Assembly: GCA_017656425.1 (NCBI GenBank)
Contig: JACDNV010000001.1
Coordinates: 248,001-312,000 of the forward strand
Reading direction: 5' to 3'
Source of the DNA: Candidatus Neomarinimicrobiota bacterium
GTDB taxonomy: Bacteria > Fidelibacterota > UBA2242 > B5-G15
DNA: 64,000 nt
In this document: piece after piece, positions 1 to 64,000 of the stretch
How positions within the stretch are numbered: the first letter of the stretch is position 1
How the letters are laid out: each line of letters opens with the position of its first letter
Notes under the pieces: generated by a model
Seen by the model: the letters and a program-made list of their open reading frames with translations, nothing else
Database searches by the model: none
What the model was told of the DNA's origin: nothing
Position numbers and translations under genes: made by a program

Positions 1-529
1 AATCATTGTATATTCTGTGCCAACCGATCGAGGCGTGGCAGAATGGGTAAAAAGTGTTCTTATTAAATGCACCATAAAAATAAAATCTTGCAGAATCATA
101 GTCGGCTTCTGTAAAAAATGACCATCCAACTCTTAAGAAACTGTGTATATTATGTAAAGTGTGAAAAGAGTCAATCTCAGTCTTGACAGGACCATTTTCA
201 TAATAATCCCATATTTTCAACCTATAATAGTAAGTCATAAATGGTTCAAGTCCACCAATCTCAACTCTATGAATCTGACTATTTTCTTCTTCAATATATT
301 CTCTGACATCACCACTATCAAACCAATATTCTATGACAGCGTTAGTTGGTTCGTTAGTTTCCCAATATATCACTGCGGAAGTATCTTTTACTTCAATTAC
401 ATCAGGCTGGACTACTACAGCAGGATTCGTATCATCATATTTATAAATTATTTTTTCTGAACAAGAAATAAAGATCAATAAAAGCACTATGATAATAGAT
501 ACTAAAAAGTTATTTCGAGATTTCCTCAT
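1..529 (-). CDS. Lipoprotein with fibronectin-III-like domain, 3' truncated by window edge
   Basis: This reading frame begins with ATG at 529 and stays open to base 1, so the C-terminus lies outside the window (about 176 codons seen). The N-terminus is a lipoprotein signal: basic start MRKSRNN, a hydrophobic run, then the lipobox-like LIFISC with the Cys near residue 21. Residues about 30-125 read like a fibronectin type III or phosphatase-N-terminal beta sandwich (pattern ...TSAVIYWETNEPTNAVIEYW, then ...VEIGGLEPFMTYYYRL). The segment after it (SFFTEADYDSARFYFYGAF) hints at a TPR-like or tetratricopeptide start. The start codon overlaps the stop of the upstream surface protein gene as ATGA, so the two are probably co-translated. 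The catalytic role, if any, is unknown. Confidence 0.75.
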   Translation of the reverse strand, partial: MRKSRNNFLVSIIIVLLLIFISCSEKIIYKYDDTNPAVVVQPDVIEVKDTSAVIYWETNEPTNAVIEYWFDSGDVREYIEEENSQIHRVEIGGLEPFMTYYYRLKIWDYYENGPVKTEIDSFHTLHNIHSFLRVGWSFFTEADYDSARFYFYGAFNKNTFYPFCHASIGWHRIYND

Positions 530-3500
530 TTCACCAATACCACCTTTTTGTTATTATTATAAATTACCTTACCTTTATCTCTTATAAATATTTTAACTAT
601 ATACATACCAGAAGAAAGTATCTTACCATTCAAATCCCTCCCATCCCAACATGCCACATGATAACCTATATTTTTTCTACCTAAATATTCACTATAAACC
701 TCGCGCCCAAGCAAATCATACACTTTCAAACTTACATCTCCAGCTTGCCCCATTACATATCCTATCATCGTCCTGTTATTAAAAGGATTAGGAAACGGCT
801 CATCTAACCTGAAATCTATCACTACCTCTATCTCATCATCTCCTCTGTATCCCCTATCATTCATAACCGCATATATCCCACTCCTATCAACAATCATCTC
901 TCCATTATACCTGCTAATATATTCCCACTTTCCTCCACTAAACCTGTATACCGATAACCTCTCCTTATTACCTATTCCAGCCAAATCTATCCTCAACTTC
1001 CTCCCCGTATCTATCCCCTCAGGTCCAATATACACAGGACTATCTACTAACTCCATTCCCCTCGGTATATCTATCGCCATCTCTCCACGACTTATCAATA
1101 ACTCATTCACCGTTATTCCATCATCTATCCCAACTCGCATACCTAATCCATATAACTCAACCTCTTCCACAATCTCCTTACCTACCTCTAACCTTGCAAG
1201 CCCTATATCCATTGTCCCTTCATTACCACTTAAATCCTTCCCCAATACCTTTACATTGTGATTGCCATATCCTATATCTATATCACTATAATATACCCTC
1301 GGTGGATCATCTATACTCCTTACCTCCTTCTCCTCTCCATCTAACTCTATACCTATACTATCCAATGGCTCATCACTTACTATATACAAACTTATCCTAC
1401 CTCCAGATATACCTCTCTCGGCTATCACATACCTGAATGCAGGCGGACTATTATCTTCTACTACCTCACCTCTTAGCCTGTACCTCATCAGGCTATCTCT
1501 CATAACAAATCTATATCCATCACTATCTCGTAAATCCTCTATAAGTAGATTACCATCTTCATCAAGTAAGCTGAACTTAACATAACCAGGCAACATCCTT
1601 ATATGTGGCCATAATATATAATACTTTTTGCCCTTGTTTGAACTATTCACCGTTATCTCTATATTCCACTCCTTACTCTCTCCCTTCCCAAAACTACCCT
1701 TAAACTCATATGCCAAAGGTCTATCATCCGGACCCCTAAACTTCATATCTACAAAATTTCCCATTCTGTCTATCCCTTGAAAATCATAAGCATCCCAAGC
1801 ATCCAATCCATCTTTAGAACCTTTACATACTCCCACCAGATTCTCCATATCCCTTAACTTCCCATCCTCACTTATCACTCCTATCTTCAAAAACCAATCC
1901 CAATCATCATGATAACTCCCTCGCTTTAATCTGAATACCTCCGAATATCTACTCAATCTACGCTGTACCTCCGATACCTTACCCAATATCCGCCTGTTAG
2001 GTATTACTATATCTATATCACTTACCTTATCCAACTGTATAAACCAAAATCCCTTCCAAACAGATATTGTATCCACACTACTTACATAATTAGGTACTAC
2101 TAACTCATATTGACCATTTACATGATCCCATAAATAGGCATACTGACTTATTATACCCGCATTCGCAGCATCTATTAAACTCATCTCCTGAACACTACTA
2201 CCATTATGTAACAACACAACTGTATTCGACCAATCTATCAAATAAGGATAGGGATTGGCAAACATGTTAAACCCAGGCGCAGGAGGCTGCCAATCCACGT
2301 TCGGCGCAGCAGCTACATCAAGTGTATCTGGTACTCTCAACTGCTTACCCTCTACATCTACATTTATATCACTACCTATATTCTGCCATATGAAATGACT
2401 TATACCTGGATAACAATCCGGCGGCCAGTAACTGGTATCTGGATACCCATACTCATAATATTCCGATACCGAATCCTCTGTCGTCCACCTTATACATCCC
2501 CATGACCCATCAGGCATCTGATTACCAAAATCATCCCCATATACAGCAAAAGGGTCACCATCAAGCGGCACTAATGGCACTCCTACCATCACCCATACAT
2601 TTAATGGAAAATTACTATAAACCAGCTCCCTGTAAGGTAACGATTTACTAGCCTGCGAAGTGTTACCATAACACCCCATATTTATCAAATCTCCATTATC
2701 CTCCGGCTCTAAACTATAATCATCACCAGGATAACCACCATCTATACACGGAGAATGATTTGCATCTGCTGTCCATAATCCACCATGATATGACCCTGCC
2801 TGACTCTGAAGATGAAAATCATCATCACTCCAACCATCACCCCCAAGTACATTATCCGACCCATCCGGATCTACAAACAACGGATCCTCAGATATAGACC
2901 CATTACCAGGACTCGCTACTCCATACCAGTTGTTACTATTTCCATATACACAATTGTAACCCAAAATCACATCAAATACACCAGAGCCGTGTATACCTCT
3001 CGAATTTCCAACCACTATATTATTACGCCAAAATCCAGATACATCACTACCATATAGCCCCGTCCCTCCTACACTGTATATAGTATTATTTTTTATATCT
3101 ACCGAATATCCCCCATTACTGTATATACGTATACCGTAGGCAGTTGAGTATTTTCCATAATATATTAAATTGTTCTCAATTGTTGTGTTATTAATAGATG
3201 AAGCATATATTCCACCTGTTCCTATCGTATGGATGATATTATCCCTAAACTCACCAATACTAAATGGAGTTGATGCATTTATTAAAATTCCCTCATCTAT
3301 ATCATAAATAGTATTTCCTTTGATAGATTGGATGTTGGCGGGATCAGAAAAATATATACCATCACCACCACAACTATAAATAGTATTACTATCAATTCTA
3401 TTTATATAATAACTACCATCAGAAATAATATAAATTCCTGCTCTACTGGAAATATCATGAACGATATTATGTATTACTTTATCACAATTTGAATTCTGAA

Positions 3501-4626
3501 TAAATATACCATCGTAGCTCCAGACGTTGTATATCTCGTTATTTGATATAATAGCAACGCTATTTGCCTGTGGAATGTTATACACACGAATTCCATAATT
3601 CTGACAATCATGTAATAGATTGTTATAAATTGAATCACAACCACTACTATAAACATATATTCCAGCCGAGCCCCAGATATTATATATTAAGTTATCATGA
3701 ATTGACCTAATAGTGCTGTTGCTGATATTAATGCCGTAATTATTACATCCATAAACCTCATTGTTGTAGATAGACAATATAGTTGAACCGTCATCAACGT
3801 ATATCCCATAAGGAGTATTTGTTATATTATTCCCCGATATATTATTAGCATCGGAATCAGTTATATATATTCCTCTCTGATTACCTCCCTGTATTTGACA
3901 ATTTTCAATGGAAACATTTGAAGAACTTTTTACATATATTCCATAATCACTATTCCATAAAAAATTACCCCTGTAAATATTAATATTCGAAACACCATTT
4001 AATCTAATTCCCATATCAGAGTAATTTATATCAAAATCGTAAATGTAAATATTATTGGAACTCGATATATCTATACCAGGATTACTACCACCCTGAACTA
4101 CACAATCATTTATGTATATATTCGAAGAATTATTACTTATATACATCCCTCTTTTACTATTCCAGTTAAAATTACACGTGTCAATATAAATAAAACTGGC
4201 ACCGCTTATCACAATACCATTGCTATTAGCACCAGTTATTGTAAAACCCCTTAACCGTACATAACTATTACTACTCAACCTTACTGAATAATTCTTCCCT
4301 GAAGAGATTGTGACATCACCTGGACCGTCTGGAACATATCTTGCCTCATAGTCACCATAGTAGGTTACCATATTTGATGAATTCCCGCTTTGAGATATAC
4401 TTACTCTCTCACTGTACCAAGCCGGTCCCACTATTACCGTATCTCCAGGTCCTATATTTCCATCTTTTGCCGCCCTACCTATAGTTTGCCATGCTGTCTG
4501 TGGTGTCAATCCATCATTTTTATCATTACCAGCATAGCCTCTCACATAATATTTAGTTGCTAAAATATTACTTGTTGCAATTATTAAAGACATAATAATA
4601 ATTTTTAAATACTTTGAAAGGTGCAT
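526..4626 (-). CDS. Secreted right-handed beta-helix protein with C-terminal FlgD-like sorting tail
   Basis: The 1366-residue product begins with a hydrophobic signal peptide (residues about 1-23). Residues about 25-80 resemble the DUF1565-type entry module (YYVRGYAGNDKNDGLTPQTA). Residues about 100-560 form many short repeats of the form N-x-I/V-x-x-N-x-I-y-x-x-G-I-y-I, the signature of a parallel beta-helix (PbH1) with asparagine ladders. The middle is a non-repetitive beta-rich region. The last about 90 residues are a FlgD_ig/type IX-like tail (EPFPNPFNNRTMIGY, then VYDLLGREV, ending KKVVLVK). This family is usually surface-anchored or exported and may bind or cleave polysaccharide, but no catalytic residues can be assigned. 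It forms a tandem with the downstream lipoprotein gene through a 4-base overlap. Confidence 0.85.
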   Translation of the reverse strand: MHLSKYLKIIIMSLIIATSNILATKYYVRGYAGNDKNDGLTPQTAWQTIGRAAKDGNIGPGDTVIVGPAWYSERVSISQSGNSSNMVTYYGDYEARYVPDGPGDVTISSGKNYSVRLSSNSYVRLRGFTITGANSNGIVISGASFIYIDTCNFNWNSKRGMYISNNSSNIYINDCVVQGGSNPGIDISSSNNIYIYDFDINYSDMGIRLNGVSNINIYRGNFLWNSDYGIYVKSSSNVSIENCQIQGGNQRGIYITDSDANNISGNNITNTPYGIYVDDGSTILSIYNNEVYGCNNYGINISNSTIRSIHDNLIYNIWGSAGIYVYSSGCDSIYNNLLHDCQNYGIRVYNIPQANSVAIISNNEIYNVWSYDGIFIQNSNCDKVIHNIVHDISSRAGIYIISDGSYYINRIDSNTIYSCGGDGIYFSDPANIQSIKGNTIYDIDEGILINASTPFSIGEFRDNIIHTIGTGGIYASSINNTTIENNLIYYGKYSTAYGIRIYSNGGYSVDIKNNTIYSVGGTGLYGSDVSGFWRNNIVVGNSRGIHGSGVFDVILGYNCVYGNSNNWYGVASPGNGSISEDPLFVDPDGSDNVLGGDGWSDDDFHLQSQAGSYHGGLWTADANHSPCIDGGYPGDDYSLEPEDNGDLINMGCYGNTSQASKSLPYRELVYSNFPLNVWVMVGVPLVPLDGDPFAVYGDDFGNQMPDGSWGCIRWTTEDSVSEYYEYGYPDTSYWPPDCYPGISHFIWQNIGSDINVDVEGKQLRVPDTLDVAAAPNVDWQPPAPGFNMFANPYPYLIDWSNTVVLLHNGSSVQEMSLIDAANAGIISQYAYLWDHVNGQYELVVPNYVSSVDTISVWKGFWFIQLDKVSDIDIVIPNRRILGKVSEVQRRLSRYSEVFRLKRGSYHDDWDWFLKIGVISEDGKLRDMENLVGVCKGSKDGLDAWDAYDFQGIDRMGNFVDMKFRGPDDRPLAYEFKGSFGKGESKEWNIEITVNSSNKGKKYYILWPHIRMLPGYVKFSLLDEDGNLLIEDLRDSDGYRFVMRDSLMRYRLRGEVVEDNSPPAFRYVIAERGISGGRISLYIVSDEPLDSIGIELDGEEKEVRSIDDPPRVYYSDIDIGYGNHNVKVLGKDLSGNEGTMDIGLARLEVGKEIVEEVELYGLGMRVGIDDGITVNELLISRGEMAIDIPRGMELVDSPVYIGPEGIDTGRKLRIDLAGIGNKERLSVYRFSGGKWEYISRYNGEMIVDRSGIYAVMNDRGYRGDDEIEVVIDFRLDEPFPNPFNNRTMIGYVMGQAGDVSLKVYDLLGREVYSEYLGRKNIGYHVACWDGRDLNGKILSSGMYIVKIFIRDKGKVIYNNNKKVVLVK

Positions 4627-4704
4627 ATTCTTAATCCTTTACATACCAATTATTAAGTTATCATAGAATGGGCAATTTGTCAATCCAGTGCAGTGTGACC
4701 TGCG

Positions 4705-5544
4705 TCACGAATTGAATATTTTCTCCAGTTTTTTCTCAAATTCTACTTTTAATAATCCTGTTAATCCATGCTCTTGTCCATTTAATATCTTTTTCAAAGC
4801 TTTTAACTCCTCCCCGGAAAATTTTATAGCATTTAAAACATGCCTTTCAAAGGCTTCATAAGAAATTGGTGCTACAATTTTTGTAATCTCTGCAATAACT
4901 CTCGCATATTCCCTTATCTCATACTGCGCATGATAGTCAAGACGCAGCTCTAAAAAATGAAAAAGGTTATGCAAATCTATTTGCCAGTACCACTGAGTAT
5001 ATAGAGATAGAGGCAGATTTATTCTTGCAAGCTCCCTGGCTATATTATCGTCAATCATTTTATTATAATCCTCATACGCCCTCTTTTGACCCTCCTGCAA
5101 AATTCTCAAAACCTTTTTCTGTAACTCTATCGGTACTTCGTCCTGATCATCTCTACCCTGACGATTAGTCCTACTCTGAAACCTGACACATTTTGCCTCA
5201 GGTACATAAAACTCCTCCTCCAAGATACTATACCTACCAGAAATCTCATTAACTCTCGCTGTCCTGTGTCTTATCCATTGCCTTGCTACAAAAATTGGCA
5301 TTTTACAGTGGAATGTCAAAATAACCTGTTCAAATGGTGATGTATGTTGATGCCTCATAAGATAATCTATCAACATTTTATCTTCACGCAATGTCTTTGT
5401 ACCCTTTCCATATGAAACACGTGCAGCCTGAACAACTCTTTCATCACCACCCATATAATCGACAAGTCTAACGAAACCTTTATCCAGTACTTTAAACTCT
5501 TTATCCAATATTTTTTCTGCTTCTTTATTTATTACATGCCCCAT
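4705..5544 (-). CDS. thyX: Flavin-dependent thymidylate synthase ThyX
   Basis: ThyX methylates dUMP to dTMP with methylene-THF and FAD/NADPH, without the ThyA mechanism. The diagnostic RHRxxxxNexSgRY motif is present (RHRTARVNEISGRY, residues about 92-105 of the chosen form), as are the upstream SPFEQVILTFHCKMPIFVARQW helix pieces and the downstream YTQWYWQIDLHNLFHFLELR substrate-binding stretch. A longer frame starts 27 bases upstream, but GGGAGG sits five bases before the ATG at 5544, which I prefer (279 residues). The family is commonly 210-290 residues. It appears monocistronic, separated from the beta-helix gene by 78 bases. Confidence 0.95.
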   Translation of the reverse strand: MGHVINKEAEKILDKEFKVLDKGFVRLVDYMGGDERVVQAARVSYGKGTKTLREDKMLIDYLMRHQHTSPFEQVILTFHCKMPIFVARQWIRHRTARVNEISGRYSILEEEFYVPEAKCVRFQSRTNRQGRDDQDEVPIELQKKVLRILQEGQKRAYEDYNKMIDDNIARELARINLPLSLYTQWYWQIDLHNLFHFLELRLDYHAQYEIREYARVIAEITKIVAPISYEAFERHVLNAIKFSGEELKALKKILNGQEHGLTGLLKVEFEKKLEKIFNS

Positions 5545-5727
5545 TGCATCCTCCCTTTCTAATATCATCAAAAATGTATCATTTTATATTGTTTTTTTAA
5601 AATAATATTTACTACAAATTAAAAAATCACCGCCTATTTTCAATCTTAAGGTGTGGTTCAATATTTCCTTAATAACAAAATAATGATTTATTCCATTTAA
5701 AAAATTTCTAACTATTAACTTCAAGTC

Positions 5728-5756
5728 TTGTAATTCTAAAATTCAAACAATAAATT
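5728..5756 (+). promoter_or_regulatory. Candidate promoter of the threonine operon
   Basis: TTGTAA (5728-5733) and TAAATT (5751-5756) are separated by 17 bases. Each matches the sigma-70 consensus at four of six positions. The pair lies just upstream of the ribosome binding site of the Thr-rich leader ORF. The assignment is by inspection only in AT-rich DNA. Confidence 0.35.
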
Positions 5757-5785
5757 AAGTTGCCTTTTTTGGAGATTAATTTATT

Positions 5786-5896
5786 ATGAAGGGTGGTATT
5801 AATATTAACACAAAAACTATAAAAACGACACAGACCACCCACGAATATTTCCAAACAAACTTAACGAATATTCCTACAACTACAACAGGTAGATAA
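5786..5896 (+). CDS. Threonine operon leader peptide (ThrL-like)
   Basis: A 36-codon ORF opens with MKGGININTKTIKTTQTTH and closes with NIPTTTTGR before TAA. It contains 12 Thr codons and 4 Ile codons, including four consecutive Thr codons close to the stop. That is the composition expected of a leader whose translation senses charged tRNA-Thr and perhaps tRNA-Ile, as in the enterobacterial thr operon. GGAG lies 11 bases before the ATG. The ORF is followed by strong inverted repeats and then by the proC-like, homoserine dehydrogenase, thrB and thrC genes. The peptide sequence itself resembles no enteric ThrL beyond composition, so the role is inferred from codons, position and downstream hairpins. 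Confidence 0.75.
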   Translation: MKGGININTKTIKTTQTTHEYFQTNLTNIPTTTTGR

Positions 5897-5954
5897 TAAC
5901 CTGCCTCCCGGGACAGAATCCCTGAGAAAATAATATCAGGAAAAATCCCGGGAG
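5886..5954 (+). promoter_or_regulatory. Leader hairpins of the threonine operon (putative attenuator)
   Basis: Two inverted repeats overlap or follow the leader ORF end. Hairpin 1 is CAGGT (5886-5890) with ACCTG (5899-5903) and spans the stop codon. Hairpin 2 is a perfect 9-bp stem CTCCCGGGA (5905-5913) with TCCCGGGAG (5946-5954), enclosing a second stem CCTGA (5921-5925) with TCAGG (5936-5940). No U-tract follows hairpin 2, so a standard intrinsic terminator is not supported. CCTCC at 5904-5908 could instead pair with the GGAGG ribosome binding site at 5991-5995 of the next gene, giving translational control. That pairing is a hypothesis. Confidence 0.55.
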
Positions 5955-6000
5955 AGGGAAAAGGCTATTTGAATATTTAATAAAGAAAATGGAGGGGAAG

Positions 6001-6816
6001 ATGAGCAAAAAAGTGGCTATTTTAGGCGGAGGAAATATCGGAGTCGCGATGGCAAAAGGATTTACAAGATCTGGTTATCTTAAACCCGATAATTTAATAA
6101 TTACAAGAAGACACCCTGAACATATTAAAGATCTCGAAAAAGAGGGATATATAATAACAAATGATAATAACTATGCTGTAAAAAATTCTGAAATTGTAAT
6201 AGTTGCCGTGAGGCCAGAACAATTGAAATCACTACTTGATGTTATAAAAGACGATGTTCAGGAAAACAAACATATCATCGTTTCAGTTGTCACTGGCGCT
6301 ACTATCGACTTTATTAAAAGTTATTTAGGTAAAAAGGTATGGGTTTTCAGAGTAATGCCGAATACAGCAGTTGCAATATGCGAATCTATGACCACTATTT
6401 CCTCTATTGATGCACCAGAAGATGTAAGAAAAAAAGTGGTAACTCTTTTCTCAAAAGTTGGTAAAGCACTGGAGATCCCGGAAGAATATATTATACCGGC
6501 AACTGTCCTATGTGCGTCTGGTATAGCATTCTTCCTTAGAGTAATTCGGGCAGCATCCCAGGGTGGTATTGAAATCGGCTTTCATTCTGATGAAGCAATC
6601 ATGATGGCAGCCCAGACAGCAAAGGGATCCGCATCAATCCTATTGGAGTCAAAAGGGCATCCAGAATCGGAAATTGACAAAGTAACAACACCACGAGGTA
6701 TCACCATCGCTGGGCTAAATGAAATGGAACACAATGGTATTAGTTCTGCTCTTATAAAAGGTATAATCGTATCGTATAAGAAAGCAGTGGAGTTAATGCA
6801 AAACGGTAAGAAGTAA
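6001..6816 (+). CDS. proC: Pyrroline-5-carboxylate reductase (ProC-like)
   Basis: The product reduces pyrroline-5-carboxylate to proline with NAD(P)H. The N-terminus carries the Rossmann motif VAILGGGNIGVAMAKGF. Other family signatures are IVAVRPEQL, VSVVTGATI, the RVMPNTA substrate loop and the C-terminal dimerization region with VTTPRGITIAGLNEME (family T-P-G-G-T-T replaced here by T-P-R-G-I-T). I choose ATG 6001 (271 residues) because GGAGG lies just before it, rather than an in-frame ATG 12 bases upstream. It is the first gene after the Thr-rich leader and is followed after 7 bases by the homoserine dehydrogenase gene, an unusual place for a proline gene. A related imino-acid reductase with another substrate cannot be excluded. 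Confidence 0.85.
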   Translation: MSKKVAILGGGNIGVAMAKGFTRSGYLKPDNLIITRRHPEHIKDLEKEGYIITNDNNYAVKNSEIVIVAVRPEQLKSLLDVIKDDVQENKHIIVSVVTGATIDFIKSYLGKKVWVFRVMPNTAVAICESMTTISSIDAPEDVRKKVVTLFSKVGKALEIPEEYIIPATVLCASGIAFFLRVIRAASQGGIEIGFHSDEAIMMAAQTAKGSASILLESKGHPESEIDKVTTPRGITIAGLNEMEHNGISSALIKGIIVSYKKAVELMQNGKK

Positions 6817-6823
6817 TCTGCCT

Positions 6824-9241
6824 ATGATTGTTATTAAGCTAAGTAGTAACGCACTAAGTAGTCCTCATTATCTACAGAGAATTGCGGAGATTGTAAAATA
6901 TTTCTGTAAAAGATATGGTAGATTAATTATTGTTAATTCATATATCGAGAAAATTGCAGATTATGTAAATAGTATTATCACAAAATCTGGTGAATATGGA
7001 TCCCCGGGTACTACCATAAAACTGATAAGAGATACCATTAATGATTATTATATTTCACAAATCAAGCCATCAGAAAAAATTGTACATGAATTACTAAAAA
7101 ATCTGGAGGATAAACTCAGGGCTTATGAATATATAGGTGAAAGCTTTCCTAAATATAATATGATGCTCTACTATTACATATATTTAATCTCTATCCACCT
7201 GCTTTATGATATGCTGATAAGTACCGGTATCAATATTTCCATAGTAAATTCAGAAGACATAATTATTTCCAGCGATGATCCAAACAATCCAGAAATCAAT
7301 ATTGAGGGTACAACAAACAATCTAGAAAATTTGCTTTCTGCGGAGAATGTTTCTTTTATGTTTTCTGGTGGCATTGCAAAGAATACTTCAGGTAATATTG
7401 CAGTATTAAATGAGAAAGAAATTGACAAGGTAGCAGCTCTTGCATCATCTATAGCTAATGCAAATCACCTTCTTGTATTGAATGATGACAAATACAACAA
7501 AATACTTTCTGATGAGATACTCAAAACTAAAGGACAAACAAGGATATTCAATTATGATGAAGCAATAGATTATTTTAGTATTACAGAAAATATCTTCTCA
7601 AGGGATGCAATACATATATTAAAAAATAATAATACTCCTATTCGTTTTTCAGGGGTAGAAAATTTCTCTCGTGCATCTTTGGAAGTTGCAAATCCCGATA
7701 AAAATTATGAAGACTCCTCTCTTAAAGCCATATTCCTAAGAAGCAATCTATCTCACATTCGAATTTTTTCAAGAAAAGTTGACCAGATACCAGACCCATT
7801 TAACGTTGACAATATAATTAACAAAATAAGTGGAGGAGAGATTTACTGGCTCAACAATAAATCTCAAGAGGGCTATTTAGATATAATTCTGCCAATAGAT
7901 CAAAAAAATAAATTCTTAATAAATATTCTTTCGGATGAAGAAAACTCACGGTTTTCCTTCGATATCAAAGATAATATTTCATTGATAGGTATAATTGCTG
8001 ATATGCAAAAATACTGGGATAAAATTCTAAACTACACTACAAGAGAACTTTCGAAAAATAATATTGTCATTAAAGACATTATTAAAAACATCTCGAGCAA
8101 TCTAATATTATTTATTATAGACAGTACAAATAAAAAAAAGGCACTAAAAATAGCACAAAATCTTCAGCTGATGGAAAATGGGAAAATAGTAAACCTTTTT
8201 ATAGTCGGTACGGGTAAGGTTGGAAGCTCCCTTTTTCATATACTAAAATCCCGCTCTTTTAGAAAAGATGTAAACTTAAGAATTGTTGGCATAACAAATA
8301 CCCGAAAAATGCTAATCGATGAGAGAGGAATAGATTTACACATATGGGAAGAAAATCTTATAAATAAAGGTAAAAAGGCAAATATTGAAGAATTTAAAAA
8401 AGAAATTATTAATAATACCCTTCCAAATAAAGTTTTCATTGATTGTACTCCTTCAAAAGATATTGCATTCTTGTATCCGGAACTTATAAGAAATGGAGTA
8501 TCTGTCGTCACTGCCAATAAAATTATGAATACAGAATCATATCAGTTGTATGAACAGCTCAGAGATAACACACGCAATGGATACGTCAGATACCTTTATG
8601 AAACCACAGTCGGAGCAGGTCTTCCAATAATCTCATCAATACGTAGTCTGGTTGATAGCGGTGATAAAGTATTAAAAATTGAGGCTCTGCTTTCCGGAAC
8701 TATGAGCTTTATCATGAACAATGTCAATAAAGGTATAAAACTAAGTGAAGCAGTTTATAAAGCATGGATGCATGGCTATACAGAACCCGATATCAGAAAT
8801 GACCTTGATGGTATGGATACAAAAAGGAAACTTCTGATACTTATAAGAGAAAGCGATGCAAAAATGGAGCTATCAGATATTGAATTAAAACCGCTTATAC
8901 CTGAAGAATATTTTAACGTGAAATCAAATGAAGAATTGATTGAAAAGTTAAAAAATTATGACGATGAGTTTGCAGGCATAATAAATACAGCAAAGAAAAG
9001 AGGTAAGAAACTCATGTACCTTGCATATTATGATTCAAAAGAGGCTAAAGTTGGATTAAGAGAAGTCGATAAAAACAGTCCATTCTATCATCTTGAAGGA
9101 AATGATAACCTGGTTGTGATACAAACCAGTCGATATTACACAAATCCATTGGTTGTAAGAGGGCCTGGAGCTGGACCCGAAATAACAGCCGGAAGCATTA
9201 TCAAGGATGTGATGAAGCTCGTTGATATCCTGGAATTCTAA
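6824..9241 (+). CDS. ThrA-like homoserine dehydrogenase with degenerate aspartokinase domain
   Basis: The 805-residue product has the ThrA/MetL architecture. The C-terminal half (from about residue 455) is a good homoserine dehydrogenase: NAD(P) loop FIVGTGKVGSSLFHIL, FIDCTPS, the VTANK lysine, AGLPIISSIRSLVDSGD, and GYTEPDIRNDLDGMDTKRK with the catalytic acidic and lysine residues. The N-terminal half has the size of an aspartokinase, but KFGGTS is KLSSNA, the GRGGSD loop is NEKEID and the DVDGVYTADPR segment is lost. This half is probably not catalytic, and may be structural or regulatory. The central region could still form ACT-like domains. The enzyme converts aspartate semialdehyde to homoserine for thrB/thrC downstream. 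A separate aspartokinase would be needed elsewhere. Confidence 0.88.
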   Translation: MIVIKLSSNALSSPHYLQRIAEIVKYFCKRYGRLIIVNSYIEKIADYVNSIITKSGEYGSPGTTIKLIRDTINDYYISQIKPSEKIVHELLKNLEDKLRAYEYIGESFPKYNMMLYYYIYLISIHLLYDMLISTGINISIVNSEDIIISSDDPNNPEINIEGTTNNLENLLSAENVSFMFSGGIAKNTSGNIAVLNEKEIDKVAALASSIANANHLLVLNDDKYNKILSDEILKTKGQTRIFNYDEAIDYFSITENIFSRDAIHILKNNNTPIRFSGVENFSRASLEVANPDKNYEDSSLKAIFLRSNLSHIRIFSRKVDQIPDPFNVDNIINKISGGEIYWLNNKSQEGYLDIILPIDQKNKFLINILSDEENSRFSFDIKDNISLIGIIADMQKYWDKILNYTTRELSKNNIVIKDIIKNISSNLILFIIDSTNKKKALKIAQNLQLMENGKIVNLFIVGTGKVGSSLFHILKSRSFRKDVNLRIVGITNTRKMLIDERGIDLHIWEENLINKGKKANIEEFKKEIINNTLPNKVFIDCTPSKDIAFLYPELIRNGVSVVTANKIMNTESYQLYEQLRDNTRNGYVRYLYETTVGAGLPIISSIRSLVDSGDKVLKIEALLSGTMSFIMNNVNKGIKLSEAVYKAWMHGYTEPDIRNDLDGMDTKRKLLILIRESDAKMELSDIELKPLIPEEYFNVKSNEELIEKLKNYDDEFAGIINTAKKRGKKLMYLAYYDSKEAKVGLREVDKNSPFYHLEGNDNLVVIQTSRYYTNPLVVRGPGAGPEITAGSIIKDVMKLVDILEF

Positions 9242-9253
9242 GGAGAAAGTACA

Positions 9254-10198
9254 ATGAACCAAATAAAAATTTTTACACCAGCTACCATTGCGAATATCGG
9301 TTGTGGCTTTGACATTCTTGGATTTGCCTTTTCTTCCCTTGGAGATATAGTCACACTTGAGAAAATTGAAGAAAAAAAGATCGAGATAACTGAAGTAAAA
9401 GGTTACAGTGAATTGCCGACAGAACCCGAAAAAAACACCGTAACAATTCCCATTTTGAGAATAATGAGTGATTATAATCTAGATTTTGGAGTAAGAGTAA
9501 AAATCAAAAAGAATATCCCCATCGCCAGCGGCATGGGTTCAAGCGCTGCGGGTGCTGTTGCAGGAAGCTTTGGCATTAGCTATCTTGCTGGAAAAATTCT
9601 CAGTGATAAAGAAATTCTAGAATATGCCCTAGAAGCTGAAGGAACAATAAGTGGTGAAAAACATGCCGATAATATAGCTCCATGTTATTATGGTGGAATC
9701 ACTCTTATCAGAAATACCGAAAAGCTTGAAATAATTAAGCTTCCTATTCCCGAGGATATCTCGTGTATTATAATGCATCCACATATCGAAATTAAAACAG
9801 AATATGCAAGAAAACTTCTAAAGGATCTTATTGAAACTTCTAAATGTATAAAACAAATGGCAAATATCGCTTCATTTATAGCCGGTATATTCCAGAATGA
9901 TAAAAACCTCTTATCTTCAGCAAATATAGATTTTATAGCAGAACCACACAGAGCAGAGCTTATTCCAAAATACTACAGGTTAAAAGAAAGTGCCTTAAAA
10001 TCTGGAGCAATTGCCTGCAACATATCCGGGTCAGGTCCATCAATTTTCGTACTGTATCACAATAACGATACCAGAAATAAAATAATTGACTCAATCAAAA
10101 AAATATATGATAAGAAAAAACTAAACTATGATTTATATTTCGGGAAAATTTCAAAAATTGGGGTCAAAATTATAGAGGAATCAAATGAAGTATTATAA
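9254..10198 (+). CDS. thrB: Homoserine kinase
   Basis: This GHMP-family kinase phosphorylates homoserine to O-phosphohomoserine. Motif 1 is TPATIANIGCGFDILGFAF, motif 2 is the ATP loop PIASGMGSSAAGAVAG (residues about 91-106) and motif 3 is AIACNISGSGPSIFVL near the C-terminus. Its 314 residues are the usual length. GGAGA precedes the ATG, 12 bases after the homoserine dehydrogenase stop. Its 3' end overlaps thrC by 14 bases, indicating translational coupling. Confidence 0.95.
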   Translation: MNQIKIFTPATIANIGCGFDILGFAFSSLGDIVTLEKIEEKKIEITEVKGYSELPTEPEKNTVTIPILRIMSDYNLDFGVRVKIKKNIPIASGMGSSAAGAVAGSFGISYLAGKILSDKEILEYALEAEGTISGEKHADNIAPCYYGGITLIRNTEKLEIIKLPIPEDISCIIMHPHIEIKTEYARKLLKDLIETSKCIKQMANIASFIAGIFQNDKNLLSSANIDFIAEPHRAELIPKYYRLKESALKSGAIACNISGSGPSIFVLYHNNDTRNKIIDSIKKIYDKKKLNYDLYFGKISKIGVKIIEESNEVL

Positions 10199-11489
10199 TA
10201 TAAACAACAGAGCTGAAGTTGTAGATTTCGAAACCGCAGTTTTAAATAATGTTGCAAAAGATGGTGGATTGTATATACCCTGTGAATTACCGCAAGTCAA
10301 TATTGATTTCTTAAAAGAGATAAAAAATCTATCCTTTAAAGAAATTTCGTTCAACATTGGTAGAACAATTTTCAAAGATGATATACCTGATAATATTCTT
10401 GCAACAATTATTGACAAAGCTTTTACCTTTGAACCCACGATAAAAGAACTCAATGAGGATATAAGAGTAATCGAATTATTCAATGGACCCACCCTTTCAT
10501 TTAAGGACTTCGCTGCCAGATTTATGGCAAATTATATGTCCTATCTTGCGGAAAAGTACGGGAAGAAACTAACAGTACTTGTAGCTACCTCTGGAGATAC
10601 TGGTAGTGCTGTAGCAAATGCATTTTATGGAATCGATAATATAAAGGTGTATGTTCTTTATCCTTCACAAAGAATTAGCAAAATTCAGGAAATGCAGATA
10701 GCTACATTCGACGAAAATGTTCAACCGATTGAAATTGAGGGAACATTTGATGATTGTCAGGGACTTGTGAAAAAAGCCTTTGTGGATGAAGATCTAAATA
10801 AGAAATTAAATCTAACATCTTCAAATTCAATAAATGTGGCAAGACTTGTCCCCCAGTCTTTATACTACTTTTACTCAGTATTAAAATTAATCGATGATTT
10901 CAATAAGAAGATAGCTATATGCGTTCCATCTGGAAATTTCGGTAATCTAACGGCAGGGATCCTGTCCAAAAAGATGGGATTACCCGTTTATAAATATGTC
11001 GCTGCGACGAACTGTAACGACAGTTTTATCCGCTTTTTAAAAACCGGGAAATTCGAACCAAATCCAACAATTAAAACATACGCAAACGCAATGGATGTGG
11101 GAAATCCAAATAACTTTCAGAGACTTTATGCTCTTTATAATAATAGCTTCGAAAAGATAAAATCGGAAATAGCTGGATATAGTTTTGATAATAATGATAT
11201 GATCGATGCTATAAAATATGCATACGAATACCATGGGTATGTTTTAGAACCTCATGGTGCATGCGGATACAAAGGGATAATTTCATTCAAAAATGAAGTT
11301 AATAATTCGCATATATACGCTTTTCTTGAAACTGCACATCCTGGAAAATTTAAGGATATTGTTGAAATGGTCCTACAGGTAGAGATTGAGATCCCTGAAT
11401 CTTTAAAACAATGTTTGAGTAAAAAGAAAAACTCAATAAAACTCCCTGATGATTTTAAAGTATTTAAAAATTATTTAATTGAAAATTAA
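10185..11489 (+). CDS. thrC: Threonine synthase
   Basis: The PLP enzyme converts O-phosphohomoserine to threonine, the last step of the operon. The N-terminus has the RAEVVDFETAVLNNVAKDGGLYIP block typical of the ThrC type found in enterobacteria and yeast. The PLP lysine lies in GPTLSFKDFAARF (about residue 110), and SGDTGSAVANAF plus CVPSGNFGNLTAG bind phosphate and cofactor. At 434 residues it matches the family. It overlaps thrB, and the fumarase genes begin 42 bases downstream, so they may share the transcript. Confidence 0.95.
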   Translation: MKYYNINNRAEVVDFETAVLNNVAKDGGLYIPCELPQVNIDFLKEIKNLSFKEISFNIGRTIFKDDIPDNILATIIDKAFTFEPTIKELNEDIRVIELFNGPTLSFKDFAARFMANYMSYLAEKYGKKLTVLVATSGDTGSAVANAFYGIDNIKVYVLYPSQRISKIQEMQIATFDENVQPIEIEGTFDDCQGLVKKAFVDEDLNKKLNLTSSNSINVARLVPQSLYYFYSVLKLIDDFNKKIAICVPSGNFGNLTAGILSKKMGLPVYKYVAATNCNDSFIRFLKTGKFEPNPTIKTYANAMDVGNPNNFQRLYALYNNSFEKIKSEIAGYSFDNNDMIDAIKYAYEYHGYVLEPHGACGYKGIISFKNEVNNSHIYAFLETAHPGKFKDIVEMVLQVEIEIPESLKQCLSKKKNSIKLPDDFKVFKNYLIEN

Positions 11490-11531
11490 CCTCATTATTA
11501 TAAATTTAGAATTTTAATAAAGAGGTTTCTT

Positions 11532-12377
11532 TTGCGAAAAGTAGATTCTGAGATTATAAAAAATACTGTTAAGAACCTTATACTTGAAGCAAACTATAAC
11601 ATAGATTACGATATAATAAAAAGAATTAAAGAGCTTTCAACCCAGGAAGAATCACCTATAGGTCAGGAAATTCTCGGAATACTATTAAAAAACTACCAGC
11701 TGGCAAAAGAGGAAAAAATGCCCATTTGTCAGGATACAGGTGTCGTAATCATTTTTCTCGAAATAGGACAGGAGGTTATAATACAGGGGGAGAATTTATA
11801 CAACACAATAAACAAAGCCATAAGACAGGCGTATACCGAAAATTACTTACGTGCTTCAATGGTCTACGATCCTGTTTTTGATAGAAAGAATACTAAAGAC
11901 AATACACCCGGTATAATCTATACCGATATTGTACCAGGTGATAAAATAAAAATATCTGTACTAATAAAAGGTGGCGGTGCTGAAAATATGAGTGAAGTCA
12001 GAATGCTAACCCCGACAGATGGAATAGAAGAAATAAAAAAATTCGTTCTCGAAAGAGTAGAAAACTCAGGTGCTAACCCGTGCCCACCAGTAGTTGTAGG
12101 CATAGGCATCGGCGGTTCTTTTGAACAATGTGCAATACTTGCTAAAAAATCGCTCTTAAGACCAATTTATGATAAAAATCCAGATAAAAGATATGCACAA
12201 TTAGAAGAGCAGCTCTTAAAAGAAATAAATAAACTTGGTATAGGACCTCAGGGACTCGGAGGTAGAATCACTGCACTAGCAGTAAAAATTGAAGTCAGAC
12301 CTTGCCACATCGCTTCACTACCGGTTGCAGTGAATATAAACTGTCACGCTCACAGACATAAAACAGCAATTATATAA
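11532..12377 (+). CDS. Class I fumarate hydratase, alpha subunit (TTG start)
   Basis: This is the [4Fe-4S]-cluster subunit of a two-part class I fumarase or L-tartrate dehydratase. It reversibly hydrates fumarate to malate. Likely cluster cysteines are in CQDTGVV (residue about 64), in SFEQCAILAKKS and in the C-terminal NINCHAHRHK region. The NPCPPVVVGIGIGG glycine-rich stretch is typical. The first good start is TTG at 11532, preceded by AGAGG. The beta subunit follows after 10 bases. Fumarate and tartrate specificity cannot be separated by eye. Fumarase is the likelier role in a central-metabolism context. Confidence 0.9.
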   Translation: MRKVDSEIIKNTVKNLILEANYNIDYDIIKRIKELSTQEESPIGQEILGILLKNYQLAKEEKMPICQDTGVVIIFLEIGQEVIIQGENLYNTINKAIRQAYTENYLRASMVYDPVFDRKNTKDNTPGIIYTDIVPGDKIKISVLIKGGGAENMSEVRMLTPTDGIEEIKKFVLERVENSGANPCPPVVVGIGIGGSFEQCAILAKKSLLRPIYDKNPDKRYAQLEEQLLKEINKLGIGPQGLGGRITALAVKIEVRPCHIASLPVAVNINCHAHRHKTAII

Positions 12378-12387
12378 TAGAAAACAA

Positions 12388-12945
12388 ATGAGCAAAACCC
12401 ATTATATTAATACGCCACTTAACGATGACACAATAGCAAAACTTAAAGTAGGTGATAGAGTTCTAATATCAGGAACTGTTTATACTGCAAGAGATGCTGC
12501 ACATAAATTAATGGTAGAATCACTAAAACAAGGGAAACCTCTCCCATTTGATATTGCGGGGCAAATACTATATTATACCGGTCCAGCTCCAGCACCTCCC
12601 GGAAAACCAATTGGTTCAGCCGGTCCCACTACAAGTTATAGGATGGATGCATACACACCAATACTCTTAAATGCAGGTTTAAAAGGTATGATTGGAAAGG
12701 GAGACAGATCAAAAAAAGTAAGGGACGCGATTAAAAAAAACAAAGCCATTTATTTCATAACAATTGGTGGAGCAGCTGTATATATTGCAAAGTCCATAAA
12801 GGAAAGTAAAGTTATTGCCTATCCAGAACTCGGGGCCGAAGCAGTCTATTTATTAGAGGTAAAAGAATTCCCTGCTATAGTCGGAATTGATATGTATGGT
12901 GGTGATATTTACGAAATAGGACCTTTAAAATATAGAATGCCATAA
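12388..12945 (+). CDS. Class I fumarate hydratase, beta subunit
   Basis: The 185-residue product corresponds to the C-terminal half of FumA/FumB. It shows LKVGDRVLISGTVYTARDAAHK, YYTGPAPAPPGKPIGSAGPTTS (the fumarate-binding loop), RMDAYTP and GLKGMIGKGDRS, all conserved in the family. It forms the active site together with the alpha subunit encoded immediately upstream. It ends only seven bases from the convergent hisI stop, and no terminator is visible between them. Confidence 0.93.
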   Translation: MSKTHYINTPLNDDTIAKLKVGDRVLISGTVYTARDAAHKLMVESLKQGKPLPFDIAGQILYYTGPAPAPPGKPIGSAGPTTSYRMDAYTPILLNAGLKGMIGKGDRSKKVRDAIKKNKAIYFITIGGAAVYIAKSIKESKVIAYPELGAEAVYLLEVKEFPAIVGIDMYGGDIYEIGPLKYRMP

Positions 12946-12952
12946 TTTACTG

Positions 12953-13297
12953 CTACTTTTCACCTTTGCTAAGGATTTCATTAAAAAAACAGCTTCTATT
13001 CCCAGTATGACATGCTGGTCCTATCTGTTCAACTTTTATAAGAAGTGCGTCCTTATCACAATCTGCGTAGATTTCCTTTACATATTGAATATTCCCGCTT
13101 GTTTCTCCCTTACGCCATAATGTCTGTCTTGACCTGGACCAGAAGCATGTCCTGCCCTCCTTTAAAGTTATACTAAGACTTTCTTTATTCATATAGCCAA
13201 CCATAAGTACTTCGTTTGACTTATGATCCTGGATTACAGCTGGTACCAATCCCTTTTCATCATACTTTAATTCATTAATATCTTTCAACTTTTCCAT
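12953..13297 (-). CDS. hisI: Phosphoribosyl-AMP cyclohydrolase
   Basis: HisI opens the adenine ring of PR-AMP in step 3 of histidine synthesis. The conserved core [28 protein letters not shown] and [27 protein letters not shown] carries the Zn/Mg-binding Cys and Asp residues. The 114-residue product is the single-domain form: the HisE (PR-ATP pyrophosphohydrolase) domain often fused to its C-terminus is absent. It is the last gene of the operon, and its start overlaps or abuts the hisF stop. Confidence 0.95.
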
Positions 13298-13298
13298 C

Positions 13299-14057
13299 TC
13301 AATACCTCACTGGAATTCCTCTTTCGCTTAGATATCTCTTTAATTCACTTATTTTTATCTGATCATAATGAAAAACCGATGCAGCAAGTACTGCATCTGC
13401 TTTTCCAAGCTTTATCGCATCATAAAAATGCCTAAGTTTACCCCCACCTCCGGAGGCTATTACAGGCACAGATACAGATTCACTTACTTTTCTATTTAAC
13501 TCATTATCAAATCCCTCCTTTGTACCATCAGCATCCATACTTGTCAATAGTATCTCACCTGCTCCAAGCTCCACACCTTTCGCTGCCCATTCAATAGCAT
13601 CTATATCAGTCGCCTCTTTACCACCATAAATGTAGACAACCCATTTATCGTCACCAACTCTTTTTGCATCAATGGCAAGTACTATACATTGAGATCCAAA
13701 AATCTCGGCACCTGCCCTTATTAGATCAGGATTCTTAATAGCTGCTGTGTTGATACTTACTTTATCTGCACCTCTGGATAAAATCATTCGCATATCTTCC
13801 ACTGTTTTTATGCCACCGCCTATTGTAAATGGAATAAAAATTTCTCTCGCCACACGTTCCGCAAGATCTGCTATTATCCTTCTTTTTTCTGCCGATGCTG
13901 TTATATCAAGAAACACCAACTCATCAGCCCCTTCATCATTGTATCTCTTTCCCAATTCTACCGGATCACCTGCATATCTGAGATTCTCAAAGTGTATCCC
14001 CTTCACGACCTTTCCATCTTTCACATCCAGACAGGGAATAATTCTCTTTGTAAGCAT
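13299..14057 (-). CDS. hisF: Imidazole glycerol phosphate synthase, cyclase subunit
   Basis: HisF is the (beta-alpha)8 subunit that receives ammonia from HisH and forms IGP and AICAR from PRFAR. The catalytic Asp residues lie in [16 protein letters not shown] (Asp11) and VLAIDAKR. The phosphate-binding loops TIGGGIK and IASGGGGK are present. At 252 residues it is the usual size. One base separates it from the hisA stop, with GAGG before the ATG. Confidence 0.97.
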
Positions 14058-14058
14058 A

Positions 14059-14787
14059 TTAGTCCTCTAAAATAGCAATTGCTTTATCTATTTCTATGCT
14101 GCCTTCATATAATGCTTTACCTACAATTACACTATCTACATTCTTACCTTCGAGCTTTTTCAATCTAACAAGATCATCATAACCAGAAACTCCACCAGAA
14201 GCTATTACCTTAGCAGATCGTAATGAAGAAGCAAAGCTTTTGATCGAATCAAGGGAGATTCCTATAAGCGTTCCATCTTTTTTTATATCAGTGAATAAAA
14301 ATCTCTTAACCCCAATTTCTTCCATTTTACCTGCAAATTCAATTGCCTTTATGTCAGATACCTCTTTCCATCCGCGTAACGCAACAAAATCACCCAATAC
14401 ATCCACAGCAACCACAATCCTGTCAGAACCAAATGTTTTAATTGCATCTTCCAGAAGATGAGGATACATCACTGCCATGGTTCCAATCACTACTCTCTTT
14501 ATACCCATTGAAAGCCACCTATCAATATCCCTCAGTGACCTTATACCACCTCCAAGCTGAATATCAATCACCTTCTCTTTAACAATCTTTTCTACTACTT
14601 TTTTATTTCCCCCTATTTCAATCGCTGAATCAAGATCGACGATATGAATCATATCCAAACCCTGACTGGAAAACCTTTTTACCAGTTTAACAGGATCATC
14701 ACAATACACTTTTTTTTCTTTAATATTACCCTTTGTTAATCTAACACACTTTCCTTCGCTTAGATCAATTGCAGGTATCAATTTCAT
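14059..14787 (-). CDS. hisA: ProFAR isomerase
   Basis: HisA performs the Amadori isomerization of ProFAR to PRFAR. The motif [15 protein letters not shown] (Asp8), the LGGGIRS and ASGGVSG phosphate loops and VVAVDVLGD with the second catalytic Asp are visible. It is 242 residues, a TIM barrel paralogous to hisF next door. It lies in the standard hisH-hisA-hisF order. Confidence 0.97.
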
Positions 14788-14805
14788 ATTGTCCAGTTCT
14801 ATCTT

Positions 14806-15414
14806 TCAAAGCTTTGCAAAATTTTCAAGCAATTTCAACCCCACTTTATGACTTTTTTCAGGATGGAATTGTACCCCATAAACATAATCCTGTGCTGTTG
14901 CCACACAGAACTTCCTACCATATTCGGTTACAGCAATAACATTTCTGGAGTATGCAGGTCTACAATAATACGAATGAACAAAATAAAAATATTCCCCACT
15001 TCTAATACCTCTAAATAACTCATTATCCGCTATTATTTCGACACTATTCCAGCCCATATGAGGTACCTTTTCAACTCCCTCAATTTTTAGTACCTCACCA
15101 TCAATTAAATCAAGACCCTTCCATACCCCATTTTCATAACTTTTGGTGAATAATAATTGCATTCCAAGACATATTCCGAGAAGTGGAATATTCTTATCTA
15201 CTTTTTCAACAATTACCTCATTAAATTTCCCATGTCTCAACTTTTCTATCGCTGGTTTAAAAGCACCAACACCGGGAAGGATTAGCTTATCAGCCTTTTT
15301 TACCTCTAAAATGTTTGATGTTACAACAATGTCATAACCAAGGTAATCAAAAGCATTCTTCAGACTTGCGAGATTACCAACACCATAATCAATAATTACA
15401 ATATTCTGTGCCAA
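14806..15414 (-). CDS. hisH: Imidazole glycerol phosphate synthase, glutaminase subunit
   Basis: HisH is the class I amidotransferase supplying ammonia to HisF. The nucleophile is in LGICLGMQLLF and the His-Glu pair in YGVQFHPEKSHKVG. The oxyanion-strand motif PGVGAF and IDYGVGNLASLKNA are also typical. The frame starts with TTG at 15414, two bases after the hisB stop. No ATG is available nearby, so a TTG start with coupling is the best reading. Product length is 202 residues. Confidence 0.95.
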   Translation of the reverse strand: MAQNIVIIDYGVGNLASLKNAFDYLGYDIVVTSNILEVKKADKLILPGVGAFKPAIEKLRHGKFNEVIVEKVDKNIPLLGICLGMQLLFTKSYENGVWKGLDLIDGEVLKIEGVEKVPHMGWNSVEIIADNELFRGIRSGEYFYFVHSYYCRPAYSRNVIAVTEYGRKFCVATAQDYVYGVQFHPEKSHKVGLKLLENFAKL

Positions 15415-15416
15415 GG

Positions 15417-16001
15417 CTATTCCCCTATTATTCCTTTTGTTGAAGGAATGTTTCCATCAATGGGTAACACCGCCATTTTTAATACTCTACCAAAACACTT
15501 AAAAACAGCCTCTGCAATGTGATGTGAATTACCAGTTTTTAAAATGTCTATGTGTAGTGCAATTTTCGACTCTCTAACAAATCCCATAAAAAATTCCTTT
15601 ATACACTCAGTAGAAAGCTCTCCAATCTTTTCCCTCGTAATTTCAACATTATAATTAAGGTAGCTTCTGCCCCCGATATCGATTGCAACCCGTGCAAGGA
15701 CCTCATCCATAGGCATTACAAAAAAGCCATATCTCGATATTCCTGATCTATCGCCCAGTATACTATTTAGAGCCTGTCCCAGGGCTATCCCTACGTCCTC
15801 AACTAAATGATGATCATCTACAAAAGTATCCCCTTCTGCTTTGACATTTAAATTAAAGCCACCATGAAAGGCAAACAATTCAAGAAGATGATTAAAAAAC
15901 CCTAATGGAGTATTTACTGATATTTTTCCACAACCATCCAAATTCAATTCAAGCTCGATTTGAGTTTCTTTTGTTTTTCTTACAATTTTTTTTGATCTCA
16001 T
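15417..16001 (-). CDS. hisB: Imidazoleglycerol-phosphate dehydratase
   Basis: This is the monofunctional IGPD (194 residues), which dehydrates IGP to imidazole acetol phosphate. The manganese-binding motifs are FVDDHHLVEDVGIALGQ and GNSHHIAEAVFKCFGR. GFFNHLLELFAFHGG at residues about 33-47 carries a further His. The histidinol-phosphatase domain fused to HisB in enterobacteria is missing here, but a HAD-type gene sits immediately upstream. Confidence 0.97.
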   Translation of the reverse strand: MRSKKIVRKTKETQIELELNLDGCGKISVNTPLGFFNHLLELFAFHGGFNLNVKAEGDTFVDDHHLVEDVGIALGQALNSILGDRSGISRYGFFVMPMDEVLARVAIDIGGRSYLNYNVEITREKIGELSTECIKEFFMGFVRESKIALHIDILKTGNSHHIAEAVFKCFGRVLKMAVLPIDGNIPSTKGIIGE

Positions 16002-16003
16002 TT

Positions 16004-16900
16004 TTATTTCCTTTCAAAAACTTTTAGGACTTCATTCATATCTCTAGTGGCAATTACGTCGCTATCAAAAGCATCGGCGCTATTATTAATTATCTGAATA
16101 AATATCACATTATCATCACCTGAAATTTCTTTATAATTTTTAACGACCAAATAGTCATCGTAGGAATCTCCAAAATAGACTATACCACTAGCATTCAATT
16201 TATTTTTGATAATTTCCAGTATTCTACCATCAGGTTTTACTATTCCTTCTCTGCCATGATAAAAAATAAAATCAAAAACATCCTCCAATCCATTTCTTTC
16301 AAGAAAAATTTCCAATTCCTTTATATTTCTACCCGTTACAATAGCTTTCTTAAGTTTTAGTCTCTTTAACATTTCCCTATCAACGAGTAGATATTCATTT
16401 TCAAGCATTCCTTTTTCAAAAACATACTGATTTTCAAAACCATACAATCTTTTACAATAATTTATCCCACCGTAATATTCCATTGTTAACTTTCTTATAA
16501 GGTTATTATTAAATAACTCTTTTAATTTATTCTTTAACCCCGGATCTAAATTCTCAATGATTTTATAAACAGAATACAATCCAATACCATTTTCCTTTAC
16601 ATCTTTTAAAAAATTATCCAGACTATCATATACACACAAATGTTCTAGAATTTTGTATGCCAATAAAGCTTCAGCCAAGTCCCAGTCATTATTAAATCCA
16701 GGTAGCATACGAAAAGAGGTAACATCTTTTACAGTGGGCATTTCCCAACGTTCCATACCATACATATTGCCATAATTATACACAGCCCTCCTTATAGCCT
16801 CGGTGTATGAAGTGGATGTGTCTACAAGTACCCCATCTACATCAAAAACAAGTAAATTTACTTTATCCTTCACCATCATAGGCTTATTTATTCCACCCAT
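16004..16900 (-). CDS. HAD-family phosphatase in the his operon, candidate histidinol-phosphatase
   Basis: The 298-residue protein has HAD motif I in LLVFDVDGVLVDTSTSY (nucleophile Asp and acid/base Asp), a helical cap region (residues about 40-185), motif II around AIVTGRNIKE, a Lys in GIVKPDG and motif IV in VYFGDSYDDY. It lies between hisC and hisB with gaps of four and two bases. The operon otherwise lacks a histidinol-phosphate phosphatase, so this gene is the obvious candidate for dephosphorylating L-histidinol phosphate. The cap is unlike that of HisB-N or SerB. The catalytic class is read from the sequence. The substrate is inferred from position. Confidence 0.75.
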   Translation of the reverse strand: MGGINKPMMVKDKVNLLVFDVDGVLVDTSTSYTEAIRRAVYNYGNMYGMERWEMPTVKDVTSFRMLPGFNNDWDLAEALLAYKILEHLCVYDSLDNFLKDVKENGIGLYSVYKIIENLDPGLKNKLKELFNNNLIRKLTMEYYGGINYCKRLYGFENQYVFEKGMLENEYLLVDREMLKRLKLKKAIVTGRNIKELEIFLERNGLEDVFDFIFYHGREGIVKPDGRILEIIKNKLNASGIVYFGDSYDDYLVVKNYKEISGDDNVIFIQIINNSADAFDSDVIATRDMNEVLKVFERK

Positions 16901-16904
16901 TAAA

Positions 16905-17978
16905 TCATACTCTGCTCAATATTTCATCCATAGCATTTAATAAAAGCTCATTTTCCTCTGGCTTTCCCACTGTTATTCTCAAATGATTCTCTAGAAGAGG
17001 ATAATATGATACATCACGAACCAATATACCTTTTTCTATCAGACCTTTATACAAAATTCTATAATCGAAATAGGTTTTAATCAATATAAAATTCGCATCT
17101 GATTTATACGCTTTAATATTATCAAATTTTCTTAATCCATTAAACAAAATTTCTCTCTGTTCCACAATCTTTTTAACACTTTCTTTAATAAACTTCTCAT
17201 TGTTAATAAACGATGAAACTATTGCTTCCGTTATAGAACTAAGATTATAGGGAAACATTGCTTTCCTAACTTCTATCGCAAGATCAACTGGCAATATACC
17301 ATATCCAAATCTCCCACCTGCAAAGGAAAATGCTTTCGAAAATGTCCTGACCAGTATAAGATTATCATATTTATATACATACTCTTTTAAATCTTGATCG
17401 GTAAAGTCAATGTATGCTTCATCTACTATCACATAGCCTTGTGCATTTTCAATTATTTCTTTCAGTTCAGCTTTTTCGATTTTCGTACCTGTTGGATTGT
17501 TCGGTGAACATAAAACAATCAGCTTGTAATTACTTTTTGCCTTTTTTACAAGTATCTCAACAGGGAAAGAAAAATCATCGCGTTTTAAATAAACAACAAC
17601 ATTTTCAGCTTCAAGTATTCTCAGAAAGTTGTCTATCATAGAAAATGTAGGTGCAACAGTTAAAACCATATCACCCTTTGATATCATACAAAACATTATA
17701 AAAAAAAGCACCTCATTGGAACCATTCCCCAGAATTATCCTATCTTTATCTACTTTTAGCCACCTGCCAATTTTTTCTCTCAATGCACTATAAGTAAGAT
17801 CAGGATATCTGTTCCAGCTGATACTCCTCACCTTTTCCAGAATTTGATCCTTAATACTATCTGGTAAATCATAGGGATTTTCATTCTGGTTCAGCTTAAC
17901 TATATATTTAATCGAAGGCAGCGAGTAAGGCAACCTCTCCCTTATTACTTTTTTTACAAATTTTTCTACCCTATTCAT
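16905..17978 (-). CDS. hisC: Histidinol-phosphate aminotransferase
   Basis: HisC transaminates imidazole acetol phosphate using glutamate and PLP. Family marks include LNQNENPYDLPDSI, LGNGSNEVL, LCSPNNPTGT, VIVDEAYIDF and the PLP lysine in LVRTFSKAFSFAGGRFGYG. The 357-residue length is normal for the fold type I enzyme. Its ATG overlaps the hisD stop by four bases. Confidence 0.96.
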   Translation of the reverse strand: MNRVEKFVKKVIRERLPYSLPSIKYIVKLNQNENPYDLPDSIKDQILEKVRSISWNRYPDLTYSALREKIGRWLKVDKDRIILGNGSNEVLFFIMFCMISKGDMVLTVAPTFSMIDNFLRILEAENVVVYLKRDDFSFPVEILVKKAKSNYKLIVLCSPNNPTGTKIEKAELKEIIENAQGYVIVDEAYIDFTDQDLKEYVYKYDNLILVRTFSKAFSFAGGRFGYGILPVDLAIEVRKAMFPYNLSSITEAIVSSFINNEKFIKESVKKIVEQREILFNGLRKFDNIKAYKSDANFILIKTYFDYRILYKGLIEKGILVRDVSYYPLLENHLRITVGKPEENELLLNAMDEILSRV

Positions 17979-19255
17979 TTCATCAACCTAACTTTAATTG
18001 CCTTTGCATGAGCGGTAAGTCCCTCAAGCTCTGCCAATTTAATTATCTTCTCTCCATCAGCAGCTAATCTGCTCCTGTCACAATGCAGATAATTTATCCA
18101 TTTTAGATAATCTCTCACAGATAATCCCGAAGAAAAACGAGCACTTCTACCTGTGGGCAATACGTGATTTGTTCCAGCCCAGTAATCACCAATGGGCTCA
18201 GGAGTCTCATCTCCAATAAATACAGCTCCAGCATTTTTTATGCGATGCAGTATAGAATCAGCATCCTTTAGATGTAGCTCAAGGTGCTCCGGAGCAATGG
18301 CATTGACTATCTCGATAGCTTCCTCCAAACTCTTTACTTTTACAATCGCCCCATTCTCTGTAATTGACCTAGATGCAATCTCTTTTCTTTCAATTTCCTG
18401 TAAAAATTTATCAATAGACTTGCAGATTCTCTCAGCATTTTCATTATCTATCGTTACACAAATAGCTTTTGATAATGGATCATGTTCTGCCTGTGATAAC
18501 ATATCTATCGCTATATATTCGGGATTAGCGCTATCATCAGCCATAACAACAACTTCACTAGGTCCCGCAATAGAATCAATTCCAACATATCCAAAGACCT
18601 GCCTTTTCGCCTCTGCAACATAAACATTTCCCGGACCCGTTATTTTATCGACAGGTCTTATACTTTCTGTTCCAAATGCCAGAGCAGCGATTGCATGTGC
18701 TCCCCCCACAACGTATACTTCTTTAATCTCCAGCATATCAAGAATAGCTGCCACATATTTATTTAACCTGCCTGTTCTGGTATCAGGCGGTGATACTACT
18801 ACTATTTCTTTAACACCCGCTACCATAGCCGGGACTACATTCATTAAAACAGAAGACGGATAGCTTGCTGTCCCACCCGGTACATATAACCCTGCCCTTT
18901 CAACCGGCACCAATCGTTGTCCCATCAAAATACCGGAACTTTTTAACTCCCAGCTGGATATATTTTTCAACTCCTGGTGATGAAAATGTTTTATATTTTC
19001 ATATGCCTGGTGAAACAGATCGAGTTCCTCTTTGGAAACTTTATTCTCCTCGTCAAAGTCATCCTTATCAGCTTTCACACTTTTCCTCTTGATACCATCA
19101 AATTTCATAGTGTATCTCAAAAGTGCTTTATCACCATTCATCCTAACATCGTTTATAATTTCGCTTACACTACCGGAAACTTCAATTTGTTTTAAACGGT
19201 CAAAATAATAATTATCAATAAAGTCTTTTATATTCTCAAAAATTTTTATAGGCAT
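17975..19255 (-). CDS. hisD: Histidinol dehydrogenase
   Basis: HisD oxidizes histidinol to histidine in two NAD-dependent steps. Visible signatures are PVERAGLYVPGGTASYPSSVLM, DKITGPGNVYVAEAK, IAGPSEVVVMAD, the catalytic and zinc region MLSQAEHDP, and FIGDETPEPIGDYWAGTNHVLPTG. Length is 426 residues. It follows hisG after 10 bases, so the last enzyme of the pathway is encoded second, as in many his operons. Confidence 0.97.
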   Translation of the reverse strand: MPIKIFENIKDFIDNYYFDRLKQIEVSGSVSEIINDVRMNGDKALLRYTMKFDGIKRKSVKADKDDFDEENKVSKEELDLFHQAYENIKHFHHQELKNISSWELKSSGILMGQRLVPVERAGLYVPGGTASYPSSVLMNVVPAMVAGVKEIVVVSPPDTRTGRLNKYVAAILDMLEIKEVYVVGGAHAIAALAFGTESIRPVDKITGPGNVYVAEAKRQVFGYVGIDSIAGPSEVVVMADDSANPEYIAIDMLSQAEHDPLSKAICVTIDNENAERICKSIDKFLQEIERKEIASRSITENGAIVKVKSLEEAIEIVNAIAPEHLELHLKDADSILHRIKNAGAVFIGDETPEPIGDYWAGTNHVLPTGRSARFSSGLSVRDYLKWINYLHCDRSRLAADGEKIIKLAELEGLTAHAKAIKVRLMK

Positions 19256-19265
19256 AAAAATCTCC

Positions 19266-20135
19266 TTAATATATAACTTTATTCAAAGGATACTCGATAA
19301 TGTCGGTAGCTCCGTAGTCTTTCAATTGTGGTATAATTTCTCTAACAACTTTCTCATCTACAATCACTTCAAGAGCTACCCAATCTTTATCAAGTAAAGG
19401 AGATATAGTTGGTTCTTTCATTGCAGGTACAAATTTCTTTATTTCCTCAACTTTATCTTTTCGGATATTGAATTTTAATCCTACTTTTTCCTTTGCCCTT
19501 ATTGCCCCCTGTAATAGAAGAGCTATGTTATCAATTTTCCTTTTTTTCTTTTTATCCATATATGATTCTTTATTAGCAATAAACCTCGTAGTAGATTCAA
19601 GGACTGTATCGATTATTCTCAAATTGTTAGCTCTTAAGGACGATCCAGTTTCTGTCAATTCGACAATAGCATCTACCAATCTTGGGGCTTTCACTTCTGT
19701 TGCCCCCCATGAGAATTCTACCTCGGCTTTTACACCCTTTTTCTCCAGATATCTCTTTGTAAGATTTACCGCTTCTGTAGCAATTCTTTTGCCATTTAAA
19801 TCATATACAGACTGAATCGGTGAATCATTCGGCACAGCAAGCACCCATTTAACAGGAGAGAAACTGCTTTTGGCATATACAAGTTCACATACCTCAACTA
19901 CATCAGCCCCAGATTCAATTATCCAATCGAGACCTGTTAGACCTGCATCAAGAACATTTTTCTCAACGTACTTAGCCATCTCCTGAGCTCTTACAAGTAT
20001 TGCCTCTATCTCATTATCATCACATACAGGGAAATAGCTTCTAGCACTTACACGAAACCTAAAACCTGCCAGCCTGAATAATTCAAATGTGCTTTCTTGC
20101 AAACTACCTTTTGGCAAACCAAGTCTTAATATCAT
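19266..20135 (-). CDS. hisG: ATP phosphoribosyltransferase, long form
   Basis: HisG commits ATP and PRPP to histidine synthesis. The core has [45 protein letters not shown], and [22 protein letters not shown] as the PRPP loop. With 289 residues and the C-terminal [20 protein letters not shown] region it is the long form, whose ACT-like domain binds histidine for feedback inhibition without HisZ. I place the start at 20135, where GGAGG precedes ATG by 10 bases. The frame stays open to 20237, but that extension runs through the attenuator hairpins and is not likely to be coding. Confidence 0.95.
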
Positions 20136-20185
20136 AATTATTGTTCCTCCATTTTTTTCTTTCATTGGAATTGAGGACACGGGAT

Positions 20186-20227
20186 AAAAAACCCGGGTCC
20201 TCAACTCCCTCACCTGAGAACCCGGGT
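20186..20227 (-). terminator. Attenuator terminator of the his operon
   Basis: On the minus strand a 13-bp stem (one G-U pair) forms between bases 20227-20215 (ACCCGGGTTCTCA) and 20203-20191 (TGAGGACCCGGGT), with an 11-base loop. It is followed at once by a run of T residues ending at 20186. This is a textbook intrinsic terminator placed between the leader ORF and hisG. Its 5' arm also pairs with leader-ORF sequence, as described for the antiterminator. A third stem, GAGGAC (20202-20197) with GTCCTC (20178-20173), overlaps its 3' arm. Confidence 0.85.
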
Positions 20228-20270
20228 CTTCTCTCAAATTAAAAACATCACCCGGAAATTCTCTCAGGTG
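20211..20270 (-). promoter_or_regulatory. Antiterminator helix of the his attenuator
   Basis: CACCTGAGA at 20270-20262, inside the leader ORF, pairs perfectly over 9 bp with TCTCAGGTG at 20219-20211. The second arm covers five bases of the terminator 5' arm, so the two structures exclude each other. An inner stem CCGGGT (20255-20250) with ACCCGG (20227-20222) would strengthen it and would capture the rest of the terminator arm. A ribosome paused at the His codons would leave this helix free to form. A ribosome at the stop codon would cover it. Confidence 0.75.
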
Positions 20271-20310
20271 GGCATTTTAAATGGTAATGTCGATGATATA
20301 CTAACTTCAT
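20248..20310 (-). CDS. His operon leader peptide (HisL-like)
   Basis: A 20-codon ORF starts at 20310 and ends with TGA at 20250-20248. It encodes [10 protein letters not shown] followed by [10 protein letters not shown]. Three of codons 6-10 are His, and the other two are Arg and Tyr. It lies between a candidate promoter and the terminator/antiterminator pair upstream of hisG, as expected for a leader that senses charged tRNA-His. The His run is shorter than in enteric HisL, and the Shine-Dalgarno signal is weak. The match between codon position and the alternative hairpins makes chance unlikely. Confidence 0.8.
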
Positions 20311-20342
20311 AAAAAATATCAATCAAATCTCAATACGATTTA

Positions 20343-20371
20343 AATATGCCTTAAAATTTTTAATCTTTCAA
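20343..20371 (-). promoter_or_regulatory. Candidate promoter of the his operon
   Basis: On the minus strand TTGAAA (20371-20366) and CATATT (20348-20343) are spaced by 17 bases. They place transcription start a few tens of bases before the leader ORF. The match is moderate (five and four of six) in AT-rich DNA. Confidence 0.4.
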
Positions 20372-20455
20372 TGAAATATTTTCCACAAAAAACATCTTAA
20401 ATTTTTATTGCTTTTACAAAAACAAATTAAAAAACAAGCCTAATTACATTAAACT

Positions 20456-20484
20456 TTGCAACTTTGCATTCTTTTATATATATT
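20456..20484 (+). promoter_or_regulatory. Candidate promoter in the his/mltB divergent gap
   Basis: The about 335-base gap between the his leader and the transglycosylase gene holds TTGCAA (20456-20461), a 17-base spacer and TATATT (20479-20484) facing the transglycosylase. No other structure was recognised in the rest of the gap. The promoter would give a 5' untranslated region of about 150 bases, so it is only a candidate. Confidence 0.3.
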
Positions 20485-20645
20485 ATAACTGATATTTGAT
20501 CAATTACAAAATTTTGTGACTTAAATCAAGCGGCAAAAGTTTTTAATCCCAAAAAGTGATAGAAAACATATTAAAATAAATAAATAAAGTATAAACTTTT
20601 ATCGGCTGAAAAGTAAAGTGTAATTGAAAAACCGAAAAGGTGGAA

Positions 20646-21566
20646 ATGAGGAAGAATAAAATAATAATACTTGCCATAAAAATAGTCGTAATAATAGCGA
20701 TCACTACGCATTTATTGTTAATTAATAGCCATGATTCTGTCGGTAGCAGTAGAGGAGAAATACCTCCTGCATATTCAAACTTGATTAATCAGCTAGAAAA
20801 GGAAGGTTTCCACAGAGACTTTTTGATTAATTTATATTCCGATCCAAGAGTAGAATTCTATGAACAATCGATTTATAAAAATATTATCGATAATGTCTCT
20901 AGCTATGTTTCAGATATATATAGAGAAAAAGTTCAAATATATGATATTGACGATTTTATACGTGAATACGATGATTATCTAAAAGCTGCTGAAGAAAGGT
21001 TTAATGTTGAAAAAGAAACAATCGTAGCAATACTTTTCACAGAGACGAAACTCGGGAAAATAATCGGCAAATATCCTGTTTTCAACGTTCTCAGCTCATT
21101 AGCCGTAGCAAGTGAGCCTAAAAATCTACAAAAGATAGAACACTACGTAAACATAAAATACCATTATTATGACTATGACACTAGACAACAAGTAATAAGA
21201 AAGTTAAAAGAAAGAGCAATAGAACGTAGCAATTGGGCGAAAAGCGAGCTTGTCTCTCTTCTGAAACTTCATTTAACAACAAAAATTGATGCCCTTTCTC
21301 TAGTGGGCTCATATGCTGGGGCGTTTGGTTTACCTCAATTTATGCCATCAAGTATGATAAAATATGGAGTTGATGGTGATAATGACGGAGATATAGACCT
21401 ATATTCCTACCCCGATGCTATCATGAGCGTAGCAAATTTCCTAAGTAATTCCGGGTGGAGCAAACATCACGTCAACAAAAGGAGAGCCTTGCTCAGATAT
21501 AACTACAGCAGCAGATACGTCAGACGCGTTCTTAACCTCGCTTCTTTATTAAACAAAAGATATTAA
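20646..21566 (+). CDS. MltB-type lytic murein transglycosylase
   Basis: This exported enzyme cleaves the glycan strands of peptidoglycan to anhydromuropeptides. An N-terminal signal or anchor segment covers residues about 5-25. The catalytic Glu is in IVAILFTETKLGKIIGKYPV, matching the MltB/SLT-3 ETxxG motif. Downstream are SYAGAFGLPQFMPSSMIKYG and DGDNDGDIDLYSYPDAIMSVANFL, typical of the family. A GTG six bases upstream is an alternative start. I prefer ATG 20646 after AAGG. It is transcribed divergently from the his operon. Confidence 0.88.
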   Translation: MRKNKIIILAIKIVVIIAITTHLLLINSHDSVGSSRGEIPPAYSNLINQLEKEGFHRDFLINLYSDPRVEFYEQSIYKNIIDNVSSYVSDIYREKVQIYDIDDFIREYDDYLKAAEERFNVEKETIVAILFTETKLGKIIGKYPVFNVLSSLAVASEPKNLQKIEHYVNIKYHYYDYDTRQQVIRKLKERAIERSNWAKSELVSLLKLHLTTKIDALSLVGSYAGAFGLPQFMPSSMIKYGVDGDNDGDIDLYSYPDAIMSVANFLSNSGWSKHHVNKRRALLRYNYSSRYVRRVLNLASLLNKRY

Positions 21567-21572
21567 TAAATA

Positions 21573-22595
21573 CTATAAAATAATGCTTTTGCAAGGGAAC
21601 TTCAAAATCAGTGTATTTGCCCTGTTATTGTTTTGGTATGTGTACTCAACTTCATATTTGGACATTAATCCACTCAGTCCCTCTAATGACCAGTCCAGAT
21701 TAAAATGTTTTTTTGTATATTCACAAAAGGAGAGATTTTTTACTGACTTATCAATATTATCTGAGATTATTCTTGATAGATCCCTCCCATTACTTTCAAA
21801 TTTAATCAATACCTTACCATCTTCATAACCAGTTTCGATTTTTAATTTTTTAGAACTAATTCCTTCCATACTCTTAACAACGATATAAAAAAATGCCAGG
21901 AATATCTGGGAAAGGTCTATAAATCTACCGAATATAACTTTTGGTACAATTTTTAAACTCAGTTCTTTTTCTATCTCATGTTTAATATAAGAATTGGCAT
22001 TTAGATATTCCATATTCGTAACAATGAGTTTATTTATATCAATGGAGTCAAAATCTTCATTCCTTTCTTTAATACTTTTATGACTTATATTTTCCAATAT
22101 TCTCTGTATCTTCCTTAACTCAGCAATGATCTCATTAGTCCCCTCTGATTCAATACCTTTCATTTTAAACATTTGCAACTTATTTAAAGCAACCGTAAGT
22201 GGGCTACTAAGATTATGGACTATACCAGGAATACTCAGCCCCATATAAGCATAGCTTCTTGTAATTCTTGTAATATTGTAATACATGTCAACAATTGATA
22301 TTACAATTTGGTCATCCAATAGAAAAGAATTCAATGCAATTGGGAAGTTAATATTACCCCCAGGAAAGTATAATACCTGTTCTATGTCTTTTCCTGACCT
22401 AACTTTTTCTATATGCTCTAATAATAAATGTACAACATTTTCATCATCAATTAGATCCTTAACAGTTCCTTCTGTATCTTTAAAAGCCAAAAAGTCTTTT
22501 ACATCATCAGAAACGTGAATAACCTCATCTTCTTTAAATACTATAGTTGACATATGTAACCTATCTAATACCTTCCCTAATTCAGATAAATCCAT
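21573..22595 (-). CDS. Histidine-kinase-like sensor protein with degenerate catalytic domain
   Basis: The 340-residue soluble protein has a PAS-like N-terminus (residues about 5-100: VFKEDEVIHVSDDVKDFLAF). It then has a two-component-type dimerization helix with GLSIPGIVHNLSSPLTVALNKLQM, in which the His matches the phospho-acceptor position. The C-terminal region resembles a GHKL ATPase fold in order, but clear N, G1 and G2 boxes are not visible, so kinase activity is doubtful. No response regulator is adjacent. Rho lies upstream on the same strand with about 100 bases between. Confidence 0.6.
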   Translation of the reverse strand: MDLSELGKVLDRLHMSTIVFKEDEVIHVSDDVKDFLAFKDTEGTVKDLIDDENVVHLLLEHIEKVRSGKDIEQVLYFPGGNINFPIALNSFLLDDQIVISIVDMYYNITRITRSYAYMGLSIPGIVHNLSSPLTVALNKLQMFKMKGIESEGTNEIIAELRKIQRILENISHKSIKERNEDFDSIDINKLIVTNMEYLNANSYIKHEIEKELSLKIVPKVIFGRFIDLSQIFLAFFYIVVKSMEGISSKKLKIETGYEDGKVLIKFESNGRDLSRIISDNIDKSVKNLSFCEYTKKHFNLDWSLEGLSGLMSKYEVEYTYQNNNRANTLILKFPCKSIIL

Positions 22596-22693
22596 TAATA
22601 CTATGCGCCTGTCAATAATAATATTTTAATAAACTAATTTCCATCTATTGTAAAAATAAATCAATACTAAGGATATTTTCAAATAAAATTAAC

Positions 22694-23953
22694 CTACTGA
22701 TTCATTGTCTTTAAAAATTCTCTGTTATTTTTTGTTTTTTTCATCTTATCAATTAAAAATTCCATTGCTTCTATAGGATTCATTTCATTTAATAATTTTC
22801 TCAATATCCAGACCCTCTGTAGTTCCATCTGAGACAACAATAACTCCTCTTTTCTGGTTCCTGATCTGTTTATATCTATCGATGGGAATATCCTTCTGTC
22901 ACTTAGTCTTCTATCGAGAACCAATTCCATATTACCTGTACCTTTAAATTCCTCAAATATTACATCATCCATTCTACTTCCTGTATCAATCAAGGCGGTA
23001 GCAATAATTGTTAAGCTTCCTCCCTCCTCAATATTACGAGCGGAGCCAAAAAACCTCTTGGGTTTATGTAATGCATTCGCATCAATACCTCCTGACAAAA
23101 TTTTCCCACTATGAGGAACCACAGCATTATGTGCTCTGGCAAGTCGGGTAATACTATCGAGTAGAATCACCACATCAAACTTTAACTCAACCATTCGTTT
23201 TGCTTTCTGTAATACCATCTCAGCTACCTGTACATGCCTCTCTGGTGGTTCATCAAAAGTTGAACTAACCACCTCTGCTTTAACGGACCTTTCCATATCG
23301 GTAACTTCTTCCGGTCTTTCATCGATTAGTAATACAATTAATATTATTTCTGGATGATTAGCAGTTATACTATTTGCAATATGCTGTAACAGCGTTGTTT
23401 TACCCGTCTTTGGCTGTGCTACAATTAGCCCCCTTTGCCCTTTCCCAATTGGACACAACAAATCCATAATTCTCATCGATATATTATCAGAGTCCATCTC
23501 CAATCTGATTCTTTCCATCGGATATAATGGTGTCAGATTATCAAAAGGAATTTTATTTTTTACCAATTCAGGATCCATCCAATTAACAGCCTCAACTTTT
23601 AAAAGAGCAAAAAACTTTTCATTATCCTTTGGTGGTCTTATTTCACCAGATACTATATGCCCAGTCTGAAGATTAAATCTTTTAATCTGTGAAGGAGAAA
23701 TATATATATCATCGGGGCCAGGTAAATAACTCTGCTTCTCCGAGCGAAGAAAACCATACCCTTCATCAGTAACTTCAAGAATGCCAGTAGCAAAAAGTCG
23801 ACCTTCATTTGAGGCTTTTGCCTGCAGTATTTTTAACGCAAGTTCATGTCTGTTTACCTCATCGGAACCATTAACACCAAATTTTCTAGCAAGCTCGATC
23901 AGTTCACGTGTTTTCATCAAATTCAATTTATTGATGGTAATTTCTTCTTCCAT
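22694..23953 (-). CDS. rho: Transcription termination factor Rho
   Basis: Rho is the hexameric RNA helicase that ends transcription. Residues about 5-45 are the N-terminal Rho_N helix domain, 50-125 the cold-shock-like RNA-binding domain ([26 protein letters not shown]), then the RecA-type ATPase with Walker [15 protein letters not shown], Walker [17 protein letters not shown], and the Q and R loops [21 protein letters not shown]. At 419 residues it is the normal length. Its presence means Rho-dependent steps are available for control of leaders lacking a U-tract, such as that of the thr operon. Confidence 0.97.
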
Positions 23954-24005
23954 TCTATTCCACTCTCCCCTTTTTTACTTAAATTAGTTTAAAAATGCAA
24001 AAAGA

Positions 24006-25289
24006 TTAGTTATTCTTTGCGTTTGCCCGGATTGCACTATATACATCATTCGCTATATAGTGACTTCCCGTAATTAATAAAACTCGCTCATCTCTTATTG
24101 AAAGACTTCTTAAAAATGCCCCTATATTCTTCAATTCAGAAATTCCAGCTGTAAAATTCAATAAACGTTCTAATCTAGGTTTGAGTTCATTAAAAGTATA
24201 AAATCCATTAAAATTCGATATAATATATACATTACCATTCACTTTTACAAGTCTTTTAAGTATGAGGTCTATATTTTTTGTTTTTTTTACAGCCATGATA
24301 ATGTCAATCTTTTTGTCAGGGAAAACTTCTTTAAGTGTGTTAAGGACACTGTCAAAACCTGATTCATTGTGAGCAACATCATAATATATAAGAGGATTTT
24401 TATTTAATAACTCAAGCCTAGCTTTCCAGTTTATTTCCTCCATCCCTTTTTTTAATATATCTTCATTAAATTCACAAAAACCATTTCTAGAAAGGCTTTC
24501 TAAGGCAGCTAAGGAAGCTTTAAGATTATCCACTTGATGTTTACCAATTAAAGGGAATTTCACACTTTTCACATTTTTATTATCGGTTATTATATCGACA
24601 ACTTGAAATGAAGGCTCAATTTTACAGACCTTTACTTTTATAATATCCGGAGCATAAACATATTTAAAATTACTTTCCTTACATTTTTTAATGAAATAAC
24701 TTTTTATCCGTGGGTGCTGTCTTGAAAATACAACATTCACACCACTCTTGACTATTCCAAATTTTTCCATCGCTATATTGAGAAGTTTGTCACCCAGATA
24801 CTCCTGATGGTCCCTTGAAATGCTTGTTATTATAGAAACTATAGGATTGACTACATTCGTAGCATCCCATCTGCCTCCCATTCCAACTTCAATTACCGCA
24901 ACATCAATATTATTTTCAGCAAAATACTTAAAAGCCAAAGCCGTTGTGACCTCAAAAAAACTGGCATCAATCCTCTCGACCTTATTCTTAATGGAATTTA
25001 TGAAGTCGATAATATAACTATCTCCAATCATCTTGTTGCCAACCACTATTCTCTCATTAAATCTTAATAGATGAGGAGAGGTATAACGCCCCGTTTTGTA
25101 TCCAGCTTCCTTTAAGACACTATGCAGTATAGCACAGACACTCCCTTTCCCATTTGTTCCAGCAACATGGATTGAATGAAATTTCCTTTCAGGATTCCCA
25201 AGATAATCAAGTAGTTTTCTAATCCTGTCGAGACCGGGTTTAATTACCTCTGGTCTCAGGTTAAATAGATATTGAATTGTTTTGTCCAT
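24006..25289 (-). CDS. folC: Folylpolyglutamate / dihydrofolate synthase
   Basis: FolC adds glutamate to folates, and in the bifunctional form to dihydropteroate. The Mur-ligase-like ATP loop is VAGTNGKGSVCAILH with the downstream YTSPHLLRFNERI. The metal-binding region GMGGRWDATN and ISRDHQEYLGDKL match the family. The C-terminal domain includes ARLELLNKNPLIYYDVAHN. The length is 427 residues. It is followed on the minus strand by rho, 52 bases on. Confidence 0.93.
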   Translation of the reverse strand: MDKTIQYLFNLRPEVIKPGLDRIRKLLDYLGNPERKFHSIHVAGTNGKGSVCAILHSVLKEAGYKTGRYTSPHLLRFNERIVVGNKMIGDSYIIDFINSIKNKVERIDASFFEVTTALAFKYFAENNIDVAVIEVGMGGRWDATNVVNPIVSIITSISRDHQEYLGDKLLNIAMEKFGIVKSGVNVVFSRQHPRIKSYFIKKCKESNFKYVYAPDIIKVKVCKIEPSFQVVDIITDNKNVKSVKFPLIGKHQVDNLKASLAALESLSRNGFCEFNEDILKKGMEEINWKARLELLNKNPLIYYDVAHNESGFDSVLNTLKEVFPDKKIDIIMAVKKTKNIDLILKRLVKVNGNVYIISNFNGFYTFNELKPRLERLLNFTAGISELKNIGAFLRSLSIRDERVLLITGSHYIANDVYSAIRANAKNN

Positions 25290-25305
25290 AATTGATTTAA
25301 AACGA

Positions 25306-26115
25306 TTATTCCAAAAAGACCTTTTCTATATTTTTTAATCTCTGTCCCATGAAAAAACTAGCAATCTCTTCAAATTTTTGTGGATAATCCGATACAAAAA
25401 ATCTATCTTCGATTTCTAAATCTTTATCATGATCCGCCAGCAGATTGATTTTTTTGAAAATTCTATACACTTCATTAGCTACCTCAATAGAAGAATCAAT
25501 AATAATTACTTTACTATCGAAGTAATTTTTAATAGAATCCTTTAATAGCGGATAATGAGTGCATCCAAGTATTAAGGTATCAATTTTACCTTTTAGTGAG
25601 CTTAAATAATAATCTATTACACTGTCAACAATAGCACCATTTAACAATCCTTCTTCAATCAGAGGAACAAACAATGGGCAAGCCTTCTGTATTACCTTAA
25701 TATCAGGTTTCAAATTGTTCAACATCAATTTGTAAGTATCAGAATTCATTGTTGCAATCGTACCAATTACTCCTATAGTACCTTCTTTTGTCACTTCAAC
25801 TGCCTTTTTGCATGCTGGCTCAACCACCCCTATTACCGGTACATTACATTTTAGCTTTAACTCTTCAAGGGCTATGCTCGATGAAGTGTTACAAGCTACA
25901 ACAATAAATTTTACTCCGTTGTCCTCAAGAAATTGTGATATTTGCAATGAATATCTGATTACAGTTTCACTGCTCTTTGAACCATAAGGCACCCTCGCTG
26001 TATCACCAAAATAAACTATTTTCTCATATGGCAATATCTTTTTTATTTGTTTTACAACTGTTAACCCACCAAGTCCTGAATCAAAAATGCCAATAGGTCT
26101 ATTGTTATCTACCAC
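25306..26115 (-). CDS. murI: Glutamate racemase
   Basis: MurI makes D-glutamate for peptidoglycan. Catalytic Cys residues lie in VVACNTSSS and LILGCTHYPLL. The N-terminus has PIGIFDSGLGGLTVVKQI and VYFGDTARVPYGSKS. The frame is open to 26151, but a GTG at 26115 (giving MVDNNRPIG...) follows AGAGG by nine bases and overlaps the amidase stop, so I prefer it (269 residues). A longer start is possible. It sits between the amidase and folC genes in a cell-wall cluster. Confidence 0.92.
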   Translation of the reverse strand: MVDNNRPIGIFDSGLGGLTVVKQIKKILPYEKIVYFGDTARVPYGSKSSETVIRYSLQISQFLEDNGVKFIVVACNTSSSIALEELKLKCNVPVIGVVEPACKKAVEVTKEGTIGVIGTIATMNSDTYKLMLNNLKPDIKVIQKACPLFVPLIEEGLLNGAIVDSVIDYYLSSLKGKIDTLILGCTHYPLLKDSIKNYFDSKVIIIDSSIEVANEVYRIFKKINLLADHDKDLEIEDRFFVSDYPQKFEEIASFFMGQRLKNIEKVFLE

Positions 26116-27643
26116 CAACAATTTCCTCTTCACATACTTTCTTGAATTCAATTATACTCTCACATAGAGTCTCAGCTATCATCTGTCTGTATTTGGAACT
26201 ATTTAATTTCTTTTCATCAGCTGGATTTGTCATATATCCGATCTCACATAAAAGGCTCGGCATTGATGCGCCTATTAATACATAGAATCCCGCTTGCTTT
26301 ACACCTCTATTTTTAAAGGGAACCTTCTCTTCAAAATTCTCTGAAACTATTTCAGCCAACCTTTCACTATCCTTCATATAAGCAGACAGCACCATATTAG
26401 CGAGAATGTTTGTTATGTCATCATAGCCCTTATATTTTTCCTGATCTTCCTTTGACTCGAGTCTAATTACAGAATTTTCCTTTTCTGCCACCGCAATTGC
26501 ATCCTCGCTTTTACCAGGTCTTAAAAGATAAAATTCAATACCAGATACACGACTACTTTTGCGAGAAGCATTAACATGTAAACTTATAAATAACTTCCCA
26601 TTCTCATTATTGGCTATCTGGGTTCTTTTCCATAGTGGTAGAAATACATCTTTCTTTCGTGTATAAACAACGCGTATCCCCTTTTTTTCAAGCAGTCTAC
26701 CCAGTCTCAACGCAATATCAAGAACAATATCTTTCTCATTTAATCTATATCGTCTCCTGGGAGTACCTACATCCTTACCCCCATGTCCAGGATCCAGAAC
26801 AACAGTGTCGATGTACCAAGAGCTTTTTGCCCTCTCTATTTTCTCTTTGATAACATTACTATCTGGGAAAAACAGAGAGGCAAGTATTTTACCTGTAGTA
26901 TAATCATAATGAACATCAGAGGATATGAAATTCTTATTAAAATTAAAGATAATTTGTACTGACTCCCCTAATTGCAGAACTTTTATCCCTTCTATATAGA
27001 CAGATTCATTTATAAATGGAATATTATTCGAATCAACTCTAGCACCATATATAGTCAGATAAAATTGTTGGTTATTATTCCTGAAATAATATGAAAAATC
27101 TTTATCTGAAAAAGGTTTATCAGCATCTATTATTACAACCAAACCATTGACCTTATCGGTGGCCTTTATTTTACTTATATTCCCAAGGACAAGAGTAGAC
27201 GGCTTAAATAACCTGGATTTTCTATATATCGATACCTCAATGTTATCTTTATTAATCCTGAAGGACAGATTTGGGAAACCTGATATTTTTAATGCGTTCA
27301 AGAACCTACTGGCTGGAGCATATATATCGTTTCCAACTAATAACACTGGATATTTAATATTCACTACATCTGTACCGATAACAAGGAAAGAACTATTTAT
27401 TGTAAACTTTATTATCTTTTTATCAATGAATATAAGCAACTTACCATTCTCAGGCCGATAATATGTCCTTGCACCAATCTTCTTCGTAAAATCATTCAAC
27501 GATACGTATGAAATAGTATCATATTTTGCAATACGGACTCTGAAATTTTTATTAAGCTCAGGGAAATTAACACTCATATAGCTGGAAAAGGCTATATTAG
27601 CCAGCAAAACTATCAATCCAGATACTCTCAAAAAGTTTTTCAT
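26105..27643 (-). CDS. N-acetylmuramoyl-L-alanine amidase with copper-amine-oxidase-like N-domain
   Basis: This zinc amidase removes stem peptides from peptidoglycan. Residues 1-21 of the chosen form are a signal peptide (MKNFLRVSGLIVLLANIAFS). A beta-rich domain like the copper amine oxidase N-terminal/stalk module covers about 25-125 (VSLNDFTKKIGARTYY, NDIYAPASRFLNAL). The C-terminal catalytic Amidase_3 domain (from about 290) has VVLDPGHGGKDVGT, LFISLHVNA and a C-terminal CEIGYMTNPADE with the catalytic Glu. ATG 27643 lies three bases after the upstream gene stop, which favours it over a start 42 bases earlier. It was probably exported to the periplasm. Confidence 0.9.
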   Translation of the reverse strand: MKNFLRVSGLIVLLANIAFSSYMSVNFPELNKNFRVRIAKYDTISYVSLNDFTKKIGARTYYRPENGKLLIFIDKKIIKFTINSSFLVIGTDVVNIKYPVLLVGNDIYAPASRFLNALKISGFPNLSFRINKDNIEVSIYRKSRLFKPSTLVLGNISKIKATDKVNGLVVIIDADKPFSDKDFSYYFRNNNQQFYLTIYGARVDSNNIPFINESVYIEGIKVLQLGESVQIIFNFNKNFISSDVHYDYTTGKILASLFFPDSNVIKEKIERAKSSWYIDTVVLDPGHGGKDVGTPRRRYRLNEKDIVLDIALRLGRLLEKKGIRVVYTRKKDVFLPLWKRTQIANNENGKLFISLHVNASRKSSRVSGIEFYLLRPGKSEDAIAVAEKENSVIRLESKEDQEKYKGYDDITNILANMVLSAYMKDSERLAEIVSENFEEKVPFKNRGVKQAGFYVLIGASMPSLLCEIGYMTNPADEKKLNSSKYRQMIAETLCESIIEFKKVCEEEIVGGR

Positions 27644-27647
27644 TTTA

Positions 27648-29444
27648 TTATTTATCCCAGAGATAATAACATGTTTGAAAAACAACTCTATTCTTCTCTT
27701 TTATATCATATTTTCTATCAATTTCCAAATTCCTTTTATATGCCAGATTGAGTTCAAATTTATCATTAATATGACCTTTAAAAACTATGAAAAATCTGTG
27801 ACCATTTCCATATAAATTTACCAGATCGATATTATATGAGACTGAAGGCTCAACTATCGAAGACATAGATCCTGCCTTATTAAAATACTCAGAAATCCCG
27901 ATATACACAATCCAATTCACCATCTCATACCTCAGGGATAACATCGCAAGTGTTGACTTTAATTCCTGTTTAAATAATTTCATGACAATGATATTCTTAA
28001 ATAAAAATTGTTTCACTATCCTATAGTGAATATTAAACCTCATCTTTAAACTTTCATTCGGACTTGATGGATTGTCCCTGTATATATCCAGTCCAAAATT
28101 AACTTTTTTCCTAACAGGTATATAAATATATAGTCTGTCCAACCTGCTCCACGTATCATCACTATCAAAGATACGCCTGTGGAAATCTAAAAAGAAACTT
28201 ATATTAAAAATTTCAAATCTTTTCATAATCGAAAATAAAAATCCTTCCTCATTCACATTGTATGAGGAAAAATACTTTCTGCTTCTTCCCAGGCGAGAAA
28301 AGAGGTATGGATTCATCCTTCTATAACCTGTCGCAATTCTAACTCTATTTACATCCACCTTAATTCCCTCAATGAAAGAAATATATTTGTCAATCAACGC
28401 CACCTCTCCAACATAACTAACCTTATCAAAAGTCATCCGATGATAGAGTGATATATAACTATAATCATCATCGTTGCATAAAAATTCAATAACTTTATTA
28501 TAGGTCATCTTACCAAATAAAATTCCACATTTACCAGCATTGAAACTTCTATTAAATCCTATACCACACAGATTTTCAGCAACTGCATTTTTAGAAATAA
28601 TTTCACCTTGGCTCACATGATAACCTGATGTAATAAATTTTGTAACGGTATCGTTATTTACCCTTGCATCCAGATTCCGCTTGGAATAAAAAATTAAAAT
28701 ATCACCTGTTCTAAAATTTACTTTAGCAGCAATCCCACTCAGAAAATGATCTTCACTATATCCTATATACTGTCTTACTCCTGATTTTGATATATAGATA
28801 TTGTTATAACCATCCCTGACAAATCTAGAAAACAGGCTATTGCTAAATAAAATCCCTGCTCCCCATTTTATCCTGTATGAACCAGCCATTAATTCACATC
28901 TATTGTGAAATACATTCAGAGAAATAGCGAATTTATAACTATCAAAAAAGCTTTTCTCACCTTGATCCATTTCATTACTAAAAGCTGTAAATAGAAACCT
29001 GTCACTATATACAATTTGTTGTTTTATTTTACTCAATGGATATTTATTTAAATAGTTATTATCCAAGGAAATGAAATTAATAATATCATATTTTTTATAA
29101 TCATCTTTCCTGATTATGAAAAACAATCTTATAACGGCAATTTCATTTTCGGAAAAACCTATTTTTGATAGATCGCTCCATTTACTAACTCCCGCAAATT
29201 GCTTCATATTTACTAAAATTTTATACTTCAAATCCACACTAATAGGTAAGCCTAATATATCGTCCCTTGTAACCTCAGACAGAATAACCGGATTATTTTT
29301 ATATTCATTTATAATATCCTCAAGCTCATCAGCACTAATATTTCCCTCATCCAGATAATCTACAATCTCTGAATAATCCTGTGATAGACCAGTATTTACA
29401 AAAATAATTAAAAGCAAAATAAACATAATTACTTTAAATAACAT
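27648..29444 (-). CDS. Outer-membrane barrel protein with N-terminal helix-hairpin-helix domain
   Basis: After a signal peptide (residues 1-20) the protein has a helix-hairpin-helix-like region with two copies of a leading alpha-helical pattern (residues about 25-110, for example VTRDDILGLPISVDLKYKILV). The rest is a long series of amphipathic aromatic-rich beta strands ending in an aromatic residue, typical of a large outer-membrane barrel (about 600 residues). No enzyme motif is visible. Proteins of this architecture occur in several FCB-type lineages and have no assigned role. It overlaps the PorV-like gene upstream by 16 bases, so both are likely made together. Confidence 0.7.
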   Translation of the reverse strand: MLFKVIMFILLLIIFVNTGLSQDYSEIVDYLDEGNISADELEDIINEYKNNPVILSEVTRDDILGLPISVDLKYKILVNMKQFAGVSKWSDLSKIGFSENEIAVIRLFFIIRKDDYKKYDIINFISLDNNYLNKYPLSKIKQQIVYSDRFLFTAFSNEMDQGEKSFFDSYKFAISLNVFHNRCELMAGSYRIKWGAGILFSNSLFSRFVRDGYNNIYISKSGVRQYIGYSEDHFLSGIAAKVNFRTGDILIFYSKRNLDARVNNDTVTKFITSGYHVSQGEIISKNAVAENLCGIGFNRSFNAGKCGILFGKMTYNKVIEFLCNDDDYSYISLYHRMTFDKVSYVGEVALIDKYISFIEGIKVDVNRVRIATGYRRMNPYLFSRLGRSRKYFSSYNVNEEGFLFSIMKRFEIFNISFFLDFHRRIFDSDDTWSRLDRLYIYIPVRKKVNFGLDIYRDNPSSPNESLKMRFNIHYRIVKQFLFKNIIVMKLFKQELKSTLAMLSLRYEMVNWIVYIGISEYFNKAGSMSSIVEPSVSYNIDLVNLYGNGHRFFIVFKGHINDKFELNLAYKRNLEIDRKYDIKEKNRVVFQTCYYLWDK

Positions 29445-30229
29445 CCTACCCCATAATAAACGGTACCAGGTAATACCCCATGATTCAAATACGATATGGA
29501 TACCTTAAGAAAACTCAGATTCAAACTGATACCTGCTGAGAACCTATCCGGATATATCTGATAACCCGCTAATAAATCAATATACTTTATTGGAGATATT
29601 TTGTATCCCATTCTGAAAGTAAATGGATAGAGAATATCCTTGTACAATTCTAAGTAAAGACTTAAAACTTGCGTTACCCTGTAGTTTACTGCATAGTAAA
29701 ATTCTTGAGGAATATTGCTATACATTTTCCCTTTCAAACCATCCTCTATATTGCGAAAGAGCACAGATATCAAAAGTTTTTTGTTTATATCATAAGCAAA
29801 GCCCATATCAAATGTAACTCTCATTGAGGAAACATACTTTTTAACAATAACTTCATATACATTCAAATTAACACCGGTGGAAAAACTATCCACTATTTTT
29901 ACTGATAATCCCATACTGAAGAAGCTTTCTATATACAGATCGCCACCCATACGACTGCCTATAAATCTTAAATTCCACTTTTTCCCTCTATTTAACACAG
30001 CCACTATCTGATGAAACTTTAATTCTTTTATCCCAAAAATGTTGCCAGTGTTAAAAGAAAACATAGAACCACTGGTAAAACTCAGTGTTGCAGGATTTAG
30101 AAAAGGTTCGCAAACAGATGAGACCCCTCCCAATGCCATAGACTGTGAATTAAAGTTTTGAACTTCGAAAGCTGGGAAAGTAAAAGAGTAGAATAAAAAA
30201 TATACAGAAAGAAATTTCCATACTTTCAC
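29429..30229 (-). CDS. PorV/FadL-like outer-membrane beta-barrel protein
   Basis: The 266-residue protein begins with a signal peptide followed by the SQSMALGGVSSVCEPFLNPATLSF segment, which resembles the conserved SMALGGxxxAxxxNPA entry of the PorV/FadL-type barrels. The remainder alternates short amphipathic strands with turns (RFIGSRMGGDLYIESFFSMGLSV, YYAVNYRVTQVLSLYLELYKD), ending in an aromatic tail (GVGCYLK). In Bacteroidetes PorV shuttles cargo of the type IX secretion system. The link here is suggested by the sorting tails in this window, but is inference. Confidence 0.65.
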   Translation of the reverse strand: MKVWKFLSVYFLFYSFTFPAFEVQNFNSQSMALGGVSSVCEPFLNPATLSFTSGSMFSFNTGNIFGIKELKFHQIVAVLNRGKKWNLRFIGSRMGGDLYIESFFSMGLSVKIVDSFSTGVNLNVYEVIVKKYVSSMRVTFDMGFAYDINKKLLISVLFRNIEDGLKGKMYSNIPQEFYYAVNYRVTQVLSLYLELYKDILYPFTFRMGYKISPIKYIDLLAGYQIYPDRFSAGISLNLSFLKVSISYLNHGVLPGTVYYGVGCYLK

Positions 30230-30263
30230 TATTTATCCTAATTATTATTGCCGCAACGAAAGA

Positions 30264-30941
30264 TTATCTTCGTGTCAGATCAGCATCAACGTAGATCTCT
30301 ACACGCCGATTCTTTGCTCTACCTGTTGGAGTATTATTACTAGCAATTGGTCGAAATTCCCCATAGCCCATTGCACTGAAATATTTTTCCGGTATCCCTG
30401 TATTTTCTATCAGAAACTTTACAACATTTAATGCTCTGGCAGTGGATAATTCCCAGTTATTTTTATATTTACCAGAACGTATAGGCAAATTATCGGTATG
30501 TCCTTCGACCCTGATTTCCACATCAAGATTGATACCTTCTTTCTTCAGAATCCTTTCAAAACGATTAAGTTCGGGATATCTATCAAGGTTCAGCAGTCTT
30601 GACTGTCCTATTATGTAGCCAATATTTCTCAATATTGGCTTAAATTCATTTTTTATTTCTGCTTCATTTATGTTAAAGACAATTGAACTACTCATTAATA
30701 ACTTTACACCTTTGGTGTCTCTTGTGACTTTTATCAAATTCTTAAGCCTTGATTCCCTTATATAAGATTCTATATCTTTTTTTGTCTCATCAAGTAAAAC
30801 ATCTATTACCCTGTATATGTTGCTCTGTGCTTCATTAACAATTATTAGAGTAAGAACAAAAAACGTTAATAGGAGGGTAACCATATCAGCATATGTTATA
30901 GCCCAGAAGTTCTTAGGAGCCTCTATTTTTCTGTCAGACAT
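30264..30941 (-). CDS. motB: MotB/OmpA-type motor stator protein
   Basis: The protein has one N-terminal transmembrane helix with the proton-binding Asp in FWAITYADMVTLLLTFFV, a linker, and a C-terminal OmpA/MotB peptidoglycan-binding domain (VRVEGHTDNLPIRSGKYKNN, ELSTARALNV, GYGEFRPIASNNTPTGRAKN, RRVEIYVD). It would anchor to the cell wall and work with the overlapping MotA to make an ion-driven stator. No other flagellar genes occur in the window, so it could drive flagella encoded elsewhere or another rotary or TolR-like system. Confidence 0.88.
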   Translation of the reverse strand: MSDRKIEAPKNFWAITYADMVTLLLTFFVLTLIIVNEAQSNIYRVIDVLLDETKKDIESYIRESRLKNLIKVTRDTKGVKLLMSSSIVFNINEAEIKNEFKPILRNIGYIIGQSRLLNLDRYPELNRFERILKKEGINLDVEIRVEGHTDNLPIRSGKYKNNWELSTARALNVVKFLIENTGIPEKYFSAMGYGEFRPIASNNTPTGRAKNRRVEIYVDADLTRR

Positions 30942-31776
30942 TATTTAGAGTCTCCTTTTCCCTTTCTTTCATAGGGACAAAGGTTATCAACTTTTCTTTG
31001 ACAATAAGTGGGTGTTCTCTATTATGCAGGCATAAAATTCCCTCAATCATTACCTCCTTAAGCATAATTTCTTCCTCAGACCTTCTTTTAAGCTTACCTC
31101 CAATCGGGATAAATAAAAGATTGGCTAAAATTAACCCATAAAATGTCGTAAGTAGAGCCATCCCCATACCACCAAGCAATTCTTTAAATTGAGCCGTTAT
31201 GTCAAAATTTATTGTTTCAAGAAGAGCATCTATGCCACCCGCTACACCAGTAGATACTGTAAAATTTTTCAGCATTACTATAAGACCGATAATGGTTCCA
31301 ACCATACCAAAAGCCGGTGCATATGTGCCCATATAGAAAAATATCTCCTGCCCAAGCTGATGTCTCTTTCTCATATTCGACAGTTCAAGTTGAAGATAAT
31401 TTCTTAATCTGTCGGGGTTCTTTTCATTAATAGCTAATTCAAGTCCATTTCTCATAAAAGCATCTTCAATATTTGGCAGATCCTCTTCGAGTGAAACTAT
31501 ACTATTTTTTCTAACTTTATCTGACAATTTAACAAATTGATCTATAACCTCTTCATATTTCAACTTTTCTCTCTTAAATACATTTTTCAGTACTTTGAAT
31601 ACACGCCATACAACCTTGAACGGATAATTAACAAATGTCGCAGCAAGTGTCCCACCAAGCACCAGTAATAGAGACGGATAATCCCAGAAATAGTTTGCAG
31701 CACCCTCCTTGGCAAAAATCGCAAAAATAATAAGACCAATACCACTAATAATTCCAAATAAAGTTGTTAAATCCAT
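30934..31776 (-). CDS. motA: MotA-type motor stator protein
   Basis: The 280-residue membrane protein has the MotA layout of four helices and a cytoplasmic loop. It shows an N-terminal pair (ISGIGLIIFAIF, PSLLLVLGGTLAATFVNYP) and the C-terminal pair with GTYAPAFGMVGTIIGLIVML and GMGMALLTTFYGLILANLLFIP, including the conserved Pro residues of the channel. The gene overlaps motB by eight bases. This pair energizes rotation by ion flow. Confidence 0.92.
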   Translation of the reverse strand: MDLTTLFGIISGIGLIIFAIFAKEGAANYFWDYPSLLLVLGGTLAATFVNYPFKVVWRVFKVLKNVFKREKLKYEEVIDQFVKLSDKVRKNSIVSLEEDLPNIEDAFMRNGLELAINEKNPDRLRNYLQLELSNMRKRHQLGQEIFFYMGTYAPAFGMVGTIIGLIVMLKNFTVSTGVAGGIDALLETINFDITAQFKELLGGMGMALLTTFYGLILANLLFIPIGGKLKRRSEEEIMLKEVMIEGILCLHNREHPLIVKEKLITFVPMKEREKETLNNV

Positions 31777-31809
31777 TATATTTACATATTAACTATCTAT
31801 ATTTTTTAT

Positions 31810-33443
<1,634 letters not shown>

Positions 33444-33566
33444 TCAAATTTATACTATTTGTCAATAATAGACAAATAACATCAAATAATCTTAAAAATG
33501 CTATATTCCAGTTTGAATATTAATTTAATTGCTTCTAATTTCCTTTGTTATATTGAATAGAACGCA

Positions 33567-34151
33567 ATGAAAATACTGATCTGCATAGCAGGTGAAAGAG
33601 AAATAAATATCAATATAGTTAAAAACCAGCTGAAAGATATATATTTAAAAATTAAATATACTGGCATAGGAGTAAAAGATAAGGAAAGCCTGAAACATTT
33701 TATCAAAAAAGAAAAGTTTTCACATGTTATAAATGCTGGAACAGCAGGAATAGTAAGTGACAAGGTCAATCTCTTCGATATTATCTTGCCATCAGTTTTT
33801 TATAGCTTTAAAGATGATAAGGTGATTTGCTGTGATTCTATATTTACTAAAAACATCAATAAAAATTGGAAAAGAGTAGGAATTATCACCGTAGATAAAC
33901 CAATAACATCAATACATCAAAAAAGTGAAATACAAAAAAAATATATCGACGCTGGAATAGTTGATATGGAATCATATTATATTTCAAAAATTTGTAATGA
34001 TTTGAATATCCATTTTATATCAATCAAAGTAGCTACAGACTACTGCAATACTGATACAACAAGAATATTTTACAAAAACCTATCAAGAATCAAAGAAATC
34101 CTTACCAGTGCTACTATAGAACTGATTAAAAATTTGATAAAAAATGAATAG
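33567..34151 (+). CDS. Nucleoside phosphorylase-like protein (PNP/MTAN superfamily)
   Basis: The 194-residue product resembles MTA/SAH nucleosidases and related phosphorylases. It shows FSHVINAGTAGIV (the purine-side Gly-rich region), VDMESYYISKICNDLNIHF (equivalent of the conserved D-M-E-A-A-A with the ribose-binding Glu) and ISIKVATDYCN (the catalytic Asp of the family). It is shorter than most. The real substrate, a nucleoside or a hopanoid-type precursor, cannot be deduced. Its end overlaps the GT2 gene by eight bases. Confidence 0.65.
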   Translation: MKILICIAGEREININIVKNQLKDIYLKIKYTGIGVKDKESLKHFIKKEKFSHVINAGTAGIVSDKVNLFDIILPSVFYSFKDDKVICCDSIFTKNINKNWKRVGIITVDKPITSIHQKSEIQKKYIDAGIVDMESYYISKICNDLNIHFISIKVATDYCNTDTTRIFYKNLSRIKEILTSATIELIKNLIKNE

Positions 34152-35001
34152 CGAACTTGTATCAGTGATAATTCCGACATACAACAGAGTTTCTTTCCTG
34201 ACACGGGCTATTGAATCAGTATTAAACCAAACCTACAGGAATATTGAACTAATTATAGTAGACGATGGATCAGAGGATAAAACGGAAAAAGTTATTAAAA
34301 AATATGCAGGATTATTAAAGTATATTCGCATACCACATTCCGGAGTATCAGCTGCTAGGAATACTGGAATAAAACATGCAAAGGGGAAATGGATATCATT
34401 TCTGGATTCAGATGATTACTGGCTTGAGAAAAAACTTGAAATACAAATGAATTATATGAAAGAAAACACTCATTATCTCATATCACAAACCGATGAGGTC
34501 TGGATAAGACATGGCAAGCGTGTAAACCCAATGAATAAACATAAAAAATACGAGGGATGGATATTTTTTCAATCACTACCACTCTGCATTATAAGCCCAT
34601 CAGCTGTGGTAATTCATAAAAAAGTTTTTAAAGACATCGGATATTTTGATGAGAGATTTCCTGTTTGTGAGGATTATGATCTATGGCTTAGAGTCACTTT
34701 GAAGTACCCTGTGGGCCTTATTAACGAAAAACTTATAGTAAAAACAGGTGGACATTCCACACAGTTATCCAGAACATTCTGGGGTATGGATAGATACAGA
34801 GTACTGGCATTGGAAAAAATTCTCAAAGCTAGACTTGACGATGAAAAAAGGCTTGCAGTCATGAATGAAATTGTAAAAAAATTGAAAGTTTTATCGACTG
34901 GCAGAAACAAAAGAAAACATCTGCCTGATATTTATAAACCAAAATTGGAGTATTATAAAAATGAACTCGAAAAATTTAAAAGTAAAATTGGTAAAATTTG
35001 A
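34144..35001 (+). CDS. Family 2 glycosyltransferase
   Basis: A GT-A fold enzyme (285 residues): VSVIIPTYNRVSFLTRAIES, ELIIVDDGSEDKTE and the metal-binding FLDSDDYWLEKKLEIQ (a DxD-type motif). KHAKGKWISFL and the downstream FPVCEDYDLWLRV are also typical. The sugar donor and acceptor are unknown. It overlaps the phosphorylase-like gene upstream and the ParB-like gene downstream (by 41 bases), so the group is compact. Confidence 0.9.
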   Translation: MNSELVSVIIPTYNRVSFLTRAIESVLNQTYRNIELIIVDDGSEDKTEKVIKKYAGLLKYIRIPHSGVSAARNTGIKHAKGKWISFLDSDDYWLEKKLEIQMNYMKENTHYLISQTDEVWIRHGKRVNPMNKHKKYEGWIFFQSLPLCIISPSAVVIHKKVFKDIGYFDERFPVCEDYDLWLRVTLKYPVGLINEKLIVKTGGHSTQLSRTFWGMDRYRVLALEKILKARLDDEKRLAVMNEIVKKLKVLSTGRNKRKHLPDIYKPKLEYYKNELEKFKSKIGKI

Positions 35002-35881
35002 AAACCTAAATGTTGGAGATAGAGAGTTTGATTTTTTTAAATTAAAATCCTCAAGGAGTTCTATCGTTCCTATTATCATTGAACCTTTAAATTTAAAATA
35101 TAAAATAATCTATGGATACCACCTATTACACATTTATATTGAATACAGTTTTGACTCTATCCCTGCCATTTTACCGAAAACGGGTTCTATAAAAGAAAAA
35201 ATTGTCTTTATCTTAAATTACCATCAAAAGTTTTTCAAACTATTTCCAACGGAGATATCAAGAATAGCTGGATACATTCTAAAAAACAAAATTGAAATAG
35301 ATGAACAGATATTAAAAACACTAAGAATAAGCGATTATAAAAACAGAATTGATGAGATAGCAAAAATCAAGGACTTAAATAGAGTCATAACAGACTATCT
35401 CGATGAAAAGTTTGCTCCTATTAAAACATGCATTTATACAGTCCGATTAGACAGTGAAGCAAGAAAATACGTGGAGAAATTAATAATAAAATTTAAACCC
35501 TCTCTCAGCATTTACAACGAAATAGCTCAAAATCTTTACGAAATATCAAGAAGAGACAGTATTAAGGTGAGTAAGATTCTAACAAAGTACAAATTAAACA
35601 AGATGATTGAAAAAAGAGGTACAAATCTCGAAGAAATTAGAAAAGAAATTTACAGGATTCGTTATCCCACTATATCAAGATATAATAAAAATATAGAAAA
35701 CTTAATAAGAAAGAAAAATATTCCTAAATATATAAAGATTAACTGGGATAAAACACTGGAAAAAAGAACTCTAGAGATTAATATTAAAATTGATGAAAAT
35801 ATTAAAGATAATAGATTAAAAGAATTTGTAACAGATGATTTTTTAAAAACAATAAAATCTATTCAGGAAATTATTAGATGA
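34961..35881 (+). CDS. ParB-like N-domain protein coupled to SPL-family gene
   Basis: Residues about 30-70 match the ParB/sulfiredoxin-like N-domain in pattern (VPIIIEPLNLKYKIIYGYHLLHIYIE, then IPAIL). The canonical GERRxxA motif appears degenerate as GYHLLHIYI, so nuclease or CTPase activity cannot be assumed. The rest (about 75-306) is helical and basic, with no recognised domain. The gene starts inside the GT2 end and its stop overlaps the SPL-family start as ATGA, implying a functional unit with that radical SAM protein. No role is known to me. Confidence 0.55.
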   Translation: MNSKNLKVKLVKFENLNVGDREFDFFKLKSSRSSIVPIIIEPLNLKYKIIYGYHLLHIYIEYSFDSIPAILPKTGSIKEKIVFILNYHQKFFKLFPTEISRIAGYILKNKIEIDEQILKTLRISDYKNRIDEIAKIKDLNRVITDYLDEKFAPIKTCIYTVRLDSEARKYVEKLIIKFKPSLSIYNEIAQNLYEISRRDSIKVSKILTKYKLNKMIEKRGTNLEEIRKEIYRIRYPTISRYNKNIENLIRKKNIPKYIKINWDKTLEKRTLEINIKIDENIKDNRLKEFVTDDFLKTIKSIQEIIR

Positions 35882-36990
35882 TAAAAGTCTATGTAGAAAA
35901 AGAAACCTTACAGGAATACTGGACACAGGAAATACTAAAATATTATAAAAACTATGAAATTATCAATTCCGAAGAGGAAATTTTTAATAAAATACAACCA
36001 GAAGAAATGAAAAATACTTTACTGGTAAAGAAAAGTAAGGGTGAAATAGTCAAAGATTGCCCTGGGACGCAGGAATCTTATCTATGCTGCGGATATAAGG
36101 TAATAAATCAGACAATAAATTGTCCTCTTGATTGTTCTTACTGCATATTACAATATTACATAAATAAGCCTGTAACAATAATTTACACAGACTTTGAAGA
36201 TATTTTTAAGCAGGCAGAAAAACTAATTAAAATTATGGGGAAGAATATTTTAAGAATTGGGACCGGCGAATTATCAGATAGTCTTGCCCACAAGGGCACA
36301 ATTGTCTTCGCAAAGGAAGCAGTGAAATTTTTTTCAAAGAAGAAAAATGTATTTTTTGAGCTGAAGACAAAAACAACAAACATCGATGAAATATTAAATG
36401 TGGAACACAATGAAAATATAGTCCTATCATGGTCTGTGAATCCAGATAAAATCGTAATGAGTGAAGAGAAATTATCAGCAAGTCTGTCAGCTCGTATAAA
36501 GGCGGCGAAAAGATCTATAGACGCTGGATTTCTTGTTGGATTTCACTTCGATCCAATTGTTTATTACAAAAATTGCGAAATTGACTATGAAAAAGTTGTT
36601 GATATGATATATGAGAATATCCCTCCTGAAAAGATTGCATGGATAAGCCTCGGTAGTTTAAGATACCCACCTGCAACAAAAGATAAAATCTCAGATAGGC
36701 ATCCGGAAACCAAGATTATTTACCAGGAGATGATAAAAGGACTTGATGGTAAGTTACGTTACCCACGTCCCTTGAGAACTATGCTATACAGGAAGGTCTA
36801 TGATAAATTAATGAACGTTAATGAACCGCCGTTTGTATATTTTTGTATGGAAAGTAAAGAGGTATGGCAGGATATTATGGGTTGGTATCCAGAAAATAAT
36901 GAAGAATTCGAAAACAGATTTGCAATAGAATTATATAAAAGATTTAAGCATTCAGGCTTAATAAAACCCAAGAGAAAATTTAAATTTTAG
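35878..36990 (+). CDS. Spore-photoproduct-lyase-family radical SAM protein
   Basis: A radical SAM enzyme with the cluster motif CxxxCxxC in NCPLDCSYCILQYY (about residue 85). The upstream CCGYKVINQ and the downstream LRIGTGELSDSLAHKG, FELKTKTTN, and WISLGSLRYPP are typical of SplB, which repairs UV-induced spore photoproduct in Firmicutes. The C-terminal KEVWQDIMGW segment is also similar. Nothing else in the window suggests sporulation. A related repair activity in a non-spore-former is possible, and the ParB-like partner supports a DNA-linked role only by inference. Confidence 0.82.
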   Translation: MIKVYVEKETLQEYWTQEILKYYKNYEIINSEEEIFNKIQPEEMKNTLLVKKSKGEIVKDCPGTQESYLCCGYKVINQTINCPLDCSYCILQYYINKPVTIIYTDFEDIFKQAEKLIKIMGKNILRIGTGELSDSLAHKGTIVFAKEAVKFFSKKKNVFFELKTKTTNIDEILNVEHNENIVLSWSVNPDKIVMSEEKLSASLSARIKAAKRSIDAGFLVGFHFDPIVYYKNCEIDYEKVVDMIYENIPPEKIAWISLGSLRYPPATKDKISDRHPETKIIYQEMIKGLDGKLRYPRPLRTMLYRKVYDKLMNVNEPPFVYFCMESKEVWQDIMGWYPENNEEFENRFAIELYKRFKHSGLIKPKRKFKF

Positions 36991-37031
36991 AATATGAATT
37001 ATGGATTTATAAAATTTTCCATCTATAAATT

Positions 37032-37604
37032 TTAAATCTTGATATTGTATTTCTCTCTTAATTGTTCATTTTCTAACAAATATTCTGCAATAAATACTCC
37101 GATGATTGTCTTTGAGTCCTTTATCTTACCATCAAAAATCATTTCCACCACCGAATCAAGATCAATTTTTAGAACCTGGATATTCTCATCTGAATCAGGT
37201 CTCTGACCAATATATTCTAGATTATCTGCCCAAAAGATATAGAGTTTTTCATTAGTATAGCCGACAGAAGGATAGAAATAAAATATATATCTCAGTTCAC
37301 CAATCTTATAGCCAGTCTCCTCTATTAATTCCCTTCGAATCGTCTCTTCTGGATTCTCACCTGGATCTATCTTACCTGCAGGCAGCTCAATCGTCACCTC
37401 TCTAACCGGATAGCGGTATTGCCGGACAAAGACAATTTTCTTATCACCAAGATATGGAATTACAACAGAAGCACCAGGATGCTTTATATACTCACGAGCG
37501 GCTTGTCTTCCATCCGGAAGTCTGACCTCATCAATATAAACATCAAGGAGCTTACCTGTAAATATTTTTTTAGAATTGACCTGTTCCTCATACAATTTTT
37601 TCAT
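37032..37604 (-). CDS. NUDIX hydrolase, ADP-ribose pyrophosphatase type
   Basis: The Nudix box Gx5Ex7REUxEExGU is GKIDPGENPEETIRRELIEETGY (residues about 75-97). The flanking RYPVREVTIELPAG and FYPSVGYTNEKLYIFWA are typical of ADP-ribose pyrophosphatases (NudF-like), which split ADP-ribose into AMP and ribose-5-phosphate. Length is 190 residues. It lies alone on the minus strand between the SPL-family gene and the surface island. Confidence 0.88.
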   Translation of the reverse strand: MKKLYEEQVNSKKIFTGKLLDVYIDEVRLPDGRQAAREYIKHPGASVVIPYLGDKKIVFVRQYRYPVREVTIELPAGKIDPGENPEETIRRELIEETGYKIGELRYIFYFYPSVGYTNEKLYIFWADNLEYIGQRPDSDENIQVLKIDLDSVVEMIFDGKIKDSKTIIGVFIAEYLLENEQLREKYNIKI

Positions 37605-37628
37605 AATATCGACTTAAGGTTTATATAT

Positions 37629-37719
37629 GAGGGAGATGACCCAATTGGGAGGAGATCCCAAGGAAGGAGGGAGGTTTGTAGATAATAGCGGATAAGGCGT
37701 CCTCAAGGTCATCCCCCTC
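37629..37719. repeat. GC-rich inverted-repeat element upstream of the NUDIX gene
   Basis: GAGGGAGATGACC (37629-37641) and GGTCATCCCCCTC (37707-37719) are inverted copies with 12 of 13 positions matching. Between them is a perfect 6-bp hairpin TTGGGA-GGAGA-TCCCAA (37645-37661). The whole is more GC-rich than its surroundings. A partial copy of the arm (GGGGAGATGACC) occurs at 38637-38648. It could be a short mobile or structured element, function unknown. Confidence 0.35.
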
Positions 37720-38363
37720 GCGGATTACCAATTCCCTACAACAAATACCATAGGTAATATAAGGATTATTTAAGATTAATTCATAAAAAATTTATATGCG
37801 TGATAAAATGAGTTGAAAAAAATATATTTTGAAAAATTAAGCGCATTAGCAACCATTAGTATTTCATACCATAAATTATTCTAAGCAATCACTCTAATTT
37901 ATAAATAGATATTTGTGAACTTTTATAAATTATTACGTTTTTTATGACAAAATGTTCAGCATTTACCTGAATAACTTATTTCTAAAAACGTGGGGGCTTC
38001 AGGTACATAGTGGTACAGATCATAGTTAAGGTTAATCGGAGAGGTTAATGTATCTTTGCCGAGTAATTTATCGACTATTATTCGTAGAATCCCTATTCGG
38101 GAGAGGAGGCATAAATGCGATACTTTGGGATATTTTATAATCTTTCAGGATATTTACCAGGGTTTCGAATTTTTTATATGAGTTTTTTCTCAGGAAATCG
38201 AAATAGAATTGGTATATAAATACTCAAGCAATAATTTCATAGAGATTATTGTCGATGTTACACTTTTCTCATATGTATAGAAATAAAGTTGTTTTCCAGA
38301 GCTTACTGGAATATTGTAGTTCATGTCTTTTCTTATCTTTGATTCCTTTTCTAAAAATCTAGC

Positions 38364-38393
38364 AGAGCATAGCCTGTCCACGGGCTATGCTCT
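38364..38393. other. Perfect 11-bp hairpin
   Basis: AGAGCATAGCC (38364-38374) pairs with GGCTATGCTCT (38383-38393) around an eight-base loop. No U-tract follows on the plus strand. On the minus strand GCTAGATTTTT follows after three bases, so weak termination of minus transcripts is possible. It ends 18 bases from the first 44-bp direct repeat. Confidence 0.55.
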
Positions 38394-38410
38394 CATCACT
38401 CATTACCCTC

Positions 38411-38454
38411 AATTTAATCAATTCTATCGTACCACCATGTGCATGAACTTTCCC
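38411..38454. repeat. 44-bp direct repeat, left copy
   Basis: This 44-bp sequence (starts AATTTAATCAATTC, ends GAACTTTCCC) is identical to 51048-51091. The copies bracket the surface-protein island, 12.6 kb apart. This copy abuts the left promoter block directly. Read on the minus strand both copies share a common peptide frame (GKVHAHGGTIELIKLR), which may be a decayed gene end. Confidence 0.85.
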
Positions 38455-38473
38455 AAATATTTAAAAAAAGGAC

Positions 38474-38501
38474 TTGATAAAAAATTTTGAATTGATAATA
38501 T
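38474..38501 (+). promoter_or_regulatory. Repeat-type sigma-70 promoter, copy 1
   Basis: TTGATA (38474-38479), 16-base spacer, TAATAT (38496-38501). The preceding AAATATTTAAAAAAAGGAC is nearly the same as that before the other three copies (for example near 48314). It probably served the first gene(s) of the island. Confidence 0.55.
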
Positions 38502-38828
38502 TGTTTATTAAAAGATAAGATATTGTATATGAAATGGATAATCAATAACCATGATTGTGATGAGTTAAGAGATATTTCATATAATCCTTGGGTTGCAATT
38601 TTTACAACAGGATAGGAAAAATATGGTGAAGATTAGGGGGAGATGACCATAAGTGGAAAAGGTATACTATGGTCGCAAGTGGTAGTTTTGCCATTAGAAT
38701 GCAAATGAAGAAGAGTAAAAATGTATAACATTGACTGTTCCAGTGATTCTAATTTTGCGTTTTTTGGCGAACAGTATGTGCATTTCAAGTATTTAATTGA
38801 CAGTGTTATATATAGGGAGGAGGGATAA

Positions 38829-39818
38829 ATGAAAGTGTCAGTAAGAAATTGGAATGTTTTAGCAGTTGTTTTAATAAGTTTTTTGATTTGTAATAAATAC
38901 GGATGTGGAAAGAATCCTTTTGGTAATGATACAGAAACATATAGATGGTATGAGGTAGAGAGTCCAACGGAAGAGAATTTATATTCTGTATATTTTGTGA
39001 ATTCTAATGATGGTTGGGCGGTGGGAGACAGAGGGACCATTATTCACTATGATGGGAGTGAATGGCACAATGTAGTTACTCCTGTAAATTGTAATCTGCA
39101 TGATGTCTATTTTGTTTCATCTCACAATGGATGGGCAGTGGGTGATTCTGGCACTATTTTGCACTATGATGGTAATTATTGGCAAAATATCTCATCTTTC
39201 AATAGTAAACATTCTTTCACCTCAATCTATTTTGTTTCAGATAACATTGGTTACATTTGCAGTTGGGAGGGGTCTATAATTTTCTATAATGGTGCAGAAT
39301 GGGTGTTGAGTTATAATAGAGATAGTGCTGGCTGGATGTCACTCTATTTCATATCAGAGGATGATGGATGGGTAGTAGGTTGGATTGGTATTATGCACTA
39401 CACAAATGGTATTTGGGAATATGTTGATACCCTTAATTCCCTTTTTAATAGTGTATTCATGTTATCTTTAAATTTAGGGTGGGCAGTAGCGAGTCCAGCC
39501 AAATCTGGTCCTAATACTGCCCAGACCTGGCGTTATGATGGTATCAAGTGGGAGCAGGTGGAAAATCCAGCTCCCGTGGACTCCTGGGGGCTTTCTGATA
39601 TATACTTTGTTGATGAAAATAACGGGTGGGCAGTTGGACACCGCGGTCCAGGGGATGAAGAAAAGCCTAGAGGATACATTATGTATTACAATGGTACCTC
39701 ATGGACTTTGGCAGAGAGCAGTATAGGTGATTGCCTAAAATCGGTATACTTTCTTTCTCGAGATGAGGGATGGGCGGTAGGAATGAACGGCACGATACTG
39801 CACTATTGTGGCGATTGA
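38829..39818 (+). CDS. Secreted repeat protein (Ycf48/BNR-like beta-propeller), possible lipoprotein
   Basis: The N-terminus is a hydrophobic signal with NKYGCGKN as a possible lipoprotein cysteine (about residue 33). The rest is seven or so repeats of the pattern Sv-Y-F-v-x-x-x-d-G-W-A-V-G-x-x-G-T-I-x-H-Y-d-G (for example VYFVNSNDGWAVGDRGTIIH, IYFVDENNGWAVGHRGPGDE), like the Ycf48/BNR-type propellers found in bacterial surface proteins. GGAGG precedes the ATG. There is no sorting tail. The role is unknown; it may bind glycans or proteins at the surface. Confidence 0.8.
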   Translation: MKVSVRNWNVLAVVLISFLICNKYGCGKNPFGNDTETYRWYEVESPTEENLYSVYFVNSNDGWAVGDRGTIIHYDGSEWHNVVTPVNCNLHDVYFVSSHNGWAVGDSGTILHYDGNYWQNISSFNSKHSFTSIYFVSDNIGYICSWEGSIIFYNGAEWVLSYNRDSAGWMSLYFISEDDGWVVGWIGIMHYTNGIWEYVDTLNSLFNSVFMLSLNLGWAVASPAKSGPNTAQTWRYDGIKWEQVENPAPVDSWGLSDIYFVDENNGWAVGHRGPGDEEKPRGYIMYYNGTSWTLAESSIGDCLKSVYFLSRDEGWAVGMNGTILHYCGD

Positions 39819-40013
39819 TTTGTTTTTAAGAGATGGAAATAAACCCGGATATGGGATGGGTTGAAAGTTAACTGGGGAAAGGATATAGTGAAAGATTATG
39901 GAGGTAAGCTAACAAATTTAAAAAGTAGAAATGGAGGTAAAGGGTTGTCGTAAGATAGAGATTTCAGGGTGATTGAAGAGACAGATGTTTTTTTATTTGT
40001 TGGGGTGATGGCC

Positions 40014-40521
40014 ATGAGGTTTGGAAGTTTAATGAGGATATTTGTTCTAACTATTTTTCTTTTTGTATATGGATTTTTAAGTAGTTGTAGGGAAGGAGAT
40101 TCGGATGATTTAATTTCTGATGATTTATTTGAAATGTGTGGTTCGGGAGATTCGACGATAGTCAGTGGTGAGATAGATAGAAATACAATATGGAAATTCT
40201 AGGGGCTTAATAGAGTATAGTTCCATATCAGTTCATGGATTTAATTCAGCAGGGATTTTTTGTGACTACCCTACGAATCCGATAATCAGGAATAATAATA
40301 TTAAATGTGGAATGGGTGTATTTGCAGTTAGGGGATGAGGATTTTTAGATGGTAATTATCTTGAGGCTTACGATGGTACAGCAGATGTGACATTAGGGTA
40401 TCCTGTTGATCCGGTAGGAGATGGTATTTGTAATACGACATCTACCTACAGAATTCCTTTATTTAAAAATGTTGATGGAGTTACGAATCCGAGATCTACT
40501 CCGAATCCACTGGATTGGTAG
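40014..40521 (+). pseudogene. Decayed beta-helix lipoprotein gene (internal deletion and nonsense codon)
   Basis: The 5' part encodes a lipoprotein start (MRFGSLMRIFVLTIFLFVYG then FLSSC) and a short linker ending DRNTIWKF before TAG at 40200-40202. The same direction then resumes, in one frame with the C-terminal module of the intact lipoprotein at 49992-50891 (GFNSAGIFCDYPTNPIIRNN, GYPVDPVGDGICNTTS, NVDGVTNPRSTPNPLDW). An in-frame TGA replaces a Gly codon in the GGGFLxGNYL motif (AVRG-stop-GFLDGNYL). The beta-helix core has been deleted. Upstream of the ATG the DNA holds nothing recognisable. Confidence 0.8.
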
Positions 40522-40872
40522 AAGGTAATTATGTGGACTTTACCGCTTCGTATTTCTAATGGAAAAGATCGCAGTATTCGATATAGAGAGTTTGATAAAG
40601 GAGTAAATGTATAATATTTATAAACTACTCCCATCTAATCCTACCACTGCCCCTAGTTCTTTCCGAAGAATACAATTTTAGACAAGCAATTTCCTGATTC
40701 TTTTCATAGATTGATACTTACTGGTAAAGATTATTCAAATGGACTATAAAACTTGAGAGCTGAGATGATATTGAAGGAAGATAATAGCAGGCATGTATTT
40801 ACAAGAAAAATTGTATTGGTGAAGTATTTAAGAATAGTTGATTTTGTTTGTATTTGTATAGTGATTTTATAA

Positions 40873-40899
40873 AAGCCGATCTTGAAGCGTCGACTTTTT
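40873..40899 (+). terminator. Weakened terminator copy
   Basis: AAGCCGA (40873-40879) and TCGACTT (40890-40896) with TTTTTC after it. It is the counterpart of the intact terminator at 48203-48229, but one stem pair is broken by a G-to-A change. Confidence 0.5.
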
Positions 40900-41000
40900 C
40901 TTTGTTTAATAAAAATTAGGTGTATTAATATAAAAGTTAAATATTTGATAGAATTTTATAATTCGAGGAGAATTAATTTTTGAAAAATTTAAAAAAGGGC

Positions 41001-41028
41001 TTGACAAAAGATTATGGGGGGGTATATT
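41001..41028 (+). promoter_or_regulatory. Repeat-type sigma-70 promoter, copy 2
   Basis: TTGACA (41001-41006) with a 16-base spacer and TATATT (41023-41028). It is preceded by the spacer block starting ATTAGGTGTATTAATATAAA at 40915, which is shared with copies 3 and 4. It lies about 190 bases before the gene at 41219. Confidence 0.65.
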
Positions 41029-41218
41029 TATTTATATAAAAAGCGGAATTAGAAATGAAAAGTTATCAGGAGATAAATGTTGTGGGTAATCTGGGGGATA
41101 GAACTTTTAATAATTTCAATATATCTTTAGAGATAATAAAAGATGGTGAATAATAGAAACGAGTTTTTAAAATATTAATAGTGGTAGTATTATCTGTAAT
41201 AAGGAGGAATATTTAAAT

Positions 41219-42562
41219 ATGTTAAGGGTAATTTTATTAACAAAAGGTAAAATAAGAAACCTTTCTCTAATAATTCTAATTGTTTTAAAATTTTTTATTG
41301 ATTCGGCTTTCGCGCAAAAATGGATAAATATTTGTCCAGACTTTATTCCTGATTCAATATATAGGCTCGATGGTACATTTAAAAATCAAAATGAAGGTTG
41401 GATTATACCAATAGGTGAACTTCCTCAGAATTTATATCGTACTACTAATGGCGGCAGTTCCTGGGTGATACAAATGAGCAGTGATAGTATTTTATGTTTC
41501 GATATTCTATTTGTTGATGATTACTACGGCTGGATGAAGGCGAAAAAACGAGTTGCCACTTCTCATACGTATAAGTATTGTTTATATAGTACTAAAGATG
41601 GTGGGAATACTTGGCAAAAAGTATCATCCCCACCTTCATATTATCATGTATATACATTTATAGATTCATTAACTGGTTTTGCGGGTGGTGAAAACTCTAT
41701 TTATTATACGACTGATGGTGGGTTAACCTGGCACCCTACTAAGATTGAATCAGACGCAAGATTTGGGATAACTGATATCTTTTTTGTTGATAGGCAATAT
41801 GGCTGGGCGGTTGGCGGTAGAAGTGATATTATTGATTGCGGGATTATTCTTAGTACTAATGATAGTGGCAAGACATGGTTTGTCCAAGAACCAGAAACTT
41901 ATATGTTGCAGGCGGTTTACTTCTCCAGTAGACAGCACGGATGTGCAGTGGGATTTAATTGTGTTGGAGGAGGAATGATATTGATAACCAATGATGGTGG
42001 TAATAGCTGGAAAGATAATAGTTTACCATCTCCAATATTAAATGACGTTGTTTTTATAGATGATAGTACTGGATGGGTTGTGGGTGATTATGGGATTATA
42101 GGATATACAGAAGATGGAGGTAATACATGGAAAAAGATTGAATCTGGGACAGATGCTTATCTATATAAGATAGTTTTTGTTGAGAATGGGAAAGTAGGAT
42201 ACATTTTTGGAACCAGAAATACACTTCTTAAATACGACAACAAAAATAATGTTATCAAAGAAAGCAATTTTACTTTTTCTGATAAGTTTAAGCTTTATCA
42301 GAACTATCCGAATCCATTTAATAATGTGACTGTTATAGAGTATAAGTTAATGGAAACAAATGATGTAACTCTAAATATATATGATCTCAATGGAAGAAGA
42401 ATTACATCACTTGTATGTGGAATTAGACAAAATCCAGGAATGTATAAAATAATCTGGGATGGAAAAGATAACGAAGAGAATTTTGTAAACTCTGGTATAT
42501 ACTTTTATGAACTGAAAGCCGGGAATCTAAGAAATATTAGAAAAATGATCTTAATACGTTAA
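41219..42562 (+). CDS. Secreted Ycf48-like repeat protein with C-terminal sorting tail
   Basis: Signal peptide at residues about 15-33. Residues about 35-345 hold repeats such as YRTTNGGSSWVIQ, YSTKDGGNTWQKV, LSTNDSGKTWFVQ and TEDGGNTWKKI, the Ycf48/Asp-box beta-propeller type. The C-terminus from about residue 360 is the FlgD-like tail (YQNYPNPFNNVTVIEYKL, IYDLNGRRITSLV, ending RKMILIR). AAGGAGG precedes the ATG. The protein is expected outside the outer membrane. Its ligand is unknown. Confidence 0.85.
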   Translation: MLRVILLTKGKIRNLSLIILIVLKFFIDSAFAQKWINICPDFIPDSIYRLDGTFKNQNEGWIIPIGELPQNLYRTTNGGSSWVIQMSSDSILCFDILFVDDYYGWMKAKKRVATSHTYKYCLYSTKDGGNTWQKVSSPPSYYHVYTFIDSLTGFAGGENSIYYTTDGGLTWHPTKIESDARFGITDIFFVDRQYGWAVGGRSDIIDCGIILSTNDSGKTWFVQEPETYMLQAVYFSSRQHGCAVGFNCVGGGMILITNDGGNSWKDNSLPSPILNDVVFIDDSTGWVVGDYGIIGYTEDGGNTWKKIESGTDAYLYKIVFVENGKVGYIFGTRNTLLKYDNKNNVIKESNFTFSDKFKLYQNYPNPFNNVTVIEYKLMETNDVTLNIYDLNGRRITSLVCGIRQNPGMYKIIWDGKDNEENFVNSGIYFYELKAGNLRNIRKMILIR

Positions 42563-42585
42563 AATAAAAAAGGGGAGGGGGCATT

Positions 42586-42816
42586 ATGTTAAGAAAAATT
42601 CAGGCTATTATTAAGAAGCTTGTGTTAGTTAGCCTTATTGTATCCAATCAATTCCATTATGCACAGGCTCCATTCGTAAGCTTTGAGAAAAATATGCGAA
42701 TTGATGAAAATACAGGTATTCCAATTTCTATTTACAATGTTAAATCCAGAATTTACTCAGGTTCACCTGAACAAATCGCGAGGCAATTTCTTAAAGAGAA
42801 TTATGAATTAAATTAA
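42586..42816 (+). pseudogene. Truncated 5' end of a secreted protease-type gene (FTP-like propeptide)
   Basis: The 76-residue frame has a good RBS, a signal-like N-terminus (LVLVSLIVSNQFHYAQA) and a short region resembling the fungalysin/thermolysin propeptide motif (GIPISIYNVKSRIYSGSPEQ then IARQFLKENYELN). It stops abruptly at the start of the spacer block shared with other island genes (AAAAATTAGG, 42815 on). The body of the gene seems to have been deleted at that junction. A real 76-residue secreted protein is less likely. Confidence 0.65.
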
Positions 42817-42905
42817 AAATTAGGTGTGTTAATATAAATGCTTAAATATTTGATAGAATTGTTTAGTTAGATGGGAAAATATTTTAGAAAAATTTGAAAA
42901 AGGAC

Positions 42906-42934
42906 TTGACAAAGAATTATTAGGGTAATAAAAT
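42906..42934 (+). promoter_or_regulatory. Repeat-type sigma-70 promoter, copy 3
   Basis: TTGACA (42906-42911), 17-base spacer, TAAAAT (42929-42934). The block from 42815 matches 40911 and 48241 onwards. It sits 41 bases upstream of the next gene. Confidence 0.7.
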
Positions 42935-42974
42935 AATATTAATGGCATAAAGTTGGCAAAAAGGGGATAGCTTG

Positions 42975-44636
42975 ATGAAAGGTTTTTCGTTTATTTTTAG
43001 GGTTTTAATTATTATCCTGATACCGTTACTTTCTCTCAAGCCCCAATGGCCAAGCTCAGTTGAAGAGGAATTAATAATAGGGGGAGGCAGGTATCCACAG
43101 GCAGTTAGTGATGGTAATGGTGGGGTTATAGTTTGCTGGCAGTGGTTTGGGGAGCCCGGTGGTATTTACATGCAGAGGGTAGATAAACACGGGTACAAAT
43201 GCTTTCCGGAACCAATTCATATACAAGGATTACATGATTCGGAAACTCTCATGGATCATAAGATTGTTACAGATGGAAGAGGTGGTGTTTACGTGTTGTT
43301 TCAGGATATAATTTTCTGGGATTATCCAAATATTCAGAATAGACATTTAAGGTTGCATCACATAGATAGCAGTGGCAATTTTCTATGGGGGAAAGGTGGG
43401 ATTCTGATAGCTACTCCTGTTGATACTACCATTCGATGTTACCATGATCCAACCGGGAGTTGTATATATGATGATGAAGGCGGAGTGGTTGTAGCATGGC
43501 AGGATTATCGCTATACAGATCGATATTTACCCTATGGCCATGTATTTATCCAGAAATATAATTCTAATGGAAAAAGTCTGTGGGACAGTGGAGGAGTGCA
43601 ACTAACAGATAATTTGATTAGATGTCCATACCCGAAGCTCTGTACGGATGGGAACGGCGGAGCCTACGTATATTACAGGAAACTTCATAGAGTTGATAGG
43701 TATGGTATGAAAAGATGGGGAAGCGGTGTTAAGTTTTCCGATTCTGGGGTGCACAATCTGAATTATGATCTTCAAGGAGGTGTATACTGTGTTGGCTTTT
43801 ACTACCCTAAATATCCTGAAGGCTACCTATATTGTCTAAGGTTAGATTCTTCTGGAACTCCAATCTGGAATCAGAGAGTATTTCTCGACACTATATACTC
43901 AGGAAAGTTTCCATACAGAATTTTAAGTGTAATCAACATAGACTCCTCAATTTCTATAGTCACACCTGATAATCGTTTATTTCGCATTAGCCCTGATGGA
44001 GATATGATATATGGTAACGAAGGCATTCTGATCGATACGATGGCTGGAAAGGTAAAGAGACTTTTAACTGATATAGATGGTTCAAACATACTTTTATGGG
44101 GAAAAGGGGAGGGTATTTATATAAGTACGTATGATAGATATGGCAATCCTGGCTGGAAAAATCAACCCATACTGATTGCAAGGGATAAGGGCAATGACTA
44201 TGTAATGGTTGGAGATGCAGTAATAAATGATGATGGCTCAGTTATAATAGTTATAGAAACTGGCTATGGCTATATAACGGTAAAAAGGATAACAAGTGAT
44301 GGTAAAATAGGGGGGGATGATGTTGGAATAGATGAAAATAAGGAATCCAGATATATAAAATATTTTCAATTATATGGAAATTGTCCAAATCCTTTTAATG
44401 AAGCTACGGTAATATCATACAGGCTTTATAGGAGGGGAAAGGTAGAGCTTAGTATATATAATATTGAAGGTAAAGAGGTTGCCAAATTAGTTAACAATGA
44501 GCAATTTCCTAGTGATTACGAGGTTCGGTGGGATGGGAAGAATAAAAGTGGAGAGAAAGTTCCGAGTGGGATTTACATTGCAGTTTTGGAGGTAGCTGGG
44601 TATAGAAAATCATTTAAAATTACATTAGTTAGATAA
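42975..44636 (+). CDS. Secreted beta-rich protein with C-terminal sorting tail
   Basis: Signal peptide (residues about 2-22). The main part (residues about 30-455) is beta-rich with repeats of the pattern d-G-x-G-G-v-y/v-v-a-w-q/y (VSDGNGGVIVCWQW, TDGRGGVYVLFQD, YDDEGGVVVAWQDYR, TDGNGGAYVYYR), probably a beta-propeller. The tail from about 465 is FlgD-like (LYGNCPNPFNEATVISYRLY, IYNIEGKEVAKLV, SFKITLVR). I choose ATG 42975 rather than the TTG three bases before. GGGG lies eight bases upstream. Molecular function unknown. Confidence 0.82.
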   Translation: MKGFSFIFRVLIIILIPLLSLKPQWPSSVEEELIIGGGRYPQAVSDGNGGVIVCWQWFGEPGGIYMQRVDKHGYKCFPEPIHIQGLHDSETLMDHKIVTDGRGGVYVLFQDIIFWDYPNIQNRHLRLHHIDSSGNFLWGKGGILIATPVDTTIRCYHDPTGSCIYDDEGGVVVAWQDYRYTDRYLPYGHVFIQKYNSNGKSLWDSGGVQLTDNLIRCPYPKLCTDGNGGAYVYYRKLHRVDRYGMKRWGSGVKFSDSGVHNLNYDLQGGVYCVGFYYPKYPEGYLYCLRLDSSGTPIWNQRVFLDTIYSGKFPYRILSVINIDSSISIVTPDNRLFRISPDGDMIYGNEGILIDTMAGKVKRLLTDIDGSNILLWGKGEGIYISTYDRYGNPGWKNQPILIARDKGNDYVMVGDAVINDDGSVIIVIETGYGYITVKRITSDGKIGGDDVGIDENKESRYIKYFQLYGNCPNPFNEATVISYRLYRRGKVELSIYNIEGKEVAKLVNNEQFPSDYEVRWDGKNKSGEKVPSGIYIAVLEVAGYRKSFKITLVR

Positions 44637-44653
44637 CAAGGGAGGGGGAAACT

Positions 44654-45244
44654 ATGAGAGCAAATTTTTTACTTTCATTAATGGTTTCTTTAATATTCGT
44701 ATCAATCTCAATAGCAGGTTATTATGACAGTGGGTATATCGAATGGAAGCAACCTAACGGAGTTACATTTATAGCCAGGCTGGTGTGGGATGAGATTAGC
44801 TGCAATTTTGAGACGAAGGACGGCTATCAAATTATCAGAGGAGATGACTACTACTATTACTATGCAATTCTTGATGAGAACGGAGATTTCAAAGCGTCAA
44901 ATCACAGGGTTGGTATTGATCCACCTTTGAAGGAGTCGTACAAATTAAAAAGGAAAGGGAAGGCTCTTGTTGAAATAGAGGCGAGGAGGAAAGCTAGGAA
45001 TGAAGCCAGAAAGAAAGCGTTAGCGGAGATGTCTAAGAAATTTAGACAAAGGCTCTCGAAGTACAGCAATGGTCTTGGAAAAGTTACTACGGCCTCAGAT
45101 CCGTATAACATGGGTATTGTGCTGGTTGAGTTTTCCGATGTTAAACGTTACAAAGACTCTGAACATCCCAATGGGTACAATGTTGATGACTTCAACAACA
45201 TGATGTTTTCAACAAATCATGTATGGTACGATCCAGAAGGATAA
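44654..45244 (+). CDS. M6-type metalloprotease, N-terminal part ending at an in-frame stop
   Basis: This 196-residue frame starts with a signal peptide and a prodomain-like region (IEWKQPNGVTFIARLVWDEI, YYYYAILDENGDF), then a Lys/Arg/Glu-rich helix (about 100-145) and a beta region ending VWYDPEG. The stop is TAA at 45242-45244. The frame continues without another stop for 69 codons before the next Met and then through the catalytic protease domain. Both parts together would be a 1167-residue protein. The stop is either a recent nonsense mutation, a sequencing error, or a point of readthrough. A good RBS (GGAGGGGG) precedes the ATG. Confidence 0.75.
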   Translation: MRANFLLSLMVSLIFVSISIAGYYDSGYIEWKQPNGVTFIARLVWDEISCNFETKDGYQIIRGDDYYYYYAILDENGDFKASNHRVGIDPPLKESYKLKRKGKALVEIEARRKARNEARKKALAEMSKKFRQRLSKYSNGLGKVTTASDPYNMGIVLVEFSDVKRYKDSEHPNGYNVDDFNNMMFSTNHVWYDPEG

Positions 45245-45451
45245 CAGGGCATCCATCCTGAAGAGGATTGTATTTACGGCAGTTTCCGTGAGTATTGGGA
45301 GGAGCAGACCAATGGGGTTGTAACTTTCACTGAAAACAGCGGGGTAATATATCCTCCCGGTAGTTCAGACCCATGGCATGAGCTAAGCGGAACAAAGACG
45401 TATTACAACGGTCTGGGAAGCGCCATTAGTACAATAGTAAATGAACTGGGA

Positions 45452-48157
45452 TTGGACAATCCTCCGTATGATGAGTACGATAAGATAGCCATCATTTATG
45501 CGGGCGAAACATTCTATGGGGGAGGTTTATCACCGCATGCACGCTATCTTAATGATCGTTATTATATCATTGGAGAACGACATCAAAGGTTAAATAGTGG
45601 GTGGGGATTTACCCATATTGGCGGACATTGTCACGAATTTGGGCATTGTCTTGGTTTACCTCACTTAGCAGATGGTTCCTACGAAAATGCCAACGAAGTT
45701 GATTATTACGCCTTGATGGAAGTGGGTGATATGTGCGGTCCCGAAAAAAACGGAGCCTGTCCATCAGGGATTAATCCCTTTTATAAAATATCTAATGGAT
45801 GGGTTAGTGCTGAAAATATTCACTATATTTCCAAGAACGTCAAAAACCTTACCATATTTTATAATTATCTTAGTCCCCACTATTATGTTATCGATAGAAG
45901 TTTAAGTGGTTCAAATAAGTTTTTTATACTGGAAAATCGACTAAGAGATGGTTTCGACTATTACACACCCAACGATCCAAACTATCAGGGGGAACCTGAT
46001 GATCCAAATGGAAATCAGGGAGGGCTTCTCGTATGGAGGGTTGAGCCTACATGGATTCACTTGATACTAGCTGATGATGAGATAAGCGATAGATACTGGG
46101 ACCCCGAGTGGGAGAATAGATCATACTCCAGGGACCCTTTCCCCATCTTTCAGCGTCAAGATTTGAATGGGAGTACCGTTCCAAACAACGACTTCCGCAA
46201 TGGTTCGGAATCTCACTATGCATTTCAGAATATAGTGTGGGATAATAACAACAAAACTGTTAGTCTGGAGGTGTACATAAACGCTTCGGGAGGTGAAATC
46301 AGTGAGAATACTACATGGGAGAAAGACGTTTTTATCTATGATGATATCACCATCGATATGGATGTAACTTTAACCATAGGTTCTGGAGTAAGGGTTGAAT
46401 TTGCCCCCGGGACAAAAATGATTGTAAATGGTCAACTTGTAGCTCAGGGTACATCAAATGAACCCATAATCTTCACCTCTTCCAAACCCAATCCATCGCC
46501 TGGCGATTGGAAGGGGATAAGGATATATGGAGATGGTTCAAAGCTAAGATACTGTGAGATAAAATATGCAGTTACAGGAGTTCGTAATTTTAAAACAGTA
46601 TCCAATATTATGAATTCTAAGATAACCGATTGTCATTATGGTGTATTTATATATTACATGTATAGTAATAACCATGACTGGCAATATGTTGATAATTGTC
46701 AATTTTACGACAATTTAATAGGTATTTTTTACATTAGAAATCGTGGTTCGATAGGTGGAAACATTATGGAAAATAATTCAACAGCGGTACGTGTTTATTG
46801 GACATTATATCCTGAGGATGTATCTATATATCATAATATTATCAGAAATTGTGGTATAGGTTTGTCCTTTGATGATGCTGGTGCAATGATACAATGGTGT
46901 GATATATATAACAATACTTGGGGTATTTTTGCAGGTAGTTATTCAGATATTTGGTTTAGGGAGGATAATTATGATGGGAAAAATGTGATAGTGTATAATA
47001 GCTATTGTGGAATTCGTTTGGAGGATGAGGCTACAGCAAATTTGTATAGATCAGGAAGTACAATTTGCTCAAATGGAACGTGGAACTTGTCAAATTGGAC
47101 AGATTGGACAGTGAATGCTAGATATAATTATTGGGGGAGTGTGCCTCCTGATCCTGATAAATTTGAGGGTGATGTTTATTATGTGCCATACTTATATAGA
47201 GATATTACAGGCAGATATCCACCAGGATTAGTTAAGGAGATAGCAAAGGATATCACAGATGATATAAATAGTTTTGAGAATAAAAATATTAGTGTTGATG
47301 CGAATATAAAGAGTCTGTTCGAAAGAGCTAAAAACTTTGAGATGGAAAAGAGATATGAAGAAGCGGCAGATATTTTTTATAAGATTATGGATAGATATCC
47401 AGATAATCCTGTTTCGGTATTATCCTGGAAAAAATATATGAGATGCAAGAATAAAATTGATAGTTCATTTAATGAGAAGGATTTATTGAGAGATATATCT
47501 GAAAAATATAGGGATAAATTACTGGGACAGGAAGCATCATTATATCTTATTGGATATTTAATAAGTGACAAGAATTATGATAAAGCGATATCAATTTGTG
47601 AGTATTTGAAAGAAAATAGTAATAATCTTAAGATAGTTCGTCATGCACTTTACGATCTATGGATGATAAAGTATGGATTAATGAGAGATAATAAAGAAGG
47701 TCATCTGATAACTGATGAGTATGAGGATAAGTGTGGAGTTGATATAGATCTCATATATATGAGATTGGAGATGGGCGATATAGATATTAAAAAAGCGAAA
47801 GAAATGTTGAAAATGCTCGATAAAGGTTTATACAAAGAGGCACCACAACCGTCAGAAAATTTTGTTGTAATACCAGATAGTTATGAATTAAAAGAAAATT
47901 ATCCGAATCCATTTAATGTAATGACGAATATAGAGTTCTGTTTACCAGAGGAGAGTAGAGTAAGGATTATGGTTTATGATTTGAGGGGTAGGTTGATAGA
48001 GAAAATAGCAGACAGGGATTATAAGGCTGGAAGCTATAGATTGATATTTACAGGTAAAAATTATTCAAGTGGAATATACATCTTAAGAGCTGAGATGATA
48101 TCGAAGGAAGATAATAGCAGGCATGTATTTACAAGAAAAATTGTATTGTTGAAATAG
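45452..48157 (+). CDS. M6-type metalloprotease catalytic and C-terminal part
   Basis: In frame with the preceding fragment. The zinc-protease site is HEFGHCLGLPH (in IGGHCHEFGHCLGLPHLADG), the M6/metzincin HExxHxxGxxH consensus. The remainder of the catalytic domain includes NPFYKISNGWV and GGLLVWRVE. From about residue 285 there is a beta-helix-like segment (WEKDVFIYDDITIDMDVTLT, YGDGSKLRYCEIKYAVTGV), then TPR-like helices (about 620-790), then the FlgD-like tail (LKENYPNPFNVMTNIEFCLP, VYDLRGRLIEKI). Translation from Met 45452 would miss part of the domain, so on its own this ORF may not be functional. Actual product is uncertain because of the upstream stop. Confidence 0.72.
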   Translation: MDNPPYDEYDKIAIIYAGETFYGGGLSPHARYLNDRYYIIGERHQRLNSGWGFTHIGGHCHEFGHCLGLPHLADGSYENANEVDYYALMEVGDMCGPEKNGACPSGINPFYKISNGWVSAENIHYISKNVKNLTIFYNYLSPHYYVIDRSLSGSNKFFILENRLRDGFDYYTPNDPNYQGEPDDPNGNQGGLLVWRVEPTWIHLILADDEISDRYWDPEWENRSYSRDPFPIFQRQDLNGSTVPNNDFRNGSESHYAFQNIVWDNNNKTVSLEVYINASGGEISENTTWEKDVFIYDDITIDMDVTLTIGSGVRVEFAPGTKMIVNGQLVAQGTSNEPIIFTSSKPNPSPGDWKGIRIYGDGSKLRYCEIKYAVTGVRNFKTVSNIMNSKITDCHYGVFIYYMYSNNHDWQYVDNCQFYDNLIGIFYIRNRGSIGGNIMENNSTAVRVYWTLYPEDVSIYHNIIRNCGIGLSFDDAGAMIQWCDIYNNTWGIFAGSYSDIWFREDNYDGKNVIVYNSYCGIRLEDEATANLYRSGSTICSNGTWNLSNWTDWTVNARYNYWGSVPPDPDKFEGDVYYVPYLYRDITGRYPPGLVKEIAKDITDDINSFENKNISVDANIKSLFERAKNFEMEKRYEEAADIFYKIMDRYPDNPVSVLSWKKYMRCKNKIDSSFNEKDLLRDISEKYRDKLLGQEASLYLIGYLISDKNYDKAISICEYLKENSNNLKIVRHALYDLWMIKYGLMRDNKEGHLITDEYEDKCGVDIDLIYMRLEMGDIDIKKAKEMLKMLDKGLYKEAPQPSENFVVIPDSYELKENYPNPFNVMTNIEFCLPEESRVRIMVYDLRGRLIEKIADRDYKAGSYRLIFTGKNYSSGIYILRAEMISKEDNSRHVFTRKIVLLK

Positions 48158-48202
48158 TTAGGAATAGTTGATTTTGTTAGTATTTGCATAGTGATTTTAT
48201 TG

Positions 48203-48229
48203 AAGCCGATCTTGAAGGGTCGGCTTTTT
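48203..48229 (+). terminator. Intrinsic terminator after the metalloprotease gene
   Basis: AAGCCGA (48203-48209) pairs with TCGGCTT (48220-48226) around a ten-base loop, followed by a run of T. A mutated copy occurs at 40873. Confidence 0.8.
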
Positions 48230-48331
48230 CTTTGTTTAATAGAAATTAGGTGTATTAGTATAAAAGTTTAAATATTTGATAGAATTGTTTAGTTCAAGTG
48301 GGAATTATTTTAGAAATATTTAAAAAAAGAC

Positions 48332-48359
48332 TTGACAAAAGATTATTTGGGGGTAAATT
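48332..48359 (+). promoter_or_regulatory. Repeat-type sigma-70 promoter, copy 4
   Basis: TTGACA (48332-48337), 16-base spacer, TAAATT (48354-48359), about 75 bases before the next start. Same block as copies 2 and 3, starting at 48241. Confidence 0.65.
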
Positions 48360-48433
48360 AGAAGAAGGCAAAGATAAAGCTGAAATGAAGTGTTTAAAGT
48401 ATATAAATGCTACAACCTTCTTGGGGAGGGGTA

Positions 48434-49948
48434 ATGTATTCAATTAGCAGAAAATTTACTTACTTTATGTTTTTGTTAGTGTTTCTATTTTTTCTGTTTA
48501 AATCCTTATTTGGTGAGAATTACGTAATAATAAAAGGAAAAATAATTGATAGCGATACAGGGGTCGGTATAGATAGAGCAAAAGTTTACTTCATAAACGA
48601 AGGCACGGGCGATACGTTAATAACCTTCTCAGACAGTAATGGAAACTATTCAATTCAGTTAACAATAACGAAAATATCAGGTGAGGAAAATAACGGTTTA
48701 ATACCAAAAAAATACAGACTGTATCAAAATTACCCAAATCCCTTTAATCCAGGAACTGTGATAGAGTTTGAATTGCCTGAGCCAGGTCGGGTGAAGATTG
48801 TAGTCTACGATCTATTAGGTAAGGTAGTCAAAGTGCTGACAGATCGTGAATATCCTGAAGGTATTTCGCGTGTTTGCTGGGATGGGACAGATGAATTCGG
48901 GAGATATGTTTCTGCCGGGGTTTACTTTTATAGAATGAAGGCCGGTGAATTTACTGATTCTAGAAAGATGGTTCTTCTTGATGAAGGGGGAGATAGAAAG
49001 ATATCGGGAAAAGGAGCAAAAGCTCTGGCAAGTGCCTCGATGGCAATTAGCAGTAGGACCATTATTCAGAATGTATTCACAATTCGCGTTGAAAAGACTG
49101 GGTATTATCTTTTTGTCGAAAAAGGGTTTGTTGTTAGCTTACAGGATACAGTTATTGAGAAAAATATAGTACTTTATAATAAAATCACGTGCGATATATG
49201 GACTGCTGAGAACAGTCCATATGTTATGGATAGCACATTGGTGATTGAAGAGGGCAGGACTCTTGTTATCGAGCCAGGGGTAACTGTAGCTTTTAAGAGT
49301 TGGTGGAGTAAACTGATAGTAAAGGGCAAGTTGATAGCCTGTGGGACGGAATCTGACTCTATCAGGTTTACGTCTTACGAAGACCCCGAATCTCATTGGA
49401 TTTCCTGGGGTGGGGTTGAATTCGACTCATGCGATAGCGAGACCCGTCTTGAATATTGCCTGTTTGAGAAAATTACGGGAAAAGATTTTGTAATACTATG
49501 TGATAATTCATCACCGACTTTTAGTCACATTAAATTCTCGTTATGTGATGTACTTGTTGAAACGGGAGGAAGTACAATTCAATGTATAAACAATTCATTT
49601 CCAGCTATTGAGTATTCTGTATTTTCTGGAGGCAGTTACGAGTTCAGTTGTATTTCCTGCGCCACTCTACGGGATAGCTTTATCAACCGTAGTTCTTCCA
49701 ATCCAAGGATATTTAATAATGATTTTTACATTTATGAGGGTGGATATGCTGTTTGCGGCGGGGGATTTCTCGATATGAACTACATTGAGATAGTAAATTG
49801 GCCTAATCCGCCCATAATAGATACATCTCTCGGGGATCCTGTTGATGAGGTTGGTGATGGGATTTTTACAACAAATTCAAGAAGTTGCAAGAATGTTGAT
49901 GGGATTACCAATCCAAGGGCTAGACCGCATTTTGCAAACCACAGGTAA
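48434..49948 (+). CDS. Secreted beta-helix protein with an internal FlgD-like domain
   Basis: Signal peptide at residues about 5-28. Residues about 30-80 look like a carboxypeptidase-regulatory-like (CarboxypepD_reg) beta sandwich (IKGKIIDSDTGVGIDRAKVY). Residues about 90-185 are a FlgD-like sorting-type domain (LYQNYPNPFNPGTVIEFELP, VYDLLGKVVKVLTD, SRKMVLL), yet 300 more residues follow: a beta-helix region (SPYVMDSTLVIEEGRTLVIE) and a terminal module (YAVCGGGFLDMNYIEI, PVDEVGDGIFTTNS, NVDGITNPRARPHF). The sorting-type domain is therefore internal. The start at 48434 is favoured by GGGGAGGGG shortly before it, over Met 48407. Confidence 0.8.
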   Translation: MYSISRKFTYFMFLLVFLFFLFKSLFGENYVIIKGKIIDSDTGVGIDRAKVYFINEGTGDTLITFSDSNGNYSIQLTITKISGEENNGLIPKKYRLYQNYPNPFNPGTVIEFELPEPGRVKIVVYDLLGKVVKVLTDREYPEGISRVCWDGTDEFGRYVSAGVYFYRMKAGEFTDSRKMVLLDEGGDRKISGKGAKALASASMAISSRTIIQNVFTIRVEKTGYYLFVEKGFVVSLQDTVIEKNIVLYNKITCDIWTAENSPYVMDSTLVIEEGRTLVIEPGVTVAFKSWWSKLIVKGKLIACGTESDSIRFTSYEDPESHWISWGGVEFDSCDSETRLEYCLFEKITGKDFVILCDNSSPTFSHIKFSLCDVLVETGGSTIQCINNSFPAIEYSVFSGGSYEFSCISCATLRDSFINRSSSNPRIFNNDFYIYEGGYAVCGGGFLDMNYIEIVNWPNPPIIDTSLGDPVDEVGDGIFTTNSRSCKNVDGITNPRARPHFANHR

Positions 49949-49991
49949 TAAAAAAGTGAATAAGTTGACATTTTTATGACTGGGAAGCACA

Positions 49992-50891
49992 ATGAGTAAA
50001 TATTTTAAAATAATTGAATTATTTATGATGGTTACTTTTTTACTATGTTGTGATATGTTCAAAAATATTCTTGATGGTGATAATGAAAGCGAGGCTGATT
50101 CTACTGTTATTCAGGGTGACATAACAAAAAATATTACGTGGATATTAGCGGGAAGTCCATATATTATAAGTGATACTATAACTGTGGATGAAGGGGTGAA
50201 GCTTACTATTGAACCGGGAGTAATAGTTAAATTTACGGATTATTCGGCTCTAATTATTAAGGGTCAGCTTTTGGCAGATGGAAATATTGAAAATAAAATT
50301 ACATTTACTGCTTGGGATGATGATTTTGGTCCATATTATGAAGATTCATGGGTTGGAATAATGTTTGATTCGTGTGCTTTAGAACAAAGCCTTATGAAAT
50401 ATTGTATAATTGAAAAGAGTGTTGGATGGAATGGCTTATCCCCAGTTCTGATAAAAGATTGTTCACCAACTATTTCACATTGTACTTTTAGATCCTATAT
50501 GCCTTTGTGGGATAGCGGTGGTTCTTATATGCTATGTATGGGGGATTCTAAACCGTTAATCGAATATAATTGCATTCCCCAATTAATTTCAGCATATCGA
50601 GGTAGTGGTATACATTCCATAAATGGTGCTAATCCGATTATTTTTAATAATAATATTGAATATGACGGAGTAAATGAATGTTGGGCTGTAGATGGAGGGG
50701 GCTTCTTGAATGGTAATTATTTATTTAGTGTAATAAATAATGATACTATAGTAGACCTATCTTTGGGAATTCCTGTTGATGAAATAGGAGATGGTGTTTT
50801 TAATACAACCTCCACAAATGAACCTCCGGGATTTATGAATGTGGACGGAGTTACAAATCCGATGTCTACGCCGAATCCTCTGGATTGGTAG
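49992..50891 (+). CDS. Beta-helix lipoprotein
   Basis: The N-terminus MSKYFKIIELFMMVTFLLCC is a lipoprotein signal (lipobox LLCC). Residues about 40-240 resemble a parallel beta-helix (SPYIISDTITVDEGVKLTIE, SPTISHCTFRS, NPIIFNNNIEYD). The last about 70 residues form the C-terminal module shared with the preceding gene and the pseudogene (AVDGGGFLNGNYL, SLGIPVDEIGDGVFNTTST, NVDGVTNPMSTPNPLDW). GGGAAG precedes the ATG. The location of this lipoprotein at the end of the island is conserved in the decayed copy at 40.0-40.5 kb. Confidence 0.8.
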   Translation: MSKYFKIIELFMMVTFLLCCDMFKNILDGDNESEADSTVIQGDITKNITWILAGSPYIISDTITVDEGVKLTIEPGVIVKFTDYSALIIKGQLLADGNIENKITFTAWDDDFGPYYEDSWVGIMFDSCALEQSLMKYCIIEKSVGWNGLSPVLIKDCSPTISHCTFRSYMPLWDSGGSYMLCMGDSKPLIEYNCIPQLISAYRGSGIHSINGANPIIFNNNIEYDGVNECWAVDGGGFLNGNYLFSVINNDTIVDLSLGIPVDEIGDGVFNTTSTNEPPGFMNVDGVTNPMSTPNPLDW

Positions 50892-51047
50892 AAGGTAATA
50901 GTATGAGCTTTTTCCCTTTACTTTTCAGTAGGTAATAGGGGTAATATTTCAATGAGAAAAATTACAGTTTTTGATATAGAGAGTTTAATAAATGATGAAA
51001 TGTATAACATCTGTCAACTCGTCCTATCTAATCTCACCAGAGCTCTT

Positions 51048-51091
51048 AATTTAATCAATTCTATCGTACCACCATGTGCATGAACTTTCCC
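51048..51091. repeat. 44-bp direct repeat, right copy
   Basis: Identical to 38411-38454. Here it follows the remains of the last island gene's downstream region and is 62 bases from the tRNA-Lys gene. The location near a tRNA and at both ends of a gene island resembles an attachment-site duplication, but no integrase gene was seen in between. Confidence 0.85.
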
Positions 51092-51153
51092 GGAAAAGAT
51101 TGTAAAACACTTTGCCATTTAATAATTTAAATTTTAAATTTGAAAGCTATTTG

Positions 51154-51226
51154 GGGCGCATAGCTCAGTAGGTAGAGCAACGGCCTTTTAAGCCGTGGGT
51201 CGCAGGTTCGATTCCTGCTGCGCTCA
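51154..51226 (+). tRNA. tRNA-Lys (UUU)
   Basis: A 73-nt cloverleaf: acceptor GGGCGCA (51154-51160) with TGCGCTC (51219-51225), D arm GCTC/GAGC, anticodon stem ACGGC/GCCGT with loop CTTTTAA giving anticodon TTT (51187-51189), T arm with GGTTCGATTCC. The CCA end is not encoded. It lies between the island and lon. Confidence 0.95.
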
Positions 51227-51280
51227 CAGAAAACAAATGTCTGGATAAACCAGGCTTACTCATTTCATCTAAAACTCAAT

Positions 51281-53677
51281 TTACTTTCTTACCGCAATAT
51301 CAAGCACTTCAGACATCTCTTTTACAAAATCAAATCGCATCTCTTTCTTTATTTCTTTTGGTATCTCTACAAGGTCTTTTTTATTTTGCTCAGGCAATAT
51401 TACTCTCTTCAATCCGGCTCTATGTGCCGCCAGCACTTTTTCTTTTATACCACCGACGGGAAGCAAGGCACCGCGTAAAGTAATCTCACCCGTCATTGCT
51501 AAATTATTTTTCACCTTCTTCTTTTTAAGCAAAGAGTATATAGCTGTTAAGATAGTAACCCCTGCCGAGGGTCCATCCTTGGGTATAGCACCTGCAGGCA
51601 CATGAACATGTATGTCTATATTCGAAAATATATTCTCATCAATACCGAGTTCTTTAGAATTAGATTTTATGTAACTCAATGCAGCCTCTGCAGATTCCTT
51701 CATTACATCCCCGAGTTGACCAGTAAGATGTAATTTCCCAGTTCCCTTCATTGATGTAGCTTCAATAAACAAGATATCACCACCAGCCATCGTCCAGGCA
51801 AGACCAATCGCAATACCCGGCTTTGATACCCTCTCACCAATATCAAAAATATATTTTTCTGGTCCAAGGTACTTAAAGACAGCATTTCTATCTATGGTAA
51901 ACGTCCTTCTCGATTTTTTCTCTGCATATATTGTAGCTATTCTTCTACATATATTTGCAATCTCCCTTTCAAGATTCCTGACTCCAGCTTCCCTTGTGTA
52001 GCTTCTTATAATATATTTAATAGCATCTTCTTCAAATTCTACTTTTAGTTTACTTAATCCATGCTCCCTTAGCTGCTTTGGTATAAGGAATTTTTTTGCT
52101 ATCTGAACCTTTTCTTCTTCTGTATAACCGGGAAACTCAAGTATTTCCATCCTATCACGTAAAGCAGGCAATATTGTATCTACAATATTTGCCGTAGCTA
52201 TGAACATTACTTTGGACAAATCGTAACTTACCTCAAGGTAATGATCACTAAAGGAATGATTCTGCTCGGGGTCCAATACTTCCAATAATGCAGATGATGG
52301 ATCACCACGAAAGTCTTGACCAATCTTATCAATCTCATCTATCATAAAGATTGGATTACTGGAACCAGCTTTCTTAATACCCTGAATTATTCTACCGGGC
52401 AATGCACCAATATAGGTTCTCCTATGACCTCTTATTTCCGCCTCATCGTGAACACCACCGAGTGACATTCTTACGAATTTTCTGCCCATTGCTCTTGCTA
52501 TCGACATGCCCATGGATGTTTTTCCAACACCAGGTGGACCAATAAAGCATAGAATAGGCCCCTTGACTGTTTCTTCACCTTCCTCCTCTTTCTTTAGCTT
52601 CCTTACTGCAAGATATTCAATTATTCTATTCTTAACTTTATCCAGTCCATAATGGTCCTCATCAAGAATCTCTCTAGCTCGTTTTATATCTACATTATCC
52701 TCTGTAAAAATACCCCACGGTAGATCAACCAGCCAATCAAGATAAGTTCTGGATACCGTATACTCTGGAGATGAAGGCGGAATCTTCTGAAGTCTATCTA
52801 GCTCCTTCAAGGCTACATTTCGAGCTTCATCGGTCATTTTACTCTCTTTTATCTTCTTCTCAAGCTCCTTCAACTCCAATGTCGACTCATCTTCACCCAA
52901 TTCCCTCTTTATAGCCTTTAACTGCTCTCGTAAAAAATATTCTCGTTGTGCTTTACTTATCTCATCTTGAACCTCCGATTGAATCTGCTCACCAAGCTCA
53001 ATTCTCTGTATCTCTCTATTAATGATAACCGTTGCTTTTTCCAGTCTGTCCCTGACATCCAACTCCATGAGTATTTCCTGTTTTTCCGCTACTGGAATAT
53101 TCATTAAGCCAATTGCTCTATCAACTAACCTCCCAGGATGCTGAATGTTAGTTAGTATTTGAGCATGCTCCTCAGTAAGATAGGGGGCAACTTTTATTAA
53201 TCGTTGAAATATCTGCCGCAAATTGGTTACAAGAGCATCGACCTCCAAGCTGGGGGTATAAATTTCCTGGGCTCTCGCTACTTTACCCATATAAAATGGA
53301 TCACTCTGGGTATATTCTACTACTTTTGCTCTATCCAAACCCTGGACTATCGCACTCTTGCTACCATCAGGCATCTCAAAAATTTTCAATACTTGAGCGA
53401 CAGTGCCCCATTCATAAAGGTCTTCAGGTTTTGGATCATCAATAGAACCTTCCTTCTGGGCAATAACCATTATTTTTCTGTGTTCTTCATCCAGATTTTC
53501 AATGAGTTTTAACGACTTCGGTCTTCCTATATAGATCGGAATTACATGGTTGGGGAATAAAACCGTATTCCTTAAAGCCATAATAGGTAAAATTTCCGTA
53601 GAAGTAAAAATTATATTTTTTCCCTTATCCTTTTTCTCACCAAGTTTAATTAAACTTTTGTCTTTCTTATCACTCAT
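51281..53677 (-). CDS. lon: ATP-dependent protease Lon
   Basis: Lon is a AAA+ serine protease that degrades damaged and short-lived proteins. The N-terminal substrate-binding domain (LPIMALRNTVLFPNHVIPIY) covers the first about 200 residues. Walker A GPPGVGKTSMGMSIA and the Walker B region IFMIDEIDKIG are central. The proteolytic domain has GPSAGVTILTA with the catalytic Ser and GGIKEKVLAAHRAG with the Lys. GAGGAG precedes ATG 53677 by eight bases, so I use it and not the start 24 bases earlier (798 residues). Its start overlaps the next gene's stop by eight bases. Confidence 0.97.
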   Translation of the reverse strand: MSDKKDKSLIKLGEKKDKGKNIIFTSTEILPIMALRNTVLFPNHVIPIYIGRPKSLKLIENLDEEHRKIMVIAQKEGSIDDPKPEDLYEWGTVAQVLKIFEMPDGSKSAIVQGLDRAKVVEYTQSDPFYMGKVARAQEIYTPSLEVDALVTNLRQIFQRLIKVAPYLTEEHAQILTNIQHPGRLVDRAIGLMNIPVAEKQEILMELDVRDRLEKATVIINREIQRIELGEQIQSEVQDEISKAQREYFLREQLKAIKRELGEDESTLELKELEKKIKESKMTDEARNVALKELDRLQKIPPSSPEYTVSRTYLDWLVDLPWGIFTEDNVDIKRAREILDEDHYGLDKVKNRIIEYLAVRKLKKEEEGEETVKGPILCFIGPPGVGKTSMGMSIARAMGRKFVRMSLGGVHDEAEIRGHRRTYIGALPGRIIQGIKKAGSSNPIFMIDEIDKIGQDFRGDPSSALLEVLDPEQNHSFSDHYLEVSYDLSKVMFIATANIVDTILPALRDRMEILEFPGYTEEEKVQIAKKFLIPKQLREHGLSKLKVEFEEDAIKYIIRSYTREAGVRNLEREIANICRRIATIYAEKKSRRTFTIDRNAVFKYLGPEKYIFDIGERVSKPGIAIGLAWTMAGGDILFIEATSMKGTGKLHLTGQLGDVMKESAEAALSYIKSNSKELGIDENIFSNIDIHVHVPAGAIPKDGPSAGVTILTAIYSLLKKKKVKNNLAMTGEITLRGALLPVGGIKEKVLAAHRAGLKRVILPEQNKKDLVEIPKEIKKEMRFDFVKEMSEVLDIAVRK

Positions 53678-54656
53678 TTTTTTTCTCCTCGACGCTAACA
53701 CCTTTTTCCTTTGACTCTTCCAACTCCTTTAAACACAAAAGAAGACGCAATGTTACACCAAAATCCCCTTTCTTAGATAAACCTGCGACGCTTGGGAATA
53801 AACCATCTTTCATTTGCTGGTCAATCATCCAGTTTAAAGCCTTCTTAAATTTTGGATGAGTATGAAAATCACTAAGAGGTGATATAGCTTCGATCATTCG
53901 TAATGTACCACCCCTAAAAAGTCCTATATCCGTATAATCTGTATATAAGTAATTCCATGCTTCGGCTTCATGAAATAGGTTTGTTTCATTTTTTTGTAAA
54001 AAATTCTCAAGCACAAATTTCGCTGCTCTTGAAGCTGTCTCAGAATTCTTCAATCTTGAATGTGAACTAAAAGCCTGCAAAATCACGATTGAAGCCCATA
54101 TGTCACTTTTGCATGTTTTAAAAGATTTACCTGGTAACATTGTCGCAGGAGATAACCACCCACCGTCCTCACGTTGCTTTCTTGCTATCCACCTAAAACC
54201 TCTATCTACAAAAGGATTACCGCCCAGGCCAAATCGAACCAGCAGTAATAATGCAAGACCATGGTGATGATAATGAAGCGGAAATTTTCCATCTGGTTTT
54301 TGCAATTTCAATAGACATATAATCGCTTTTTGAATCTGAGGCATTTCCCTATTACATCCCAGATCATAAAGATGGCTCAACATTTTAAGCTGAGTTAAAA
54401 ATTGCATTGAGCGTTGTTGCTCTTCGATAGAGTAGTTCTCTTTTAATTGCCATGTTCCATCATCATTTTGGCTCGATAAAATTTTATTTCTTATCTTATC
54501 TCTCTCGAGCTTGCTTTCCAATTTTTCTATTAATTCTTTATCATCAGGGAAGAATTCAATAGCAGTCCTGTATTTTATATACACAGGTGCTTTATCCATA
54601 ATGATTGGGATTGGATCAGTTTTCAATAATCTAAACCAGTTTTTTTGTTTTGACAT
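53670..54656 (-). CDS. Prenyltransferase/terpene-cyclase-like alpha-alpha barrel protein
   Basis: The 328-residue protein has repeats like those of prenyltransferase and squalene-cyclase barrels: ILSSQNDDGTWQL, LKLQKPDGKFPLHYHHH, IARKQREDGGWLSPATM and MIDQQMKDGLFPSVAG (the QxxDGxW motif family). There is no DxDD or zinc site that would show cyclase or transferase chemistry. It may be a binding or peptidase-like repeat protein. The gene overlaps lon by eight bases and the HAD gene by 34 bases, implying tight co-expression. Function unknown. Confidence 0.65.
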   Translation of the reverse strand: MSKQKNWFRLLKTDPIPIIMDKAPVYIKYRTAIEFFPDDKELIEKLESKLERDKIRNKILSSQNDDGTWQLKENYSIEEQQRSMQFLTQLKMLSHLYDLGCNREMPQIQKAIICLLKLQKPDGKFPLHYHHHGLALLLLVRFGLGGNPFVDRGFRWIARKQREDGGWLSPATMLPGKSFKTCKSDIWASIVILQAFSSHSRLKNSETASRAAKFVLENFLQKNETNLFHEAEAWNYLYTDYTDIGLFRGGTLRMIEAISPLSDFHTHPKFKKALNWMIDQQMKDGLFPSVAGLSKKGDFGVTLRLLLCLKELEESKEKGVSVEEKKNE

Positions 54657-55315
54657 ATTACATTTTCCCCTTCAAGTTTATCTAAAATGTATTTCACTTC
54701 ACCGTAATTATTAGCAATATATCTGGTTACCTCTTTAATCTCATCTCTTGAAAAAGTTGTTGTCAGACCAATAGTGTCTATACCCGCACTTATCGCCGAC
54801 TTTATACCAACAATGGTATCTTCGATGGCAACGACTTTATCAGGTTTGACACTAAGTTTTAAACATGCCTTTATATACGGTTCAGGGTGGGGTTTTGTAT
54901 TTTTAACATCATGAGAAGTTATTATAATATCAAACATGTTTTCGATTTTCGTGTTCTCGAATATCCATTTCAATACAGAGCCTGATGTTGAAGTTACCAG
55001 TGCCGTTCTATATTTTTTCCTTATAGAATTATAAAACTGTAAAAAGCCATCCACATAATCTATATGCTCAAGAAATTCTTGTTTTAAGTAATCCCGTCCC
55101 TTCTTCTTCAATACATCTACTGGACCTTTTATATTAAATCTTCTTTTTATGTAATTATAAAAAGCGTTCTCTGAGATACCTTTAAAAAGCTTCCACTCAT
55201 CCTCAGATATATTAATTCCATATTCTTCAAATAACTTCCTCTCGGCTCGCTCATAAAGCGGCTCTGTATTTACAACAACGCCATCAAAATCAAATAAAAC
55301 AGCTTCCTTCCCCAT
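54623..55315 (-). CDS. HAD-family phosphatase, beta-phosphoglucomutase/PGP type
   Basis: Subfamily IA HAD: motif I AVLFDFDGVVVNTEPLYERAE, a small helical cap (residues about 15-80), motif II VTSTSGSVL, the Lys in KNTKPHPEPYIKAC, and motif IV VAIEDTIVGIKSAISAGID. Close relatives act on phosphosugars such as beta-glucose-1-phosphate or on phosphoglycolate. I use ATG 55315, preceded by AAAGGG, over TTG 55321. It starts the operon that ends with lon. Confidence 0.85.
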   Translation of the reverse strand: MGKEAVLFDFDGVVVNTEPLYERAERKLFEEYGINISEDEWKLFKGISENAFYNYIKRRFNIKGPVDVLKKKGRDYLKQEFLEHIDYVDGFLQFYNSIRKKYRTALVTSTSGSVLKWIFENTKIENMFDIIITSHDVKNTKPHPEPYIKACLKLSVKPDKVVAIEDTIVGIKSAISAGIDTIGLTTTFSRDEIKEVTRYIANNYGEVKYILDKLEGENVICQNKKTGLDY

Positions 55316-56455
55316 ATCCAAATCCCTTTAAGGTAGTTTTAATTAAAAAAGAGCATATACCGACGTGCACATACTATGCCAAAAAATATTTTCATAATAA
55401 GCATCGAGATAAAGAGGACATTATAGCAGATAAGTAGTAGCTCTAAATAACTCAGTCTATTCATCCAGTAAATTTAAAAAATTTATCTGATTAATACTTT
55501 TATTATTATCATTATTTAAGACATTTGGTTATATAAAATCATTCAAGCCTGTCAAAATTTAATATATTACATATGAATTAGACATAGATAGACAATTCAG
55601 TTCTCTATTTCTAAAGAAGATTACTTAACCTTGAGCAGATATCACACCAAAATTGTCAGAAACATTGAGTCCATAAAAATTTCTATTAAAAACGATTTTT
55701 ACGAAAATATAACAAATCCTCCTCGGAGTATAATCATTGATATATTTTACCTGATCAAATACATCATCTTTCCCCAGTAATTTATTTAATTGAATTTTGA
55801 TATTACTATTTAATTCAGGATGCCATATATATTTTTTTGTTATCTACAGGTATACATAATCATGTTTTCAACATCATTAAAATTACCCATAATGATTAAA
55901 AGCGAATCTTATGCCATCACTTTGCCTATAAAATCAAGTTAATTGTATAATCCCGATAATATTCTTTAATTGCCTTTTAATAATTCACTTATATATTGAT
56001 AATATTAATGGCTGATACTTTCCTTAAGAACGGATTAACAGAATTACCACCTGATAAAATTCTATATGGATATGTGTTTGTCAACATATATTATTTAACC
56101 GTTGGGATTTACCTTTCCCATTAAATAATTAGCTTAATTATATTGTAATGATAACAATAATGTACTTATTACTATTATGTTATTATTTCTCGTATGAAAT
56201 CTTCAGCTTTAATCCACTTTTAGCTAATATTCTATCTCTCTCAATTAAATCGGTCAGAATACATTTTAAACCCTACTCCCAAATTCATACATCGAGTCTT
56301 CCTTACCTCAATGTGCTTATACTCTCCCATCAGTAACACCTATCCATAGTCAAGTCCACTCCGGTCATTTTCCCCTATAACTCTAAGCTCTTTAGACAAG
56401 GAAAATGGTAAAAGGGTAACTATAAGAACAAATCAGACAATCCTTCTATACATTA
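55316..56455. other. Long non-coding stretch holding a decayed gene
   Basis: This 1.1-kb AT-rich gap has no intact gene on either strand. Its left half, on the minus strand, carries the remnant nuclease gene described separately (55625-55985). Traces of readable frames upstream of it (about 56000-56400) may belong to the same decayed gene. I see no terminator or RNA structure I can support. Confidence 0.55.
55625..55985 (-). pseudogene. Remnant of an endonuclease/exonuclease/phosphatase (EEP)-family gene
   Basis: Reading the minus strand with a few frameshifts and stops gives a chain of coherent peptides: KEYYRDYTINLI, then LLIIMGNFNDVENMIMYTCR, then ITKKYIWHPELNSNIKIQLN, LLGKDDVFDQV, YTPRRICYIFV, and GLNVSDNFGVISAQG before TAA at 55625. 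The order matches the family motifs GDFND, SRIDYIFV and SDHFGV of exonuclease III-type (EEP) hydrolases, with changes at catalytic positions (GNFND, SDNFG). At least one internal stop (TAA after KVMA) and two frame changes are needed, so the gene is dead. Confidence 0.6.
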
Positions 56456-57670
56456 TCAATATTCATCTAATACATATTTTAGTATTTCCAGGTAATCCAG
56501 TAACATCCTGGTAATTAAAAATTTATCCAATACAACTTTCCGTGCATTCTCACCTAGCTCTTTTGAAAGATTCGGATTCTTTATAAGCTCAATAATTCTC
56601 TCGGCAAATCCCTCATAATCATACGGATCGAGTAAAAATCCATTATATCCATCCTTTATCTGAAGAGGTATTCCGCCAACATTTGAAGCTACTACAGGCT
56701 TCTTCTTCCATAAAGCCTCTGTAACTACCAGACCAAACCCCTCTCGTATAGACTTCTGCACGACTACATTAGAAATTGTTTGAAGTATGTTTACAAGAAC
56801 ATTATTCTCCGAAGTAATTAAAATTATATCACCCTTCTCAAGAAATTTATTTGCCTTTTTCTCGACTTTTCTATATATGATTAATCCTTCAGGATCATCA
56901 GTGGCCATACTGCCACATAGAACCAATCTACAATCAATTTTTTTCCTAACCATCTTATATATCTCTATTAACCCTTCAGGGTCCTTCCACTTATCAAATC
57001 TCGATATTTGAGTTATTATCGGTTTATCAGTTGGTATTCCAAATTTTTTCAAATACTTATTGATAACCTTCGTTGGTAATTGAATATTCTTCGGGGATAG
57101 GGGATCTATAACTGGATACACAACCCTCTGCTCGACATAAAGATCATCCTTGAGATATTTTTCATTTGATACTATGGCAAGATCATACCTAAGAATAAAC
57201 CCTTTTAAAAATTCCCACAACTCTTTATTGGGATTGGTTATATCTACATGACATCTCCATATCCATGGCTGGGTCTTTTTATAAAAATTTATAAGAGGCA
57301 AGGGCTGTGGATCATGTATTATTACAACATCATGGTCAATATGTGTATAAATGGAAAAATTTTCATTGGACTGTATATAGAGGTCTTTCTTGATCTTCGT
57401 AAGATTAATTTTATCACCCTGTAGAGCATTGTGAAACTTCTTTGTTATATTGAATAAATCAGGATTCCCCCTTATTATCCGCCAGCCCGTATCAATTCCA
57501 ATGTCATTCATTAAAGGGACAAGACTATTTAGAATCTCAGCAACTCCACCTCCGAGATAGGTGGAATTAAAATGAATTATTCTTTTACCTGCGATACCCC
57601 TGGCCTTTCTATATATCTCATGCAGTACTTTATCCCCCACTATTGAACGATAATTAATTAAATGTATCAT
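56456..57670 (-). CDS. Trehalose synthase TreT-type glycosyltransferase (GT4)
   Basis: The 404-residue protein resembles glycosyltransferring TreT, which joins NDP-glucose and glucose to trehalose reversibly. Marks include IIHFNSTYLGGGVAEILNSL, TKKFHNALQG, IIHDPQPLPL, the QISRFDKWKDPEGLIEIYK motif and SIREGFGLVVTEALWKKKPV with the GT4 EX7E element. It follows the fused OtsA-OtsB gene by three bases, so both trehalose routes are encoded in the same operon. Alternative reading is a trehalose phosphorylase of the same family. Confidence 0.85.
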   Translation of the reverse strand: MIHLINYRSIVGDKVLHEIYRKARGIAGKRIIHFNSTYLGGGVAEILNSLVPLMNDIGIDTGWRIIRGNPDLFNITKKFHNALQGDKINLTKIKKDLYIQSNENFSIYTHIDHDVVIIHDPQPLPLINFYKKTQPWIWRCHVDITNPNKELWEFLKGFILRYDLAIVSNEKYLKDDLYVEQRVVYPVIDPLSPKNIQLPTKVINKYLKKFGIPTDKPIITQISRFDKWKDPEGLIEIYKMVRKKIDCRLVLCGSMATDDPEGLIIYRKVEKKANKFLEKGDIILITSENNVLVNILQTISNVVVQKSIREGFGLVVTEALWKKKPVVASNVGGIPLQIKDGYNGFLLDPYDYEGFAERIIELIKNPNLSKELGENARKVVLDKFLITRMLLDYLEILKYVLDEY

Positions 57671-57673
57671 CTG

Positions 57674-59881
57674 TCACTCCCCCTGATCTGACATTAATTT
57701 TATTATAAATTCCCTCACCTCTTTATAATCTCTTAATCTAAACTTGGCACTGGTAGAGCCAAAGCCTACCTTTATAGTTATTCCATCGTCGGATAGAGAC
57801 CGAAACATATCCTCATCTGTCCAATCATCACCGATAGCAAGTATGAAATCACTATCTATTTCTTTGAGCCACTCTCTTACTGCTCGTCCTTTTCCAATTT
57901 CCGAATTCTTAATCTCTACAACCTTATTCCCCTCAAGCACCTGCAGGTTTGTTCCAGCGATCATATATGACAGGTTTTCCACAAGATCCCTCGCTCTTAT
58001 ATATCCCAAATCGGAATTCACACCCCTATAATGCCAGACCAAAGAAAATTCCTTCTCCTCTATGGATGACCCCGGTGTCTTGTCAACATAATATTCCATT
58101 ACAGATCTTATCTCATCCTTCCAGCTATTATCTACATCCTCCAGTTTATACCATGAGCCACTTTTTTTCTTAAACCACGCGCCATGTTCTCCCGTAAGAT
58201 TTACACCGATATCACTAAACCATTCATCCATTGTTTCTCTATCTCTACCACTTATTAAAACCACCTCGTTTTCCCTACTCAAATCTTTCAGTACCCTGAT
58301 AAGTTCAGAATCAGGGCGAGCTTCTTTTACTCTTCTGAAAAAAGGAATAAGGGTACCATCATAATCAAGGAAAAATAACCTTCTGTTGGCATTATCATAC
58401 ATTTCTTTTATCTTTGTAAAAACCGTCTCACTAATAACGTCCGAAACCGCTTCTTCCTGCTCTGCTTTAACTCTTTTCAAACTATCTAGAAAGTCTTCTA
58501 CCCATCTGTAAACATCATATCTTTTCAATTTATTAAACATCAATGATACTCTGTCCCTAGCTTCACTAATCGGCATTTCCATGGATTTCTTAATCGCACT
58601 TACAAGCTCATCCATATTATTGGGATTTACAATGATTGCCTCCGACAACTCTATAGCCGACCCAGCCATTTCGCTTAAAACTAACACCCCTGCATCAGGA
58701 TATTTAGTTGAAATAAACTCTTTTGATACAAGGTTCATACCATCTCTGAATGGGGTTACGATCGCTACATCAGAAATTTTATAAAAAGCTATTAATTCTT
58801 CTTGCCTAAAACTTCTGTAGAAATATTCTATCGGCAGCCAATCTATTGAACGATATTTAGAGTTTATTCTGCTAACATGTCTATCTAACTCATCTTTTAA
58901 TTTTCCATAATATTCTACCTTCCACCTTGATGGTACCACAATCATAAGCAATGTAACTTTTCCTCTGTATTCTGGATATTTATCCAGAAACCTTTCAAAA
59001 GCTAAAACCTTCTGTACAATCCCTTTTGTATAATCAAGCCTATCAACTGACAATATAACTTTCTTATCACCATATCTATTTCTCAATGATCCAACTTTTT
59101 GCTTAATAAAAATATCATTAGATGACTCATTAAATCTATCAACATCAATACCAAGCGGAAACGTATCGGCTTTTATAACTCTATTTATTACCAGCAATTC
59201 ATTAAAAAAATGCTCAACTCCAAGTATGTGCTTAATAGAACTTAAAAAATGTCTCAAGTAATCATAGGTATGGAAGCCAATCAAATCAGCACCTATTAAT
59301 CCCTGCAAAATTTCCTCCCTCCAGGGTAACAGTCTAAAAATTTCATAGGAGGGAAATGGTATATGCAGAAAAAACCCAATACTGGCATCAGGTATTTTCT
59401 GACGCAACAAACCCGGCAATAACATCAAATGGTAATCTTGAATCCATATAATTGAACCTTCAGTATAAATTTCTAAAACAGTATCAAGAAATCTATCATT
59501 TACCTTCTTATAGTACTCCCAAGATTTCTTATTGTATTCTGCATGCTCTATAAAGTAATGAAACAAAGGCCATATTGCTTTATTACTGAAACCCTCATAA
59601 TACCACTTATACTCGCTCTTTGTAAGAAAAAGCGGGAACATATTTTTCTCCCTTAGCAGTCTAATTATAGATGTTCGCACCGGTCCTTTTATATCAAACA
59701 TTCCGGGCCAGCCAACCCAGATACTTTCGTATCTGCCAGCTAAAGACCTTAATCCACTTGCGAGACCACCTGGAGAAGGTTTTACATCTATTTTACCCTT
59801 CCTATAAGATATGGTAACAGGTAATCTATTTGAAACAATAATCAGTTTATTATCACTTTCCTTCGTCTTTAGCTTTTTCAT
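57674..59881 (-). CDS. Bifunctional trehalose-6-phosphate synthase/phosphatase (OtsA-OtsB fusion)
   Basis: The 735-residue protein has an N-terminal GT20 domain (about 10-480): IIVSNRLPVTISYRKG, SPGGLASGLRSLAGRY, WIQDYHLMLLPGLLR, VDRLDYTKGI and FRDGMNLVSKEF, which makes trehalose-6-phosphate from UDP-glucose and glucose-6-phosphate. The C-terminal HAD-type OtsB domain begins near residue 500 (FFLDYDGTLIPFF, VVLISGRDRETMDEW, LTGEHGAWFKK, LAIGDDWTDEDMF). The fusion removes the phosphate in the same polypeptide. The start overlaps the sensor gene stop by 29 bases. Confidence 0.93.
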   Translation of the reverse strand: MKKLKTKESDNKLIIVSNRLPVTISYRKGKIDVKPSPGGLASGLRSLAGRYESIWVGWPGMFDIKGPVRTSIIRLLREKNMFPLFLTKSEYKWYYEGFSNKAIWPLFHYFIEHAEYNKKSWEYYKKVNDRFLDTVLEIYTEGSIIWIQDYHLMLLPGLLRQKIPDASIGFFLHIPFPSYEIFRLLPWREEILQGLIGADLIGFHTYDYLRHFLSSIKHILGVEHFFNELLVINRVIKADTFPLGIDVDRFNESSNDIFIKQKVGSLRNRYGDKKVILSVDRLDYTKGIVQKVLAFERFLDKYPEYRGKVTLLMIVVPSRWKVEYYGKLKDELDRHVSRINSKYRSIDWLPIEYFYRSFRQEELIAFYKISDVAIVTPFRDGMNLVSKEFISTKYPDAGVLVLSEMAGSAIELSEAIIVNPNNMDELVSAIKKSMEMPISEARDRVSLMFNKLKRYDVYRWVEDFLDSLKRVKAEQEEAVSDVISETVFTKIKEMYDNANRRLFFLDYDGTLIPFFRRVKEARPDSELIRVLKDLSRENEVVLISGRDRETMDEWFSDIGVNLTGEHGAWFKKKSGSWYKLEDVDNSWKDEIRSVMEYYVDKTPGSSIEEKEFSLVWHYRGVNSDLGYIRARDLVENLSYMIAGTNLQVLEGNKVVEIKNSEIGKGRAVREWLKEIDSDFILAIGDDWTDEDMFRSLSDDGITIKVGFGSTSAKFRLRDYKEVREFIIKLMSDQGE

Positions 59882-61814
59882 AGAGTTCCTTATAAATGTC
59901 TGAATATAATTTTTTCATGCAATCAGGACAAATGCTATGAGTAAAATCCACATCTGTGTTTTCTGATATGTATTTCTCTACATCATTCCAGTAACCTTGA
60001 TCATCCCTTATCTTTTTGCAATTCGCACAAATAGGTAACAGACCAGATAACTCCTTTACCTCCCTTAAAGCTTTACGTAATTTTCTTAGTAACTTTTCTC
60101 GCTCATACTCTTCTATCTTATGTTTTAAAGCAATCGCAATTTGTACAGCCACCTCTTCCAGAGTCCTCACTTCCTTAGACAACTCGCTATTTTTCATATA
60201 TTCAAAAATTATCATAGCACCGACAATTTTCCTTTTCACTTTTAATGGTAAACCTATGGCTAATTTTGGTAAATATTCAATATTTTCTATATCTATATCC
60301 GACTTTTCTATAACATCTATCATTTGGTTAGTCGATAAGATTATCATTTTTTCATTTCTCATTACTTCCCTTGATAAAATCTTCAATAGCCTTTTTCCGT
60401 AAAATTTTATTGGAACAGTACAATTATAGTAGGGAATACTTAAATATTTGCCCCTATGATTTATTGTGAAAAATATATTCTCAACATCAACCACCTTTTT
60501 CATCGAGGAATGTATCTCTTCTAGAAAATCTTTAAAAGCCCTCTTAGTGTACACAGCATTCGATATTTCAAAAAACGCGATATTCATATTTTCTGCTTTT
60601 ACTCTTGCCGAAACGTCCTTGTATATAGCGAATCTACCTACAATCTCTCCTTTATCAAAAATTGATACAGCAGAAATAGACACAGGAATCTTCTTACCGT
60701 CTCTCCTCTTTCGATACGTATCATAGAAAATGTATCCTGTATTGGACATCTTATTAAGCCTCTTGCCTTCTTCTCTTATTTCATCGGGAACCATTACATC
60801 ATCAATAAACTTACCCCGAACTTCATCCATTTTCCATCCAAATACTTCCTCAAATCTTTTATTTACCTCAAGAATATAAAAATTTCTATCCATATAGACC
60901 ATTGGCTCGGGATTATAGAAAAATATCCTTTCAAACTTTTCCTTTTCCCTTCTTAATTCCTCCTCAATGTTCTTAATCTGAGTGATATCTCTGGAAATTC
61001 CAACAAGCCCAATGATATCTCCTTCCCTGTTAAACATTGGAACCTTTGTAACACTTACCCACCTTTTTTTACCTTCGGTTTCAATTAGCTCTTCCTTTCT
61101 TACTATACTTTTGCCTTTCTGAATTACTTCCTTCTCATCCCTTTCGGATTCTTCCGCAAATTTCCTATCAAAAAAATCATAATCGGTCTTGCCATATGCC
61201 TTCTCCGGACTTGATAAACCAAGCCTTTTAGCATGATAGTCGCTTATTAAAATAAACCGTGACTGTTTATCTTTAAAAAAGATTCCATCGGGAATACTTT
61301 TAAGTAAGGTATCCAGCATCTCTTTCTCATATTGAGAGAATCCTGTAATTCTATTATCCAGATAAATTCTAAACTTCATTTCCAGAATTCCAGATAAAGT
61401 TTCTAATACTGAATCTTCAATAGATTCTTTATTAAAGGTAGAAAAAAATATTAAACCATCGTATGATAGACCTGATAGTTTAAAAGTTATACAAAAAACA
61501 TTGTCCAGTGTATACCCATTTACCTTAACTCTTCCGACAAGATATTTGCTATCTTTGTGATCTCTATCCTTAAATATATTTTTATAATCATCGGGAGATA
61601 ATCTCAGAGGACCTCTATATTTTTTATTCCCACTTTCATAAATATTGAGAATTACAAGTTTTTTATCAACTTTGTTAACAAATCCAACTCCAATAATATC
61701 AATGTAACTACATTCACCCATTATAGACAGTATATCTTTGGAAAGGTCTATAATCCTTTTATATCCAGTCACCTCGACCTTTACAATTTTATTTATTATT
61801 TCATTTAAATTCAC
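59853..61814 (-). CDS. PAS-PAS-GAF sensor protein with C-terminal Cys-rich tail
   Basis: Soluble, 653 residues. Residues about 1-150 are an unassigned GAF-like domain. PAS 1 (about 165-290) includes IPDGIFFKDKQSRFILISD and ISRDITQIKNIEEELRREKE. PAS 2 (about 295-415) includes FFYNPEPMVYMDRNFYILEV. A GAF-like domain covers about 420-590. The C-terminus has the LLPICANCKKIRDDQGYW and ICPDCMKKLYSD segment (four Cys) seen on many PAS sensors. There is no kinase, cyclase or receiver domain, so the output is unknown. It is the second gene of a run with the trehalose genes, and the overlap implies stress-linked regulation. Confidence 0.8.
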   Translation of the reverse strand: MNLNEIINKIVKVEVTGYKRIIDLSKDILSIMGECSYIDIIGVGFVNKVDKKLVILNIYESGNKKYRGPLRLSPDDYKNIFKDRDHKDSKYLVGRVKVNGYTLDNVFCITFKLSGLSYDGLIFFSTFNKESIEDSVLETLSGILEMKFRIYLDNRITGFSQYEKEMLDTLLKSIPDGIFFKDKQSRFILISDYHAKRLGLSSPEKAYGKTDYDFFDRKFAEESERDEKEVIQKGKSIVRKEELIETEGKKRWVSVTKVPMFNREGDIIGLVGISRDITQIKNIEEELRREKEKFERIFFYNPEPMVYMDRNFYILEVNKRFEEVFGWKMDEVRGKFIDDVMVPDEIREEGKRLNKMSNTGYIFYDTYRKRRDGKKIPVSISAVSIFDKGEIVGRFAIYKDVSARVKAENMNIAFFEISNAVYTKRAFKDFLEEIHSSMKKVVDVENIFFTINHRGKYLSIPYYNCTVPIKFYGKRLLKILSREVMRNEKMIILSTNQMIDVIEKSDIDIENIEYLPKLAIGLPLKVKRKIVGAMIIFEYMKNSELSKEVRTLEEVAVQIAIALKHKIEEYEREKLLRKLRKALREVKELSGLLPICANCKKIRDDQGYWNDVEKYISENTDVDFTHSICPDCMKKLYSDIYKELYEKAKDEGK

Positions 61815-61833
61815 ATTTTCCTCAAAAAAATTT

Positions 61834-64000
61834 TTAACGATTCAAAAGTACTTTGCTCCTTAACAATTTTAGTATTTCCATTGCTATAAACTTTGTATTC
61901 CTGCTACCTGTTTCCTCACTGGGACCAACACAGACAGGACAGCCAGAAGAGCAAAAACACTCTTCAATCAACTTATAAGTTGTCTCCACAAGCTCATCAA
62001 ATTTATAATAAAGGTCTTCAGAAAGTCCTATCCCGCCGGGATAGTTGTCAAATATAAAAATAGTCGGTTCAAACTTACCTATTTTTTCGGGACTTATTTT
62101 CATCTCTGGTCTTGACTCATCAGCCATTGTATACACTCCCCTTGAGAAGGGTGTTGACCTTACATACCAATTCGCATTTCTATCACCAATTGCTCGATTC
62201 ATGTCCTTGGGATCGACCATTATCAAAACGGAACCTGCATGATGCAACGCATAGGATAAGCCAAGCACCCCACTTATATTTTCACTTTTCGAATAAGGTA
62301 AATCATCAAGGAATGACCGTGTCAATGTAAACCATAATGCATTGGTCACCATTTCCTGCTCAGGAAGATTTATCTTTCCATATCCAAGATTCTCTGAAGT
62401 GTAAAACTTAATCTTTTTAAAACCAACAGCTTTATTTGTTACAAGAACCTCACCATTTTCCAGAATAACAGAATCAAATTTCTTCGACTCATATATATCA
62501 AGAATTCTCACATGAGTATAATCAATAGACATTGTGAAGTAATCAGCATTGGATTCCCTTACAAATGCTTTCTTCCCTTCCCAATCCAATTCTTCGACAA
62601 AATATTGATTTCCATCAACCATATAAATTGCACCTGGATATATTGTTGTCGGTACCGAATAAAAATCCACCTCACCAATCACTTTATCACACTCATCTCT
62701 ATTAACTACCACAAAGTTTTCATGGGAGATACTCCTGATGTTGATATGACTCGCAGGATAATCCTCTGATTCCCAGTACCATCTATCGCCCTGTTTTACC
62801 ACTTCGCCACTTTTATTCAGCATTCCAAGAATAGCCTTTGTATTTTCAATGGATATATTACCGAAGGTTTCACTACCGGAAAAAGGTAGTTCAAAACTTG
62901 CACATTTTATATGATCAACCAGTATCATAACATTGTTTGGATTTATCCTTGCACATTCTGGATTCCTGTCAAAAAAGTAACTCGGATTATTTATTATAAA
63001 CTGATCCACAGGGAAGCTCCTTGCCACAAGAATCGCACAGGATAGAGCACCCCTTCTACCTGACCTACCAGCCTGTTGCCAGACTGATGATATATATCCA
63101 GGGAAACCAGCAATAATTGACACATCAAGACTACCAATATCAATTCCTAGCTCAAGGGCATTTGTCGCAATCACACATTTAATATAGCCCTCTTTCAATC
63201 CTCTCTCAATTTCTCTCCTTCTATATGGCAAATAGCCCCCTCTGTATCCAGCGATTATCTCTTTGCCTGCTTTATCAGATCTTCCTCTCTCAAAATCATC
63301 TTTAAGATATTTTGTTAGAATCTCAACATTTAGCCTCGATAGAGCAAAAATAATTACTGATATGTTATTATCAATGAATATTCTCGCAAGATTTCTTGTC
63401 TGGTGCAAATAATTTGCCCTGATTCCAAGTTCATTATTGACAATTGGTGGATTATAAAAGATAAAATACTTATCACCAGTTGGAGCTCCACTTTTGTCTA
63501 TTAGGACAAAATCCTCTTCGGTAAGGTTTTCTGCATGCTCTTTTGGATTTGTTATTGTTGCCGAGCAGCATATAAATTGTGGATTAGAGCCATAAAACCT
63601 ACATATTCTCTTTAGTCTCCTGATTACATTTGTGAAATGAGACCCAAAAACTCCACGATAAATATGCAGTTCGTCTATAACTATAAATTTTAAATTGGTG
63701 AACAGTTTAACCCACTTCGTATGATGTGGAAGTATACCCTGATGCAGCATATCAGGATTCGTTACAATTATGTTCCCACGCTGTCTTATCCTCTGTCTTA
63801 TATTCTGGGGAGTATCACCGTCGAATGTCTGAGCATATACATCAATTCCCAACTTATTTATAATATCATTTAATTCAAAAATCTGATCCTGGGATAACGC
63901 TTTTGTCGGGAAAATATATAATGCCCTCGACTCACTATCTTCAATTATGGAGTTTACCACTGGCATGTTATAACAGAGTGTCTTACCACTTGATGTGGGA
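61834..64000 (-). CDS. MrfA/YprA-type DEAD-box helicase with DUF1998 domain, 5' truncated
   Basis: The frame is open to base 64000 and reads PTSSGKTLCYNMP (Walker A) before the Met at 63966, so the true N-terminus is beyond the window. Other motifs: Ia/Ib IFPTKALSQDQ, VTNPDMLHQGILPHH, II VIDELHIYRG, III CCSATITNP, then IVATNALELGIDIG and QQAGRSGRRG of the second RecA domain. The C-terminal part has the DUF1998-type zinc cysteines (ECFCSSGCPVCVGPSEETG). MrfA/YprA-type helicases act in repair of mitomycin-type damage. The assignment is by motif order. Confidence 0.9.
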   Translation of the reverse strand, partial: PTSSGKTLCYNMPVVNSIIEDSESRALYIFPTKALSQDQIFELNDIINKLGIDVYAQTFDGDTPQNIRQRIRQRGNIIVTNPDMLHQGILPHHTKWVKLFTNLKFIVIDELHIYRGVFGSHFTNVIRRLKRICRFYGSNPQFICCSATITNPKEHAENLTEEDFVLIDKSGAPTGDKYFIFYNPPIVNNELGIRANYLHQTRNLARIFIDNNISVIIFALSRLNVEILTKYLKDDFERGRSDKAGKEIIAGYRGGYLPYRRREIERGLKEGYIKCVIATNALELGIDIGSLDVSIIAGFPGYISSVWQQAGRSGRRGALSCAILVARSFPVDQFIINNPSYFFDRNPECARINPNNVMILVDHIKCASFELPFSGSETFGNISIENTKAILGMLNKSGEVVKQGDRWYWESEDYPASHINIRSISHENFVVVNRDECDKVIGEVDFYSVPTTIYPGAIYMVDGNQYFVEELDWEGKKAFVRESNADYFTMSIDYTHVRILDIYESKKFDSVILENGEVLVTNKAVGFKKIKFYTSENLGYGKINLPEQEMVTNALWFTLTRSFLDDLPYSKSENISGVLGLSYALHHAGSVLIMVDPKDMNRAIGDRNANWYVRSTPFSRGVYTMADESRPEMKISPEKIGKFEPTIFIFDNYPGGIGLSEDLYYKFDELVETTYKLIEECFCSSGCPVCVGPSEETGSRNTKFIAMEILKLLRSKVLLNR

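Follow-up and report, generated by a model that had tools for sequence, protein, structure and literature searches.

In the enteric his attenuator (hisL of E. coli and Salmonella, Rfam RF00514), a leader peptide with seven His codons in a row is encoded before the his operon and is followed by a multi-hairpin relay. The position of the ribosome on this leader picks between an antiterminator and a U-tailed terminator. A survey published in 2010 noted that leader-peptide attenuation had previously been known from Proteobacteria and Actinobacteria only, and added the Firmicutes, with the hisZ/hisS attenuators of bacilli (PMC2965389). His leaders of Firmicutes, which lie outside RF00514, are found in the B. 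cereus group, the Peptostreptococcaceae and the Erysipelotrichales, in lineages without HisR, a DNA-binding repressor related to YerC/TrpR; in this phylum, attenuator and HisR are alternatives (PMC9413887). In Sinorhizobium meliloti, trpL is a leaderless leader-peptide attenuator (PMC7298713).

Here, we analysed the his operon in a stretch of 64,000 nucleotides (the window) from the metagenome-assembled genome of a Candidatus Neomarinimicrobiota (Marinimicrobia) bacterium, and conclude with a probability of about 0.93 that the operon is controlled by a putative ribosome-mediated transcription attenuator sensing charged tRNA-His. The mechanism is a known one; Neomarinimicrobiota is a phylum new to it. 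As in the enteric system, a His-rich leader peptide ORF precedes the operon and ribosome position would choose between an antiterminator and a U-tailed terminator. Thus, the “enteric his logic” proposed for this locus in an earlier sequence-only reading stands as far as the logic goes, but not for the architecture: instead of a run of seven His codons and a multi-hairpin relay, the window has three dispersed His codons and a three-arm switch, to which a hairpin is added after read-through. The RF00514 model has no match in the window leader (E-values up to 5) or, at the gathering threshold, in 16 related loci. Since the enteric system belongs to a distant phylum, the two probably arose independently, or else their relationship is no longer recognisable. 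Among open-licence PMC papers, we found no report joining Marinimicrobia with leader peptides, or Neomarinimicrobiota with histidine biosynthesis, and the earlier remark that such leaders are rarely documented in this lineage appears fair.

The leader peptide ORF and the his locus

The leader peptide ORF (20310-20248; minus strand, as are all features below unless stated otherwise) has 20 codons, three of them (6, 8 and 10) encoding His. Its stop codon occupies 20250-20248 and the hisG start lies 112 nt further downstream. No clear Shine-Dalgarno sequence was seen before the leader ORF, and the peptide has no Pfam family match. Upstream, a candidate promoter (20343..20371) is made of TTGAAA (20371-20366), a 17-nt spacer and CATATT (20348-20343); it matches the consensus at 9 of 12 positions, a weak match and one of consensus only, and would place the transcription start at about 20336, with about 25 nt of 5’ UTR ahead of the leader ATG. 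The first gene of the operon, hisG (ATP phosphoribosyltransferase, 19266..20135), scores 177.6 bits with TIGR00070 and 105.2 bits with TIGR03455, both exceeding the cut-off, and is preceded by a Shine-Dalgarno motif, GGAGG, read from the sequence at 20146..20150. The remaining his operon (12953..19255) comprises hisD, hisC, a HAD hydrolase gene, hisB and putative hisH, hisA, hisF and hisI genes. Profile searches identified hisD, hisC, hisB and the HAD protein, while hisH, hisA, hisF and hisI were assigned from translations and gene order; the HAD-family hydrolase is likely the histidinol phosphatase. The hisG frame is open upstream as far as a TTG at 20237 (20237-20136), and automated gene prediction may for this reason extend hisG too far, into the attenuator.

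Taken by itself, the His cluster is moderately unusual and a modest signal: short ORFs with such a cluster number 29 over both strands of the 64-kb window, mostly inside or opposite genes, and were found in none of 200 dinucleotide shuffles of the leader region (360 nt). This abundance of His clusters would fit a reading in which the ORF is a product of chance and the hairpin behind it an ordinary terminator that either serves an upstream transcript or works constitutively and in part. We consider this extremely unlikely. The neighbouring gene, encoding a lytic transglycosylase (20640-21566), is divergent from the his operon, leaving no upstream transcript that needs a terminator, and, across the phylum, His ORF, terminator and overlapping antiterminator co-occur far above chance. 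Because of this divergent neighbour, the leader is assigned to the his operon.

Elsewhere in the window, a Thr/Ile-rich leader ORF (5786-5896, plus strand), encoding MKGGININTKTIKTTQTTHEYFQTNLTNIPTTTTGR up to its stop codon, stands before a proC-hom-thrB-thrC operon and has behind it a hairpin (CTCCCGGGA/TCCCGGGAG) that lacks a U-tract. This is a possible threonine attenuator, perhaps a translational one; in relatives, the 1.5 kb preceding the hom genes yielded no such leader. Separately, the trpE and ilvB genes were located, both inside longer operons.

Mutually exclusive helices and the proposed switch

Four arms can be delineated in the leader RNA. Arm 1 (CCCACCTGAGAGAATTTCCGGGT, 20250..20272) starts 8 nt past the last His codon, spans the second (3’) half of the leader ORF and ends with the first base of its stop codon. 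Arm 2 (ACCCGGGTTCTCAGGTGAGGGA, 20206..20227) is common to the antiterminator, formed with arm 1, and to the terminator, formed with arm 3 (TTGAGGACCCGGGT, 20191..20204), which is the terminator’s 3’ arm. In the 13-bp terminator, ACCCGGGTTCTCA (20227-20215) pairs with arm 3 (20204-20191), and the predicted termination site, a U-tract, follows as TTTTTT (20191-20186). Arm 4 (CCCGTGTCCTCAA, 20171..20183) would be the partner of arm 3 once the polymerase has cleared the U-tract. Within arms 1 and 2, CACCTGAGA (20270-20262) is complementary to TCTCAGGTG (20219-20211), and the full antiterminator consists of two blocks: CCACCTGAGA with TCTCAGGTG(A)GG, and CCGGGT (20256-20251, to 20250 with its flank) with ACCCGG (20227-20222). 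The sequence-only reading had described the 20-codon minus-strand ORF with three His among codons 6-10, the pairing of a leader-body segment with 20219-20211, the U-tailed terminator of 13 bp (20227-20186) and the overlap of the antiterminator’s second arm with the terminator’s 5’ arm. On re-examination, all four were confirmed, coordinates included; the extent of the antiterminator had been underestimated, its second block having been overlooked, and the arm 3:arm 4 hairpin (arm 4 being 20183-20171) was absent from that reading.

The arm 1:arm 2 duplex has a predicted energy of -31.5 kcal/mol versus a shuffle mean of -13.6 (z = -6.2), and the full antiterminator reaches about -33 kcal/mol once the second block is counted. 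Before arm 3 is made, a ribosome placed on His6 or His8 leaves an antiterminator fold of -33.4 kcal/mol, and one placed on His10 a fold of -27.0 kcal/mol. The terminator is at -28 to -31 kcal/mol (-31.1 when the ribosome occupies the stop codon), and none of 40 shuffles equalled it; folding of the whole region gave z = -3.95 against shuffles. When arms 1-3 are complete, the thermodynamic minimum is the terminator even with arm 1 free (about -40 kcal/mol), and antitermination therefore hangs on co-transcriptional order, as it does in known attenuators. For the full leader after read-through, the best fold is arm 1:arm 2 plus arm 3:arm 4. The ORF, the mutually exclusive helices, their placement relative to the His codons and the stop codon, and the phylum-wide conservation described below are all results of computation.

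How such helices could be operated is suggested by the his/trp paradigm, by analogy with which the leader would be transcribed and translated, would respond to charged tRNA-His and would terminate transcription in vivo. A ribosome would trail the RNA polymerase closely on the leader ORF. When charged tRNA-His is scarce, it would stall at His codon 6, 8 or 10, and even a stall at codon 10 should keep most of arm 1 clear of the ribosome’s leading edge. Free arm 1 would then pair with arm 2 as soon as the latter is made; with the two paired, arm 3 would be unable to build the terminator and the polymerase would read through into hisG, after which arm 4 would capture arm 3 and may lock the read-through state. 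When charged tRNA-His is plentiful, the ribosome would proceed to the stop codon (20250-20248) and mask arm 1, leaving arm 2 and arm 3 to form the U-tailed terminator, and transcription would end near 20186. Every feature by which ribosome-mediated attenuation can be recognised in a sequence appears to be present at the locus: a leader ORF with cognate codons (three His codons ahead of hisG, with translation predicted), an intrinsic terminator between the leader and the first structural gene, a mutually exclusive antiterminator that has an arm in common with the terminator and, as judged by positions only, an antiterminator arm that is masked at the stop codon and free upon stalling.

The position of arm 4 raises the question of whether the leader might act on translation, with the read-through structure governing access to the hisG ribosome-binding site instead of transcription. 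Arm 4 contains TCCTC, for which GAGGA in the Shine-Dalgarno region of hisG is a possible partner; GAGGA would be freed by arm 3:arm 4 pairing, which forms only after read-through. A hairpin of the same shape is present in the closest named relative, Candidatus Neomarinimicrobiota isolate B5_G15 (L029/G001; HisG identity 85%), which has a leader ending in MNSMFCHRHHRKSDPPPELATG at the same place as the window leader. However, arm 4 is known only from these two members of the family, whereas a U-tailed terminator lies upstream of arm 4 and after every leader measured in relatives. Purely translational control is highly unlikely for these reasons; a translational effect of arm 4 could be a layer added to transcription attenuation rather than a replacement for it.

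Conservation across the phylum

The phylum set comprised 199 genomes, 59 of which have hisG, and 58 of the upstream regions were readable. In these, the roughly 350 nt ahead of hisG were scanned for short ORFs in which three His codons are clustered. A His-cluster leader ORF was present in 49 of the 58 regions, versus 1.66 expected from shuffles; the count rises to 54 with one genome in which the His leader is further upstream (G028; MKTESNIKRHHHSHHYTLEVPQRLQSR) and four in which the arrangement is the same but the His codons are more loosely clustered (G030, G040, G082 and G085). Without exception, the 50 leaders measured have a U-tailed hairpin behind them, the native energy of which was reached by 6 of 2000 shuffles. 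The arm 1:arm 2 pairing beats shuffles at p ≤ 0.05 in 34 of 50 leaders (mean z -2.4); of the 16 that fall short of this threshold, six are members of the relay family described below. In a switch of this type, the location of arm 1 is what matters most. When the best partner of the terminator’s 5’ arm was searched for over the whole leader, unrestricted, the footprint of a ribosome halted at the stop codon contained it in 38 of 50 cases (8.3 expected at random), or in 38 of 44 once the relay family is set aside; in 43 of 50, it lay past the last His codon.

We also aligned 23 sequences, drawn from three families. In the terminator helix, 98.2% of cells are paired and 24 double-sided changes are seen, against a shuffle mean of 5.9; in the antiterminator, 91.6% are paired, falling to at most 67% when the arms are slid, with just 3 double-sided-change cells; the aligned sequences share kinship, so these shuffle figures are indicative only. 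The check put forward in the sequence-only reading, a comparison of hisG upstream regions in relatives, thus gave conserved His codons and two helices that stay paired through sequence change, with double-sided changes more numerous in the terminator than in the antiterminator. That reading had named non-conserved His codons combined with freely varying hairpins as the pattern that would speak against attenuation. The opposite is seen, as His codons, terminator and complementarity are all kept, and the stall/stop-codon logic, which fits the geometry of the window, is met again in almost every hisG-bearing genome of the phylum.

Families differ in the sequences of their helix arms, but retain the His codons and the position relative to the stop codon. 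This bears on whether another RNA sensor, be it a T-box, a riboswitch or an RNA-binding protein, works through the same terminator, the ORF being incidental. A structured leader with a terminator would suit such a sensor, and T-boxes and HisR do control his genes elsewhere (PMC9413887), but divergent arms with a persistent stop-codon geometry speak against it. Moreover, the T-box model has no match across the whole window or in related loci, and Rfam as a whole gave no match in the window leader, where hits at E-values up to 5 were spurious only, or in the 16 related loci at the gathering threshold. We regard a sensor of this kind as exceedingly improbable.

A further set of about 80 upstream regions, most of them from other phyla, was collected via similarity to HisG. 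Few contain such ORFs; the contrast is a rough one, and the operon may begin with a gene other than hisG in the regions that lack them. The few leader-bearing regions are mostly from Marinimicrobia or KSB1, and three KSB1 loci (L030, L033 and L047) have similar leaders. No relatives of HisG were found on viral contigs. The putative His attenuator is a phylum-wide trait, not a one-off, and a likely ancestral one.

Variants, exceptions and significance

Within the phylum, the switch takes several forms. Family f7 (G039, G061, G064, G067, G084 and G094) has a five-arm relay behind the leader, with 48-63 nt from the leader stop to the terminator (G067 and G094, for example). From our reading of the folds, read-through would correspond to pairing of A, located at the stop codon, with B and of C with D, the terminator arm, and termination to B:C plus D:E; two arms being added, polarity is unchanged. 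Another genome, G002 (L014), has two tandem His-rich leaders before a single hisG, each with its own U-tailed terminator, spanning -326 to -115 relative to the start of the HisG match. In about half of the relatives, consensus matches place a promoter-like -10 element 8-13 nt ahead of the leader ATG, which predicts little or no 5’ UTR. These predicted near-leaderless transcripts resemble S. meliloti trpL; the window differs from them in its predicted 5’ UTR.

The leader is missing from four of the 58 genomes, and these exceptions serve as an independent test of the attenuator reading. Three of them, G023, G029 and G034 (L177, L174 and L181), are all of the examined members of family f5 with hisG, and f5 is the sole family in which the His leader is wholly missing. 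In all three, a YerC/TrpR-related gene (TIGR02531 above cut-off, PF01371) stands directly before hisG and is, as judged from these profile matches, the HisR-type repressor described in Firmicutes (PMC9413887). Close copies of it (at least 74% identity) were found in no other genome searched, that of the window included. Since f5 has HisR where the leader is missing, attenuator and repressor look like alternatives here as well. The fourth genome, G004 (L156), has neither a His leader nor HisR. Repeated GAACAAGGATTGAAAC units resembling CRISPR repeats lie directly upstream of its hisG.

The Firmicutes His leaders are comparable to those of Neomarinimicrobiota in that a lineage-specific His-rich ORF is followed by a terminator and an antiterminator that RF00514 does not cover. 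However, they are scattered, whereas in Neomarinimicrobiota they are near-universal before his operons. We give an even chance to a fuller evolutionary scheme, in which His attenuation would be ancestral in Neomarinimicrobiota and independent of the proteobacterial type, would have diversified into three-arm, five-arm relay, tandem and near-leaderless forms, and would have been replaced once by HisR, with the window’s family adding a fourth arm that locks read-through.

Near-universal his attenuators in a widespread and mostly uncultivated marine phylum would extend the range of the mechanism. The one-step switch, the relay, the tandem arrangement and the repressor replacement would also form a natural series in which the evolution of such switches can be studied. 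Finally, attenuators of this type would imply tight coupling of transcription and translation in Neomarinimicrobiota, a property that is hard to test otherwise.
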